Both the position numbers and the translations under genes were made by a program. Below are positions 1-64,000 of a stretch of 64,000 nt of DNA, piece after piece (the stretch's first letter is position 1; the number at the start of each line of letters is the position of its first letter). The DNA lies in contig NC_030388.2 of the NCBI RefSeq assembly GCF_001625215.2, positions 23,548,558 through 23,612,557 on the forward strand. Reading direction: 5' to 3'. This stretch comes from Daucus carota subsp. sativus. Its lineage: Eukaryota; Streptophyta; Magnoliopsida; Apiales; Apiaceae. The notes beneath the pieces were generated by a model. That model had not been told where the DNA came from and did not search any database. It was given only the letters and a program-made list of their open reading frames with translations.

Positions 1-930
1 ATGTAACGGAAGTTTAGACGGAATGACAGATTGGCTGTAGGGTTTGACATGTGTCAGGCCACATCATTTAAAGTTTATATGGAAATAAAGTATGCAATTT
101 TTCTATTAAATTAATTTTAGAATATAATTATCTAAATAAATGCATGGAACTAAATCTTAAGATATAATTAACTAAACATCCAAGATTAACTTTTATATTT
201 TTTATTAGATTATATTTATTTTTGAATTATATTGAAATTTTTTCTCTTTTAATATATTTTATTTATGTGAATATTATTGTTGGCAAAAAAATATTTTTAA
301 TTTCTTTTATAATACCAACTTTTTTAATTTTGCATCCTCCTTCTATTATTGAATCTTTGAAAATTTGTACTATGTTGTTGGCTGCTTCTACATCCAGATC
401 TTTCCTCCTCAGCTTTTTTGATCTCCCTCTCAATTTATGTGGAACATATTTTTAAAAAGATTCAATAGTAACAATTTTAAAAAAGTTGGTGATATAAAAA
501 AATTAAAAATATTTTTTTGCCAACAATAATATTCACATACATAAAATTTATTAAAAGAGAAAACATTTCAACATTATTCAAAAATAATTCTAATATAATA
601 AAATATATAAAAGCTAATCTTGGATATTTAGTTAATTATATCTTGAAATTTAGTTCCATGCATTTATTTAGATAATTATATTCTAAAATTAATTTAATAA
701 AAGGATTGCATACTTTATTTTCATATAAACCTCATATGATGTGGCCTGCCACATGTCAAGGCCTACTACCAATCTGTCATTCCGTCTAAATCTCCGTTAC
801 TTTTTTTAACGACAGTGATGAGTTTGATACCATTAAGCGATTTTAGTGAGCTACTTGAGACCCCGTGGAGACCAGTGATGAAGTTGATATCGTTTGTCGA
901 CTTAAGTGATGAGTTTGATAATTAACCCTT
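1..930. mobile_element. Large inverted-repeat (foldback / Mutator-like) non-autonomous element
   Basis: Positions 1-330 and about 475-800 are inverted copies of each other. For example, the left arm near 30 carries 'gacggaatgacag' and the right arm near 775 carries 'ctgtcattccgtc'; both arms also share the block around 'tgccaacaataatattcac'. The spacer (about 330-475) has no coding content. The left end probably continues beyond the window. The right flank 800-930 has short 'gatgagtttgata' repeats, like the terminal region of the Mutator-like element at 22630. Assignment to Mutator-like/foldback elements is inference from the very long arms; no target duplication could be checked. Confidence 0.6.
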
Positions 931-1272
931 ATAAAATAAGAGCTGTGAAAGTGTTTTACTTCAAGTTCAATGTAGAAATTTGCATACAAAACTTGTTATT
1001 TGGTGTATAAAGTGCATAATCTTATACATTAATGGCTTGAAAGCGAATAATTTCATCATTTATCTTCTTATAATAACTCATAAATAACTAAAAAAATTTA
1101 AATTCCACCTAAATAACTTATATTAGTCAAATTGGATAGATAAAGTCAAGAGATTTTATTACTTTCTTCATTTCAAAATAAATTATTTTCTATTTTATCT
1201 GTATTTATCATTATTTTTTGAAATTTCTTTTTTCATGTAAAAAATCAATTTTCCAAGATAATATAAAAAACA

Positions 1273-1694
1273 TCTATACTATAATATAATAAAACATAGG
1301 TTTAATTTGTAGTCGTACAAAATTTTGGTTTGGTCATCTCCTCTATAACTACAAGTCGGTCACATGTAGACTTCTCTTACTCTTACAATATTAAAGAGTT
1401 TTATACCGTTCAAATTACAAACACTTGTGATGTAATACAAGATAAAAAAAAACTCTACCATTATTCTTTTAAATATAATTTATATATTATTTATATACTA
1501 TATTATAATTATAATAAATCGATATTGATATAATTCGTAGTCGTCCAAAAAATGTAATTAGTTGGTAAATATCATCTGGTTAAAATCTAATTCATTAATA
1601 CTAAAATACTAATAAGATGATGTTAAAATTTAAATTATAATTAATAAATTACGAATTCTACACCCGCCCGTGCTTCGCACGGGTTAAAGGCTAG
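1273..1694 (+). mobile_element. Non-autonomous Helitron (422 bp)
   Basis: It starts with TC in 'tctatactataatataat', preceded by A. It ends with a GC-rich hairpin (cccgtgc-ttc-gcacggg, about 1668-1683), a short spacer and CTAG, followed by T at 1695. These are the standard plant Helitron ends (5' TC, 3' hairpin plus CTRR, insertion between A and T). It shares long stretches with the element at 47154-47825, for example 'aatttgtagtcgtac' and 'gggttaaaggctagt'. It has no coding capacity. Confidence 0.85.
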
Positions 1695-2410
1695 TATATT
1701 TTTATATATTAAGTTAGATTTAAAATATGGAAACAACTACTATTATTTTACGATGGAAAGAGTATATACAAACCTAAAATCTAAAAAAAATTACCCGTTC
1801 TCAGTTCACACATTTGAATCACACGTTTGAATCATCAAACCATAGGTCTCCGGGCCCGTTTGCAACTCCAGCTTTGATCTCCACTTTTCTCCGGCATGGC
1901 TGCCGCCGACGCTCCGATCACCGTGAAGGAAATTTTATCTGTAATTCGCTCTTTTCAGTTTTGCTTTTTCGCCTTTCACCATTCAATTACTAAACTATAT
2001 TTTATCATTGTTACTGGTTATCTAACTGATTATACACACTTTGCATTGCATTATCTCCTCTATCTATCTGTTACTTACTGTCGAACTGTTTCTGTTACTT
2101 AATAGTACTTGACTCATCTTTTGTGTGTAACTGATTGCATTAGTTTGTTACGAATACGGCATGACGGTCATGAATTTTGTTTTTGTTGAATTGTTGTTGC
2201 AACAGTTGAAAAGCATAGGGATTAAAGAACAATTTATTACTTTTACTAATGTTACTATGGAGTCGGAGAAGTATATATGTGTTCGTGAGACATTTCCGCA
2301 ACACAGTGTTGTGATTATTGACATGAGCAGGCCAATGCAGCCTTTGAGGAGGCCTATTACAGCAGATTCAGCCCTCATGAATCCAAATGGAAGACTTTTA
2401 GCTCTCAAAG

Positions 2411-5322
2411 GTGTATTAGCTTAAACTCAATGTTTTGTGATTTGTTTCTTTCTAATTTATAAATAGTGTAGTCTCGTGATTGCTTGTAAGATTAGTTGGA
2501 AATAGATTTCTTAATCATTTTGCATAGACTAAAGCAGTATTGAGAAGTGATTAGGGCCTTGTATGTCTAAATAAAATGACTTATTAGGTTACCAATAACG
2601 GACATGTCATCCATGTCCTTGTTTTTTTCCGTTTTACTGGGTGTCGTGTCAGGGCCAGCTTGCACCGTCATACATGTTCTATTTGTTTTTTCCGATTGAC
2701 CTAGTCTAAGTACTTTGGCAGGGGAAAAATTGGCCCGCCCCCTTGGAAAAAGCCTGGGTTTGGTATCATCTAAATTCTCAAGAACATTTCAGGTTGTGCA
2801 CTAAATAGGAGTGTCTATCTCCCGGGTTCTGAAAGGAACCAAAATGAATTCAGCTCTAGTTTGGGTCCTTCACAATCAGAGTCCAGTTCGATTCTCATTC
2901 TTTTACATTCCGGTTCTTGATTCGGTTTTGGTCTGGCCACCACAAACCGTAAAAAATGCGAATCAAACCAAATATATATTGCCCCTATCTATCCACGTTC
3001 TTAACATTTGGGACAGAGGACACACATTTTAAGACTCCTATAAAATATATATAGTTTCATAAACTCTTATAATTTTTTTATGAATAAAAGTTTAATGTTT
3101 AAACTTTTACTCAAAAAAGAAAATTTCAAATATAAGTTATGAAACTATATTTTATATACACCTTATAATGCGTGCCAAACAGTGAATTTTTTTTTTAAAG
3201 AAATGAGAGGGACAAAGGTAGAATATATTTAATATTTGTATTATATATTTTTCGTCATATATTATATTGTAGTATATTTTCTATTTGTCTAATTACATAT
3301 TATAATTCAATCATTAAATATGTTACTTTTGTAGGTTCTACAACGTAGTTTAGCACAAGATGATATACACTTGATAATATTACTTTATCACAAAATCTAA
3401 TTGTCAAAATATATGAATTTAGAGTAAAAAAATATTAAGCCAAATTATAATTTTTTGGTTCTTTTGGTTTGGTTCCAAACCAAACCAAGATTTTTGGTTC
3501 AGTTCTTTCAGTAAAATGATTCCCATGTATTTCTTGAAATTTTGCTATTTCTTAAAATACTAATATGTATATCATTTATGTTATTAGTATAGAATAGATT
3601 TAATTGTAATTGATCAGGTATTAATTATATAAATTTACAAGTCATGCAATGCAAGGGCCTTCTTTGGTATTATATATTTTTTTAATGGTGTTAATATAAT
3701 TTTATATAAAATAAATGGAAGTGTAATGTTAAAATTAAAGTATAAATTAAGTAATCATAGAGTTAAATTTTTTAATCTTAATATCTTGCTGATGTGAATC
3801 GAACCTTTGAATGTTTTTGGTATTTCCAATTTACCACACACACACACATATATGGTCCTACTCCAGTTCAAACCTCCTTAAAATAAAACTTAAAACTAAA
3901 ATAAAAAATTTCTAAATCACATTTAGATGTAGCACATATGGTATGTAAATCGATAGGTGGGAGATGAAGAAAATACAGTGACGTCATATTTAAGAAAAAA
4001 GCTCATCGATTAACTGGAAAAATTAAATTAGAAACGGAGGGGGTCATGTGGGATCATGTGTGGGAGAGTGTATTTTAATTGTGTGTGGTGACTTTCAGGG
4101 GGCCATTAGATTAGATTAATCTAAGGGCTTAAATTAGTTTGTAGTTTTCATTTTAATTTTGTTTTGTATTTGAGCAATTGCACACACACACACACACACA
4201 CACGTGTGTGTGTGTGTGTGTATTCAGGGTATTGGATATAATGGGTATTTGCTTTTGAAGGTCCAGTGGTTGTTATTAAGAGAGATACTGAAAAAAGGTT
4301 GACCAGACTACAAATCATACCCTATTTCGCTTAAAATAGTTATGGTTATGATAGTATAGATGGATGGCATGGACAAGATATATAGATAGATTATTGACTA
4401 TTGAGAATAGCATGGATTATAATAATAAAATTGTAAAACGAATTGTTCCTTTATTTTTAAGATTTTACATGGTCCATAAGTTTAAGAATGACTCCTATAA
4501 AAGGAGATATAGCCTTTTATGATACGGGGACTTTTGATTGATATCAAAATTGAGAATTGTTCACTCTTGTTATGAGTTGCGATGATTGCAAATCACTCTC
4601 TTCCGCGGTTAGAAATCCTAGGGGCAGTGGTTTTTCTGCGGTTGGATATCCTTAGGCTCGTGATTTTCTGCTGTTAATTCACCAGATCTATCTTTTTATC
4701 TTTTTTGTTCCTGTCCTTGTCCTGAATAAATGGTCAATGCTCCACCACACAACTCTAAACAACTTATGTGTGTTTCAATATATTACTATATAAATTTGGT
4801 ATATACTGATACATACATTAGATGAATGAATAATATTATACTTTGCTCTTACCCTATGTTCATTACTTTGCTTGAAGGGAGAAAAGAATATAAAGAAGCT
4901 GAAAAATAAATTAGGGAAAGAACTTTAAGAAAAATACATTGCATGCTCACAATTCTTCAAATGACAGAGGAGAAAATATGGGCATTATATAAAATATAAA
5001 TATTTCTCTTTCTCTATCTCTCTCTCTCTTTCTCCCTCTCAGATGCACACACAAACTTATGCTTGTGGGGTTACAGAAGCATGAAGAGAGAAGTGCAGAA
5101 TAATGTTTTTACCTATTGATGACAATGGTAAGGATAGGGTAAGAGCAAATGAGAGAAAACACAACTGTATTACGAAAGCACAGTATAAATTGCACCAAGT
5201 TAACTGTTATAATATTTGGTTTATTAAAATATTTGCAAGTTGACATGTAGTTTATCGAATAAACAAATGTTATTTATTAATCCATAATATTATTCTAATT
5301 AATAGTTAATATACTTTTGTAG
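2411..5322. other. Long intron 2 of the clathrin pseudogene, repeat-filled
   Basis: No coding sequence is recognised. It holds a stretch rich in 'ggttcggttttgg'-type repeats (about 2815-2960, reappearing inverted near 3455-3500), an inverted-repeat core around 3029-3178 resembling the Stowaway-like element in the intron at 26067, a CA/GT palindrome at 4178-4221, and a segment at about 4552-4715 that recurs in diverged form at about 12634-12790. Confidence 0.6.
4178..4221. repeat. Palindromic (CA)n-(TG)n microsatellite
   Basis: A run of CA dinucleotides turns into GT dinucleotides around a central ACGT, so the two halves are reverse complements with arms of about 18-20 nt able to form one hairpin. 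Confidence 0.9.
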
Positions 5323-6941
5323 CTTCACTTCCTGGAACTACTCAGGAGAACTTGCAAGTATTTAATATTGAGACGAAAGCAAAAATGAAGTCATGTCAGA
5401 TGCCTGGGCAGGTGAGCTTCACTCTTTTAAACCTTGTCTATATCGTTTATTTTAGAAGTTGGCTGATGCTAACTTGATGCTTTTTCCAGGTCTCCTTTTG
5501 GAAGTGGATCACCCCAGAGTTGTTGGGCTTAGTAACTCAAGCATCTGTTTACCATTGGTCTATTGAAGGCAGGATACCTTTTCCTTTACCTGAACTGTCG
5601 AGAAGTCTATGGATTCCATTTTAACTTTTTTTACAAGCTCTCTCTTAGTTTCGATAATTTGATATTTTTACAGGCGATTCTGAACCTGTTAAGATGTTTG
5701 ATAGAACCGCTAATTTAGCAAACAATCAAATAATCAATTATAAATGTGATTCTTCAGAAAAGTGGTTGGTTTTGATTGGAATTGCTCCTGGCTCACCAGA
5801 GGTACTCAGTTTCTTTATCCATTCTTCTGTGCTTGTTTATGTATATACAATTAATTATGTGTACTATATGTGTACTTGTACTAGTTTAGAATGGTATGGG
5901 GAGAGATATACAGTGGTGTTTCTGGGTTGCTCGAATTCTCTCATTATTTTGAATCATGTTATGGACTACGTTTTTTGCAGTATACAGCAGTTTTTATGAT
6001 ATTGTGGAACTGGAGCTTATTGTTGCTTATGGTGTCATTATTTTATGGAAATAATGGTCATGTAATTTTAGAACTGTCATGGAGTTGTGGCTGTTTGTTT
6101 TCCCTTATATGTAACTTTTGACTCTAAGCAAGTTATAAACTTTTTGGTCCATTGTTTGAATCTGACTTAAAACTGAATCATAAGTTGAACCTTTTAAAGT
6201 AGGAAAACGGTACCTTTTTGGCTAAAAGAAGGTACTTATATACAGTGACTTACTTTAAGTTTGTAATTTGATTTGATACAAATTGAAAATATCCTCACTG
6301 CATGTAACTAATTAATATTTGTTTTGTATCTAGTAACTTAAAATGTATAATACTAATAATTATATTATCTATAAAATGATTTGTTCTTACAAGTCATGAA
6401 AATATCTTCATTTTTCAAGATCAAACTTGCCCTTTGCTACTAGCTTTTGGGTGGGCCAAACTAGCTTTTAGGTCCAGAAAACTGTATTTTTCTTTATCAA
6501 ACTTGCCCTTTTCCACTGAAGCTGCATGAAATTTTATGTTCCTTGTAGTCGTTCTATAATCCTGAAATCCTAAAGTAGTTTCTAAAGGTGCAGGTAGGAC
6601 AGTTACTAGATATTCACAGTACAAAGATCTGTGCATATATATATATGCATATATATATATATATGTGTGTATATATCCATGAGTTTTGTATTTTACTTAA
6701 AGTTTAGAGAATCCATATTAGTATATTACTCTTTTCTGTCAGTGTCACTAATCGAGTAATTTGTCAATTTGGTGTAGATTGAGTTATAATCTCTGATGAT
6801 ATCAGTAGTTTACTTGCATAAATATCTATGTTCTCCATATTTACTCGCAATTTGTTATTATTTTATCTCCTGTGATGATTAATGTATTGAAAGTTGAACA
6901 TATTGTATAATGTGTACTGTAGTAACTATTTTCACCAGTCT

Positions 6942-8591
6942 CTCCAAACTTGTTTTGCTTGAGCCTGCTTCTTGTTATGTTCATAGAGACCCCAGTTGGT
7001 CAAGGGGAACATGCAACTCTTTTCTGTGGATCAGCAGCGTAGTCAAGCTCTTGAAGCACATGCGGCATCATTTGCTTCATTCAAAGTGTGTGTGTTTTCT
7101 GATCTGCATGTGACTTTGCTGCCTGTTCAATATAAATATTACTGTATTCGTATTGTATACCACTCCTGAACAAAACATCTCACATTATCTTCCAAATCAT
7201 CTTAGATTTCAGGTAATGAGCATCCATCAATTCTTATATCTTTTGCAACAAAAAGTATTAATGCTGGCCAGGCAACATCAAAGTTGCATATTATCGAACT
7301 TGGTGCCCAGCCAGGTACTTGTCTTCCTATATATATAATATATCTATGTTTTTCTTTTGGTTTTCTGATATGTTCATTTATCTATATATCAAATCCATAT
7401 GGGCAACATGACCATTGCCCTTCAATTTATCTTTGTATTTCTGTTGGAAACTCTTCATTTTAGTCAAAACACATGCATAGAATTTAAATTGTTGTCGAGT
7501 CCAAACTTGTACTTACATCTGTGTGGACATTTCTAGCCAAGTCTGGGTACCATAGCTTATGGGAGAAAATAGAGTAACACACATTAAATAGGTCAAGAGC
7601 TCTTCCACCCATTTTCCATGATGTTAGCAAAATGCACTTGGTCCACGTACACCAAATTATATAGACGAGCAAATGATTATTATATGTTATTACTTGACAG
7701 TTGTCCTTATTTTGGTCTCTAGGCTCTATCTTATCTTTATGCCCATTTTGTCTTGTTTTTAAACCCCTCCAAACTTGTTTTGCTTGAGCCTGCTTCTTGT
7801 TATGTTCATAGAGACCCCAGTTGGTCAAGGGGAACATGCAACTCTTTTCTGTGGATCAGCAGCGTAGTCAAGCTCTTGAAGCACATGCGGCATCATTTGC
7901 TTCATTCAAAGTGTGTGTGTTTTCTGATCTGCATGTGACTTTGCTGCCTGTTCAATATAAATATTACTGTATTCGTATTGTATACCACTCCTGAACAAAA
8001 CATCTCACATTATCTTCCAAATCATCTTAGATTTCAGGTAATGAGCATCCATCAATTCTTATATCTTTTGCAACAAAAAGTATTAATGCTGGCCAGGCAA
8101 CATCAAAGTTGCATATTATCGAACTTGGTGCCCAGCCAGGTACTTGTCTTCCTATATATATAATATATCTATGTTTTTCTTTTGGTTTTCTGATATGTTC
8201 ATTTATCTATATATCAAATCCATATGGGCAACATGACCATTGCCCTTCAATTTATCTTTGTATTTCTGTTGGAAACTCTTCATTTTAGTCAAAACACATG
8301 CATAGAATTTAAATTGTTGTCGAGTCCAAACTTGTACTTACATCTGTGTGGACATTTCTAGCCAAGTCTGGGTACCATAGCTTATGGGAGAAAATAGAGT
8401 AACACACATTAAATAGGTCAAGAGCTCTTCCACCCATTTTCCATGATGTTAGCAAAATGCACTTGGTCCACGTACACCAAATTATATAGACGAGCAAATG
8501 ATTATTATATGTTATTACTTGACAGTTGTCCTTATTTTGGTCTCTAGGCTCTATCTTATCTTTATGCCCATTTTGTCTTGTTTTTAAACCC
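6942..8591. repeat. Exact 825-bp tandem duplication covering clathrin exons 6 and 7
   Basis: Copy 1 is 6942-7766 and copy 2 is 7767-8591. I saw no difference between them. The junction shares the bases 'ctcc', which occur at 6942, 7767 and 8592. The unit contains exon 6 (6987-7087 / 7812-7912), exon 7 (7213-7314 / 8038-8139) and intron sequence. Copy 2 ends at a run of 21 C residues (8594-8614) just before the acceptor of the next exon. Confidence 0.93.
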
Positions 8592-8593
8592 CT

Positions 8594-8614
8594 CCCCCCC
8601 CCCCCCCCCCCCCC
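8594..8614. repeat. Poly-C run of 21 bases
   Basis: An unbroken C homopolymer lies immediately 5' of the acceptor AG at 8615-8616 of a clathrin pseudogene exon. Length may be unreliable because of polymerase slippage or basecalling. Confidence 0.9.
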
Positions 8615-10283
8615 AGGGATTGCAGCTTTTACAAAAAAACAAGCAGACCTTTTCTTTTCTCCTGATTTTGCTGATGACTTTCCAGTTGCCGTGCAGGTCT
8701 GCTGTCTGCATTTGCTTCTTAAAAAAATTGAATTTTGAACTTGTTTAATTTGCTATCTTGTAATTTGGCAGATATCTCATAGGTATAGCTTGATCCATGT
8801 GATTACCAAGCTTGGACTTCTATACGTTTATGACCTCAAAACAGCTGCAGCAGTATATACAAACAGGATTAGTCTGGATCCAATCTTTTTAACATCAGAA
8901 TCTTCGTCAGGTAGGGGTTTCTATGCTATCAACCGAAGAGGTCAAGTGCTGCTGGCCACTGTAAATCAATCAACTATCGTCTCTTTTTGGTATTTCTTGA
9001 TTCTTCTTGCAGCTCAACAATCCTAAGCTAGCTGTCGATCTTTCCGGCGGAAACTTACCTGTGGCAGAGAATTTGGTATATTGGTTCTGTTTCATCTATT
9101 CTTTAGTTTGTATATTTTGAAAAAATATGTTCAAATTGAGTGAGGGTTATATTTAGCAGTGGGGACTGGGGAGTAGAGTTAGGGTGCATCTTACATTTAG
9201 GGTTCAATTCCATTATTATGTTTTCTCTTAACTGTGGACAATGATCTCGCTTTAAAATCTGTACCAAAGCGGGAGCAGCTCTTAAAGTAGTAGAAGCCTT
9301 TGCTGAACAGAGGGATTTCCCATATTGTTGATATACTTAGAGCAGGTTTGTAACACCTAGTGCAGTGTGCTGTGCTGCTGTGGTATTCAGTAATTTTGTG
9401 CCGATGAACTTACTCTATATATCAGCTTTCAGAAAATTTAAAGTTCTTTTCCTTTGGATTCTAATTATTAAAAACCAACTAATGTTTTCGCCAGGTTGGT
9501 TATACACCTCATGATTATCTGTTTCTTCTGCAAACAATTCTTCGATCAGATTCTCGGGTAGGCAAATAATGTTCATGATTCCTGTGCTAAATCTCACACA
9601 TTATTGCTCAGATTATTGTAAAAAGCATCAAGTATTTTAAATCGACGATGACATATCAATTTTTTTCCTGAAGGTTTTCTCTGACATATTTCCTTTAGTT
9701 CTAAGAATATTTTCTGATAAAGATTTTAATTATTAAGATATCACAAATATATTAACAGATTTGTTGTACAGGAGACTTTGAATATAAAATTTGTTGCAAT
9801 TTTTTTTCTTTACAGGGGGCTGTTAAGTTTGCGCTCATGATGGCTCACATGGAGGGAGGCTGTCCAGTTGATTACAACATCATAACCGACCTTTTCATCG
9901 AGGTTCCTACAATCACAATGTCCACACCCTCAATGTTGAATCTATACTATTCTACTGGTTTGCATTTATACATAAGCCTTTTCTAGCTGAGAAAAATATA
10001 TTTGATGTTTAATATACCATTCAGTTGTTTGGGGCTAACGAGTTTTCACTATATAGGCCTTTATAATAATACTATCAAATAACCGGTGCCAAGCACGGGT
10101 TTAGCTGAACTTATCTGATAAACAGAATTTGTTGCTTCCACTTATAATAGATCTAATTTGAAGATTGTAGATTAATGACGACAAAAAAAAGGTTATAGAT
10201 TAATAGTGTTTCTCATTCTTTTAGAAGAGTTTCAATTATTAAAAAATGAAAATATAAATAAATAATTACATAGTGCTGATAAC

Positions 10284-10460
10284 CTAAGTTACCCGGACTC
10301 GGGTACGGGTGTCGGACACGGGTGTAGATCCGTGTGTCGGGTTCTTCATTTTCAAACATTTAAGATCCTTGGATGTGGATCCGAATTTGGACACAGGTAC
10401 CGGGACTCGGTCAGTGTCGGACACGGGTTCGGGGACTCGGTATATAAATTTAGCATATGT
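10284..10460. mobile_element. hAT-type terminus with subterminal repeats
   Basis: The terminus 'ctaagttacccggactc' (10284-10300) matches the terminal inverted repeat 'ctatgttacccggactc' of the miniature element at 62357 at 16 of 17 positions. It is followed by repeated 'gtgtcggacacgg' and 'gggactcgg' motifs, like the subterminal repeats of that element. The transposase relic at 10793-11790 begins about 500 bp further in, so this is probably the 3' end of the same element. The opposite end was not found. Confidence 0.65.
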
Positions 10461-10792
10461 TTAATATTTCTAGTATGTCATGTAATTTACATAATATGCA
10501 TTTCTCAAATAAAACAATTACAAATTACTGGAATCATAAATATGAATGAATAGCTTCACCCAGCAAACAAAATATAAATGTCTTCCTGCCTCATTTTTAA
10601 CACACCATTAAAATTGATTCTCCAAATCTGAGTTTCATACTTAAACTAAACATAAGAATTAGTACCAAAAAGCCAAAGTTCCATACTCAAGCATCAGTGC
10701 ATAACAGTTTTGTAAATTAACTTAGACTTAACAGTAACAATTAAAATGAAAGTGAAAAGATATAGAATGAAAATTCAGGTCTTCAAATAAGC

Positions 10793-11790
10793 TAGATGTC
10801 TTCCTCCTCCCCATCCTGTATCATTGCTTCAAATTCTGGTTCATCAAGTGAGAGCTGAGCAAATTCTCCAATATTTCCATCGGGATCAAAATTGTCTCCA
10901 CCTAACAAATGATAAATACTTACTAACTACACAATATAAAATATATTAGAATTGATATATATAATATAATTATTATATATAACTTGAAAGACACCGACAA
11001 ACATCCCACAATTTTGAAGGTCCTTTGACATATTCATCATCCTTACGTGAAAGCACACGGAGGTTATTATGCACAAAAACTAAGTCTTCCGTCGTGGATG
11101 TCTCCAATCTGTTTCTCTTCACTGTTTGAATTAGTGAGTAAGTGCTCCAATTTCTCTCAATACACGAAGAAGAAGCTGGTTGTTCAAGTAATTTGAACGC
11201 TAAAGCTTGTAACATTGGCGTACTTGTTCTATGATTTTCCCACCAAGAAACTGCACTCTCTGTAATTCTACCATCAATGACATGAGCCTGATTGAAATAC
11301 CCACTTCCTGTAGAAAAAGCTCCGAACTCGGTAAAGACTTTTTGCAAGTCAGTAGGATTTAGAAACAACCTCTTGAAACATTTGTTTCTATTAATAGAAA
11401 CTTCTTCATCTTCATGTGGAGAGATTCTCATTATTCCATTATTCCCCCCTCGAAGCCAGCCTTCACAATAGTATTTAGGCACCAAAGAGTGGGCAAGGCA
11501 GTGTAGTGCCGTGTTACTTTTATTCCACCTGCTCACCAATATATGGTGAATAGCTTCAAAAAATTCTGATTTCCCAGTAATCAAATCCTCACCTTCATGT
11601 GTAAATATAACCTTCTTCACATTCTCTATCATAGAGTCCCACATATCATAAATAAGATGCAACACAGCAGCGTCCTTATCATCTTCTCTCAACATTCCAA
11701 CAATTGGTTCAGTAATGGCTAAAATATATTCTAATTGATCCCACTAAAAATCATCCACAATACATCTTTTTACTTCCCTTGCCTTGTTAG
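10793..11790 (-). pseudogene. hAT-family transposase, C-terminal fragment
   Basis: Reading on the minus strand, 11790 to 10973 gives the C-terminal part of a hAT transposase: a KAREVKRCIVDDF block, an in-frame TAG at about 11743, then WDQLEYILAITEPIVGMLRE. The dimerisation region follows, with SWWENHRTSTPMLQALAFKL and QPASSSCIERNWSTYS. A second exon (about 10902-10793) gives an acidic tail with SLDEPEFEAM and GEEEDI. hAT transposases cut and paste DNA and leave 8-bp duplications. The N-terminal zinc finger and the catalytic region are absent, and the stop codon makes it inactive. It lies in antisense inside the clathrin pseudogene. Confidence 0.88.
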
Positions 11791-12390
11791 CGATGACATT
11801 ATATAGTTAATATTAAAACTATTTATTTTAATTATAATAATGTATCTCTGACATAATCATAATTTTAACGACCTCAAATTGTAATTAAAATTTAAAATTT
11901 CAAATGACTCATAACCAAATTAGGTGAGATAAGTATATATATATTTTACGATTTTAAATTGTATAAGTGAAAATCAAAATTCAAGTTTGAAACTCGGCTT
12001 GTAATAAAATATTAAAAATTATAAAGACTCAACAAGGCTCGCGAATAATTTAAAATTCGAAAGGTTGAATCATTTACATCATAATTGACACATATGTAAT
12101 CAAATTTGAGTTGGTCAATATGGTCAAATTGACGGATCGGACACAGATCCTAAAAGGTTTCATCAGTTATTAAAAGTGTGTATATAGTATAAATATGTAT
12201 TGAAATTTGTGCTTTGCACGAACTTAAATTAGTTATTTTAATAGATTATTTTATTATATATACATAAATATTTTACAATTTGTAATATTTTTATGATCAT
12301 GCATATACTTATAATTGTATGTTTAAAAATATATAAATGACTAATTCTAAATAAACATAAAATCCTATTATTGTATTAGTATACCTATTC

Positions 12391-12945
12391 TATGTATCTT
12401 AACATAAGCACAAACTCTCCGATTCTTGTATGTTTTATTAAGCAGATGCTCCCTTGAGACATAGAATTTGTAATTAGTGATTTTTTTTGGAATCTATTTT
12501 ATTTGGTTTCTATTTGATCACTTGCCTGTATATATATATATTGTTTATTATGATAATCTGGATTATAATAGAGAATAATTTGGTGGCTAAGTGCGGGTTT
12601 ATTATTAGAATTTTTGTGATTGATATTGAACTGAAAATTGTTTTTCTCTTTGTTATGGGTTACGACCCATGCATATTCTTCTTTTCTTTGGTTGAAAAAT
12701 CCTAGGCGTAGTGGTTCTTCTGCGGTTGGATCAACTGAGGCTCGTGGTTCCCAGGGTCATCTATCTTTTTTGTTGTTTTTCTTCCTGTACTGCATCATTG
12801 ACCCTTAGCGCCCCAGGCATGTACTGTTCATACCAAATTTCTATAAAAATGTAATAAATTTTATGTATATTAACATAAGCACAAACTCTCTGATTCTTGT
12901 ATGTTTTATTAAGCAGATGCTCTTGAGACATATAATTTTTGTAAG
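12391..12945. repeat. Pair of about 80-bp direct repeats flanking a 390-bp dispersed repeat
   Basis: 12391-12472 and 12863-12945 share 'aacataagcacaaactctc' and 'gattcttgtatgttttatta' with a few differences. Between them, 12634-12790 is a diverged copy of 4552-4715; both carry 'tctgcggttgga' and 'ggctcgtg'. The duplicated flanks suggest an insertion with local duplication, or unequal exchange. Confidence 0.7.
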
Positions 12946-13463
12946 ACTACTCTTTTGTAAGTAATTAATTATTTAACCTTTATGTTTCATTTTTCTTAGA
13001 GGAAGTTGATACGAGAGGCCACAACATTTCTGTTGGAAGTCCTGAAGCCCAATTTACCGGAACATGCTTTCCTGCAAACTAGGGTGGTTTTCTTTTATAA
13101 TTACCAACTGACTCCTACATAGTTAACCTTAATTAACATCATATGGTTTATAATTCTATAGGTTTTGGAGATAAATATTTTTACTTACCCCAATGTTGTG
13201 GAGGCTATACTAGAAAATGGAATGTTTAGTTATTATAATCGTCCGCGCATTTCTCAACTTTGTAAAGAAGCTGGTCTTTATGTTGAGCTCGTCGGGTACA
13301 CTTTCAACTTAACTATTTGTGAATTTCAGGATATTGTTATTTTACAACTTGATAATGAATTCAAGCTGTTGCATAAGCACTGTGTTAAACGTGTTATTGC
13401 GAATACTCATGTATTGTGTATCACCTATATATGAGGGATGAGTGTTTATATTGTTTTGTGAAG

Positions 13464-13745
13464 GCATGAAGAGGTTTAGTGCTCGACTTCTAAAGCCGAT
13501 GGTTGTCCCTAAAGATTCACTACTTATAACTGTAGTGGAGATGATATATGCTATCTTATGGGGTGACAATAAGAGCATGGTTTTAAAGTTTCACTGGTAA
13601 GAAAATTTTAGTATTTTATTGACATTTCTAAAATCTAGACTAAATGTTCAATATATGTGTTTTTTCTTGCTAGGCAATGGCTTACTCGACAGTTTTATGG
13701 ATGCTGGAAGAGTCCTGATCACAATGTAACTTCTCTGATGTACTA
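13464..13745 (+). pseudogene. Unrecognised exon-like segments
   Basis: An open frame at about 13464-13597 (with MKRFSARLLKPMVVPKDSLL) ends at a good donor 'tttcactg|gtaaga'. It joins in phase to an exon at about 13674 starting after 'gctag' (HW then QWLTRQFYGCWKSPDHN), then stops near 13743. It does not resemble clathrin and I do not recognise the family. It may be a fragment captured by the repeats in this area. Confidence 0.3.
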
Positions 13746-14920
13746 GCACCAAAGCCCGACTTTTTTGGTATCTTGACAGGGGTATTTGAAGATTTGAATT
13801 TTTCCCTTCAAATATCTTGTTCCTGCATAGAAATATAGAATCAAGACGGATGGAAATATAAGGAATCTGAGCCACCCATATATGTTGGAGTAAAGGAATA
13901 TGTGAGCAGGATGATTGTAAAGTGTAAAGGGTTAGATCGGCTAAACTTGCAATGATGTAATTAACCGTGGATGAGTTCATGAAGTATACAAGGGTTGGTG
14001 GAACCTACCAACCAGATGTAGAATGACCATGTTTATTGTTTAACTTGATCTAATTTGATTTGTTTTTGTCACGATACATAATCGGATACATAATCGGGTG
14101 GCGGATGCAGGATTTAGTATATGGTGTGTCACATATTTCATCAAACACCTTGCAGTCTTTATTTTTTCTTTTTCAAATTGTGATTTTTAAAAAATCTAAA
14201 ACTATGAGTATAATAGAGGAGAATTCTGAATAGTCATATCACAAGAACTTGAAGTTTTAGAGTGAAGAAAATCAATTGACGGAGAAGCCAGAACATTTGA
14301 CGGAGACAGGAAAAGCTGTGTACCAATTACAAGATGTATACATAAGTACACATATAAATGTAAAAAAACTAAAAAATAATAAAGGTAGGTCACATGCACT
14401 ATCATTAGCAATGGTACATCCGCCACTGTACATAATTAAAAAGCCGAATTTACCCGTGATGGGTGGGAACAGTCCATAACCCGAGATTTAAAATATACCG
14501 GCTAGCGGTTCCCCATAAAAAAAACAGAATTTCAAATATTTTAGGATATAATTATTCATTAAAAAATCAACCAGATTGTAAGCTTGTCAATAATTGTGCA
14601 ACACACTGAAAATTCTAGTAATATAATTTGTGTGCAGTAGCCAGTGGCCCAGTAGCAACAAAACGTCAAAAATTGGAGTTTTTAATTTTCATTTATCAAG
14701 CTAAATAATTATTGTCTACAAGTGCAGCCGACAATTCAACTTGGTAATGGATGGTAGACCAGGGGAAGTTTTCAGATGACTACCCTTCCCCTGGTAGCTA
14801 TGGTGATTCTCAGAAAGTGCTTGAATATCTACACAAGTCCTCAGCACTCATAACCAGTATATCAGTGAAACAAGGATTAGAAGGTCAGAAAGGAAACAAA
14901 CAGAAACAAAAGTTACAAAG

Positions 14921-17900
14921 ATGAGGGCACATGAACTATCTTCGTACCTCGTGTTCCTTGCTCTAATCATCTCAAATTCTAGCGCTAGACTAAGTGGAAA
15001 CGAAAGAGATCAACAAGCATTATTGGCCTTCAGAGCAAAGATCTTTAATGATCCCCTCGGAGTTTTTAGCTCATGGAATATGTCTCTCCACTTCTGCAGT
15101 TGGGTAGGGATTACATGCAGTAAACAGCACAAAAGAGTCACCAGCATAAACCTCTCATCTAAAGCTCTGGTAGGTTCTTTGTCTCCTGATGTAGGAAACA
15201 TGAGTTTTCTGAGTGAAATCATTCTCTACGACAACCATCTTCAAGGCGCAATTCCTCAAGAAGTAGACCGGCTTTTCAGGCTAAAAGTTCTAAACTTAGG
15301 ACAAAATGCTTTTGAAGGAAGCATACCAAATACCTTGGGACGACTTAATAGGTTGGTCATTCTCAAACTTTTTTCCAATAAACTCTCCGGTGTGATCCCA
15401 ACTTCTGTTTTCAATCTTTCGTCACTGAATGTCTTCAATTTGGCCAATAATCAACTTCAAGGAAGTATACCTTCAGGCTTTGGGTCGACTCTTCCCAATC
15501 TGCAAAAGATTCAGTTATCAGATAACAAATTCAGTGGAAGCATTCCCATGTCACTTTATAATGCTTCTAAACTTCAAACTATTGATTTGCAGTTCAACAA
15601 TTTTAGTGGCCCCATATCTGTAGATTGTAGAAGGTTACTGTATCTTCAAAAACTGAGTCTGGAAAATAATAATCTCGGACTTGGGGAAGAGGATGACTCA
15701 AATTTTTTTTGACTCATTAAAAAATTGCCGCAGCTTAAAGATATTGGAACTGGGGGCCAACAATTTACAAGGATCACTATCCCGTTCTATTGCTAATCTA
15801 TCAGTTGAGCTAACAATGATAAGCTTAGCAGATAATCAGATCTCAGGAAGCATCCCTCCCGATATATCAAAATTTATCAACTTGATCTTTTTATCTTTAG
15901 AAGGAAACAACTTCACCGGCATTATTCCCCCTGAAATCACCGAACTTGGAAAGTTGCAACGTGTTCTTCTTTCTAACAATAGATTTTCAGGGAACATTCC
16001 AGCCTCCATTGGGAACCTATCTATGTTGGATGAGATACATTTACAAAATAATGATTTGAACGGAATGATTCCTCCTAGTTTTGGAAATTGTCCAATGTTG
16101 GTCCTCTTGGATTTGTCTCAAAATAACCTCAGCGGGACTATCCCTAACGAACTTTTTCAGGTTACTCCTTTTTCTGTCAAATTAAATATTTCTCGAAACC
16201 ATTTGGTTGGATCACTACCGGCAGGTATTGGTGCTTTGAAAACCTTAGTTGAATTGGATATCTCTGAAAATGAGTTTGCTGGTTTCATTCCAGCAGAGCT
16301 TGGCGACTGTGTCACCCTTGATTCACTATACATGCAAGGCAACTTCTTACAGGGCAATATCTCCCAATCAATGAAAAAGTTGAGAGGTCTGCGGAATGTT
16401 GATCTTTCTCGCAATAATTTATCTGGGAAAATCCCAGATTTTTTTGAAAACCTATCCTTGAAATATCTAAATCTAAGCTGGAATCATTTTAAAGGAGAGT
16501 TACATACAAAAGGAGTATTTGCAAATGCAAGTGCATTTTCAATAGTAGGCAACAAAGGGCTCTGTGGAGGCATACCTGAACTGCGGCTACGAAGATGCAG
16601 TACACACAAAATGTCTTGGGTACAAATTTTAATCATGATAGGTTCTATACAAGTTCTTCTCGTTGTCGGTTGCCTTTTGTGGCTTAGAAGGAAAAAAACT
16701 GAAACACGTGCAGTATCAATTGGACCTGCATCAGTATTTCTGATCAGATTGTCATATGAGCTTCTCCACCAAGCAACTGACGGGTTCTCACGGGCCAACT
16801 TGGTCAGCGAGGGTGGTTTTGGGTCGGTGTACAAAGGAGAACTGGGTGCACAGTACAGTGAAAACGCTGTTGCCATTAAAGTATTCAATGAAGGAGCAGC
16901 CAACAATTTCAACACGGAGTGTGGAGCCCTACAAAATATACGCCACAGAAACATTGTTAAGATCAGGAGTACATGCAAAAGCATCGAAAGAAGCGGCAAA
17001 GAGTTTACAGCTATCATTTACGACTTTATGGAGAATGGAAGCTTAGATAGGTGGCAATATTTAACATGTCGAACATCTCATCATGAGCTTAGCATGCCTC
17101 AGATTCTGAACCTAAAGAACAGAATAAACATAGCGATTGATGTGGCTAGTGCGCTTGATTATCTTCATAATCAATTGATTGATCCCTTAATACATTGTAA
17201 CCTAAGACAAAGCAATATTTTGCTAGATGCAGAAATGAGTGCATATGTATCAAACTTTGGACTGGCAAAGTTTCTTGCAGATCAATGGCATTCTGATGGA
17301 TTCACAGGACCCTCTGAATATGCACCTCCAGGTAAAATAACTATACAATTTCAACTTCATACATGATCTTTTGTATTGTGTAGTTTTCTCTTGGCCAAAT
17401 CAGTTGAGATCTGGTCAGATTCACCCCCAAGTTGGGATAGAATCAGAGAATTTGCCTTGGGATAGAAACTAAAATAGAAACTAATGTTATTAAGAGAATG
17501 GGAAGGTTTGGCCGTTTGGGGACCCAAGGATGGACCCCGAGGTAGACCTGGCGAGGCTTAGGTGGGGCCTAGTGGGGTCAAGGTGGGGCCTAGTGGGAAC
17601 GGGTTGGGGTCAAGTGTGGGCTCTTAAGCCTTTTTGGAGCCTGTCCAGCGCGGGGTGGATTGAGTGAGGCTGGGGATGGGCCTCAGGTGGATGATGTCAT
17701 CCAGGGGTGAGTGCAGTAATTTGTCTTGGTTTTTGTTTAAGGTTTCTATATATTGGTTCAATAGCCTATATATATATTCATATGCTTGGTGGAAAATTCT
17801 AATTATCATCGGCTTTGAAATTCTATGCACAAGAGTACTATCAGGGAAGCATGGTGTCAACTAAGGGAGATGTCTGCAGCTATGGAATAATATTACTGGA

Positions 17901-18792
17901 GTCTGGAGATGCTAACAGGGAAGAAGATTACTGACCCTATGTTTGATAGATCCTATAAGCTTCAGAACTTTGTTTCCAATGCTTTGTCGGACAGGGTAAT
18001 TGATGTTATTGACCCATTCAATCTACATGAACTTAGTAGATATGATGCAGCAATGGCAATGGATTGTCTAGAGATGCTTTTAGACATTGGTGTGAGATGT
18101 GCCCTGGAGTCACCGCAGTTTCGGCCGGACATTAAAGATACCTTGAGCATTCTGGAAACAGTTAGAAGGGTTTTCGAGGTTCTTATAATCTCTAAAAGTC
18201 TTAAAATTTTAACATTAGAACACAATGATCAGTGTGCACACAAATACAAATCACTAGCATCCTTGTGGCTGTTGAACACCATAAACTCATCTGTTAAAGC
18301 ATATGCACCAACTGGGAAAAAAAAAAATTCATCCAATAAAACGAATTGACGTATTTCATTAATGCAAGGTCCGTCAATGAAATGGACACCAATCCGATAC
18401 TCTACCAAATATTGATGGAGTGGGTTATGGATCGGTGGCTATCAATTTGATTGATGGATCAATAAATGTCTGTCGCATAGGTAAAGGTGCATCAATATGT
18501 TGATTGGACCATTTGATGAATTAAAGAAAGAGAATTTGATGCGAATAGTAATCAAATTGATTTGATAAATTTATCAACTGAAGCTCCAAATAGGTGCATA
18601 TGCTCTTACAGATTGATTAATACTATTCAATTAATAGTTTTCCTGTGTCAAAAAAAAATTAAATAAAATGTTTTGCTTCAGGACAATACAGGTGGTACTG
18701 AGACATATACTACAGGAAGTTTTCAAGATGCAGTCTTGGTGGCTCAAATAAATTCGAGATCTCTACCATGGAACAGGTACAATTTTCCATAG
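14921..18792 (+). pseudogene. LRR receptor-like kinase (Xa21/EFR-like class), frameshifted, pseudokinase domain
   Basis: Starts at 14921 with a signal peptide, an N-terminal cap (CSWVGITC) and about twenty extracellular LRRs (N-L-x-G-x-I-P type), then a membrane span at about 16620-16680 followed by RRKK, and a kinase domain. Exons: 14921-17331, 17834-18178, and probably 18682 onward. Two breaks exist: an extra T in the T-run at 15703-15710, and an extra 7 bp ('tctggag' repeated) near 17898-17910. The kinase keeps the glycine loop (EGGFGSVYKG) and VAIK lysine, but the catalytic loop reads HCNLRQSN instead of HCDLKPSN and DFG is NFG, so phosphotransfer should be lost. Such receptors usually sense microbial or peptide ligands at the cell surface. 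The last exon may run to a stop at 18790-18792 or splice at 18776 into the next kinase. Confidence 0.88.
18297..18605. mobile_element. Tourist-like (PIF/Harbinger) miniature element
   Basis: 309 bp with terminal inverted repeats 'aagcatatgcacc' (left) and 'ggtgcatatgctc' (right), flanked by the target trinucleotide TTA at 18294-18296 and 18606-18608. It lies in the proposed intron 18179-18681 of the receptor kinase. Confidence 0.8.
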
Positions 18793-18799
18793 TTTTAAT

Positions 18800-19329
18800 T
18801 AGAGCCTGACAATCATGTCGTTTCGTGTTTTCGTGTACTCATAGCTAAAACCGAAAACGATCCGAAATCATTTCGTGTACCTGTTTACCCGATCCGAATA
18901 CGAAACGAAATCTTTTGTGTAAACACGAAAAGAAACAAAAAGTACACGAATTAATTTCGTTTACTTTCATGCACTTTTGGTTTATATGAAACAGTCGAAA
19001 TAATTATACCCGAATACACGAAACAGACAAGAAATACTAATGAATATATAAAATAAGTATGTGTATATTGTTATAATACATATATTTATAAGAATATATA
19101 TTACGTATATATAATATATTATAATATATAAAAACTAAAAATTATATATAAAATATTTCGTGTACTTTCGTGTTCCGAAAATGAAAATTCATATCCGACA
19201 CGAAATCTATCGTGTGATTTCGGGTTCATGTACTTGTGTGTTTCATGTATTGAAAATCAAAACCCATAACTGTTTTTTCGTGTCGTTACGTTTCGTGTTA
19301 GCTTGTCAAGTGTTAAATTGCCGGGCTTG
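18800..19329. mobile_element. hAT-type miniature element (530 bp) with 8-bp target duplication
   Basis: It is flanked by 'gttttaat' at 18792-18799 and 19330-19337. The imperfect ends 'tagagcctgacaat' and (reverse complement of the right end) 'caagcccggcaatt' match each other. The interior is rich in 'cgtgtttcgtgtac'-like motifs. A related element is at 52142-52629. It sits inside a putative intron (18777-19394) that would be about 80 bp without it. Confidence 0.8.
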
Positions 19330-19377
19330 GTTTTAATGCATACAGATGTATCAATCACACTTTGAATCTTTTATTTA

Positions 19378-21767
19378 ATGTCCAAACGGTGTAGGTTAGA
19401 AGTTCCAGAAGTGCCCTCTCGAAATCTAGTAGAAAGAAATTCAGGTGGAGCCGACAGGAATGTAGCCGCAACAAGGCAATCGATGGATCCTTCCCCTCAG
19501 ATGGCTCCAAATTCAGTCACAGTGTCATACACAAGGCAGTTGAGGGATCCTTCCCCTCAGATGGCTCCAAATTTAGCCACAGTGTCATACATGGATCTCC
19601 ATAAAGCAACTAATGGGTTTTCCTCAGCCAACTTAGTCGGTGCAGGTGGTTTCGGTTCTGTTTACAAAGGAACATTTGATCAAGAATATGTTCGTCTTCT
19701 CTTAGGGGATAGTGGGATAGAAGATGAGATCGGAATAGCTATTGCAATCAAAGTATTTAACCTTCAACGTAGAGGTGCAGTAAAAAGTTTCAACACCGAG
19801 TATCAAACTTTAAACGACATTGACCACACATATCTTGTCAAGCTTATAACTACATGCACAAGTGTGGATCAGGATGGTCACGACTTTCGAGCTATTCTTT
19901 TTGAGTTCATGGATCAAGGGAGTTTAGAGATGTGGCTGCATCCAACATATAAAAGTAACCATCATGGTCCCATTAAACCTCGAATACTGACCCTTTATGC
20001 CAGAATAAGCATAGGAATTGACATAGCCTATGCCCTCGATTATCTTCATAATCAATGCAAGAATCAAATAATCCATTGTGATCTAAAACCAGGCAACATT
20101 TTGATAGACAAAAACATGTTTGCACGCATTGCAGATTTTGGATTGGCGATAACTCTTCCTGAATACCCAAGTATGAACCTTTGCAGCAGCTCAACTGGAA
20201 TACGAGGAACCACCGGATATATAGCTCCAGGTAAAGTTACTATAAAACTTAGAATAATATGAATTCACCGGGGCTAAATGTAAGACATGATCAGTTTTAG
20301 CTTAGCATAGAACGAGTATACAACGTATACTATTTTTTTTTTCTTTTGCCCCAAGTATACTCATTATTTTCTATGAAGTAGATAGAACAAAAAAGAACAA
20401 GAATTTATAAGCTATGAAAGGCCAGAGTCCGCCCCTCCTCCCTAGCTTGAATCACAGATATTATCATGCCTACATAAAATAAATTAAAACTCACATCACT
20501 AATATTTATCACATTACTAATATTTAGGTATTATGCTCTCATAGTATCATTATTTTGTTTACAACATCAATGTTTATATGCTATTTTCTTGTTAAATTAT
20601 AAAAGATGACATCTTCAATGTTTATGCAGCATTTTCCTATTAATTTGATGATTAATCTTCAACTAACTTCTTTTACTTTCTTTCTCCATAACTACAACAT
20701 CCATTAGACCATTAATTCTCCCTCATACCCATTTACTCTTTTATCTCTTTCTTATTTTTATTTGCACATATATTTGTCAACTTATTTTACATTTTTACAT
20801 AAAATAAATATTTATGGTTAGTGATGTTTAACCAATTTTTATATTTTTAATTTATTCAACTTATTATAATTGTATGCTCATTAAAAAAAAATTGCATGTT
20901 TAAATATTATTATTAATATATATTGAAAATTATTTATATAAAAATATGATTTTTTTTTGTTGGGTACAGAACTTGAACAATTCAGGCAAAGGAAAATTCT
21001 CTAATGGCTTGTTTGGAAACTTGAATTTCATATGAAATTCTAGATCTGATCAAAAGACATGTTTGGATACATTAAAAAAGTTTGATTTGGATTTCATTTA
21101 AAATCCCGGACATTCTAATACTAGTTTAAAGTTGAGAATTTGAAATGACGCCTTAAATCGTGTTATTTGAAATCAAGAATTTGAAATGATATACATGTTT
21201 CCAAACAAAATCTAATAAGATTTGCTTTTATATCTTTTATATGTCTTACATATGCTGGTATTCGAGTCTTTATAAAGATAGACATATATATATGTGTAGA
21301 TTCTTCCTAGAACTCATCATAAATTAGATACATCAATAAATTTGGCAGAGATTATTCTGTAATTGTCCTCTATTATGTAATTTGTGGCTAAAGCTTTTAC
21401 TTTAATATTTTCTTCGCTATTAGAATATGGTCTAGGATGCAAGATGACAACCAAGGGAGACACATACAGCTTTGGGATTCTATTACTGGAGATGCTGACA
21501 GGGAAGAAGCCTACTAATCGTATGTTTCGGGGAGGGCTTAACCTTCACAATTTTGTTTCGCTGTCCTTACCTGACGACGTGATTAAAATTACTGACCCAC
21601 TCATGAAGGTAATGACATCTGCAAATAAAGGGGATGACAAACGAGTAGAGGATTGCCTGACTAGAATGTACAGTATTGGTCTAGCATGCTCCAAGACATC
21701 AGCAAAGGACCGACCAGACATGCGTGATGTATTATATGAGCTGGAATCCATTAGGAACATCTTCTAG
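19378..21767 (+). CDS. Receptor-like protein kinase domain, catalytically complete (non-RD)
   Basis: CDS join 19378-20230 and 21424-21767 (398 aa if started at 19378). The kinase domain has GAGGFGSVYKG, AIAIKVF lysine, alpha-C glutamate (FNTEYQTL), catalytic loop IIHCDLKPGNIL, ADFGLA and GTTGYIAPEYG. All catalytic residues are present. The residue before the catalytic Asp is Cys, so it is a non-RD kinase, as is common in pattern-recognition receptors. The exon break within the APE motif is at the same place and phase as in the preceding gene, so the two are paralogues. There is no signal peptide, LRR or membrane span of its own. An acceptor AG at 19393-19394 allows an in-phase splice from 18776. 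The N-terminal linker carries a 20-residue tandem repeat (19471-19590). It could be a kinase-only gene, the stump of a receptor, or the second half of a tandem-kinase receptor. Confidence 0.8.
19471..19590 (+). repeat. 60-bp coding tandem repeat in kinase linker
   Basis: Two in-frame 60-bp units (19471-19530 and 19531-19590) encode near-identical 20-residue peptides sharing DPSPQMAPN and VSY, directly before the juxtamembrane-like LHKATNGFS of the kinase. Confidence 0.9.
20231..21423 (+). other. Intron of the second kinase, repeat-bearing
   Basis: The 1193-bp intron (GT at 20231, AG at 21422-21423) splits the glutamate of the APE motif. It contains AT-rich sequence and a miniature element candidate at 21006-21212. 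Confidence 0.85.
21006..21212. mobile_element. Miniature inverted-repeat element, 'TGTTTGGAAAC' family
   Basis: Left end 'ggcttgtttggaaac' and right end 'gtttccaaacaaaatc' are inverted repeats. The interior has 'tttcatatgaaattc'- and 'atttgaaatga'-type motifs shared with 30339-30504. The target duplication is uncertain ('ctaat' occurs on both sides). Confidence 0.6.
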
Positions 21768-22620
21768 CTTGAATATAGTTGCGCTACCTCGCCTTTTGAA
21801 AGAATAACACGAAGACAGAAACTTAGGTCCCTCAATGTTGATTTGCACTGCAGTACAATCTCATTAATCCAATATTCTTTCTCGGACCTAAGAATCTTGT
21901 TTCTATTGTATTTTATTATTAGTACTAAACAAGTAAGTATATTTTTGGTCTTGGCATACGTTGATGAGCCTAGAAGGGATTTAAAATGCATATTTTCTAC
22001 ATATAAATTGTCACAAATTTATCGAGAAGGAACAAATTTTACCTGCAATGTGTGCAGTGCAATGTTAAGCTTCGGAGCAACTCCCGGGAAAACAATTTAT
22101 CAACTTCCAGGTATATCGTCTGCACACAGAAAACTAAAATAATTTCACGGAATTTTACATCAAAGATTTTTTTTTTTTTTTTGAGCATTTTAACAAACAG
22201 GTGGAGTGTTGGAACCTTATACAACTATGATTCTTACATTGAGAAAATACTTATGCGAAGTTCCCACTTGCTTACAGGACTGTAAGCCGGTATGGATCGG
22301 TTGTCAATCACGCTCGTTGATATCATGCTCGTGAATAATACTCCCCTGCTCCCTCAGGTTCTTAACCGAAAGGGACGGATGTTCAGCTTTCAGGCGTCTG
22401 TACTCTGTAGTATAGTTTAATAGTTTTATGAATCATTCTAACCCTTTTTTTTGTCGGATTAAAATTAATATTTAAATTTTTATTTTAAATATTTGATTAT
22501 AGATTTGAAAAAACGGATGAAATTAGTAGTTGATTTTAATTTCTGTAAATAAAAATTTATTATTATCAAAAAGTCGTATAATTTAAAGAATTTAGAGAAA
22601 TATCTGATAAAAGAAAATGT
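21768..22620. other. Spacer after the kinase genes
   Basis: No gene recognised: 3' untranslated-like sequence, a T-run near 22167-22182 and AT-rich sequence up to the Mutator-like terminus. Confidence 0.5.
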
Positions 22621-22627
22621 AAAAAAT

Positions 22628-24587
22628 TTAGAGAAATTCTCTATGATACACTCATAGATTTGGCTTTTCCCGTTGGTACACCTACTTTTTTGACTGCTAC
22701 GAGTGATACCACCATGGTAATAAATGTCGTAGTAGTGCACTCTCCCGTTAGTCGAAACGTTAGAAAAACGTTAGGAGGGTCAGTTTTTCAAAAAATTAAC
22801 AATAAAATAAAGATTTTAAGTTTAAAATAAAAAAACAAGCGGACACACATAACAGATGTCACACGAAGGTAGTGGACACTTCATCACTTCGAGAACAGCG
22901 AGTTAGGGTTTAAGCGAGAGCGAGAGCGAGGGTTTTGCCAGCAAGGAGGAAATCTCTTCATCACTGAATCTCAAGCTCGAGTACAAATCTCTTCGTTTTT
23001 TCAGGTATGTACTCTGTCTTTGTTGCCCTTTTCGAACTCGCTTTTTCTTCATATATATTCGTTTTGTATTCGTTTTGTAGGCACCATATGTTTGTGTTTG
23101 TGATTTTATAGTGTAATGATAGCAATATAATGTTCTACATATGTGATATGCATGTTTGATTTCATATGTTTTAGGGTTTTGATTTGTTGAAAATGGATGA
23201 TGAGTTTAAAGTTCTAAGGTTTAATTGGAGGGGTAAAATTGTTGATATTAGAGTGGAGATAGATAAGTGCACTTTGTTAGATGTAGTGATGGATTACGAA
23301 GCTAAAGGGAAGGAGGAAGGGGTTAAGCTTGATTATCATTTCCCAACATTTTATTATCGGTACAAGGATGATCAATTTCAGTTAGTAGTTGACAAAGATA
23401 TGATGACTATGTTTAAAAGATGTGCTGAGAAAGCTTTGATTCCCATTGCTGTTGGAACAACCATAAAGCCAAGCCCCATTCACAAGTTGGTTCTTAATTT
23501 GAGGAGGAGTAATGAAGCAAAGCACCCCCCTGCAGCTGCAATAGACAATGTAGTTGAAAATGTCCAGGAAAATGATGTTGGACTTGAAGATTTGGAAGAT
23601 AACTCAGTTGCCACTGTTAGGCAAGAACCAAAACAGAAACAAAAGGCAAAGAAAAAAGCAATGCCAAAACAGAAAGGGAAGGCAAAAATAAGAGGCCAAT
23701 CTAGTGTGAACCTACCACCAGACCCCATATCACCTAAAACTGCATTTCAGTCCTTGCCAGTGAGGAGGAGCCCTAGATTTTCCCCAACCTTGATGGTCCC
23801 AACAGCAAAAACTTCATCATTTTCAGATCAGGGCACCTTTAAGAAGAAAGTGCCAAGGACAACTGCAGTGAGGAAAGGTCAAGGTTCAGTGCAGGGAGAA
23901 TCTTCTACATCTCAAGTAAGAAGGAGGGTTGATTTTCCCAGTGAAGATGATGAGGCCAAGGACTCTGATGATGAAGTCATGGCAAGTGATAATCTACCTT
24001 CAGATGAGGAAGAAGATATAGGTGGGATTCCAAAATTTAAAGACAATTTTAAACCAGGCAAGTGGCATGATTTCATAGATGAGGATGATGATAGTAATTA
24101 CTATCAGGCTCTATACAGGAATGGAGAGTTGTTTGAGGATAAAAAATTTGGCTCTATTAAGTTAAGAGCTTGGATGATATTTATGGACAAAAAGCACTTC
24201 AAGGACACTCTCAAAGATTATGCTATCCAGGAGGGGTTTGCTATCAATGTTTTGGCAGCTGATAACAAAAGGTACACAGGCACATGTTATGCTGAGAACT
24301 GTGGTTGGAGGATACATGCTAGCAGGTTACCAGATGAGAAGACTTGGGCTATAAAAAAGATTGAACCGAGTGTACATACATGTAGAGGGCTGGAGACTTA
24401 TAATCCATTGTGTGATGTGAAGTGGGCTTCTGCAAAGCTAATGGAAGATATCAGAGCAAACCCAGACATCCCAGGAAAGACCTTGAATGAGCTTCTTTTT
24501 CAGAGACTATGTACCAATGAACATAGTACTTTTATTGGTACTATGTTCGTAAAAATTAGAATAAAAGTGAAGATATTGAGTGATTAA
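22628..24587 (+). mobile_element. Mutator-like element, left end plus truncated gene
   Basis: The left region (about 22632-22800) begins with 'gagaaattctctatgatac' and has the look of a Mutator-type terminal repeat read into a leader. The gene that follows (23193-24587) is a MuDR-type N-terminal half. The right end of the element and the catalytic half of the transposase are missing; unrelated repeat DNA starts at about 24510. Confidence 0.6.
23193..24587 (+). pseudogene. MuDR-like transposase, N-terminal portion
   Basis: The ATG at 23193 starts MDDEFKVLRFNWRGKIVDI, a PB1-like N-terminal region found in plant MuDR-like proteins. A low-complexity basic and acidic middle part (poly-K/Q, then EDDEAKDSDDE) follows, then the plant MuDR DNA-binding-type domain (about 24140-24500) with C-x4-C (CYAENCGWRIHASR) and a histidine/cysteine pair (HTC). 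Normally the DDE-type MULE transposase domain and a CCHC knuckle follow; here the frame runs from NELLFQR into a foreign repeat and stops at 24585-24587. It is therefore a truncated gene. An upstream leader intron (about 23005-23174) is possible. Domain identity is from pattern memory, not a search. Confidence 0.75.
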
Positions 24588-25001
24588 TCGATAATTAGTA
24601 ATTAATGTGATCACTAATTATAGTCTAATATTTTATACATGATATATGTTTGTGTCGCTATAAATTTTCATATTTTTTTATTAATTTTTTAAACTATGAT
24701 ATTTTAACTGTTTTTTGATCTGGAATTCCAGTTATTGAAGTGGAGTTTGGGTTTATCATATTGTTATGGCCACTCATTTCGTTTCAAATTATTACATGTC
24801 CAGTTCTGATTTCTTCTTGTCAAATTGATCAAATAATAGTAGAGTTAAAAATCTATATATATCCCTTGTCAATATTCATAAGTCCATCCAGTCCTTGCGT
24901 TAGAAAAATCTCTAGCTCCTTAATTTTCTCTTTTCCCATTCTCCTTCACTTGAGAGTTACTAGGTCTCTTCATCACTCTATAGCTATATTTTCCGGCGAG
25001 A
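24588..25001. other. Spacer upstream of the hexose transporter
   Basis: AT-rich sequence with no coding content, ending in the probable 5' leader of the transporter (pyrimidine-rich 24880-25000). Confidence 0.5.
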
Positions 25002-25288
25002 ATGGCCGGCGGTGGTCCTATCAATTCCGGTAGTGGAAAAGCTTATCCCGGAGAGCTTACTACATATATTATGCTAACGTGCATTATTGCAGCCATGGGT
25101 GCAGCGATGGGTGGTTTGATCTTCGGTTACGATATTGGAATTTCAGGTACAACTTATGTAATAAAATAGCGTCAAGATATTTATTTTTACATGTAACTTC
25201 ATAATCCGCAAGCAGATACAGTACATCCGGATATACTGAGTAAGTTTGGTTACGTTATGGACTTTGATTTATTTTGTTGCAGGTGGTG

Positions 25289-25640
25289 AAGCGAAACTTG
25301 TTTCCATTAATCTGGAGCCATAGCTCAATGTTTTTACAAAAGCTAAGCTAAGAGAGAGTATCTGAAGCTATATATATACACTATACACACTGAATTGTAA
25401 CTAACTACTTTTCCCGCCAAATCTAACTAACTTACCACTAACTAGCATATTTACAAATTCAGTGTTGTAAAAAACGGGAATCGGACTTAATCAGTGAAGT
25501 CACAAAACAAGGATTAATTGGAGATTAATTCGAATATATCGGTGATTAATCGGAGATTTAACCAGTTCGATTAATCACCGACTTTTAGAACAGTGACAAA
25601 TTATATTACCGTGCCTATATATTTACTGTACATGCTTAAT
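25289..25640. mobile_element. 352-bp insertion with 8-bp duplication of the exon 2 splice acceptor
   Basis: The segment is bounded by 'aggtggtg' at 25281-25288 and 25641-25648. This octamer is the acceptor AG plus the first six coding bases of transporter exon 2. Without the insertion intron 1 would be 136 bp with acceptor 'ttgttgcag'. The 8-bp size fits hAT elements; the ends ('aagcgaaac' and 'catgcttaat') are only weakly inverted, so the family is unsure. Confidence 0.7.
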
Positions 25641-26066
25641 AGGTGGTGTGACATCGATGGATCCCTTCTTGAAGAAGTTCTTTCCATCCCTGTACAGAAA
25701 ACAAAAGGCTGATCATTCGCAGAACCAGTACTGTAAATTCGACAGCCAAATACTAACGATGTTTACATCATCGTTGTACTTGGCTGCTTTGTGTTCCTCA
25801 GTGGTGGCTTCGTGGGTGACACGTAGATTGGGTCGGAAGCTATCTATGCTTTCCGGTGGTTCATTGTTTTGTGCAGGTGCTCTGATTAATGGCTTTGCTC
25901 AGGACGTTGCTATGCTCATTATTGGTCGGATTTTGCTTGGTTTTGGTATCGGATTCGCAAATCATGTACAAATTTTTCCAGTTTATTTTACTTGTTTTTT
26001 TAGATTTTTGTGATTTGTTTTGATGGTTGTAGTCTACTAAACTTGATTGGTCGATAACTCGATATA

Positions 26067-26304
26067 CTCCCTCTGTCCCACCAGGTTCGTTACTGTTACT
26101 TTTTGGTACGCATTTGAAGGCTCCTATAAAGTATACTTACATTATATATATTTTTTTAGAAAAAATCCTGAAAAAAAGTTTGACGTTTAAATTTTTATTC
26201 AAACAAATGAAAAAAATTAAAACTATGTTATGGAACTATACTTTACGAGAGCCTCAAAATGCGCGCAAACAATTTACATTAACAATCTGGCGGGACGGAA
26301 AGAG
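26067..26304. mobile_element. Stowaway-like miniature element in transporter intron 2
   Basis: Ends 'ctccctctgtccca' and 'cgggacggaaagag' flanked by TA on both sides (26065-26066 and 26305-26306), as for Tc1/mariner-type Stowaway elements. The interior has an inverted core ('ggctcctataaagtata' / 'ggaactatactttacgag'). Confidence 0.8.
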
Positions 26305-27308
26305 TAATTTTCTTTGAGTTGAACCAAGGCCAAACAAAAATGAGGATTCAACTTCAATGGCATGATATCTCCATTTACATGTCGTTTACTTATGAATGTG
26401 ACTCTCACTCTTGTCTAATTAGAAAAGGTTGAGAAGACCTGGTGCAAGTTGTGCTTATAAAATATCAGCCATGTTCTCTATTCTTGCTTAGATTGAGAAT
26501 TAAAATTTGTTTTATATTAAAAACCCGTAATATATAACTTGTATGGTCCCAGAACATAATCATCTTGCTGGCTAATTTAATAAGATTTGCAATATCTCAG
26601 AGAATTTTAAGGAAAAATTTAGAGTTGGCTGTTATGGTTTGTTTTGAAATAATTATGTTTTGTAATTACAGGCAGTGCCACTCTACCTATCTGAAATGGC
26701 TCCATACGAGTACAGAGGAGGGCTTAATATTATGTTCCAGTTATCAATCACTGTTGGTATCCTCGTGGCTAACGTCTTTAACTATGCCTTTGATAAGATC
26801 GAAGGTGGTTGGGGCTGGCGATTGAGTTTAGGAGGAGCTGTTGTCCCTGCAGTTATCATGATTGCTGGATCTTTGTATCTCCCTGAAACTCCCAATTCAT
26901 TGATTGAAAACGGGAAGCAAGATAAGGCCAAAAAACAATTAATTAAAATTCGCGGTGTTGATGATGTTGAGGAAGAGTTTAATGATCTTATTGCGGCTAG
27001 TGAAGCCGAAGATCCCTGGAGAAACCTCTGGCAGCCAAAGTATAGGCCACAACTTGTAATGGGTATACTTATTCCATTCTTTCAGCAAGTTGCCGGAATT
27101 AATGTTATTATGTTTTATGCCCCTGTTTTGTTCAAGACTATTGGTTTTGGGGGTGATGCATCTCTTGTGTCTGCTGTGATCACTGGCGGAGACGCGGAGT
27201 TAATGTGATTGCAAATTTCGTTTCTATCTTTTCTGTTGATAAGCTGGGACGAAGATTTCTTTTTCTTCAGGGAGGTGTTCAGATGTTCGTTTGCCAGGTA
27301 TACATGTA

Positions 27309-27553
27309 CTCCTTCCGTCCCAATTTATTTGTCTTGTTTGACTTTTTATGACCAAATTTTGACTGAAATTTACATATATAAAATATTTGGAAAAAATTAT
27401 GAAAAATATATTATTAGAATCTGCACCTATTCTATTTTAAAATGTATTTTTTCAATTTTCAAGATCATGTAAAGAATTACTAATTATCAGTCAAAGTTTG
27501 GTCAATTTGACCATAAAAAGTCAAACAAGACAGATAAATTGAGACGGATAAAG
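27309..27553. mobile_element. Stowaway-like miniature element in transporter intron 3
   Basis: Ends 'ctccttccgtcccaattta' and 'taaattgagacggataaag', each flanked by TA. The arms pair over about 45 bp ('gtcttgtttgactttttatg' and its inverse). Confidence 0.85.
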
Positions 27554-28146
27554 TAATAAAATAATAATTGTTCCTAGTACCATATTTAAGTTCTTAAGTT
27601 ATTTGAGTTGCTTGTTTTAATTTGTTTATGCTCATAATTATTTTTGGACAGATTGCTATTGCAGTCTGCATTGGTCTGAAATTCGGAACATCTAGCGCTG
27701 CCGCTGCTGATCATCTACCCAAGTGGTATGCCATCGTCGTGGTCCTTTTCATCTGCATATATGTTGCGGGATTTGCCTGGTCTTGGGGTCCTCTAGGATG
27801 GTTGGTGCCTAGTGAAATCTTTCCACTGGAAATCCGATCAGCTGCGCAGAGTATCACAGTTTCAGTAAACATGCTTTTCACTTTCATCATAGCTCAGCTC
27901 TTCCTAATGCTGTTGTGCCACTTGAAATTTGGTCTCTTCTTGTTCTTCGCGTTCTGGGTGTTTGTGATGACATTGTTCATATACTTCTTCTTGCCCGAGA
28001 CAAAGAATATTCCCATCGAAGAGATGACAATGGTATGGAAGTCGCATTGGTTCTGGAAGAGGTTCATGGCTGATGTCGATGTTCCTGAAGGCGGAGTTCA
28101 AATGAGCAATGGAGGAGGCTATGTCAAGCAAATCTATAGCCACTGA

Positions 28147-29361
28147 TGTATCATTTCATTTTATGTTTCATGTTTAGTAGGCTGTCATTTCCTTACAGGG
28201 AGGTTAAGACAAGTGTTATAAAAATCTTAAAATAGTGTGAAATAGAAATAAAAATAGATAAATGATGAGATCAATCCGTATTTATTGATAGATTTGGATA
28301 AATGAATGAAGGAAAAGTGAATGAAAGTGTATAATAAATTTTTATTATTTTTAAAAGTTGTGTAATGTACAGAATTATGAGGGACTATAAGAAAGGAATA
28401 TTGAAGAATTTATTGGTACGGACTAAGGGCCTAAACACTCCTATGGAGGGCTTAAAAACTAAAATAAAAGTGAAGGTATTGAGCGATTAAATACCAACTC
28501 TCATGTAATATAATACTAGTTTATGACTTGTGTCAAACATAAAATTTTATTTGTCTTGGAATTCGATCATATTTTTAATTTGATTTTTTTTAAAAAAAAT
28601 TATTCTCAAATACATGTTATGATATGAATTTATTTCATATTTATGTGTTTTATTTTATGAATATCATCATGTTGTTGATGATTTTTATTGTATCGTGTTA
28701 ATCTTTAATAAAATTTAAATTTTTTTATTTAATTATTTAAAAGTCTAATAGATAATTTTATGTGTAAAACTAGTTGAAGTTCGTAAGTATAGTAATGGTA
28801 ATGATCTCAACAGTTATTTGACAAACTAATATAAAAGTGTAACATAGTTTTAAGTTAAATAATTTTAATTTAAAATTAATTTGTTAATTTTTTTTTGACA
28901 ATATCTCCTGTTTCGATCCTTATATTATGTGGAGTAATATAAAATTTGTTTGGCTGAGTTTAAACTTGTAAATTATGACTTCACGTGAGTTAATGTGATA
29001 AACTTAGAGCTTGAAATAAGTATATGTTTGACAAATTTTAACTTATTAATAACTTATGAGTCATTAAAACAAAAATGATTTCTGAATAACTTATGATTTG
29101 ATGAGTTCATAATATATATCAGCTTTTCGTCAAAGAAAAAACAAAAAATCTTTTAGACAGAGAAGTCATCAAAATTCTGATTAAACCTTTGTACTCAAGA
29201 AAAACATGCAGATTATTGTTTCTATATCCAAACCTTCATGTTTTGTACTTGCACACTTCCATAATTTGACTGTTAATACACCAACTTTCAGTTCAGTCTA
29301 CCGCGCATATATATTATCAACATACATATATAGTATAGAATTATAAGATGATATCTGTTGA
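28147..29361. other. Intergenic, AT-rich
   Basis: 3' flank of the transporter. 28445-28490 ('aaataaaagtgaaggtattg') repeats the sequence that truncates the Mutator-like gene at 24555-24587. No gene seen. Confidence 0.6.
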
Positions 29362-31570
29362 TTAAGCCAGTGTAAGCTGTACAATTTCTCTGAACTCCAG
29401 CCTCCTGGTCTCAGTATAAAATGTCCTATGCTTATTAGGCCAATAAGTTAGCCAAATCCATCCCCTTATCTCCCATTCCATCACCTTACCTCTTGCACTT
29501 TTATCCACCTTCCACACCACATTCTCCCCATACTCATCATCCGCGAAAATGATCCCTCCTTGTCGCGTAAAAGGCCTGTACACATTCTTGTACCGGTTCT
29601 TGAACCAAGCCCGGGGATTGAGCAAAGAAAACATAGATGGTTTGGATGAGAAAACCTCCCTACCGTTTACACTGTCATGAAGATACCAGTTCAGGTTTCC
29701 GCTGTTTCCATAGACTGATTGCTCGAATTTCCAGGGCTTAAGGCTCACGGTCACTGTCTCTCCAGCTGATATGTTGAGCCCCAAAGTGTTTGGCGGATTC
29801 AATGAGCCTTCCACGGTTTTTTCTGAGCTTATGTCTCGTATGGGATTTTCGGATGATTTGCTGACAGATATGCTTAAGACATTCATCTGCTGAATTGGAG
29901 TTAATTGTAGGGATATTCGAGAAGGGAAGTGTTTTTCAGCTTTTCCAGCTCCTCTTTCCTTCATTAGAGTATCATTTACTAGCTTGACAATGTCACACCT
30001 GATCATCGTGATTAATTAGCAGAAAACATCATCAACAAAAAGTATAGCATTTCGTAAAAATTATAATACAATCTCATAAAATTCAAATTAAAATACAGAA
30101 GAAAAATTGGCACCGAAGCTGATATTTGATAGGCCAAGACAATTCTAAGGTAAGAAGAAAGGAATATTGTGGTGCTACAAGCAATTTTTCGATTCTCATG
30201 TCTAGTTCCAGTAGTGCTGCATAAAGCTCTCTTTTTCGTTTCTTCATAAACAACTCTCACAATAATTCCACACATAACATGAATATAAACTAAGGTTAAA
30301 TGTATATACCCCCTAAAAGCATCCAGATTAAGTCAACAGGCCGTTTGGAAACATGCAATTTATTTCAAATGATGGATATCAAATAACAGGATTTGAGTTG
30401 TCATTTCTAATTTTCAGATTACTAATATTTGAATGTCTGGATTTCAAATGAAATCCAAATCCAAATCCAGAAATTCAAATGAAATCGATGTTCCCAAACA
30501 GACCATTAGTTCATTTAACTTGAATCTGTACTACTTGCACTACTCCATATTAGACTTTTAGCGTCGATCAAAAGAGGTATAAGGCGTCGGTTATTGGGCT
30601 TAGTAAATGAAGGACTGGAAATCAAAATACAGCATCACATGTATATTGAAATTTGATAGTCATAAATATGGTACCTTATGTTATCAACTCTAGCTACGAC
30701 CTCGATCCAACTATCTCGAATAATCACTCTATGATTGAGCTGAATCACACCCTCAACTTGATGGTAATTCAAAGAGAAGACCACCTTCTCATCCGGCGAT
30801 GGATTGCTAGACTTCTCCAAGTCCATGGCTATCACGGGACAAAACAGCTGCACTTTCCACATCCCGAACGTCGAATTCCCATACGAAAACAAAGAGGAAG
30901 GCGTTTTGAGGGCGGTATTCTTCGCCTGAACCTCCACAATCCAATTAGTAATCGCGAGGTTCACCGCCCTCATCCATTGTTCTTCCACATTCGAGCCTAA
31001 TAATCTCATCAAAAGCTTTGAAGCCTCTCGTGATTGCTCACAGGCATAATGCTCTTTAAGCCTGTGCAGGCATTCAGATCGAAGATCCGTGGGAGCTTCG
31101 TATATGCAAATAAGGAACGAAAGAGTTAGAAATGAGAAGTTGAATATTTCTTTGAAGTTAGTTACGGAACTCAGTTTCGGAAGCCTGAACAAAGAGATGT
31201 TCTTGTTCGGACAATATTGTAGGATCACATCAACCAAAGTTAAGAAAATTTTCGAGACATTATCTTCGTGGTCTAATAAATTCACGGATTTCGGGTTGAT
31301 TCTTATGGATTTAGATGTCCAAAGAGAGATAATTTCACTATAATCTGCAAAGAGAGAAAAAATCACAAACGAGGAAGACTGGAGTTTTTTCGAGATAGAG
31401 AGCTTGAGAGAAGGCCGAAACGAAGACGAAGAAAAAATCGAAATCGACACGGAATTCGACGTCCATTCGGTGATCGGAGGAAGGTTCTGAATCCATGTCC
31501 AAATATCTGGGAATGAAGAGGAGGAAGAAGAAGCCATGTTGCTTGTATTAAAGTGATGAACAAGTTCCAT
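29362..31570 (-). CDS. Conserved-looking plant protein of unknown function
   Basis: Exons on the minus strand: 31570-30675 and 29998-29362, joined in phase (VDNIR|CDIVKL), 510 aa. The first ATG gives MELVHHFNTSNMASSSSSSF; the ATG 11 codons later (31537) may be the true start, because MASSSSSSFPDIW looks like a conserved beginning. No signal peptide, no clear membrane span and no catalytic motif. The N-terminal half is leucine-rich and alpha-helical (DVILQYCPN, LKEHYACEQSREASKLL); the C-terminal half is beta-rich with many Trp (MEWEIRGWIWLTYWPNKHRTF). The splice sites are clean and the frame is fully open, so I take it as a functional gene. I do not know its role. Confidence 0.8.
30339..30504. 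mobile_element. Miniature element of the 'TTTGGAAAC' family in the intron of the 29362 gene
   Basis: Left end 'ggccgtttggaaacat' and right end 'gatgttcccaaacagacc' are inverted repeats. The interior shares 'atttcaaatgaaatcc'-type motifs with 21006-21212. No convincing target duplication. Confidence 0.6.
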
Positions 31571-33642
31571 GGAATTTTTGTTTGTGTAAATGAACTAGGA
31601 ATATGATGCTGTTATTTAAAGACATTTGATTGGTGAATGAAAAGGTGTTCTGAAGCCAGGTGGGAGAAAAAGCAAGTGAATCAAAAACTTTGAAATTGGG
31701 CTACCAATGATCAAGATGAATATTGCCATGTGTTATATACGTACACTCATACAAGAGTATTGCTTGATTAATCAATTTTCTCCTAGCACACACATCTTTT
31801 ATGATAGGGTTGAATCATATTAAAAATATTTTTGATACGACACAAATTAAGGAATTGGAGTAGGTTTGGATAAATTTATTGTATAAAAACAAGAACTTGC
31901 ACAAAACATTACATATTTTATCATCTTTTTTTTTTCAAAGAAGAAAAAGGTATTTATGAGGTTTTTTATATTCTTAATATTTATATTGGATAAATAATTG
32001 CTTCTTTTCATTAGAATTGCAAAATTAAATATCTATTTCAAAAAAATTATATATATTTACATACATTTTCAAAAATACACATTTTTTTAAGAAAAAATAT
32101 GATAACCAAACAAATTCAAAATATTTATCAAATATATATGTTATCTTAAATTCGAGGTAAAAGTGCTTTTAGAACTTTTATCCATTAAATGTTATTTTAT
32201 CGTAAGTTTCACTAGTAAATAATTTGAGAGCTCGGATGGAGAACAATGTATTGAGCACTATGCTGATAATATCATATTTATTTAAGTTAGAAACACTAAT
32301 TTCATCTAACAGCTAGAATTAAAATAAATCTATGAAATCTTTGGATAATTTTTTTCTGTTTTCAAAAGAAAATATATGCGTACTTTTATTTATGTCCCAA
32401 AATATATGCGTAATTGATTTTACTAGTAGGGGGGGATCTGTATTGACAGGGAGAAAGAAGGTCTCTTATATGCGCTTTGCTCCTGAAAGCATAATATTGT
32501 CTGTGCCCCGTCAGTCAGCCGTAAGCACGCAATTCTACTAATTTCAAAACATAATCACGTTTATCACGAGTACGGAACATACATATTTTCCGCATAAATG
32601 CTGCTTCACTAAAGTATGGGACATAGATGGTAATGTGTTTGCTTTAAATTTTACATATATCAATATATGGTAATGTGTTAGCTTCACATGAGCAGGTAGT
32701 CCGTGTTCAGAGTTATTAATTACATCAACTGATATTGAATCAACAAATAACTCCAAAACATGAACAACGATATAAAAGACGAGTTATTGCGATATTCACC
32801 ATGGTATCATATTTGATACAAGTCTTACGGATCATCCAAAATATCATGTAAATCCTTCTAAGAAAACATTATCGAGACTCATAACAAAACACACAAAAAC
32901 ATCAAAACAAAAACAAACATCATTTTGAATAATTTAAGTTTTATTTACATAAAATATTAATATCAAATATCATATGAATCATATAATTACTTAACAATCA
33001 CCTCTAATCGGCGTAACATCAAATCCAAACTCCTCCCTAATCAAGTTATGATATCACGAGAAATAATTAATCTAAAAGTTTATAATTATAAACTATTTGA
33101 AAGAGAGTCTCAAATAAATCATATATTATTTGACTTGCGAAATTAAATTTTGTTAGAAACCTATGAGATGAATTGTACGCATCATCACATGCAACTCGAC
33201 ACGTGGAATATAATTAGGCTAGGCTAATTTAAGCGAACAAGTGGTAAACTATCAAAGAAAGTTAAAAAAAAATTGCATGGATTGAAAACTTATGGGCGTA
33301 GCTTAATATATAGTTTTAGATATGTATATATGCCCGTTAAAAATGAATGGTAGACAACTAGGTTGAACTGTAGTGGAGTTTGAGTACGAATCAGAAATTG
33401 TTCCTTGCTTGAACAAGGCGATTACAATATCGAATCGATCTTCAAGGTACCATTCCTTTTCACGCAGGTGCTCCATGTTAGCTTCCAATCAATTTTGACA
33501 GCGACGGCCTATCTATCTGCACAATCAGCCTGACCTATTTTTATAGAAATTTTATTTAAATTAATAAAATGATTTTTAAGCAAAAATTCTGAGTATACCG
33601 CAATCTGCTTCTATTTTTTTTTTTTTTTTTCTCTGTTGTGTA
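31571..33642. other. Intergenic, AT-rich
   Basis: Upstream flank of the minus-strand 29362 gene followed by AT-rich sequence; no gene, structural RNA or clear element recognised. Confidence 0.5.
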
Positions 33643-33880
33643 CTCCCTCCTTCCCAAAAATAGTGAGCTGGTTTGACTTTCAAGGAGATTAAGAAAAAGA
33701 TAATAAGTTTAGTTAAAAAATAGGTAAAGTTGTGAGACCTATCAATATTTAAGTCGAGCAAAATAGTGGGTGTAATAGTGTTTATTTAATAAAGAGAGTG
33801 TTTAAAAATAATAAGTATGATAGTTCATTCTTTTTGGACGTCTTAAAAAAGAATAATGATATAAAATGGGACGGAGGGAG
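33643..33880. mobile_element. Stowaway-like miniature element
   Basis: Ends 'ctccctccttcccaaaaat' and 'aaatgggacggagggag', flanked by TA at 33641-33642 and 33881-33882. Confidence 0.85.
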
Positions 33881-35035
33881 TATATATTTTTACTTTCCCT
33901 CGTGAGCTGTTTTCTGCGAGTACCACCAAACATATCATTTCATTCAATTTGTTTGATTCATGTCTTTCTTTTCCCTTTTTGTTTTTTCAATAATCAATTG
34001 ATCGACCGGATATCCAACCCTACGTCCGGCGACTAAGTAGGTACCTTATCTATATAAATGTTTGTAGAAAGCACTGCAAGTTGAATTATATCTAAATATG
34101 TTATAATTGGGTATATAAGTTTCCAGTACCTACAAGAGTAGAGACTCCTAGACTAAATTATTCACATATTTTAAAATTTATGAATATCATACCATCCGAA
34201 CACTCAAAAGAATATTGTTGAGAAATTCTCCCAATTTTATTAACAAAAAACTTAATCAATCAGATTTTATTAGATATAATTATCGAATCAGCATTCTTCA
34301 TTCTTATAATTATACCTAATAAATATTATAACTAAGTGATACTAATAGACAATATTTTTGGTTATTATTAAAATAATTATATAAAAAACTATCTGCAGAA
34401 CCAGATTTACCAGCCTGACCTAAATTCCATTTTTAGTTAATAAACTGATTTTTAAGAGATAAAAAATCTGGGGTATATCACAATTATTCAAAAAATCTCC
34501 CCCAGTTCTAAAGAATTTCTAAATTTCTCTCATAATTTCTTTTAGAGCCGTCATACGGTTAGAGAATCATGACTACGCTATAAGTATATGCTATTGTGTG
34601 TTTTCTTTGTTCGCTTATTTTGTAAAAAATATTGAATAAAAAACATGTTCAATTCGGATGCATTAAATTTGCATCCTCAAGAAAAATGAGATGTTCACTT
34701 GGGATGCATGAAATTTGCTCGTGAAGAAGATTTTGAATGTGATGAGAAAGCCTGTGAATTCATTTGCCTAGAAGAGGCAGCTCTGCAAACAATGTCGTGT
34801 GGATGATACAGGGTCCCTATCATGCAATCTGCTATTCCTTAATTTGCTATTGTATTTATATATGTACTTACCCTCATGAGCTGTTTTTGCGAGTACCACC
34901 AAACATATCGTTTCATTCAATTTGTTTGATTCATGTCATCACTTTCCTTTTTGTCTTTTGCATGATCAATTCATTCGGTAAAGGTACAGGATCCTTCCTC
35001 TAAGTATTTTAAAAGTACAGATTTCAGTGCTACAA

Positions 35036-35155
35036 CTCGAGTCTGAGTCTCTCCATCCCATATGTGAGGGAGAACTCGAGTCCGAGTCTCTCCGTACCAA
35101 ATTACGACAATTTACGACATGTGAGTGAGAACTCGAGTCCGAGTCTCTTCATCCC
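35036..35155. repeat. Short direct repeats 'actcgagtccgagtctct'
   Basis: Three copies at about 35035, 35073 and 35131, each followed by 'cca', 'ccgta' or 'tca' variants. The spacing is irregular. No function evident. Confidence 0.7.
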
Positions 35156-35623
35156 ATTTATTCAATTTAAATATATATTACTCTGTGTCCCATTTAATCT
35201 ATATAGATTTTTTTTAATATTCGACACGCATTTTAAGGTGAAAATAAAATTTACTTCCATAATTTTTTAATTTTTATTAAAATTTTAAACATTAACTTTT
35301 TATTTTAAAAAACTAAAAATAATTAATGGAACTATAATTTTACGGACCGTTAAGATGCGTGCCGAGTCCCCATCCTGAATGTATTCTTTGGAATGCGATG
35401 GAGAGCGTAATGGTTGTACATAGAGTATATAATCTATTTCAATATTAATATTTAGAAGAACATATTAAAACTGAATATTCATTTGTACTACTACGAAAAG
35501 TCTCACTAAGCTTAGCTATATATATCTTACGTTTATTTATAATTATGATCCTCCCCTTTTAGTTACTACTTTGAATTTGGTTTGGCCAGAAAAGTGGGAC
35601 AATTATATCAAAATTTTATATAA

Positions 35624-35816
35624 CGGTTTTTCTATGGTGTGCCCATGGGCACATGCTAAGCGCGGAAAATTTTATGTTTAGATCATTTTGATTGGCTCAT
35701 TTCTCTTGATAATGGTGGACCCCCCTGCAAATACACCAACCACACCAATCAAAATCTCCCAATTACAAAAATTTCCGCGCTTAGCATGTGCCCATGGGCA
35801 CACACTAGACAAACCG
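35624..35816. mobile_element. Mutator-type miniature element, 193 bp, 9-bp target duplication
   Basis: Nearly perfect inverted arms of about 49 bp, including 'gtgcccatgggcacatgcta' and 'gcgcggaaa'. It is flanked by the 9-bp direct repeat 'tttatataa' at 35615-35623 and 35817-35825. A 9-bp duplication with long terminal repeats fits Mutator-like miniature elements. Confidence 0.85.
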
Positions 35817-36404
35817 TTTATATAAAAGGAAAATGATTCTTTCTTGTAAGCCACGACTGCACTTCGAATTCTTCTACTTTATGGATTAGGCTAATTACAC
35901 TAATTCCCCAGATTGTAAAAGGCTACAAGGTTCCACCTAATCCACACTTTGGATGCAAAGCAAATCCAGCTCAATGGCTGATTAAAAGCACAAACTTATA
36001 TGCACGATGATATATATACCTAATTCTCTTTGAGCAAACCATAAATATACATAATATTCGATCTGGGAAACTTGATCTGGTGGATTACATGTCACATTCA
36101 GCCATTCAGTTTGAGATTGGGACATGATTGATTCTATTAGTAGAAACAATATTGATATATTATGGTGTTATTTGATCACCGGCCTACAGCCTAGACCCTA
36201 CCTCTACGAAAACAAGGGCTCTCGCTGATATACTGGCAGGTTTCTGCGCTGAGAATCGACAATTTAAGCTTGAGTTTTTTTATATAACAAAAGGTAATAA
36301 TACTTCTCAAGAATGTGAAAATCAGTTACATATTTGACATTATTAGGATTTTTTGTTTTTAATTTATAAATTTATAGTTGTTATATACATACAACACATG
36401 GCTT

Positions 36405-36850
36405 CATTGCAAGAAATATCAATGTAAGAAAAGCCGCTAAATTCGACCGGCGGCTAATTTCGACCATTTATGATTGAAAATAAAAATAGTCGAAATTAGC
36501 CGATCAAAATAATTAAAAGCGACTAAAATTGGTTGAATTTAGTAACGGTCGAGAAATGGCGGTCGAATTTATCTTCCAAGTTTTCCCGTCCGCTAATTCG
36601 ATTAAAATTATTTTCATAATTCCCCCGCATTTTCCAATTATTTTTTTTTTTGCAATAGTATCCGACCTTTTCTTAATTTCGATCAGGAATGATCGAAAAA
36701 TGTATTTTTAAATAGTCAACAATATATATTCAACTAGGTCAAGTTGATCAAATGCAGTCGACTGGTTTCAGTCAAATATACATTTTTTCCACCGGTTCTA
36801 GTTGAAAATACATTTTCGACCGTTTCTAGTCAAAAATAGTTGTATAAAAT
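36405..36850. mobile_element. CACTA-type element end (degraded)
   Basis: Starts 'cattgcaagaaatatc', a diverged form of the CACTACAAGAAA terminus. It is followed by many direct and inverted copies of 'ggtcgaaatta'- and 'gccgctaattcga'-like motifs, as in CACTA subterminal regions. The other end is not found. Confidence 0.55.
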
Positions 36851-37479
36851 CAATTGCCCTGGTCTCCTTTCCTTTACGTCCTTAACAGTAGCCTTTCTTT
36901 CCCATATCTGTTCTTCCTTTTACCCTCATTTTCTCATTTTTTGCCTCTTTCCTTCCACCACAAATTCGTGATTGACGCATATGAAATCTTCATAAAATAT
37001 CAAGAAAATACATTTTTTTGTCATTCATGATGTGTGTATATATGTATGTATGTATCTTGTTGACAGAAATGCACTTGCTCGTAACGAGATACATCAATAC
37101 TCCGACGAGTTCTTTTTCATTCAAAAAACTCATTATCTAACTGAAAAACATGAAAATGTCTCCGGAAGTTTAGACAATAATAAAACCTAATGTCCGAAAA
37201 GAGAATGTCCCAACTTGTAAGACCACACTACCTAAAACAAATACAATCCATTAATAACAAAAAATTAATAAGGTATTTAATTATTAAAAACAGTAAAGTC
37301 CGTCAAAAGAAGATAGTTTGGATGAAATAATAAATATTAAAACAATTTGTCAAAAAAAGAAGATAATTATAAAAGAAAACACAAAAAATATATCTAACCA
37401 AAAGGAGACCCTTTGGCTAGATATATAACAAGCTAAATGATTACTAAGAATATAAGTAATAAGAAAAGTATTAAATTAC

Positions 37480-37688
37480 ATATTTATAACTTTTTCATGT
37501 TTTGGGTGCTTTGACCATATAGCAAATATTAATATTTTTGTAATTTTCTTTTCCTGAATAAAAATATAACATAAATATTTTTATTCAGAAAAAGAAAATT
37601 TGAAAAATATTAATTTTAAGCATGTGGTCAAACTTTCTAAAGATGCGTGTAAAAAGTCAAACACACTATATAATAGAACAGGAGGAGT
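37480..37688. mobile_element. Degraded miniature element related to 40035-40246
   Basis: Inverted halves around 'cataaatatttttattcag', with 'tttgaccatatagcaaatat' on the left and 'gtggtcaaactttctaaag' then 'aaaaagtcaaac' on the right, the same core as the laccase intron element. The right end reads 'acaggaggag' then TA; the left end is lost or mutated. Confidence 0.6.
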
Positions 37689-38109
37689 ATTATTTTTTGT
37701 AAGAGATGAGTCGATATTTAAATATTATATGTTTTCAAATTATAATAAAATATGTTGATCGTATTTTTAATAATAGGACTCTAATAATAACATAAATTAT
37801 TAAATAACAATTTATTATTAATTAAAAATTAGTGGATTGAAAATAATAATAAATGTTAATCAAAATTTTGATATTTTTGACTTCAATTCAACTCTGAAAA
37901 ATTCAAAAAATCTTATTTGAAAAAGAGAGAATGAGTATGTATCAAAGTGATACTAGTGCTTAAATTATATACTAAAAGCTATATAAACTGATATCTCATA
38001 TATGAGAAAGAAACCAAAAAATTATTATTAGAAAGAGGTTATTGCTAAGTGTATATAATTTTGAATAAATAGATGGGGTAAGAAAAAGAAATTTAGTTAT
38101 TATAAGATA

Positions 38110-38359
38110 CTCCCTCCGTTTCAATTTACATGTCCACTTTCAAGAAAATTTTTTGTTCCAAATTACTTGTCCACTTCAACTTTCAATGCAAAATCATATT
38201 TCCAAAGTCAATTCCCCTCCACATATCTCTTATTTATATTTCCTAGATCAATCTCACTCCACATATTTTGATCATTTAATGCAATTAATTTGTGAACAAC
38301 CACTTTTCTTAAACTGTGTGATTTTTTTAAAGTGGACATCTAATTTGAAACGGAGGGAG
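38110..38359. mobile_element. Stowaway-like miniature element
   Basis: Ends 'ctccctccgtttcaattta' and 'aatttgaaacggagggag', with TA on both sides. The arms also share 'gtccacttt' / 'aaagtggac'. Confidence 0.85.
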
Positions 38360-39246
38360 TATCTATTCTGCTCAGGAGATATTAGTGTATTAAATTATTC
38401 ACGGAAAAATAGGGTTTGAGTCTGACACCAATCCATAAAAAATGGGCGACATAATTCTGACAACAATTAGAGTCTCGATAATTCTGACACCAATCCACTA
38501 AAACTCTGACACAATTAGAGTCTCGATAATTCTGACTCCAATCCAGTGTAACTGTAAGGCTTTAGCAGTGTTTTGGCTGTATACATCAACCTTTGACTCT
38601 AGATTATAAAAATCAGTGCTATAATCTGTTGTTTGCACATTGAAACTGTTCTTCTAATACAATTTCATAAACTGATGAATTTCACCGAGTAGAACTTGTG
38701 ACTAGACTCTCGGGAAGAATTATAGAGTACGTTAAATGATCAAATTTCTCTTGCGTGTGCTGACTTCGCTTTGAAGAGGTATGCAGCTCTAGAACTAGAG
38801 TGGTTGTGGGGTTTTTATATATGGGCTTTTGACCAATGTACTTGACAAGATCAAGAGAATAGAAGGTCATGATGAATGTGTCTTCGCAGATGAATATTCA
38901 TGCAATTCGAGTATCTTTCTCTGTTGAGAAAAATAAGTCCAAAGTTTAAATATCGATCCACCAAAATATGTAGTAAGAATTAGAATTTGGTTATCTGATG
39001 ATTTTAATCTTTAAAATCATCAAACCTATGATACATTTCTAGACGAAATTATTTTTTGAAATAAATCACTCTAATTTGGAAGACTTGTAGAGCAAGCATT
39101 CATGAAAGTTTTGATCATTTTGATAGCCCAGTTGTTGAACAAACATCTGAATAATTTTACAATGTTTGCCTTCCAATCTGGCCATCTTGCTAAATCAAAA
39201 CCGAATCTGCCAACTTTAAACCACCTTCACAAACAATTTCTTGTGT

Positions 39247-39254
39247 TATAAAAG
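39247..39254 (+). promoter_or_regulatory. Probable TATA box of the laccase gene
   Basis: 'tataaaag' lies 74 bp upstream of the laccase ATG, a usual distance for a plant gene with a short leader. Confidence 0.55.
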
Positions 39255-39327
39255 TAAATCCCATCTCTCACTGTCTAACACGACCTAATCACTTAATTAG
39301 CCCCAATTCACTAAAACTGAGCAAAAC

Positions 39328-41864
39328 ATGGAGGCTATGAGCTCCAGCCTATTGCACTCTTTCTTCTTCCTAAGCTTGTTGTTTTCACTCGCCAATGCGG
39401 TCCCAAGAATTCACTACCATGACTTCATTGTACGTCCTAGTTTCATTTTTTGATTGTTTTTTTTTAAATTTCTTATTCGGTACTAATTAAGGGAATGTTG
39501 GGCTTGTAATAGGTTCAATCAACCCCAGTGAAGAGATTGTGCAATACTCACAGCTCCATTACTGTGAATGGGCAATTTCCAGGACCGACCTTGGAAGTAA
39601 ACAACGGTGACACTCTTGTCGTGAAAGTTGTTAACAGGGCTCGATACAATGTCACCATTCACTGGTAAGTGCTTCAATGCACGGTCTTAGAAGATTTGAA
39701 GTCTCTTAAGAGAATGTAACTTTTTTTTAAACTAGATTTGAGCATGTTGTGATAAAATTGCAGGCATGGGATTCGACAAATCAGGACAGGATGGGCGGAT
39801 GGACCCGAATTTGTGACACAATGCCCCATTAGACCAGGGGGGAGTTACAAGTACCGGTTTACTGTACAAGGGCAGGAAGGGACACTATGGTGGCATGCAC
39901 ACAGTTCATGGCTTAGAGCCACTGTCTATGGAGCTCTCATTATTCATCCGAAAGAAGGAAATTCCTATCCATTCCCAAAGCCAAAGCGCCAAACACCCTT
40001 ACTTCTTGGTACTTTTCCACTTCTTAGTATTCTACTCCCTCTGTTTATATAAGTCGTTTGACTTTTACCGTGCTTTAACCATATAGCAAAAATTAATATT
40101 TTTGTTAATTCTCTGAATAGAAATATAACATAAATATTTTTATTTAGAAAAGGAAAATTTCAAGAACACCAGTTTTAGATATATGGTCAAATCTCCTAGA
40201 GATACGTGTAAAAAGTCAAACGACTTATATAATGGACGAGATCGAGTAGTAACAAAATAGTTCAATTCGAGAAATTTCTCTCAGTCAATTGATGTACGTA
40301 TAATGACTCTTATACTAATGATCAGGTGAATGGTGGGATGCAAACCCGATCGACGTTATTAGAGAAGCCACAAGAACTGGTGGAGCTCCTAATGTGTCTG
40401 ATGCATATACCATCAATGGCCAACCGGGTGACCTCTACAATTGCTCTAGTAAAGGTTTGTTTCGATAACTTCAAATATTCGGCCAACTAATATCAATTTT
40501 CTCATGAAACAATCTGCTAATTAATCACAACTTTTACCCTAACAGAAACTGTGATAGTTCCAGTAGATTCAGGGGAAACCAACCTTCTGCGAGTCATCAA
40601 CTCAGCACTAAACCAACAACTATTTTTCAGCATCGCGAACCACAAAATGACTGTTGTTGGAGCTGATGCTTCCTATGTTAAACCCTTCACTACAAACACA
40701 CTTATGCTCGGACCAGGACAAACAACTGATGTACTAATAACAGGTGATCAAATACCGGCTCGATACTACATTGCAGCACGTGCCTACGCCAGTGCACAAA
40801 ATGCACCTTTTGACAACACGACCACCACAGCCATTCTTGAATACAAAAGTGCACCTTGTCCTGCAAAAGGCGCCTCCATTAGGCCTGTCTTGCCTTCTCT
40901 TCCCGCGTTTAATGACACCGCGACAGCCACAGCATTCTCCACCAGCTTCAGAAGCCCGGGAAAAGTTGAAGTGCCTAAAGAGATCGATGAGAGCCTCTTC
41001 TTTACAGTTGGTTTAGGCCTCAACAGATGCCCCTCAGGTGCCATGTCTAGTACATGTCAAGCTCCAAACGGAACACGCTTCACAGCGAGCATGAACAATG
41101 TTTCATTTGTGCTACCATCAAGCTTTTCCCTTTTAGAAGCACATCATCAAGGAATTCCAGGTGTCTTCACTACTGATTTTCCAGCAGCTCCACCTGTGAA
41201 ATTCGATTACACCGGCAATGTCAGTAGCTCATTGTGGCAGCCTACTCGGGGAACTAAAGTGTACAGGTTAGAGTATGGATCCAAAGTGCAAGTAGTATTA
41301 CAGGGGACAAGTATAGTCACAGCTGAAAATCACCCAATTCATCTCCATGGATACGACTTTTATGTGATAGCAGAGGGATTCGGAAACTTCAATCCTGAAA
41401 CAGATACATCCAAATTTAATCTGGATGATCCACCTCTTCGTAACACAGTTAGTCTACCGCTCAAAGGATGGGCTGTCATAAGATTTGTTGCTGACAATCC
41501 TGGTAAGAATTACTCCTCAGTACGTCCCAACCATTTCTGTACGGTTTACTCCAATTCTTTACATTTCAAAATTTACTAAATATAGTCCATGAGTCCTATC
41601 ACTTTCCCACTTTTCCTCTCTTTACGCACTAATTTTACTCCACTGTCAATTTCTGTAATATTATAATTATCTACAGCATTAAATAATAAAAAAATAACAA
41701 TTTTTGTAATATTTTAATTATTTGGTGTGACAGGAGTTTGGATCATGCATTGTCACTTGGATGTTCACATAAGTTGGGGTTTAGCTATGGCTTTCTTGGT
41801 TGACAATGGAGTTGGGGAACTAGAATCGCTGGAGCATGCTCCTGAAGATTTGCCTCTTTGCTAA
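39328..41864 (+). CDS. Laccase (multicopper oxidase)
   Basis: Six exons: 39328-39429, 39513-39664, 39764-40008, 40326-40454, 40546-41502, 41734-41864, giving 571 aa, the usual laccase length. A signal peptide (about 24 residues, ending SLANA) sends it to the apoplast. All four copper ligand motifs are present: [39 protein letters not shown] and [14 protein letters not shown], followed by the axial-ligand region (AMAF). Many N-glycosylation sites (NVT, NDT, NGT, NVS). Plant laccases oxidise phenolics using oxygen and take part in lignin polymerisation, phenolic turnover or wounding responses; which one applies here is not visible. Exon 5 carries most of the cupredoxin 2 and 3 region. Intron 3 contains a Stowaway-like element. 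The frame and splice sites are clean. Confidence 0.95.
40035..40246. mobile_element. Stowaway-like miniature element in laccase intron 3
   Basis: Left 'ctccctctgtttatataagt' and right 'acttatataatggacgagat' arms are inverted, both flanked by TA. The interior core is shared with 37480-37688. Confidence 0.8.
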
Positions 41865-42438
41865 TAATCACAGGCTCACTGCTCATGCATTCATGCTGTT
41901 GGCTTAATAAGGCCTATGTTAGTTGAGCCATATTGGGGCTCTTTCCTTCTTAATTTCCAGTAATCTGTATTTTTGGTAGGCAAACAAACAAGTCAATAAA
42001 TATTAATATGAAATTTTTTTGCTATATAACATATTATTATATTGTATTTTCATATTTGAAATATGAAATCATAAAATTACTTTTATTTCATACATACTTT
42101 GCACATCTATTTATATGCAATTCCAAAGAGCTGATCATCTGTGAATAAAAATTTATAGTTGTTTGTCCTCATAATGTAGCGATGCTAAACATTATCTAAT
42201 ACTATGGATATTGGATAAGGTAACTTTTGCAAAATGTGTAAATGAAAATAAATCAAATAATCAAAAACATTACTTAGTTGTTTCTAATAATTTTTTTTTA
42301 AATAATTAAAATAATATTATTCATATATTATTATACAATTGAAATTTTATGTTATATCAATATAATATTTGATATTTAATATAAAATCCTAAATTATGAG
42401 CCATTTTCAAATTAAGAGCTTGTGTGTTGGAGCATTTA

Positions 42439-42913
42439 GAGCATTTCCAATGAAACTCTTAAACAAGCTCTTAAGTTCTATCTTTAATTTAAAGAGCAAA
42501 TCAAAAAATTGTGCTCCAATGAGTTCCTAGACTAGAAGTTCTTTAAAGATTTAAGAGTCTATTATCTCTCTTCTCTTTTAAGGAGCATCTTATAGCTCTT
42601 AACTTCTTTCCGTCAAAAAAAAAATAGCTCTTAACTTCTTATTCATGAATATTATATTAATTTTTTACCCACTTCACATCCAACCTTTCTCTCTTTTCAC
42701 TATTCTCTCTCATTTATACGAATAAAACCCGCTTCACATCCAACCTTTCTCTCTTTTGACTATTCTCTCTCATTTATATGAATAAAATATGAATAGAGAG
42801 TAGGTATAAAAAAAAGGATCAGAGTTGTCATCATTTTTAATGTCCTAACTCATTAAGAGCCACATATTATATAATATTTTAAAAAGTGATTTCATAGCAC
42901 ATTGAAGATGCTC
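42439..42913. mobile_element. Tourist-like miniature element, 475 bp
   Basis: Ends 'gagcatttccaatg' and 'cattgaagatgctc' are inverted, and both sides are flanked by TTA (42436-42438 and 42914-42916). It contains a 60-bp tandem duplication (42668-42727 and 42728-42787). Confidence 0.8.
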
Positions 42914-43707
42914 TTAGTACTAGAGCATTTGTGACTTCACGACAAATAACTTTGGGTATCAGTGTCTAAGGAACAGAAGGACATCACTTTTTGAAAAATA
43001 TTTGTAAAAATACCATACTGAAGGATGTAATTTCAGTTAATTGTCCGAGTTTGCGAATATAGTTAAATGTGGTTACAACAGGTTACATACAATATTTTTA
43101 CGAATATTTTTAAAATTTTGGTATATATTTTTGCAAATATATTAACAAGATGTAGTATTTTTGCAAATATATTTTGAACTGGGATATTTATGAGAAAACC
43201 CCTTTATAATTTTGTTTTAAGTATATATATATGTGTGTGGGGGGGGGGGTAATAAATTTGCATATCAAGATGTATTCTCAAATTTCAAATATTTAATTTA
43301 AATTTTATTTATTATTAAAAGTTTTCTATATAGCTAAGTTTATCAAATAATTTAATAATATATAAATACAATTTACTATATAACTTATAAATTTATATTT
43401 ACCGAACACTCTATTTGTAAATAAACTTATCCAAATATTTGAATAACTTAAAAAAATCTATAAATATGGACTAATCTCTTTTATAAGCTATTTATTATTT
43501 AAAATATAATGAATAATTTCTTTAAATATAAACCAAACTCACATAATTTTATCAAGGATGTTGATTGAGGAGTTTATGACCCACAAACCTTTTAATGTGT
43601 GTGACTCTTGGTTAAAAAATTTATATAGTAACCTAGCTAAGAAAACTCAGGTCGTTTAAAACTTTTTAGCTTTCTTGGATACTGTGCTTTTGATTTAAAA
43701 ACTTGTA

Positions 43708-43966
43708 CTCCCTCCGTCTCTTAATACTTTTCCTGTTTCTCCTTTTCACGCTTGCCAACACACTATTTTGATCATTAATATCTTTAATTTCGTATCAATA
43801 TTAAATATAAAAACTTCACCGTATTAAAGTATTCATAAATACGAATCCAACAAGATCACTCATGACTATATTTAGTCTTATAGATTAGATGTAAATGAGT
43901 AATTTGTCTCATGTTATGAACAGTCCCGACATATCAAATGAGAAAAGCTTTTAGAGACGGAGGGAG
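43708..43966. mobile_element. Stowaway-like miniature element
   Basis: Ends 'ctccctccgtctcttaatac' and 'agagacggagggag' with TA on both sides. Confidence 0.85.
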
Positions 43967-45209
43967 TAATATTTTTATTCATATAAGAGAGCTCAGATGA
44001 CGTCAAAACTTTTGGAGGCAAGTATGTGTTGTGTTTGTGTATGTTCGTACTAGTTTCCTCGAACTGCACGGAGTATTCATCGTTATATCTCCACCGCATG
44101 ATACTTCAAGGGCAAACATTTAGTGACGTTGTGCATGGGTTTGTCCGACACGTGGCAGCTAGACATGCACGTGAATAGGCATGCACGACCGTAAGTATTC
44201 TAGATCTTCCATTTTAAAATGATAAATCAGGATTATATTAAATTCATCAGGGGAGAGTTCCTTCAAGATGAAGGTGAAAGAACCATAATTGGTTACATTG
44301 AATACCCATGAGTGTAAAAGGGTAGACTTTTTATTTTCAAGACTAATATTGAACTAAATTGAATTTTGAGGATCACTAGTCATGAAAAACTCTCTTTTTG
44401 TCTTTGTTATATAGTATTTCATATCATTATTTACTAAATCAATTATAAATTGGTTAAGTATATATTTAATTCCGAATACACAGGTTCGACTCCCGAAGGG
44501 AGCAATATTTGTGATTATGCTTCCGGGACCAACTACTACGTGAGCTCGTGGGTGTGCGCACTCGAATGGTAGCGCTGCGATCAGTTTTTGTATACTCATT
44601 TCTTTTCATTTTATTGTCTTAATTGTAGAAAAAGAAAAGTTCATAATATAATTTGTTCTCTTATTTACCCAATATAAATTTTATACAAGTTATCGTATTA
44701 ATTATTATTTACTAATGCCACCTTTATAAATGGAAAAATATTAGGTATACTCCAAAAAATTATGCCAAATATAATATTTTTTCAAAATGATATGTCGCAG
44801 TCTAGCTTCATCCACTCCAATAATAATGAGACTCCTTGTAATACGTCAATCACCCAATTGCAATTTTCCACATGCAAATGAGTGTTGAGTTTAAGTATTA
44901 ATGGGTCTAAATTAGTATGAAATAACATGATCATTGAAATGAGTGTAAATCATTGATATGAGATGTTTTAATTTGACTATTATATGAATACATAACTCAT
45001 TTCATTCAAAATTTAACGCATATCATTTTATAAAAAAGAATTGTATTCCATTTTATGCCCGAAACAAATTCGGAGGAGAAGGAAATGATGCAGGGTACAT
45101 AGACCGCCTTGGGGAAAATGCAAGAACCCATGAGAGTCTAGGGTAAGTTGACAGACACGTCACTCCTGTGGCTCCCCCTCCAAATTTGTCCATATTTTAT
45201 GAACAGCCC

Positions 45210-45215
45210 ATATAT
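45210..45215 (+). promoter_or_regulatory. Probable TATA box of the DREB2-like gene
   Basis: 'tatata' lies about 115 bp upstream of the proposed 5'UTR intron and 303 bp upstream of the ATG. Confidence 0.4.
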
Positions 45216-45326
45216 ACCTCAAGTACAACCTAGAGCCACGAAGCCTCAACCATTTCAGTGTTAGAAAACTTACACTATCTCGTCTCATTCCATTCACAAA
45301 GTTACACAATCCTCGGTAACTGAAAG

Positions 45327-45502
45327 GTGCGTGTTTTTGTATTTATTATCTGTACTCCTATGTGATATTGTTAGGGCACTGTATAGTAAAGGCCAGAGTA
45401 AATGGTCTGGTCTCTTTCAATATTTTAGTTAGTAGAATCCAGAGATTTTGTATCAATCTATGAGTAGTTTTTGTATTAATTGAAACTCATGTGAAGTTGC
45501 AG
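45327..45502 (+). other. 5'UTR intron of the DREB2-like gene
   Basis: Donor 'gaaag|gtgcgt' and acceptor 'gttgcag' 10 bp before the ATG at 45513. A leader intron at this place is usual for DREB2A-type genes. Confidence 0.65.
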
Positions 45503-45512
45503 AAACTTTGAG

Positions 45513-46472
45513 ATGGCTTATAGTGGTGAAGGCTCTAGCTCTCATATTCATTATCACTCCATTGTGCAAGAGAACAAGTCCGGATTCAAGCGCACGGATG
45601 TCGCAGAGACTATTGCTAAGTGGAGGGCTTCCAATGATGAACTGAATGCTTTATATGGTGCGGGTATTCGAGGACCTAGAGTCCCTGGCATAGGATCAAA
45701 GAAAGGTTGTATGAAAGGTAAGGGAGGACCGCACAATGGATGCGTCGGATATAGAGGTGTTCGACAAAGGACTTGGGGGAAATGGGTGGCTGAGATTCGA
45801 GAACCAAACAGGAATAAGAGGATCTGGCTTGGTACCTATGAAACTGCTGAAGAAGCGGCTGAAGCTTATGATAGAGCTGCCCTTGCTATGTATGGAACTT
45901 CTGCACGAATTAATAACGTGGAGGGGTACAATTTATTGAACCAATCTTCTATTGGATTGCCTTCAATTGCTAGTATGTATGCGGCCTCACAAGACGGGAG
46001 GTCAGACTTTGGTGGTTCATATGATGGATATGGTGGCTGGGACGATCTTGTAATAGTAGACAGTAGTGTGCCATTTTTGACAGCCGAGGGTATGGCGATA
46101 GAGGCACCCAAGGAGTTTGCAGTAAGCAACAAAGACGGAAATGGAGAAGAAGAACCAGAACAAGAATTAAGTTTGTCGGACATAGAGGATATATTGAATA
46201 TCTTGTATTCCAGTACAGATACTGATGGCTCCGGCCCCAAACCTTTTGTAGAGAATCAGGGGAGTGAAGTTTGTCACATGGAGCCAAATGTTGAAAACGT
46301 AGTGTACCCTGCCGCAATATCTGAGCAGCTAATTAACAATAATGCAGATGCCACAGGACTACTCCATGGCAATAGCGAATTTGATTTTCTGAAACCAGGC
46401 CGGCAAGAAGATCTGAATTATTCCTTGGATGAAATGGGGATGCTCGAGTTCTACTACAACATGGAGGGCTGA
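45513..46472 (+). CDS. AP2/ERF transcription factor, DREB2-like (A-2 group)
   Basis: Single coding exon, 319 aa. The AP2 domain lies at about residues 79-136 ([39 protein letters not shown]). The Val and Glu at the DREB-defining positions of the beta-sheet (WVAEIREP) fit DRE/CRT binding. Before it comes [13 protein letters not shown], the motif typical of the DREB2 group, overlapping a nuclear-localisation-like basic patch. The C-terminus is acidic ([20 protein letters not shown], and the final DEMGMLEFY), likely an activation domain. DREB2 factors drive drought-, salt- and heat-responsive genes. A PEST-like Ser/Thr-rich segment (SSTDTDGSG) sits late in the protein rather than just after the AP2 domain. 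The frame is intact and the gene is probably functional. Confidence 0.93.
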
Positions 46473-47153
46473 AGTACGTCGGTTCTTGTAGCTACCAAAA
46501 TGCTGCCGGAGATGATAATTACTAATTACTAATGAATCAGTGGCTCTTTGATTGTCTTTCTTTTAGATGTCTGTTTAATCTTTGTTATGAGTGTAATATG
46601 CTAAATGACTTTGGTACGGTGGAATGAAGTACTAGTGTGTTTTGGTTGTGAGCTAGCCCAACTAGTGTCAAATAGCTGCGGCTATAAATGATGTAGTAGT
46701 TGTCACCAGGTTAGAACTTTGAGTGTGACTAGAGTCATGTGTTGCTATGTCTCCGTCTCTAATATCCTATGTATTTCTATGGTCAATGAAACATCTTCAG
46801 TTGCTTCACTCGGATCAGTCGGATGGATAGACATATTGACTCGAATATTATACTCACTCCTCCATTATGTCTGATCTCGGGCTTGGAGATCCTTATCTCA
46901 CCCCAAACAAGAGGCAAGAGGCGTGAACATTAAAATAAAGATTTAAATGTTTAGTTTTCGGATGTTGATGTTACTTAATCCCGGAGAGAATTGACGGAAG
47001 ATATTCTATATTTAGATAGCATGTTGAAAGTAAAACTCACAAAACGGTGAAATATGAAAATATCATTACTCCGTTAATAAAATAACTACTTATAGTTGTA
47101 GGTAATCATTACGTTTGGCTAAATAACGGAAGTATGTACTAAATTTTCATGTA
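46473..47153. other. 3' flank of the DREB2-like gene
   Basis: Probable 3' untranslated sequence followed by AT-rich spacer; nothing else recognised. Confidence 0.5.
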
Positions 47154-47825
47154 TCTATATTATTATTATACTATAAAAAGCCAACATGGGTATAATTTGT
47201 AGTCGTACAGAATTTTGGTTTGGTACTCTCCTCTAAAACTAAAAGTCTACATGTAGATATCTATCAAACAATTTCATATACTAAAAACACTCTTTATGTA
47301 TATTAATATCTTTTTAAATATAATTTATAATTAGTTGAATAAAGGTGAAAACTACTGTTAATAACATATATTAATATTAAAAAAATACTTATAAATAAAT
47401 GTATAACTAATTATAAATATACAATTTTGAATATCCTTTGTCTAAAATACATATAAATAATTGAAGACGCTACTTTTTAATTATAACGTATTCTACTAGA
47501 AATTTAACTCCAACGTGTTCAAATTCATTACAAACACGAACCATTACGTAACATATGACGATATATGAGATACGAAAAATTTGATTTAAAATTAATTGAA
47601 TAATAAACTGTCACATATTAATATCAGAAAAATATTTATCAAATAGATAATAAATTGTAAAAGCTAAATTTCAGTTAGAAGATATATAATTAGTTGGTTA
47701 ATATAATTTAATTAAAATCCAATTTATTAATACTAAAATACTAATAAGATGGTGTTAAGATCTAAATTATAATTAATAAATATGAATTATATACCCGCCC
47801 GTGCTTTGCACGGGTTAAAGGCTAG
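47154..47825 (+). mobile_element. Non-autonomous Helitron (672 bp)
   Basis: Begins TC ('tctatattattattatac') after A. It ends with the hairpin 'cccgtgctttgcacggg', a short spacer and CTAG, followed by T at 47826. It belongs to the same family as 1273-1694, sharing 'cagaattttggtttggt', 'ctacatgtaga' and the 3' end. No coding sequence. Confidence 0.85.
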
Positions 47826-48323
47826 TTTATTATAATAATGAAATAATATATATTATTTATAATATTTATAAATAATAAATTATTATTTTAAAATATATAT
47901 CAATAACACTAATATAATTAATCTTATCAGGCAATTCAACAGATACTAGTCTATAACTAATTTATATCAGTATAGCTAAACAATCTAATCTAGTGGTATT
48001 TTTCTCACTTTGGTCATTCAATACCACTCCATCCCTTCCATCATTTATATATTCTACACATTCTTTTTCCCTTTCTCAATTATTTACATTTTAAAATCTT
48101 TTAGAAATAATAAATATATATAATATTAAACTAATCTCACCCACTATTTTCATCAACTTTCCCAATCTTTCAATTAAATATTAAGTGATCCCCGCTTTAC
48201 TCGTTTTCTTTGCTCTTTCATGTTATTTTTATTATGTTTATACGGTCACAAGTATATATTTAATATAAAATTAAATCAGCAATTTTAAAATGTAAAAAAT
48301 TAATATTTTAAATTAATTAGAAT

Positions 48324-48540
48324 GATTGATGCCATGAAGCCGGGATATGTGGACAACTTGAATTGATGTCATGTGTCTAGATGATGCATATATTTACCTA
48401 AACTCAGGTATGTGGATAACTCGAATTAATGTCACGTGTTTGGATGATGCATACGTTTATCTAGGCTCGGATACCTGGACAACTCAAATTGATGCCATGT
48501 GTTTAGATGATGCATAGATTTACCTACGTCGTATACCCGT
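48324..48540. repeat. 63-bp tandem repeat, about 3.4 copies
   Basis: Units start at 48362, 48425 and 48488 (period 63), each beginning 'att(g/a)atg(t/c)ca(t/c)gtgt' and containing 'gatgatgcata'. A partial, more diverged unit precedes at 48324. Confidence 0.85.
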
Positions 48541-48741
48541 GTGTCTGAAGTGTCATTGTGTTCGGAATCATTTAGTAGGTGTATATTAATCTCGAAATAT
48601 TCTACTTATTTTATTCTCATAAATAATTATTATACGAATATTAATATTCTTTTACGTTGATGTGCCTCCAAGTACCACTTTAGGATCACGTGTGTTGGAT
48701 TCATGGGTTGTTCCTGTTTTCGAGTTCACCTCTGTTATATA

Positions 48742-48993
48742 CTCCCTCCGTCCCTCCCATTTCTTAATATGTATAAAATAATGAAAAAGAGAAAGAAAAG
48801 TGGGTGTAGTGGTGGGACTCATTGATTTTTAATGTATTAAAAGAAGATAGTGGAGTAAAAGTAGTGTGAAAATGAAAGAAAAGTGAAGAAGTGGTGGGAC
48901 TCATGGACTATTTTGGGTAAGTTTTGAAATGTAAAGAATTGGATGGGACACCCCAAAAAAGAAAGTGTAAAGAAATGGAAGGGACGGAGGGAG
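48742..48993. mobile_element. Stowaway-like miniature element
   Basis: Ends 'ctccctccgtccctcccatt' and 'gaagggacggagggag' with TA on both sides; the arms extend over 'atttctt(t)a'. Confidence 0.85.
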
Positions 48994-48999
48994 TATCAT

Positions 49000-49870
49000 A
49001 TCATTTGTCTTCCGCTCTCTTGTGAGGATTTCTCCTATAGGGGAATAGTGTTGTCCAAGTAAAATATGATCTTCCCAAACTGTCACGATTATGTACAATC
49101 TTCTTAAAAGCTTGATCTGTAACTACTGTTATTTCTCGGTCTTGTAAGTATTAACTTCTTTGTGGAGTTCACAAGTGCATAAATGAATTTCTCCAGATCA
49201 GGTACGTGATTTCGGCATTTTTTTGGTATTTGTCTCACATAGTAAACTAGGATCTGATGTCCATTGCTTTCTCAAAACATTTCTTTATGTTAAACTCCAT
49301 ATTGTTCTTCCTGATATTTTCAAAACATTCTTTTGATCCTTGATATGATCTCGGATGGTTTATACTTTGATATCATATCATAAACTTATGATTCCATATT
49401 ACTCCCGAGTTGGCTACCGACTATTTTCTTTGTCATCCTCTAATAAGTTATCCCGATATTAATGAGTCCGAAACGGTAGGTACAGCTGGCATAATTTGGA
49501 AATCGTAAACTGCCTGGTAGGTGATGAACATCGTCTTAGAAATATTTTTCGACTTCATTTTGACTTGATTGTATTTGGAGCATGTCTCGCGGCTGCGTTA
49601 ATAAGTTGGTAATAGAAGTCGATGGGTACGAGTCATTTATATAGGCCAAGTTCAGGCATGTGCAGTCAATTAAACCACATATGACATTCCCCATTCGGCT
49701 TCTTGACTAAGACAACGTTCGCTATCCATCCCACGTACTTTATTTTACATATGATACTTGTCTTTAGTAAATTCTATATTTTGGTGTCATTAACTTGTTG
49801 TCTTTTCGGGGTAAAGTTTCTTCACTTATGCTTGATTAGTTTTTACTAGAGACCGAAATCTAGGGAACAC
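49000..49870 (-). pseudogene. Ty3/gypsy retrotransposon pol relic
   Basis: Minus-strand reading with several stops and shifts gives, in order: RNFTPKRQ and LLKTSI (start of reverse transcriptase), GWIANVVLVKKPNGE, PIDFYYQLINAAARH, YRFGLINIGITY (the position of MPFGLKNAGATYQ), then near 49100 ITVVTDQAFKKI, which resembles the RNase H region. The order matches Ty3/gypsy pol. No LTRs were recognised. It is inactive. Confidence 0.65.
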
Positions 49871-50208
49871 ATTGCTACAGATTTATCAATTTCGGGCATA
49901 TCCTCTGGATTCTATGCAAAAACATATGCATATTCTTACAACAACTCAGTTATTTTGGGAAACAGTTTCGAGCCCCTTACCAGTTCTGACTTTTTTATTT
50001 GAGTTCTCAAGCTCAAGATCTATTTCTATCCTTTGAACTACATGTTCCACTTTCTTCCTCTTTTTTGCCTTTCTAGGGTCTGTTTTGCAGCTTGACTCTG
50101 ATGTAAGCTCTATGGTAATCTGGATTCAACTTTAACAATCAATATACTTATACAAATGAAAAGCGAGGGGCGTTTAGGTGTCGTCTCTCACAATCGCTCC
50201 GTTCTATT

Positions 50209-50510
50209 TTTTTAATATTCTGGAATTTTCGGATAAAAAATATCAAAAATTAGAACTATTTTTTTTAGTTTCAGATATATTAGAAGCAAGTTTCAGAATC
50301 TGATTTTCTTTCAGATTATTTATGGAATACAGCAGCTTAAAAATTTTAATCTGATTTTGTTTCGGATTATTTAATTATGGGAAAGAGTAGCGCACAAGTC
50401 TTCTTGCACCTATATTTTCTAGTTTTGTGGAATTTTCGGATGAAAAATATCAAAAATTAGAATTATCTTTTTTAGTTTTCTGATATATTAGAAGCAAGTT
50501 TCAGTATTTC
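50209..50510. repeat. Pair of about 90-bp direct repeats
   Basis: 50209-50300 and 50418-50510 share 'ggaattttcgga' plus 'aaaaatatcaaaaattag' and 'gatatattagaagcaagttt'. They lie upstream of the Helitron-like 3' end at 50646 and may belong to that element. Confidence 0.75.
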
Positions 50511-50599
50511 ATCCTACAAATATTAATTTTTAATCAATAATATACTTTTTATAGACAGTCACAAAATTATTGCATTTTACAAATATTAATATTAAATTA

Positions 50600-50646
50600 T
50601 TAATATATTTTTTGGAGGCCGCCGCAACGCGCGGTTTCTCAACTAG
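50600..50646 (+). mobile_element. Helitron-like 3' end
   Basis: A GC-rich hairpin 'ccgccgcaacgcgcgg' (50620-50635) is followed by 'tttctcaactag' and T, the usual plant Helitron 3' terminus. The 5' end was not located, so the element length is unknown. Confidence 0.6.
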
Positions 50647-51291
50647 TTATTAATTAAAATCATTATTCCAACTCTTAACAATTATTAATCAAAATAATTA
50701 TTCCTCTTATTAATTATATTATATGTGAAACCTAGCGTCTTACGATTTATAAAAATAATTGTAGAAAATGTTGATCACATTCTACAACATTATCTTCAAA
50801 TTTTCACATGAAAGAAATTAAATTTTAAATAATTAAATTATATTTTACTATTTTTAAAAAAAGCAAGACTCCAAGAGTCCACCTTTCAGGTGACAGACAC
50901 TATATAACTTTTTTAATACTTGAAATCTTATATGAAAAGTGAATATAATTATAGTTAAATAGTGTAAACCAAATACGTGTTTTATCCATGAAAGGCTATC
51001 CAGCAACCTAGTTTCAAGAAATTTCTGGTTACCTATTCAACCACAAAACTGGTGAACCAAACAAAGTCAAAGTATCAAGGTAACGACAGGGCCCAAGTCT
51101 GCCTCTTCAAGACATACCTAGAAACAAATCTCCTTGCAAGAATATGAATGTCTGCCTCTAAAAAGGGAAGACAAGTAACAAAGACATTTCACTTGCTATA
51201 CAAGATCCTGTCAAGAATAATATCACTTTTGCAACACTACTAGGCCTGCCTGGGGTGGGGGATCATGCAACGTTAGCTACTTTTAGTGTCT

Positions 51292-54200
51292 TCAGTGATC
51301 ATTAATAATTTTCTTCTTTCCCCTGGGAATGACTGGTGTTGGACCATAGAGGCAGATACGAAGATCACCTTCCAGTACTCTTTGGTGAAAGTAGCTTTTG
51401 TACAAGTCCCAGAACTCGTCTCTGTTTTTCATAAATTAGAAGTAAATACAAAAATACACACACACACACACAATATCTGTAAAGACTAACGAGATGAAGA
51501 TGAGAATCAGAAACATCAAACCTGATTTGAGGAAGTGAAAGTAATGAATAGCCCTTTACATCTGTGTGCATGTCAAGCACGATAACTTTCAATCGCGACA
51601 ATCCTAAAACCTCCATATCAATTAGCTTCTTGATCCTATAAGCATGTGACAAATTATCAGTATCTAAAGTGTTGAACTCTTTTGAGGAGTTTCATGGAAA
51701 AAAACATGTCCCTGCTAAAAAGTTAAAAAATAATACCCCATATATACTGTTATTATTATTTGATTCAGATTGAACATTTTTTAGCTATATTCAGATTAAA
51801 TATTTATTAGCAATAAATTTCAACCGCTAGAATATTTTCCTCAATTTCATACTAAGTATTAAACTTTTTCATAAATATTATTTGTATATTCAAAGGCCTA
51901 ACTTTTCCTATTAAAAGTTTGATCATTCAAAAACTGTGTTCGAGCTTTTTCCAGTTTAAATTACACAAAATAATTACGTCCATACCTGCTTGGTGTGCCA
52001 GTCGCAATATTAACACGATTCTTCAAGGTAGACACCTGTTGTCCACCGGTTAGAGTAAATAATTAGTAAACAGATGTTCTGAACTTAAGAAAATGTAAAT
52101 CTAAAACTATAATTAAGTTGATCCTGGCTAGTCAATTGATCTAGACCCAGCAACTTTATGCACAAAATGAATATGTAGTGTTTGTTTTTCAAGTTGAGTA
52201 TACGACACGAAAAGTACAAAAAGTACATGACCCTGATACAGGGTAGTGTTTGCGTTTACCCTCTGAGACCACGACATACATATATATACATTTCAATAAC
52301 AGAATTTATAATAGATATATGTATATTTATAGTAAACATAAATAATTCTTTAATATTGTATGTAATTTAGCTAAAAAATTAAAAATAAGCCAAAAGAAAT
52401 AATTTAAATATGTACAATTAATGTATATATCTATAAAACAACCTTAAAATATATTTTTTTCCCACATGTATAATTATTTATTAATATACTATATTTATAT
52501 AGTGTCAAAATTACAAGACAAAGGTATACAAACACAGAAGTACATGACCCCTAAATGGGTTGTGTTTGGGTTTAAGCATTGAATACGCAAAACATAAAAG
52601 TACACAACATGAACGAATTACCAGGTCTACTTGATTCTAGGCTCTGGATCTACACCAAATTATAGAATCAGAATTATTTCAGGAAATCTTGGACCTGACA
52701 AAATCATAATTCCTATATCCCAAGTAATTTAAAAGATATTTAAGTAATCCGATTATTCAGCAGTGCAAATTTTACTTTCAAGTATGCAAGTATTTACAAT
52801 ATTTGGCTTGTTGTGCCTGTCAAAAGCTCAGATTACACAAATATCATGATTTGCTCATTCAATTAAATTTACCAGATTTTTAAGCTCTTAACTCTAAACT
52901 TGTTCGGGGATAGTTAAGTAACATTATGCGAAATATTAAAATGGCTTAAACCCTCAAAGAGATCACCATCAAGGCTCTCAGCAACACTTCTCTAGGTGCC
53001 AAGAGATTTTTAACAGAATGATCTACATGTCTGACAGTGATTACATCAAATATAAATTTCCGAACATCCATCAATCTTAAAGTCCCCTCTTTTAAATCTT
53101 AATAATTTCAAAAATGTAACAAGTTAAATGATGATATTCTAGATCATGAAATCCATGACACTCCTCTAAACAGGAACTTCAAAAATCAAACAACATTCTG
53201 TCTCAATGGGCTAGTGCTACTGATACAAAGAACAGTTAATCTCAGCTTATTCATCTATATGCCCGATGTTTACACATTCTAACTTGATTTCTAGAACTCG
53301 TCTTAGAATGACAACTGAAATGACGACTAACTTGATCAGTTTTACTTCTCCCAAATCCAGATTATTCAATTTAGTAAGCAAGCATTATCTTTAATTTCAA
53401 CATTCACATGAAGCATGTCAGTAATCATTCTTCTGCTTCTAAGTGAAAGATAAACATTACAATATGAAGTTTCCTCCTCTTACATGACATTCTTCTTATA
53501 AAAATTTTCTTCTAAGATTAATCTATGCTTGCTAATCAACTGCAAGGATATATTCAAAAGTCACTTAATATGTTTGCATTGAAACACCACATAACCAAAA
53601 AAAAACAGTCACCACACAGTAAGAACTTTCCAGCTTCAATATCTTTTACAACTAAGAATATATAATATACCTGGTCTTCGACCTTCATATGCTTTGAGAA
53701 AAGCTTTACGATAGGACATTCCTTACTGAACGGTCTTAATCCCCTACAGTAGCAAAAGGACCACAAACAAGCTACTCAAATTGAATTTTCTTTTTTTAAT
53801 TTGTCAAAAAATATAGAGTTGCATACAATATTATTATGAGAAAAATAGGAGAAGCATGAAACCTGTATAGTTCCAATGATCTCAAGGCAGACAAACTAAT
53901 TACAAGGAGTGCTGGATTCCCAGGTTCAATCTTTCCTTCTAAGATCTGTTTTTCACAAAGCTGGTGTCTCCAAGATTGTCCAAAGGCAGCCTTCATATGT
54001 TCACATATAGTAGAGGCATCCTGAGCTAGTCCCTGAGGTAGTTCCAGAATACAAGTATCTGCAAGTATCAAACAATGTTACCACTTACTCACAATAAGAT
54101 GTTTCTTTTATTTCCTTTTTGATACATAAAAAAATATGCAATCTGAAAACTGAAAGATATATAGCCACTAGATAAGCCTTTGTTGACAGATCAAGAAAAT

Positions 54201-55170
54201 AGAGGAAAATATTTTGAAATCCTGAAAGGAACAAACATATACTAGTTAAAACTCACCACTAAATAAGGGATGTATATCTATTTGGACAATCCTTTTTAAC
54301 AAAGATAAAATAAGAAGTAATTAAGTCTAAAACCATATACTAACTCATAATCACAAATGTCCATATCTATGAACATGCTTTACTTTAACAACTCTCACAA
54401 CGAGTTGAAAGGTTGTAACTTGAAAAACAGCATAAGATCAGTTTGTAAGCACGGGAGGTGCCACAAGTTGAACATAAATAGATTCCCAACTGAACCCTTA
54501 ACAGACATAGAATATAAACTGATGGTCATAAACAAATTATCAGGACGCACAAAAACTAAACAAAGGAGCACCCCGAATTCAAGAACATAAAGGAGATGCT
54601 GACTTTTAACTTAGTAAAAACCATACTTAGAACTTATTCTTCAACTAAAAAAATCTTTTTTTTGTCTCCTTACACAATACAAAACCTTGAGGCAAACAAG
54701 CTTTTGTTTCGCCACAAATACAATCAACTAATTCTTTGTTCACAAAATATTGCCAGAGCTAAAACAAATATAAGAGAAGATGCGAATTTAACTTGATTCA
54801 AAGGAAAACTAAACAAATATAATAGCAGTTCATAACTAGCAAACCCAGAATAAAATCATACAAATTATCACCATTCAATTAGTGCAAAACCATAAAAAAA
54901 TAAATTGACCCAAGAACCCAATAATATCGGACCTTTAATAGATTCGAGCTCAAGAGAAGAGAGTTGAATTCTGTTCGTTGACTGGTACTCGTTAATGAAG
55001 AAAGACAGTTGCTGTGGAGGCGTGATTGCTTCTGGTTGTGGTGCTGCTCCATTGTTTTTGTGAGCTGGTTTGGTTTGGTTTTTGTTTGGTTTTTTGAATT
55101 TGGGTTTTTTGGGGGCGACTGGATGTTTGTTTTGTTTCCCGGTTTTGGAATGTTGTTTGCCGCTCACCAT
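51292..55170 (-). CDS. CMSS1/Cms1-like ribosomal small-subunit biogenesis protein
   Basis: Minus-strand exons 55170-54933, 54058-53863, 53743-53671, 52035-51986, 51635-51522 and 51421-51292 join in phase to 266 aa, close to other family members. The start is a basic, Lys/Pro-rich tail (KKPKFKKPNKN), probably nuclear/nucleolar. Conserved blocks: PGNPALLVISLSALRSLELYRGLR, KLFSKHMKVEDQ, NIATGTPSRIKKLI, GLSRLKVIVLDMH and WDLYKSYFHQRVLEGDLRICLYG. Cms1-type proteins belong to the U3-containing 90S pre-ribosome and have a DEAD-box-like fold without helicase residues: GTPSR sits where DEAD-box helicases have TPGR, and VLDMH where they have the DEAD box. All splice sites are GT-AG. The long intron 52036-53670 holds a hAT-type miniature element. 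Likely a functional housekeeping gene. Confidence 0.88.
52142..52629. mobile_element. hAT-type miniature element in an intron of the CMSS1-like gene
   Basis: Ends 'tagacccagcaactt' and (reverse complement of the right end) 'tagacctggtaattc' match each other and resemble those of the element at 18800-19329. Both interiors are rich in 'acacgaaaagtac'-type sequence. The flanking octamers ('aattgatc' and 'cttgattc') are no longer identical. Confidence 0.65.
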
Positions 55171-55928
55171 TTTTCTCGGCTGCTACCTGGGTTTTAGTTT
55201 CTTATGAGCTTCTAGGGTTGCCCACAGATTCCCTGCTTCTTCGCCTCCGTCACAGCGTGGGATGATGTTAGCATAACATGGGATTAATCGGATTATTTTT
55301 TGTAAATAGTTAAATAATTACATACATATTATTTCCGACTCAACAGTCTTTTTTACGTTGATATGTAGTCGCCTTAATATTATTATTTACATGTATCTAT
55401 ATATGTAAATTGAATAAAGATATAAAATCAAACCAAATAAAAAACTTATATTATAAATGGGTTCCAATCCTCGACACGACACGTGTATGCTATAATGTAC
55501 GAGTATTTTATGAATATCTAACGATCTCGATTATAACATTTTTTTTAAACATGTTGAACGTTTTCTAATCAATGGACGAGTAAGTGATTATATGTCACTC
55601 CAACAATATTTTTAGCTAAACGATCGAAATGAGTATTTTACCCGTCTAACGATTTAAGAGCATCAAAAATATTTAAAAAAATGTTATAATCGTGATCACC
55701 ACATATTTATCCCCAGTAAGGATGACAGTTTTACCCGACATGATGGTTACCCTACCCGTTCCGACCTGATTAGATCTACCCGAATTCGATTTTTTTGGAT
55801 CTGGATTCGGGTTTGGATCTTACTTTTAGACCCGAAAAAGTTTGGATCTGGATCTGGATCTTCTATGTTCCGAACTGAGACCCGACCCGAAACCCGATCT
55901 AAACTCTAAACCCGAAAAATACCCCCGT

Positions 55929-55980
<52 letters not shown>

Positions 55981-56660
55981 CGTTAAATGTAAAGTATATA
56001 TATAAATATTATGAATTATTATGTATGCATATTAACATCTTACTTAATTTTATATGCACAATACAAGATTTATATTTATTTTATCAATATTTTATTTTTC
56101 TCAATTATTGTGCATTAAAAAATTTAAATATAATAAAATATAAATGATAAGTTGAATAATTGTATATAATTAAATTAACATGTTTCAAGTGTTTATTATA
56201 GTAAATGAAACCTGTAAAATCCTTTTTTATATCCCTAAATTAAAAATAAAATAAAATAAGGCATCACATTTTTTTATAGATATATAAATTTAATTTTTAT
56301 TTTACTTTTTAAAATATCCAAATTAGACCTAAACCCGAACCAAAACCCGGAAAAATCTGACGGATCGGATCTGGATCTTCATTTTCCAGACCCGGATCCA
56401 GACCCGAACCAAAATATAATAAATCGGATTTGGGTCTCAAGAAACCCGACCCAAACCATCCGCAAGTATGTCACAGAAGGAGTTCGAGCGGACACGGGTG
56501 ACGGGACCCACAAAACATATATTAATGGGACCCACAATACATATAGCAATAAATATTTTTTTATATGTAACCCCGACAGCAGCGAAGAACAAATTTAGTC
56601 TGAGAGTAGACACCGCCTTTATACTCTCACAAGCTCCGCAGAACATGCTCACTGTCTGAC
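55171..56660. other. Intergenic with an AT microsatellite and a 'cccgac/gggtc'-rich repeat
   Basis: 55730-56455 begins 'ggatgacagttttacccgac' and ends 'cccgacccaaaccatcc', roughly inverted, with many 'gatctggatc' and 'cccgaaacccg' motifs: probably a non-autonomous DNA element. An (AT)n run at about 55933-55975 lies inside it. No gene is seen before the next leader. Confidence 0.5.
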
Positions 56661-56991
56661 TCCTTGTTCAGGGTTTAGGGTTTGTGGGCGCAAACACTCA
56701 GAGAGACACATTACACATACTATACCAGGTCTCATTGCTTTTATTTCGATTTCTTACTTGTTTTTATCTTCCGATTAAGCCCCTTGTCATTTTAATTGCT
56801 TATATATTGCCCCTTATGATTCTGTGTTGTGTCGCCGTTCTATATGATATGATCATATGATATGATAATGATTGGCCAATGCTGCACTGTTAATTCATCT
56901 ATTCTCACTTGTTGTGTCTCTTTGCTTTCGTAAATCATGCTTATTGCAAAACTATTGATATCTAACCAGCCACCCTGAATTCAGAGTTGGA

Positions 56992-58900
56992 ATGGAAATG
57001 CCGTCGAGCCCAGAACCGGCGATTACAACGGAGGGTTCTATTGCAGCATTCATGGAAATGATTCTTTACACTGCTTTGCCCTTGAAGCCGCTTGATGATC
57101 CTCCGATTGAAATGCAGCAGTTAATTGCCAAACAGGTGGTGATTGCAGTTCTTTTTTTTTCAATACGTACTTTATTTGAAGATATTTTTTGATAATTATG
57201 TTATCAAGCACATTTGCAGTAAGTTAAGGTTGTGGCTGCATGCAGCATATATGTCTTTTTTGATAATTTTAATTATCTCTTGTTTGGCAAAGTGTGTTTA
57301 ATGGAGAACTAGAATTTGAATAAACCTTATTTGGGATCCACAATTTGTAGGTCATATCTGTTCAATGGAAGACTTTATCATGTTTAGTAATTTTAATTTA
57401 GCTTACAAAAGCCTTCTCTCCTTAAACTATATTTTCTTACTTACATATGGAGGATATAGTAAAGAAGAGAGTAAGATGTATGCAGTAAAATTCAGTAAAA
57501 TTAGATTAGATTAAAAGTTAGCAAGATAAAGATTATTACTTGATGTGTGACCTAATGATAATTAATTGATCATATTCCTATAGGCTGTAGAGTAACAAGT
57601 TTTTTACTTTTATCTTCTATATCTCGAATTAACTTGGTATAAATAATGATATGCTTAGACTCACGCTGTGGTGGTGCTATACAACTACTACCAGAGGAAA
57701 AGACATCCAGACCTCAGGTTTCTTGATTTTGAGTCATTTTGCAAGCTAGCAGCGACTCTGCAACCTGAATTGGTCCCATATATGAAAAACATGCATCAGT
57801 CTGATTACAAGTCCTCAGATGTCCCTGAGGATCAACTTTCATTAACCGAGAAGGCCATAAAGGATGCATGTAACACATGTTTGGCTCTGGATGATGTTCC
57901 TGAAGATATGCCGATCAAGGAGGATTGGCCGATTTCCAAAATCGTGGTTATGTTAGTTGATCCCACTAAAGAAAATTGTCTCTATATCTTTGGTTCTGTA
58001 ACTAGAGGGGTCTGGTCGTTTCTGGAGCAAACTATTGACAATCATAAGCTCAGTTCAGATGGTGCAGTTGCGAGAAAGAAAAGAAGAAGAATTAATAAAA
58101 AAGATCTGGTGGAGGAGCAATATACTACTGAAGCTGGATATGAGCAACTTGCGGTTCCTGCTATAATGAATTTTACAGGTTTACGTCCTAAAGCATATAT
58201 GAAATGTCTAATAATTTAAGATCATCTGAGGGCATGTTTGTTTTACCTTAAGCGTAATTTATTACTTGTTATGTTTGTTTTACCTTAAGCGTATTTTAAA
58301 GATAAAGGTAGGTTACAATTGTTCTTAAAGCTGGATTTTGAGATGTAGATTATAGGTACATTAATTACTCATTTGTTATTTGTACTCGAAGTTGACAAAA
58401 ACTAGTGTCACTACTTCAGCTTATAAGTTCCATTTTTGAATTTAAGTAACAAGTAACATTGTTTAAGGTAACAATGTTACTCTTTTGGACCAAATTATCT
58501 CCTGTCATGTATTTACAGTCTCATCTGTTGGGCGACACTTATCAATTCAGTTCTTATAAATAGGTTGCCATAATCTACTGGTATCAAATGTCCTAAGATT
58601 TTGGGTGACACTTATCAATTCAGTGTAGGGGCGTTTCTTTCTTTCTTTTTTTTTTCTGTGGACAAACAACATTCTGCCTTCAGGATAAAATAAAGCCTAT
58701 TTAAACTTGCAAAGACTGTGTTGTATTTATCGTTTCATCATATATTTAATTTGCATTCTCTTATTTATGTTGTGTTTCGCTTCTATATGAATTCTGTCGA
58801 TTATACGGTGCTGTAGCACCTTGTTAACAGGTTTAGTTCGTGCAATACAAGAATTGTTTTTACAGTCCTAATTGAAATCTTACTGGACCATCAAATATAA

Positions 58901-58950
<50 letters not shown>

Positions 58951-60238
58951 ATATAATTCTGACTAAGGCTTTCTCAGGCTTATATCTTTTTTGCTATCCA
59001 TATTTTAAATCTTATTATTAATATAATGAAATATGACATTATATCTTTTTTTTCTTTACTTTTAGGATTTATTATACCTTTTACTGTCTCACAACTGGTA
59101 CAGGTTTGAAGAAGACTGATCTTGTGCTCTTGGAGAGCCATGTTGTGTACTCTGTAAGCAAAGAAAAGACTGCTGCAAACTTTTTTATCGTGAAGTGTGC
59201 AGTGAAATTCCAAGAAAAACTCAACATAACGTATTGGGTTCCTATGAAAGAAGTTGTTGAAAGGTCTGGCTGGGCATTTTTTTTTTCCAGTTTTACTTTG
59301 GCAGATAAGTAGACATTCACGTGTTATATATGCTTGCAGTGGATCTTGAATTTTGTTTGGTTATGTTTTTCTTTTTCTCCCTAACAAAGCAAAAAATCTA
59401 GTATGAGTGGGGTACAATTACAAAAGCAACAATAGTAATAGCAATAGTGACAATACTAATAATACATTTTTTCCTTCCCGATAAGCAAAAAATCTAGTAT
59501 GAGAGCAGAGTGCAATTTACTAATACTATATTATGGTTGCTATTGCTGTTTTTAATATAATACTATTGTTGTTGTGATTATGATCCTCCTGATTGATCTT
59601 GCTATTGCTGTTGATAAATAATTTTATTGTTGTTGTTGTTGACTTAGTTAGCCTGTTAACTATACTGATTACCTCAAGCTGCAGCACACATCGACACATT
59701 TGGAATTTAATTAATTCATTAGAGAAAAAGTTGCATTAGTCATCATGATTGCATGCATTCCTGAACCTTACAATTAATTTAGGTTTTTGTTTCACCATAT
59801 CCCTGGCATTGGTATGAATGTTAAAATGCTAGTCAAGGGTTGTGCACACCCGTGTGTGTATGTATACACAGTTATTTGTGTACGCACACACGGACAAGTT
59901 TGGTGATGTACGTGCTTATGCTTACTTTGTATGATTTAATAATTATGAGTACCCGGCAATCTCTTTTGCAGTTGTGCTAAATTCGAATTCAAACTGTGTT
60001 TTCATTATTTTATTAATCTTCTATTTATTATAATCTTTCGGACTAGTTTTGCGCTATGTTAGTTGGGTCTAGAACATTTATGTGATATAGTAATGATTAC
60101 CTGATACCATACTCATTGCTATGGTAGCTTGCAAGGTCCATTGGCTAATTGGCTTATAGGAAGTTGGACACCGACTTCTGTGACTCAGAGTTATCATTTG
60201 CTTCCTTACTCAGAGATATTGTCAAACTATTTTTCCAG
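56992..60238 (+). CDS. Plant protein of unknown function, 3' end not identified
   Basis: Exons 56992-57135, 57659-58178, 59104-59263 and 60128-60238 join in phase (IAKQ|THAVVVLYNYYQRK; NFTG|LKKTDL; VVE(S)|LQGPLANW) and end at a donor with no obvious next exon. Recognisable blocks are LYNYYQRKRHPDLRFLDFESFCKLA (short helical region), KIVVMLVDPTKENCLYIFGSVTRGVWSF, KKRRRINKK (basic, nuclear-type), DLVLLESHVVYSVSKEKTAANFF and HLLPYSEILSNYF. No enzyme motif seen. The upstream leader (56680-56985) contains a possible 5'UTR intron starting at 'ccag|gtctca' (56729). After 60238 I find no continuation, so the gene is either 3' truncated or has a short exon I could not see. Function unknown. Confidence 0.7.
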
Positions 60239-62300
60239 GTAAACTTATATAATTATACTCTTTTTGCTTTTAGTCAGTTCCTGTTTTGCATTTGTTGTAT
60301 GCAATTGTTTGCGTGTTGATGCTAACAAGTTAATAAGTTATGTGGTCTGTGATCTGGTTGTTCATGTCTCCTAATTTTTTTTATTGTATAAAGTATAATA
60401 ATGGTTCTAACAGCTCTGAACCCCTCAAAAACCTAGACTCATATAAATTACCAACACAAAATAATGATCAGGGGGAGAAAATACGGTAGTTTTGTAAACG
60501 TATACTTATATCCATATTAAAGGAGATGGACAGAATATAAAAAGAAAATGGAGCACCCGTCATCCCCATGGTCTCATCCACAAGCAAACAACTTGGAACT
60601 GTCTGAACTAAACTTGACTTTTCTTGCTTCTAAAGCTTTCCTTTAGTGATGCAAACTTTTTCTTGCACTGATGTACAGTTTTCCCTGGAACTGCAGTTGC
60701 CCCTCACTCCCAATGCTGCGTAGTTTCCTTGGGAAATGTTTTCAGTGCTTGCACCAGCGCGTCTCTTGAACAGAAGACCGAACATCCTGGTCTGTATCTG
60801 CAGCATCCCTTCCCCTCTATTGCAACTCTAAATCCAACTGCTAACATATACCTACACCTTACATATATACCCCTGCCTCCCTCCATCTTTCCCTGCGCCC
60901 CCTGCACCTGCCAACACCGACAAACCCCAACATCATCTCTCTCTCTCTGCGCATCTCTCCCAGCTTTCTACTCTGCCTCCCCTCCTCTCTCTCTGCCGTT
61001 GCACGTACATCCCGACACCACCCACAACTTCACTCTTTCCTCTCTCCATTCACTCTCCCCTCGTGTTGCCAACCACCGTCGCCCCTCCATCAAACTTCCA
61101 TCTCTGCCTCTTCTGTACCCTACCCTCACAAGTGATTGACATTAATAAAACACATGGCAAACATAAAACTTAATAACTCAACTATATAACTTTGAAACCT
61201 TTAGGACAGTAAAACTATCAATGATTCATATTCAATGAATATGACAGGAAGTAGATTAGTTATTGGCATAGAGTCCGTTTGGATAAACTTATAATTTTGA
61301 CTTGTGACTTATCGTTGCTTAATAGTGCAAAGTGAAAGTAAAAAAAGTTTAAGTTAGTATCTGTTTAGGTAATTTTTTTATTTCATCTGACTCGTTAGTT
61401 ACAAAAAAATGTGAAAATATAAATAAAATCTATAAGTTGTATATGTGAATGATAATATTAACATTTAGCAAATAAAATTACAAAATAAAAGAAGTTGTTC
61501 AAAAAACTCATACTTCCGGCTTTAAGCTGTTTTCTCAACTATAAGTCGCTTTTTAAATTATTACACAAGCACACATTTTCTTAAACTTAAAGTCATCACT
61601 TTAAGCCGTGGAAGACTTCCGCAAACTGGCTCATAGTGAATGCTTTTGTCATATTTACTGTGTCAATATATCATTGTAGGTACAACTCCTTATCATCTCA
61701 TTTACCAAATCATATGCCATCTCATTTACCTCAAGTGCGTCTACTATAACCCAGTCTTGACACTATCATGTACAGAATTAGTGTTTTCTAGCGACAGCTT
61801 ATACCTTAATATTATAGATATATCCTATTTAGTTGTTAAGCATTCAATCCTAATTAGAATTATAAATGCAAGGAATCGTTGACACAACTACGTTAAGTTG
61901 ATCGTAGAGATTAATTAAAAAACCTACTATAACTATATTAATTTGGTCCGATTTAGGGCACTTAATGAACAGTTATGAAACATTTATCATCTATCCGAGC
62001 AATCTATTAAATAACCCTAAACTCCAAGCTCTCTCTTAGGCTCTACACGCACACAAACAAGTAATAAATCCTTGACACCTAGTCATGAAAACAACATTAA
62101 ACATTTGGCTTGCCACAAAAGGGAATGTGCATAGAAATCTCAGACAAAAGCATACAGGTCCTAACTAAATAAATCTTTGCATAACTAATAACAAAAATTG
62201 AATAAAAACCAATATTCCAATTCCTCCTTTCTCATCGACGGAAACAAGAACTTACTTGAATATTTTTTAAATGGGACGTACAAGATTCACTCCTCAATGA
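60239..62300. other. Region after the unknown gene, no recognised coding sequence
   Basis: It contains a pyrimidine/C-rich stretch (about 60700-61135) and a probable miniature element at about 61269-61633. The open frame in the C-rich stretch (60729-61139) is rich in Pro, Ser and Leu and low in complexity; I do not trust it as a gene. Confidence 0.5.
61269..61633. mobile_element. Candidate miniature inverted-repeat element
   Basis: Left 'gagtccgtttggataaactt' and right 'gcaaactggctc' are imperfect inverted repeats, with 'ata' on both sides. The interior has 'gacttgtgactt' and 'aaactataagtcgctt' motifs common in plant miniature elements. Confidence 0.5.
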
Positions 62301-62320
62301 GGGCTTCCTTGTAAGTAGAT

Positions 62321-63325
62321 CACGGCGAATATGACACGGAAAAAATAGGTCCCAACCTATGTTACCCGGACTCTTCATTTTGTGTCGAGTACCCGTGTCG
62401 GACACTCGACACCCGGACATGGGTATGGACACTCAGACACTTATTTTAAGCCAAAAACATGTAACATTTTCAAATTATTGTCGAGTCCAACACTCGGACA
62501 CGTATCCATGTTGGACACTTTTAGCCGAGTCCGGGTAACATAGGTCCCAACTTGTATTATTAATCAAAACCGTTATCAATAATACAATCAATCAAACTTG
62601 GATACTCAAACCAAACAATACTCAAGCATCCGCAAGCGATGCCGTTCAGCCTAATACAATTTCATAATAGAAACATCGGTGGCCACCAAGACATGGACGT
62701 CCATCCACCAATGCCTCCCCTCGAACAAGAATCTCCTCTATCTCGTTCTTCCAAACTTTGAGTATCAACAAATTCCACTTTAATGAGCTCCCGACCACCA
62801 TTCTTCATCATAACAATATATCCATCTACAAAATCACGTGCATCAACCACGAGTGCCCTATTGAATCACCCGATCCTTGCTTTCACAGTCCAAATAATTC
62901 ACCTGGTTGATCAAACCATTAAAACCATTGTGATGATCCCTTTGATCTTCTTATACCTCGTATCCATCATGATTGATTTATGGTGCAAACCAACTGTCAT
63001 ACCTGTCATACCGCACGTAACTCTCTAACCACTTTCGTAGCTTATTGTTAACAATACCTTTATCGTACTTTACATTCTCAATGAAATCCCGAATTTTCTT
63101 CCAACCTCATCAATCATGATCATGACCTCGACTCTTGATACCACTTGTTAGGAATAAAATACGAAATTCAACTTCTAATGCAAAGAGCACACACAAAGAT
63201 ATATGACATGGAAAATCCACGTCCCAACTTGTGTTATTAATCAAAACCATTATCAATAATACAATCAATCAAACTTGGATATTTAGGCCAAACAATACTC
63301 AAGCATCCGCTCTCAAGCGATACCT
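62321..63325. repeat. Direct repeat pair (about 120 bp), one copy interrupted by a MITE
   Basis: 62328-62356 plus 62552-62640 is repeated at 63200-63320: 'atatgaca(c/t)ggaaaa', then 'gtcccaac', then 'ttattaatcaaaacc', 'aataatacaatcaatcaaac' and 'aacaatactcaagcatccgc'. Only the left copy contains the element at 62357-62543. The segment between (62640-63200) has no gene I recognise. Confidence 0.85.
62357..62543. mobile_element. hAT-type miniature element, 187 bp, 8-bp target duplication
   Basis: Perfect 17-bp terminal inverted repeats ('ctatgttacccggactc' and its reverse complement), flanked by 'gtcccaac' at 62349-62356 and 62544-62551. The interior carries 'gtgtcggacactcgacac' and related subterminal motifs. 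The termini match the hAT terminus at 10284. Confidence 0.92.
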
Positions 63326-64000
63326 AAGTCTACTAGATCTTGAGCACACATAACAAACACAATATGAGTATGTATCTTCTACATACTTCCGATACGTTTT
63401 TGTTGTCTCAATGTCAATATCTGATTATTACGATCTCTTTGTGTATGCAAGATGCATATTCAACATAAAAGTTACTAGGAATTTAACTATTTATTTTTTA
63501 TTTTTAGGTTTACTCTATGAAATATTCACATTAATTTATAACAACCCTTTAATTTTTTATTATACTATTGTTATTATCAATATCTAATCTTTTAGTATTA
63601 TGTTACATCAAATGAATATTATGTAATTCTAATGCTGTGATATTAAATTTTAGACGTGCTTTAATCTTTTAAATTACTATAACATAAATAATTTCATATA
63701 AATATAACATCAGCTAATTGCTATTAGACCGACAGCCTAGAATGTTTCTTTGTCCCTTAAACTAAATCCACCCTTATTTTAAGCCCTGATTAACGAACTC
63801 TAATTGTATGGGCCATATTAAGCCTTCATCTTAAATATTATGACAAGATATTAAGGGTTTATTTGAGCTATTGTATATCATAGGGACTTATTCTGTTATA
63901 AAAAAGACATTGGCTTTTACCCTTTAACCTCTACTAAGTTAAATAAAATGTGTTCATTTTGCTTTGGAATGACTACTGCCATGTCGTCCTATAGTAGATT
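63326..64000. other. AT-rich end of the window
   Basis: No open frame of note, no repeat and no RNA gene recognised. Confidence 0.5.

Follow-up and report, generated by a model that had tools for sequence, protein, structure and literature searches.

Do two kinase domains that lie head to tail in Daucus carota subsp. sativus belong to one receptor transcript, or to two neighbouring genes? The question arises within a 64,000-nt stretch of contig NC_030388.2 (the window; all coordinates are positions within it), for which an earlier note had proposed a single transcript coding for an LRR receptor with a pseudokinase followed by an active kinase. The first unit (14921-18178) combines LRRs with a transmembrane stretch and a kinase-like domain (K1), and the second (19395-21767) contains a kinase (K2) with neither an LRR nor a transmembrane part. 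On balance, the locus appears to be a decayed LRR receptor-kinase locus, in which a broken pseudokinase receptor is followed by an intact kinase without a receptor part, and a former common transcript is slightly favoured.

The two units of the locus

Table 1. Features of the receptor and kinase units and of the spacer between them
Feature	Positions	Strand	Evidence
Receptor N-terminal part	14921..15709	+	Start ATG, hydrophobic N-terminus, LRRNT_2 and LRRs; open up to first frame break
First frame break (eight consecutive T)	15704..15711	+	Sequence and frames
Remaining LRR ectodomain, different frame	15711..16625	+	Pfam LRR_8, E 1.3e-21
Transmembrane-like stretch	16626..16682	+	Kyte-Doolittle 19-residue mean, maximum 2.53
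K1 first exon part, N-lobe to activation segment	16725..17331	+	Pfam PK_Tyr_Ser-Thr, E 3.4e-23
K1 intron	17332..17833	+	Donor CAG/GTAAAA; position corresponds to K2 intron; acceptor AG 17832-17833
K1 C-lobe exon	17834..18178	+	Last codon is sense GAG, opposite the TAG stop of K2
Second frame break, 7-nt near-repeat CTGGAGT/CTGGAGA	17897..17910	+	Frames; comparison with K2 21480-21500
Inverted-repeat element, first linker gap	18272..18630	+	46-nt arms, 74% complementary
Candidate linker exon, 95 nt, open	18682..18776	+	AG 18680-18681, GT 18777-18778, phases compatible
hAT-like insert (18800-19329) with flanking 8-nt direct repeats GTTTTAAT	18792..19337	+	Repeats 18792-18799 and 19330-19337
K2 first exon	19378..20230	+	Pfam Pkinase, E 1.3e-25; every catalytic motif present
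60-nt tandem duplication, in-frame, ahead of K2 kinase domain	19471..19590	+	Copies 92% identical
K2 C-lobe exon and TAG stop	21424..21767	+	Pfam PK_Tyr_Ser-Thr, E 1.1e-07

The matches to LRR and kinase families far exceed what chance would give. The receptor's N-terminal part matches Pfam LRRNT_2 (E 1.3e-11) and LRR_8 (E 2.2e-14), and the best solved relatives of the remaining ectodomain are the ectodomains of GSO1 (486.9 bits) and FLS2 (388.2 bits). The order of parts, from LRR ectodomain through a transmembrane helix to the kinase domain, is that of LRR receptor-like kinases, and the coding frame, single and uninterrupted in that class, is broken at two places. The locus may belong to the EFR/FLS2-type LRR-RLK subfamily XII; scores against solved structures do not single out this subfamily, as K2 reaches 92.7 bits with BRI1 and 83.0 bits with FLS2.

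The two kinase domains are paralogous and head to tail, as had been claimed: they match Pfam on the same strand and are 46.7% identical across 315 aligned codons (dS 1.04, dN 0.44, ratio 0.43), a dS of about 1 being near saturation. The claimed loss of the HCD and DFG aspartates from the first domain was likewise borne out. K1 reads HCNLRQSN and VSNFGLA, with both catalytic aspartates gone (HCN, NFG), and is a pseudokinase by the loss of the catalytic-loop and DFG aspartates; in the alignment, the first P-loop glycine is also replaced by serine and the catalytic-loop lysine by arginine. K2 reads HCDLKPGN and IADFGLA, and its sequence retains all the residues of an active-type kinase (P-loop Gly, VAIK Lys, HxD Asp, DFG Asp, APE). 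The C-lobe of K1 (17891-18346), taken alone, has no Pfam match at E 0.001, and is known as kinase solely because of its similarity to K2 (41.9% identical over 93 residues, E 1.8e-18). The GC content of the K1 intron (44%) is unusually high.

K2 has an uninterrupted frame of 398 codons from ATG 19378 across two exons, with a GT at 20231 after the exon end at 20230 and an acceptor AG at 21422-21423. Its first exon would begin at this ATG in a separate gene, and at 19395 if joined to the linker by splicing. Hydropathy gives no transmembrane-like stretch in K2, which alone might be made from the present sequence.

Searches with tblastn, using the four pieces as queries, found no further copies within the window beyond the two units and LRR self-matches; the stray matches were at 54489-54548 (E 0.84, chance-level) and, on the opposite strand, at 14887-15051 (E 0.79). 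No Rfam family reached its gathering score. The LRR-B/K1 query had no match in viral contigs and 20 pattern matches in prokaryotic genome contigs, and K2 had 6 and 22 respectively, none of them confirmed; this absence of relatives says little, because the collections consist of prokaryotes and viruses, in which plant relatives are not expected.

Loss of catalysis and of the reading frame

Both frame breaks described in the earlier note are present, the T run lying at 15704-15711 and not at 15703-15710. The near-repeat at the second break occurs as a single copy in K2. Because a 7-nt near-repeat is not a homopolymer miscount, the second break at least has the look of a genuine mutation. Unless the frame is changed, the present sequence cannot yield the full fusion protein proposed. 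The earlier note itself made the fusion conditional on both breaks being errors, and this condition decides the matter.

With the breaks left out, the 917 receptor codons contain no stop. In 200 runs of simulated neutral drift, a stop-free frame was retained in 20.5% at 0.01 substitutions per site, 4% at 0.02 and 0.5% at 0.05; the decay is therefore recent. Each lost aspartate codon of K1 differs from that of K2 by two bases, and for this reason the aspartate losses should predate the frame breaks. Recent decay of the frame and older loss of the aspartates together indicate that K1 was probably maintained as a pseudokinase receptor before its frame broke. The first unit would thus have been a membrane receptor whose kinase domain turned into a pseudokinase while the protein was still maintained, its reading frame being lost recently, after the catalytic residues. 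More modestly, the present copy illustrates the decay of a receptor-kinase locus, in which catalysis was probably lost first and the reading frame afterwards.

Faster overall evolution of K1 than of K2 was not significant with either BRI1 (24 vs 15 unique changes, chi2 2.08) or CERK1 (15 vs 13, chi2 0.14) as outgroup, and at the 69 sites common to BRI1 and CERK1, K1 deviates at 28 and K2 at 23. Despite the lack of a general rate excess, both aspartates, the lysine and the P-loop glycine were lost in K1 alone.

The spacer and the case for a shared transcript

The splice phases given earlier for the K1-K2 spacer were confirmed. The K1 exon ends in phase 0 at 18178 and is followed by GT, the linker exon comes next, and an AG at 19393-19394 restores the K2 frame. 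The linker is the sole strong exon candidate in the spacer, and has no Pfam match. Unlike the LRR and kinase matches, this exon does not stand clear of chance. At matched thresholds, which were set post hoc just below the observed scores, an equivalent exon arose in 4.2% of 400 dinucleotide-shuffled spacers when the phase was fixed and in 13% with any phase; looser thresholds gave 14-88%, and another run gave 5.3% of 300. Two of the four splice sites involved are weak. The donor at 18179 has a score of 0.71 (89th percentile of 632 GT), whereas both kinase-intron donors reach 4.5; the acceptor at 19393 ranks at the 38th percentile for pyrimidine content, but K1's own acceptor reaches just the 57th. 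As a sign of an exon, the linker GC content of 41% is not significant, since 15.2% of the 1243 non-coding windows of 95 nt reach it.

Transposons of the hAT superfamily are marked by an 8-nt target duplication and similar inverted ends. The insert downstream of the linker has both, with termini TAGAGCCTGACAA / CAAGCCCGGCAA, as a hAT-like non-autonomous transposon would, and its flanking octamer has no third copy between 12000 and 24000. Removing it leaves an intron of 80 nt, which the insertion would have enlarged, and a K1-to-K2 distance of 678 nt. A target duplication was also sought for the inverted-repeat element, and none was convincing; the element was therefore kept in these spacing figures.

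The stop of K2 aligns with a sense codon in K1, whose frame stays open for 56 more codons and ends at 18349. Such a run occurred in 1.5% of 400 shuffles and from 4.4% of 4475 real non-coding start points. The 56 codons also fit a simple C-terminal extension stopping at 18349.

We lean slightly towards K1 and K2 having once shared a transcript. This is plausible because K1 has no stop at its end, K2 is intact though receptor-less, and the introns are short without the hAT-like insert. The former transcript would have read LRR, transmembrane stretch, pseudokinase, linker and kinase; the pseudokinase may have relayed the ligand signal non-catalytically, leaving phosphorylation to the downstream kinase, which is intact, of the same general kind and itself devoid of LRR and membrane parts. 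Of the single transcript proposed earlier, the domain order, the motif losses and a frame-compatible path stand, while the second break looks real and cannot be mended as a miscount.

Rather unlikely, in our estimate, is that the units were never joined. In that case the first would be a dead receptor gene extended by stop loss; the second would be a truncated kinase copy produced when a tandem receptor array underwent unequal crossing over or a deletion, and would be expressed on its own from ATG 19378 or else be silent. Tandem arrays are frequent in this receptor class (Medicago LRR-XII, in the available part of the source), the linker exon and its splice sites lie partly inside the chance range, K2 has its in-frame ATG and open frame, and the open run beyond K1 is explicable without splicing. 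However, before the insertion the K2 exon lay only some 678 nt beyond the end of K1, scant space for a gene end and a promoter, and K2 is still intact although it has no LRR, transmembrane stretch or linker-free upstream exon. A working single receptor (LRR, transmembrane stretch, pseudokinase, kinase), its frame breaks being sequencing or haplotype errors, is improbable: the 917 codons free of other stops, the position of one break inside eight T and the compatible splice phases are in its favour, but a 7-nt near-repeat is atypical of base-calling error. Other coding stretches of the window (a 325-codon ORF with an AP2 domain, three exons of a sugar transporter that meet at profile positions 121/122 and 296/320, a laccase-like ORF, and K2) are also unbroken within their matched parts, a weak check because ORFs are open by construction. 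It is very doubtful that an intact haplotype or orthologue expresses an LRR receptor chain with a natural Asn non-catalytic kinase and its own active kinase.

Known kinase architectures

In the Janus kinases (JAKs) of animals, a pseudokinase stands ahead of a kinase. The proposed fusion is alike in this order and in its place beside a membrane receptor, with no claim of homology, and differs in that JAKs are separate from the receptor chain. An expressed chain of the kind just described would, by analogy, be a JAK-like order fused directly to an LRR receptor, an idea we hold with very little confidence. If relatives keep a working order, they would be natural tests of LRR signalling via a non-catalytic kinase with an attached effector kinase, and might represent an intermediate between receptor kinases and the tandem kinases of the cytoplasm. 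The abstract of PMC6170490 itself compares Janus kinases with tandem kinase-pseudokinases.

The locus resembles the EFR/FLS2 kind in its LRRNT and LRRs, one transmembrane stretch, a non-RD-like HC(D/N) catalytic loop and one kinase-domain intron. It differs in that K1 lacks both aspartates, the lysine and a P-loop glycine, the frame is broken, and a second kinase lies downstream. According to the available part of PMC11259431, EFR in which the catalytic Asp is changed to Asn, the change naturally present in K1, still gives an oxidative burst, FLS2 D997N has reduced function, and a section heading restricts catalytic independence to Arabidopsis XIIa domains.

The tandem kinase-pseudokinases WTK1/Yr15 and RPG1 likewise have an adjacent kinase and pseudokinase, both of the receptor-kinase type (PMC6170490, in part). 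The pseudokinases of such proteins mostly lose D166 and D184, and the 92 proteins of that study had no additional conserved domains, whereas LRR and membrane parts precede K1 here; the order in WTK1 is kinase then pseudokinase, the reverse of this locus. WTK7-TM (Pm36) is a tandem kinase with a membrane part whose function requires both kinase domains, but its transmembrane segment is C-terminal and an LRR ectodomain is absent, as far as the available text of PMC11006675 goes.

An exact-phrase literature search for annotated LRR-RLKs with two protein kinase domains gave no papers. A figure for sunflower, 189 proteins with multiple kinase domains among 2583, was rejected as a tandem-kinase count, since it includes 73 that match two overlapping kinase models. 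An LRR-RLK with two kinase domains is already published as a rare prediction: the accessible parts of the sources give 3 of 467 LRR-RLKs in soybean (PMC4776374) and 2 of 329 in Medicago (PMC7555646), with a stated architecture that, compared by description only, is the same as that of the proposed fusion.

Layout of the two units

The window is plant DNA of about 33% GC, with introns and LRR receptor genes. The receptor unit ends in a kinase-like domain (K1) and is followed by a second kinase (K2), whose intron occupies the same position as that of K1. The C-lobe of K1 gave no match in a Pfam search; only the alignment with K2 (93 residues, 41.9% identical) identifies it. K2 has neither an LRR match in Pfam nor a transmembrane-like stretch by hydropathy.

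Features of the receptor unit, the spacer and the second kinase (window positions)
Feature	Position	Strand	Remark
Start, LRRNT_2 and LRRs	14921-15709	+	receptor N-terminal part
First frame break	15704-15711		eight-T run
Remaining LRRs, transmembrane-like stretch, first part of K1	15711-17331	+	
Transmembrane-like stretch	16626-16682	+	Kyte-Doolittle 2.53
K1 intron	17332-17833	+	
K1 C-lobe	after intron, to 18178	+	
Second frame break	17897-17910		7-nt near-repeat, single copy in K2
Linker exon (candidate)	18682-18776		95 nt
hAT-like insert	18800-19329		in linker-K2 gap, flanked by two GTTTTAAT octamers
K2, two exons	19378/19395-20230 and 21424-21767	+	ATG 19378 if a separate gene; terminal TAG

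The K1 intron, with a 21-nt tandem repeat at 17560-17600, has 44% GC, as against 26% in the K2 intron. Directly ahead of the K2 kinase domain is an in-frame 60-nt tandem duplication (19471-19590, 92% identical). The K2 intron carries an inverted-repeat element (20988-21229) with a relative on the opposite strand at 30343-30509 (80% over 126 nt).

Loss of catalysis and of frame

The motifs of K1 read SEGGFGSV, AIK, HCNLRQSN, VSNFGLA and APPE, and those of K2 GAGGFGSV, AIK, HCDLKPGN, IADFGLA and IAPE; by this comparison K1 lacks both catalytic aspartates, the catalytic-loop lysine and the first P-loop glycine. BRI1 and CERK1 have the same residue at 69 sites; K1 differs from them at 28 of these and K2 at 23. 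Relative-rate counts for K1 and K2 were 24 to 15 with BRI1 as outgroup (chi2 2.08) and 15 to 13 with CERK1 (chi2 0.14), so that overall change in K1 is not clearly faster than in K2. With its losses falling at catalytic residues, K1 resembles a pseudokinase retained for its fold more than a domain in random decay, although this test was small (two outgroups, one exon).

With the two frame breaks left out, the 917 receptor codons contain no stop. Simulated neutral drift gave stop-free runs in 53.5, 20.5, 4 and 0.5% of cases at 0.005, 0.01, 0.02 and 0.05 substitutions per site respectively (n = 200 per level), which indicates that the relaxed time of the receptor unit is short relative to the K1-K2 divergence (dS 1.04, dN/dS 0.43). 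Each lost-aspartate codon in K1 differs by two bases from GAT in K2, more than so short a time would allow; if the ancestral codon was K2-like, loss of catalysis most likely preceded loss of the frame. Most likely, the receptor here was broken recently and its pseudokinase domain is older; the intact kinase beside it may once have formed its C-terminal half.

Evidence for and against a possible joint transcript

At the position of the K2 stop, K1 has GAG followed by GT, and its frame stays open for 56 codons beyond. Runs this long arose in 1.5% of 400 shuffles and at 4.4% of 4475 non-coding start points; a simple C-terminal extension would explain the open stretch as well. The linker exon proposed in the earlier note is free of stops. 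Its donor is good (97th percentile of 632 GT), its acceptor fair (77th percentile for pyrimidines), and no other candidate has the required phase at the thresholds applied. If the hAT-like insert is subtracted, the intron between linker and K2 would shrink to 80 nt, and 678 nt would separate K1 from K2. Against this, the donor at 18179 is weak (matrix score 0.71 vs about 4.5 for the kinase introns) and the acceptor at 19393 is pyrimidine-poor (38th percentile), although K1's own acceptor reaches only the 57th. The linker exon has no Pfam family match, and its GC content is matched or exceeded by 15.2% of 1243 non-coding windows. Under thresholds set post hoc, 4.2% of shuffles held a comparable exon with the phase fixed and 13% with any phase; under looser thresholds the share was 14-88%. 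The evidence leans towards a former joint transcript without establishing it; the present sequence does not allow the fusion to be translated in a single frame. The observation in the earlier note holds, but its interpretation as an LRR receptor, pseudokinase and kinase in one transcript is only partly supported.

Comparison with known proteins and nearby elements

Plants have an established family of tandem kinase-pseudokinase proteins; its first survey predicted 92 members and described them as having no further conserved domains (PMC6170490), and one membrane member has been validated (PMC11006675). LRR-RLKs predicted to carry two kinase domains are reported to be rare (3 of 467 in soybean, PMC4776374; 2 of 329 in Medicago, PMC7555646). 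An LRR-pseudokinase-kinase receptor was not found described in the portions of literature searched for that combination. EFR, an LRR-XIIa receptor, is reported to activate its co-receptor BAK1 independently of its own catalysis; its Asp-to-Asn variant, whose substitution K1 bears naturally, gave a robust oxidative burst; the same work describes a weaker FLS2 variant and limits the effect to Arabidopsis XIIa domains (PMC11259431). In a fused receptor, K1 could have served as a non-catalytic relay and K2 as the attached kinase. The interest of the locus is moderate to low as it stands, and would be greater only if relatives retain the order intact.

The GTTTTAAT octamer occurs only in those two copies within 12000-24000. 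Including its 8-nt target duplication, the non-autonomous hAT-like insert spans 18792-19337; the similarity of its AT-rich middle to other such stretches in the window is one of composition only. A hAT transposase dimerization domain at 10976-11743 (-) (Pfam E 2.5e-11) is a possible source of activity for it. Downstream of K2 lies a MuDR-type transposase DNA-binding domain (23175-24584, 470-codon open frame). Open frames at 29365-30015 (-) and 30638-31594 (-), of 217 and 319 codons, had no Pfam match at E 0.001. A direct repeat precedes the receptor (12387-12469 and 12858-12938, 93% identical), and repeated units occur at 42667-42787 (60 nt, two copies) and 48344-48526 (63 nt, nearly three).
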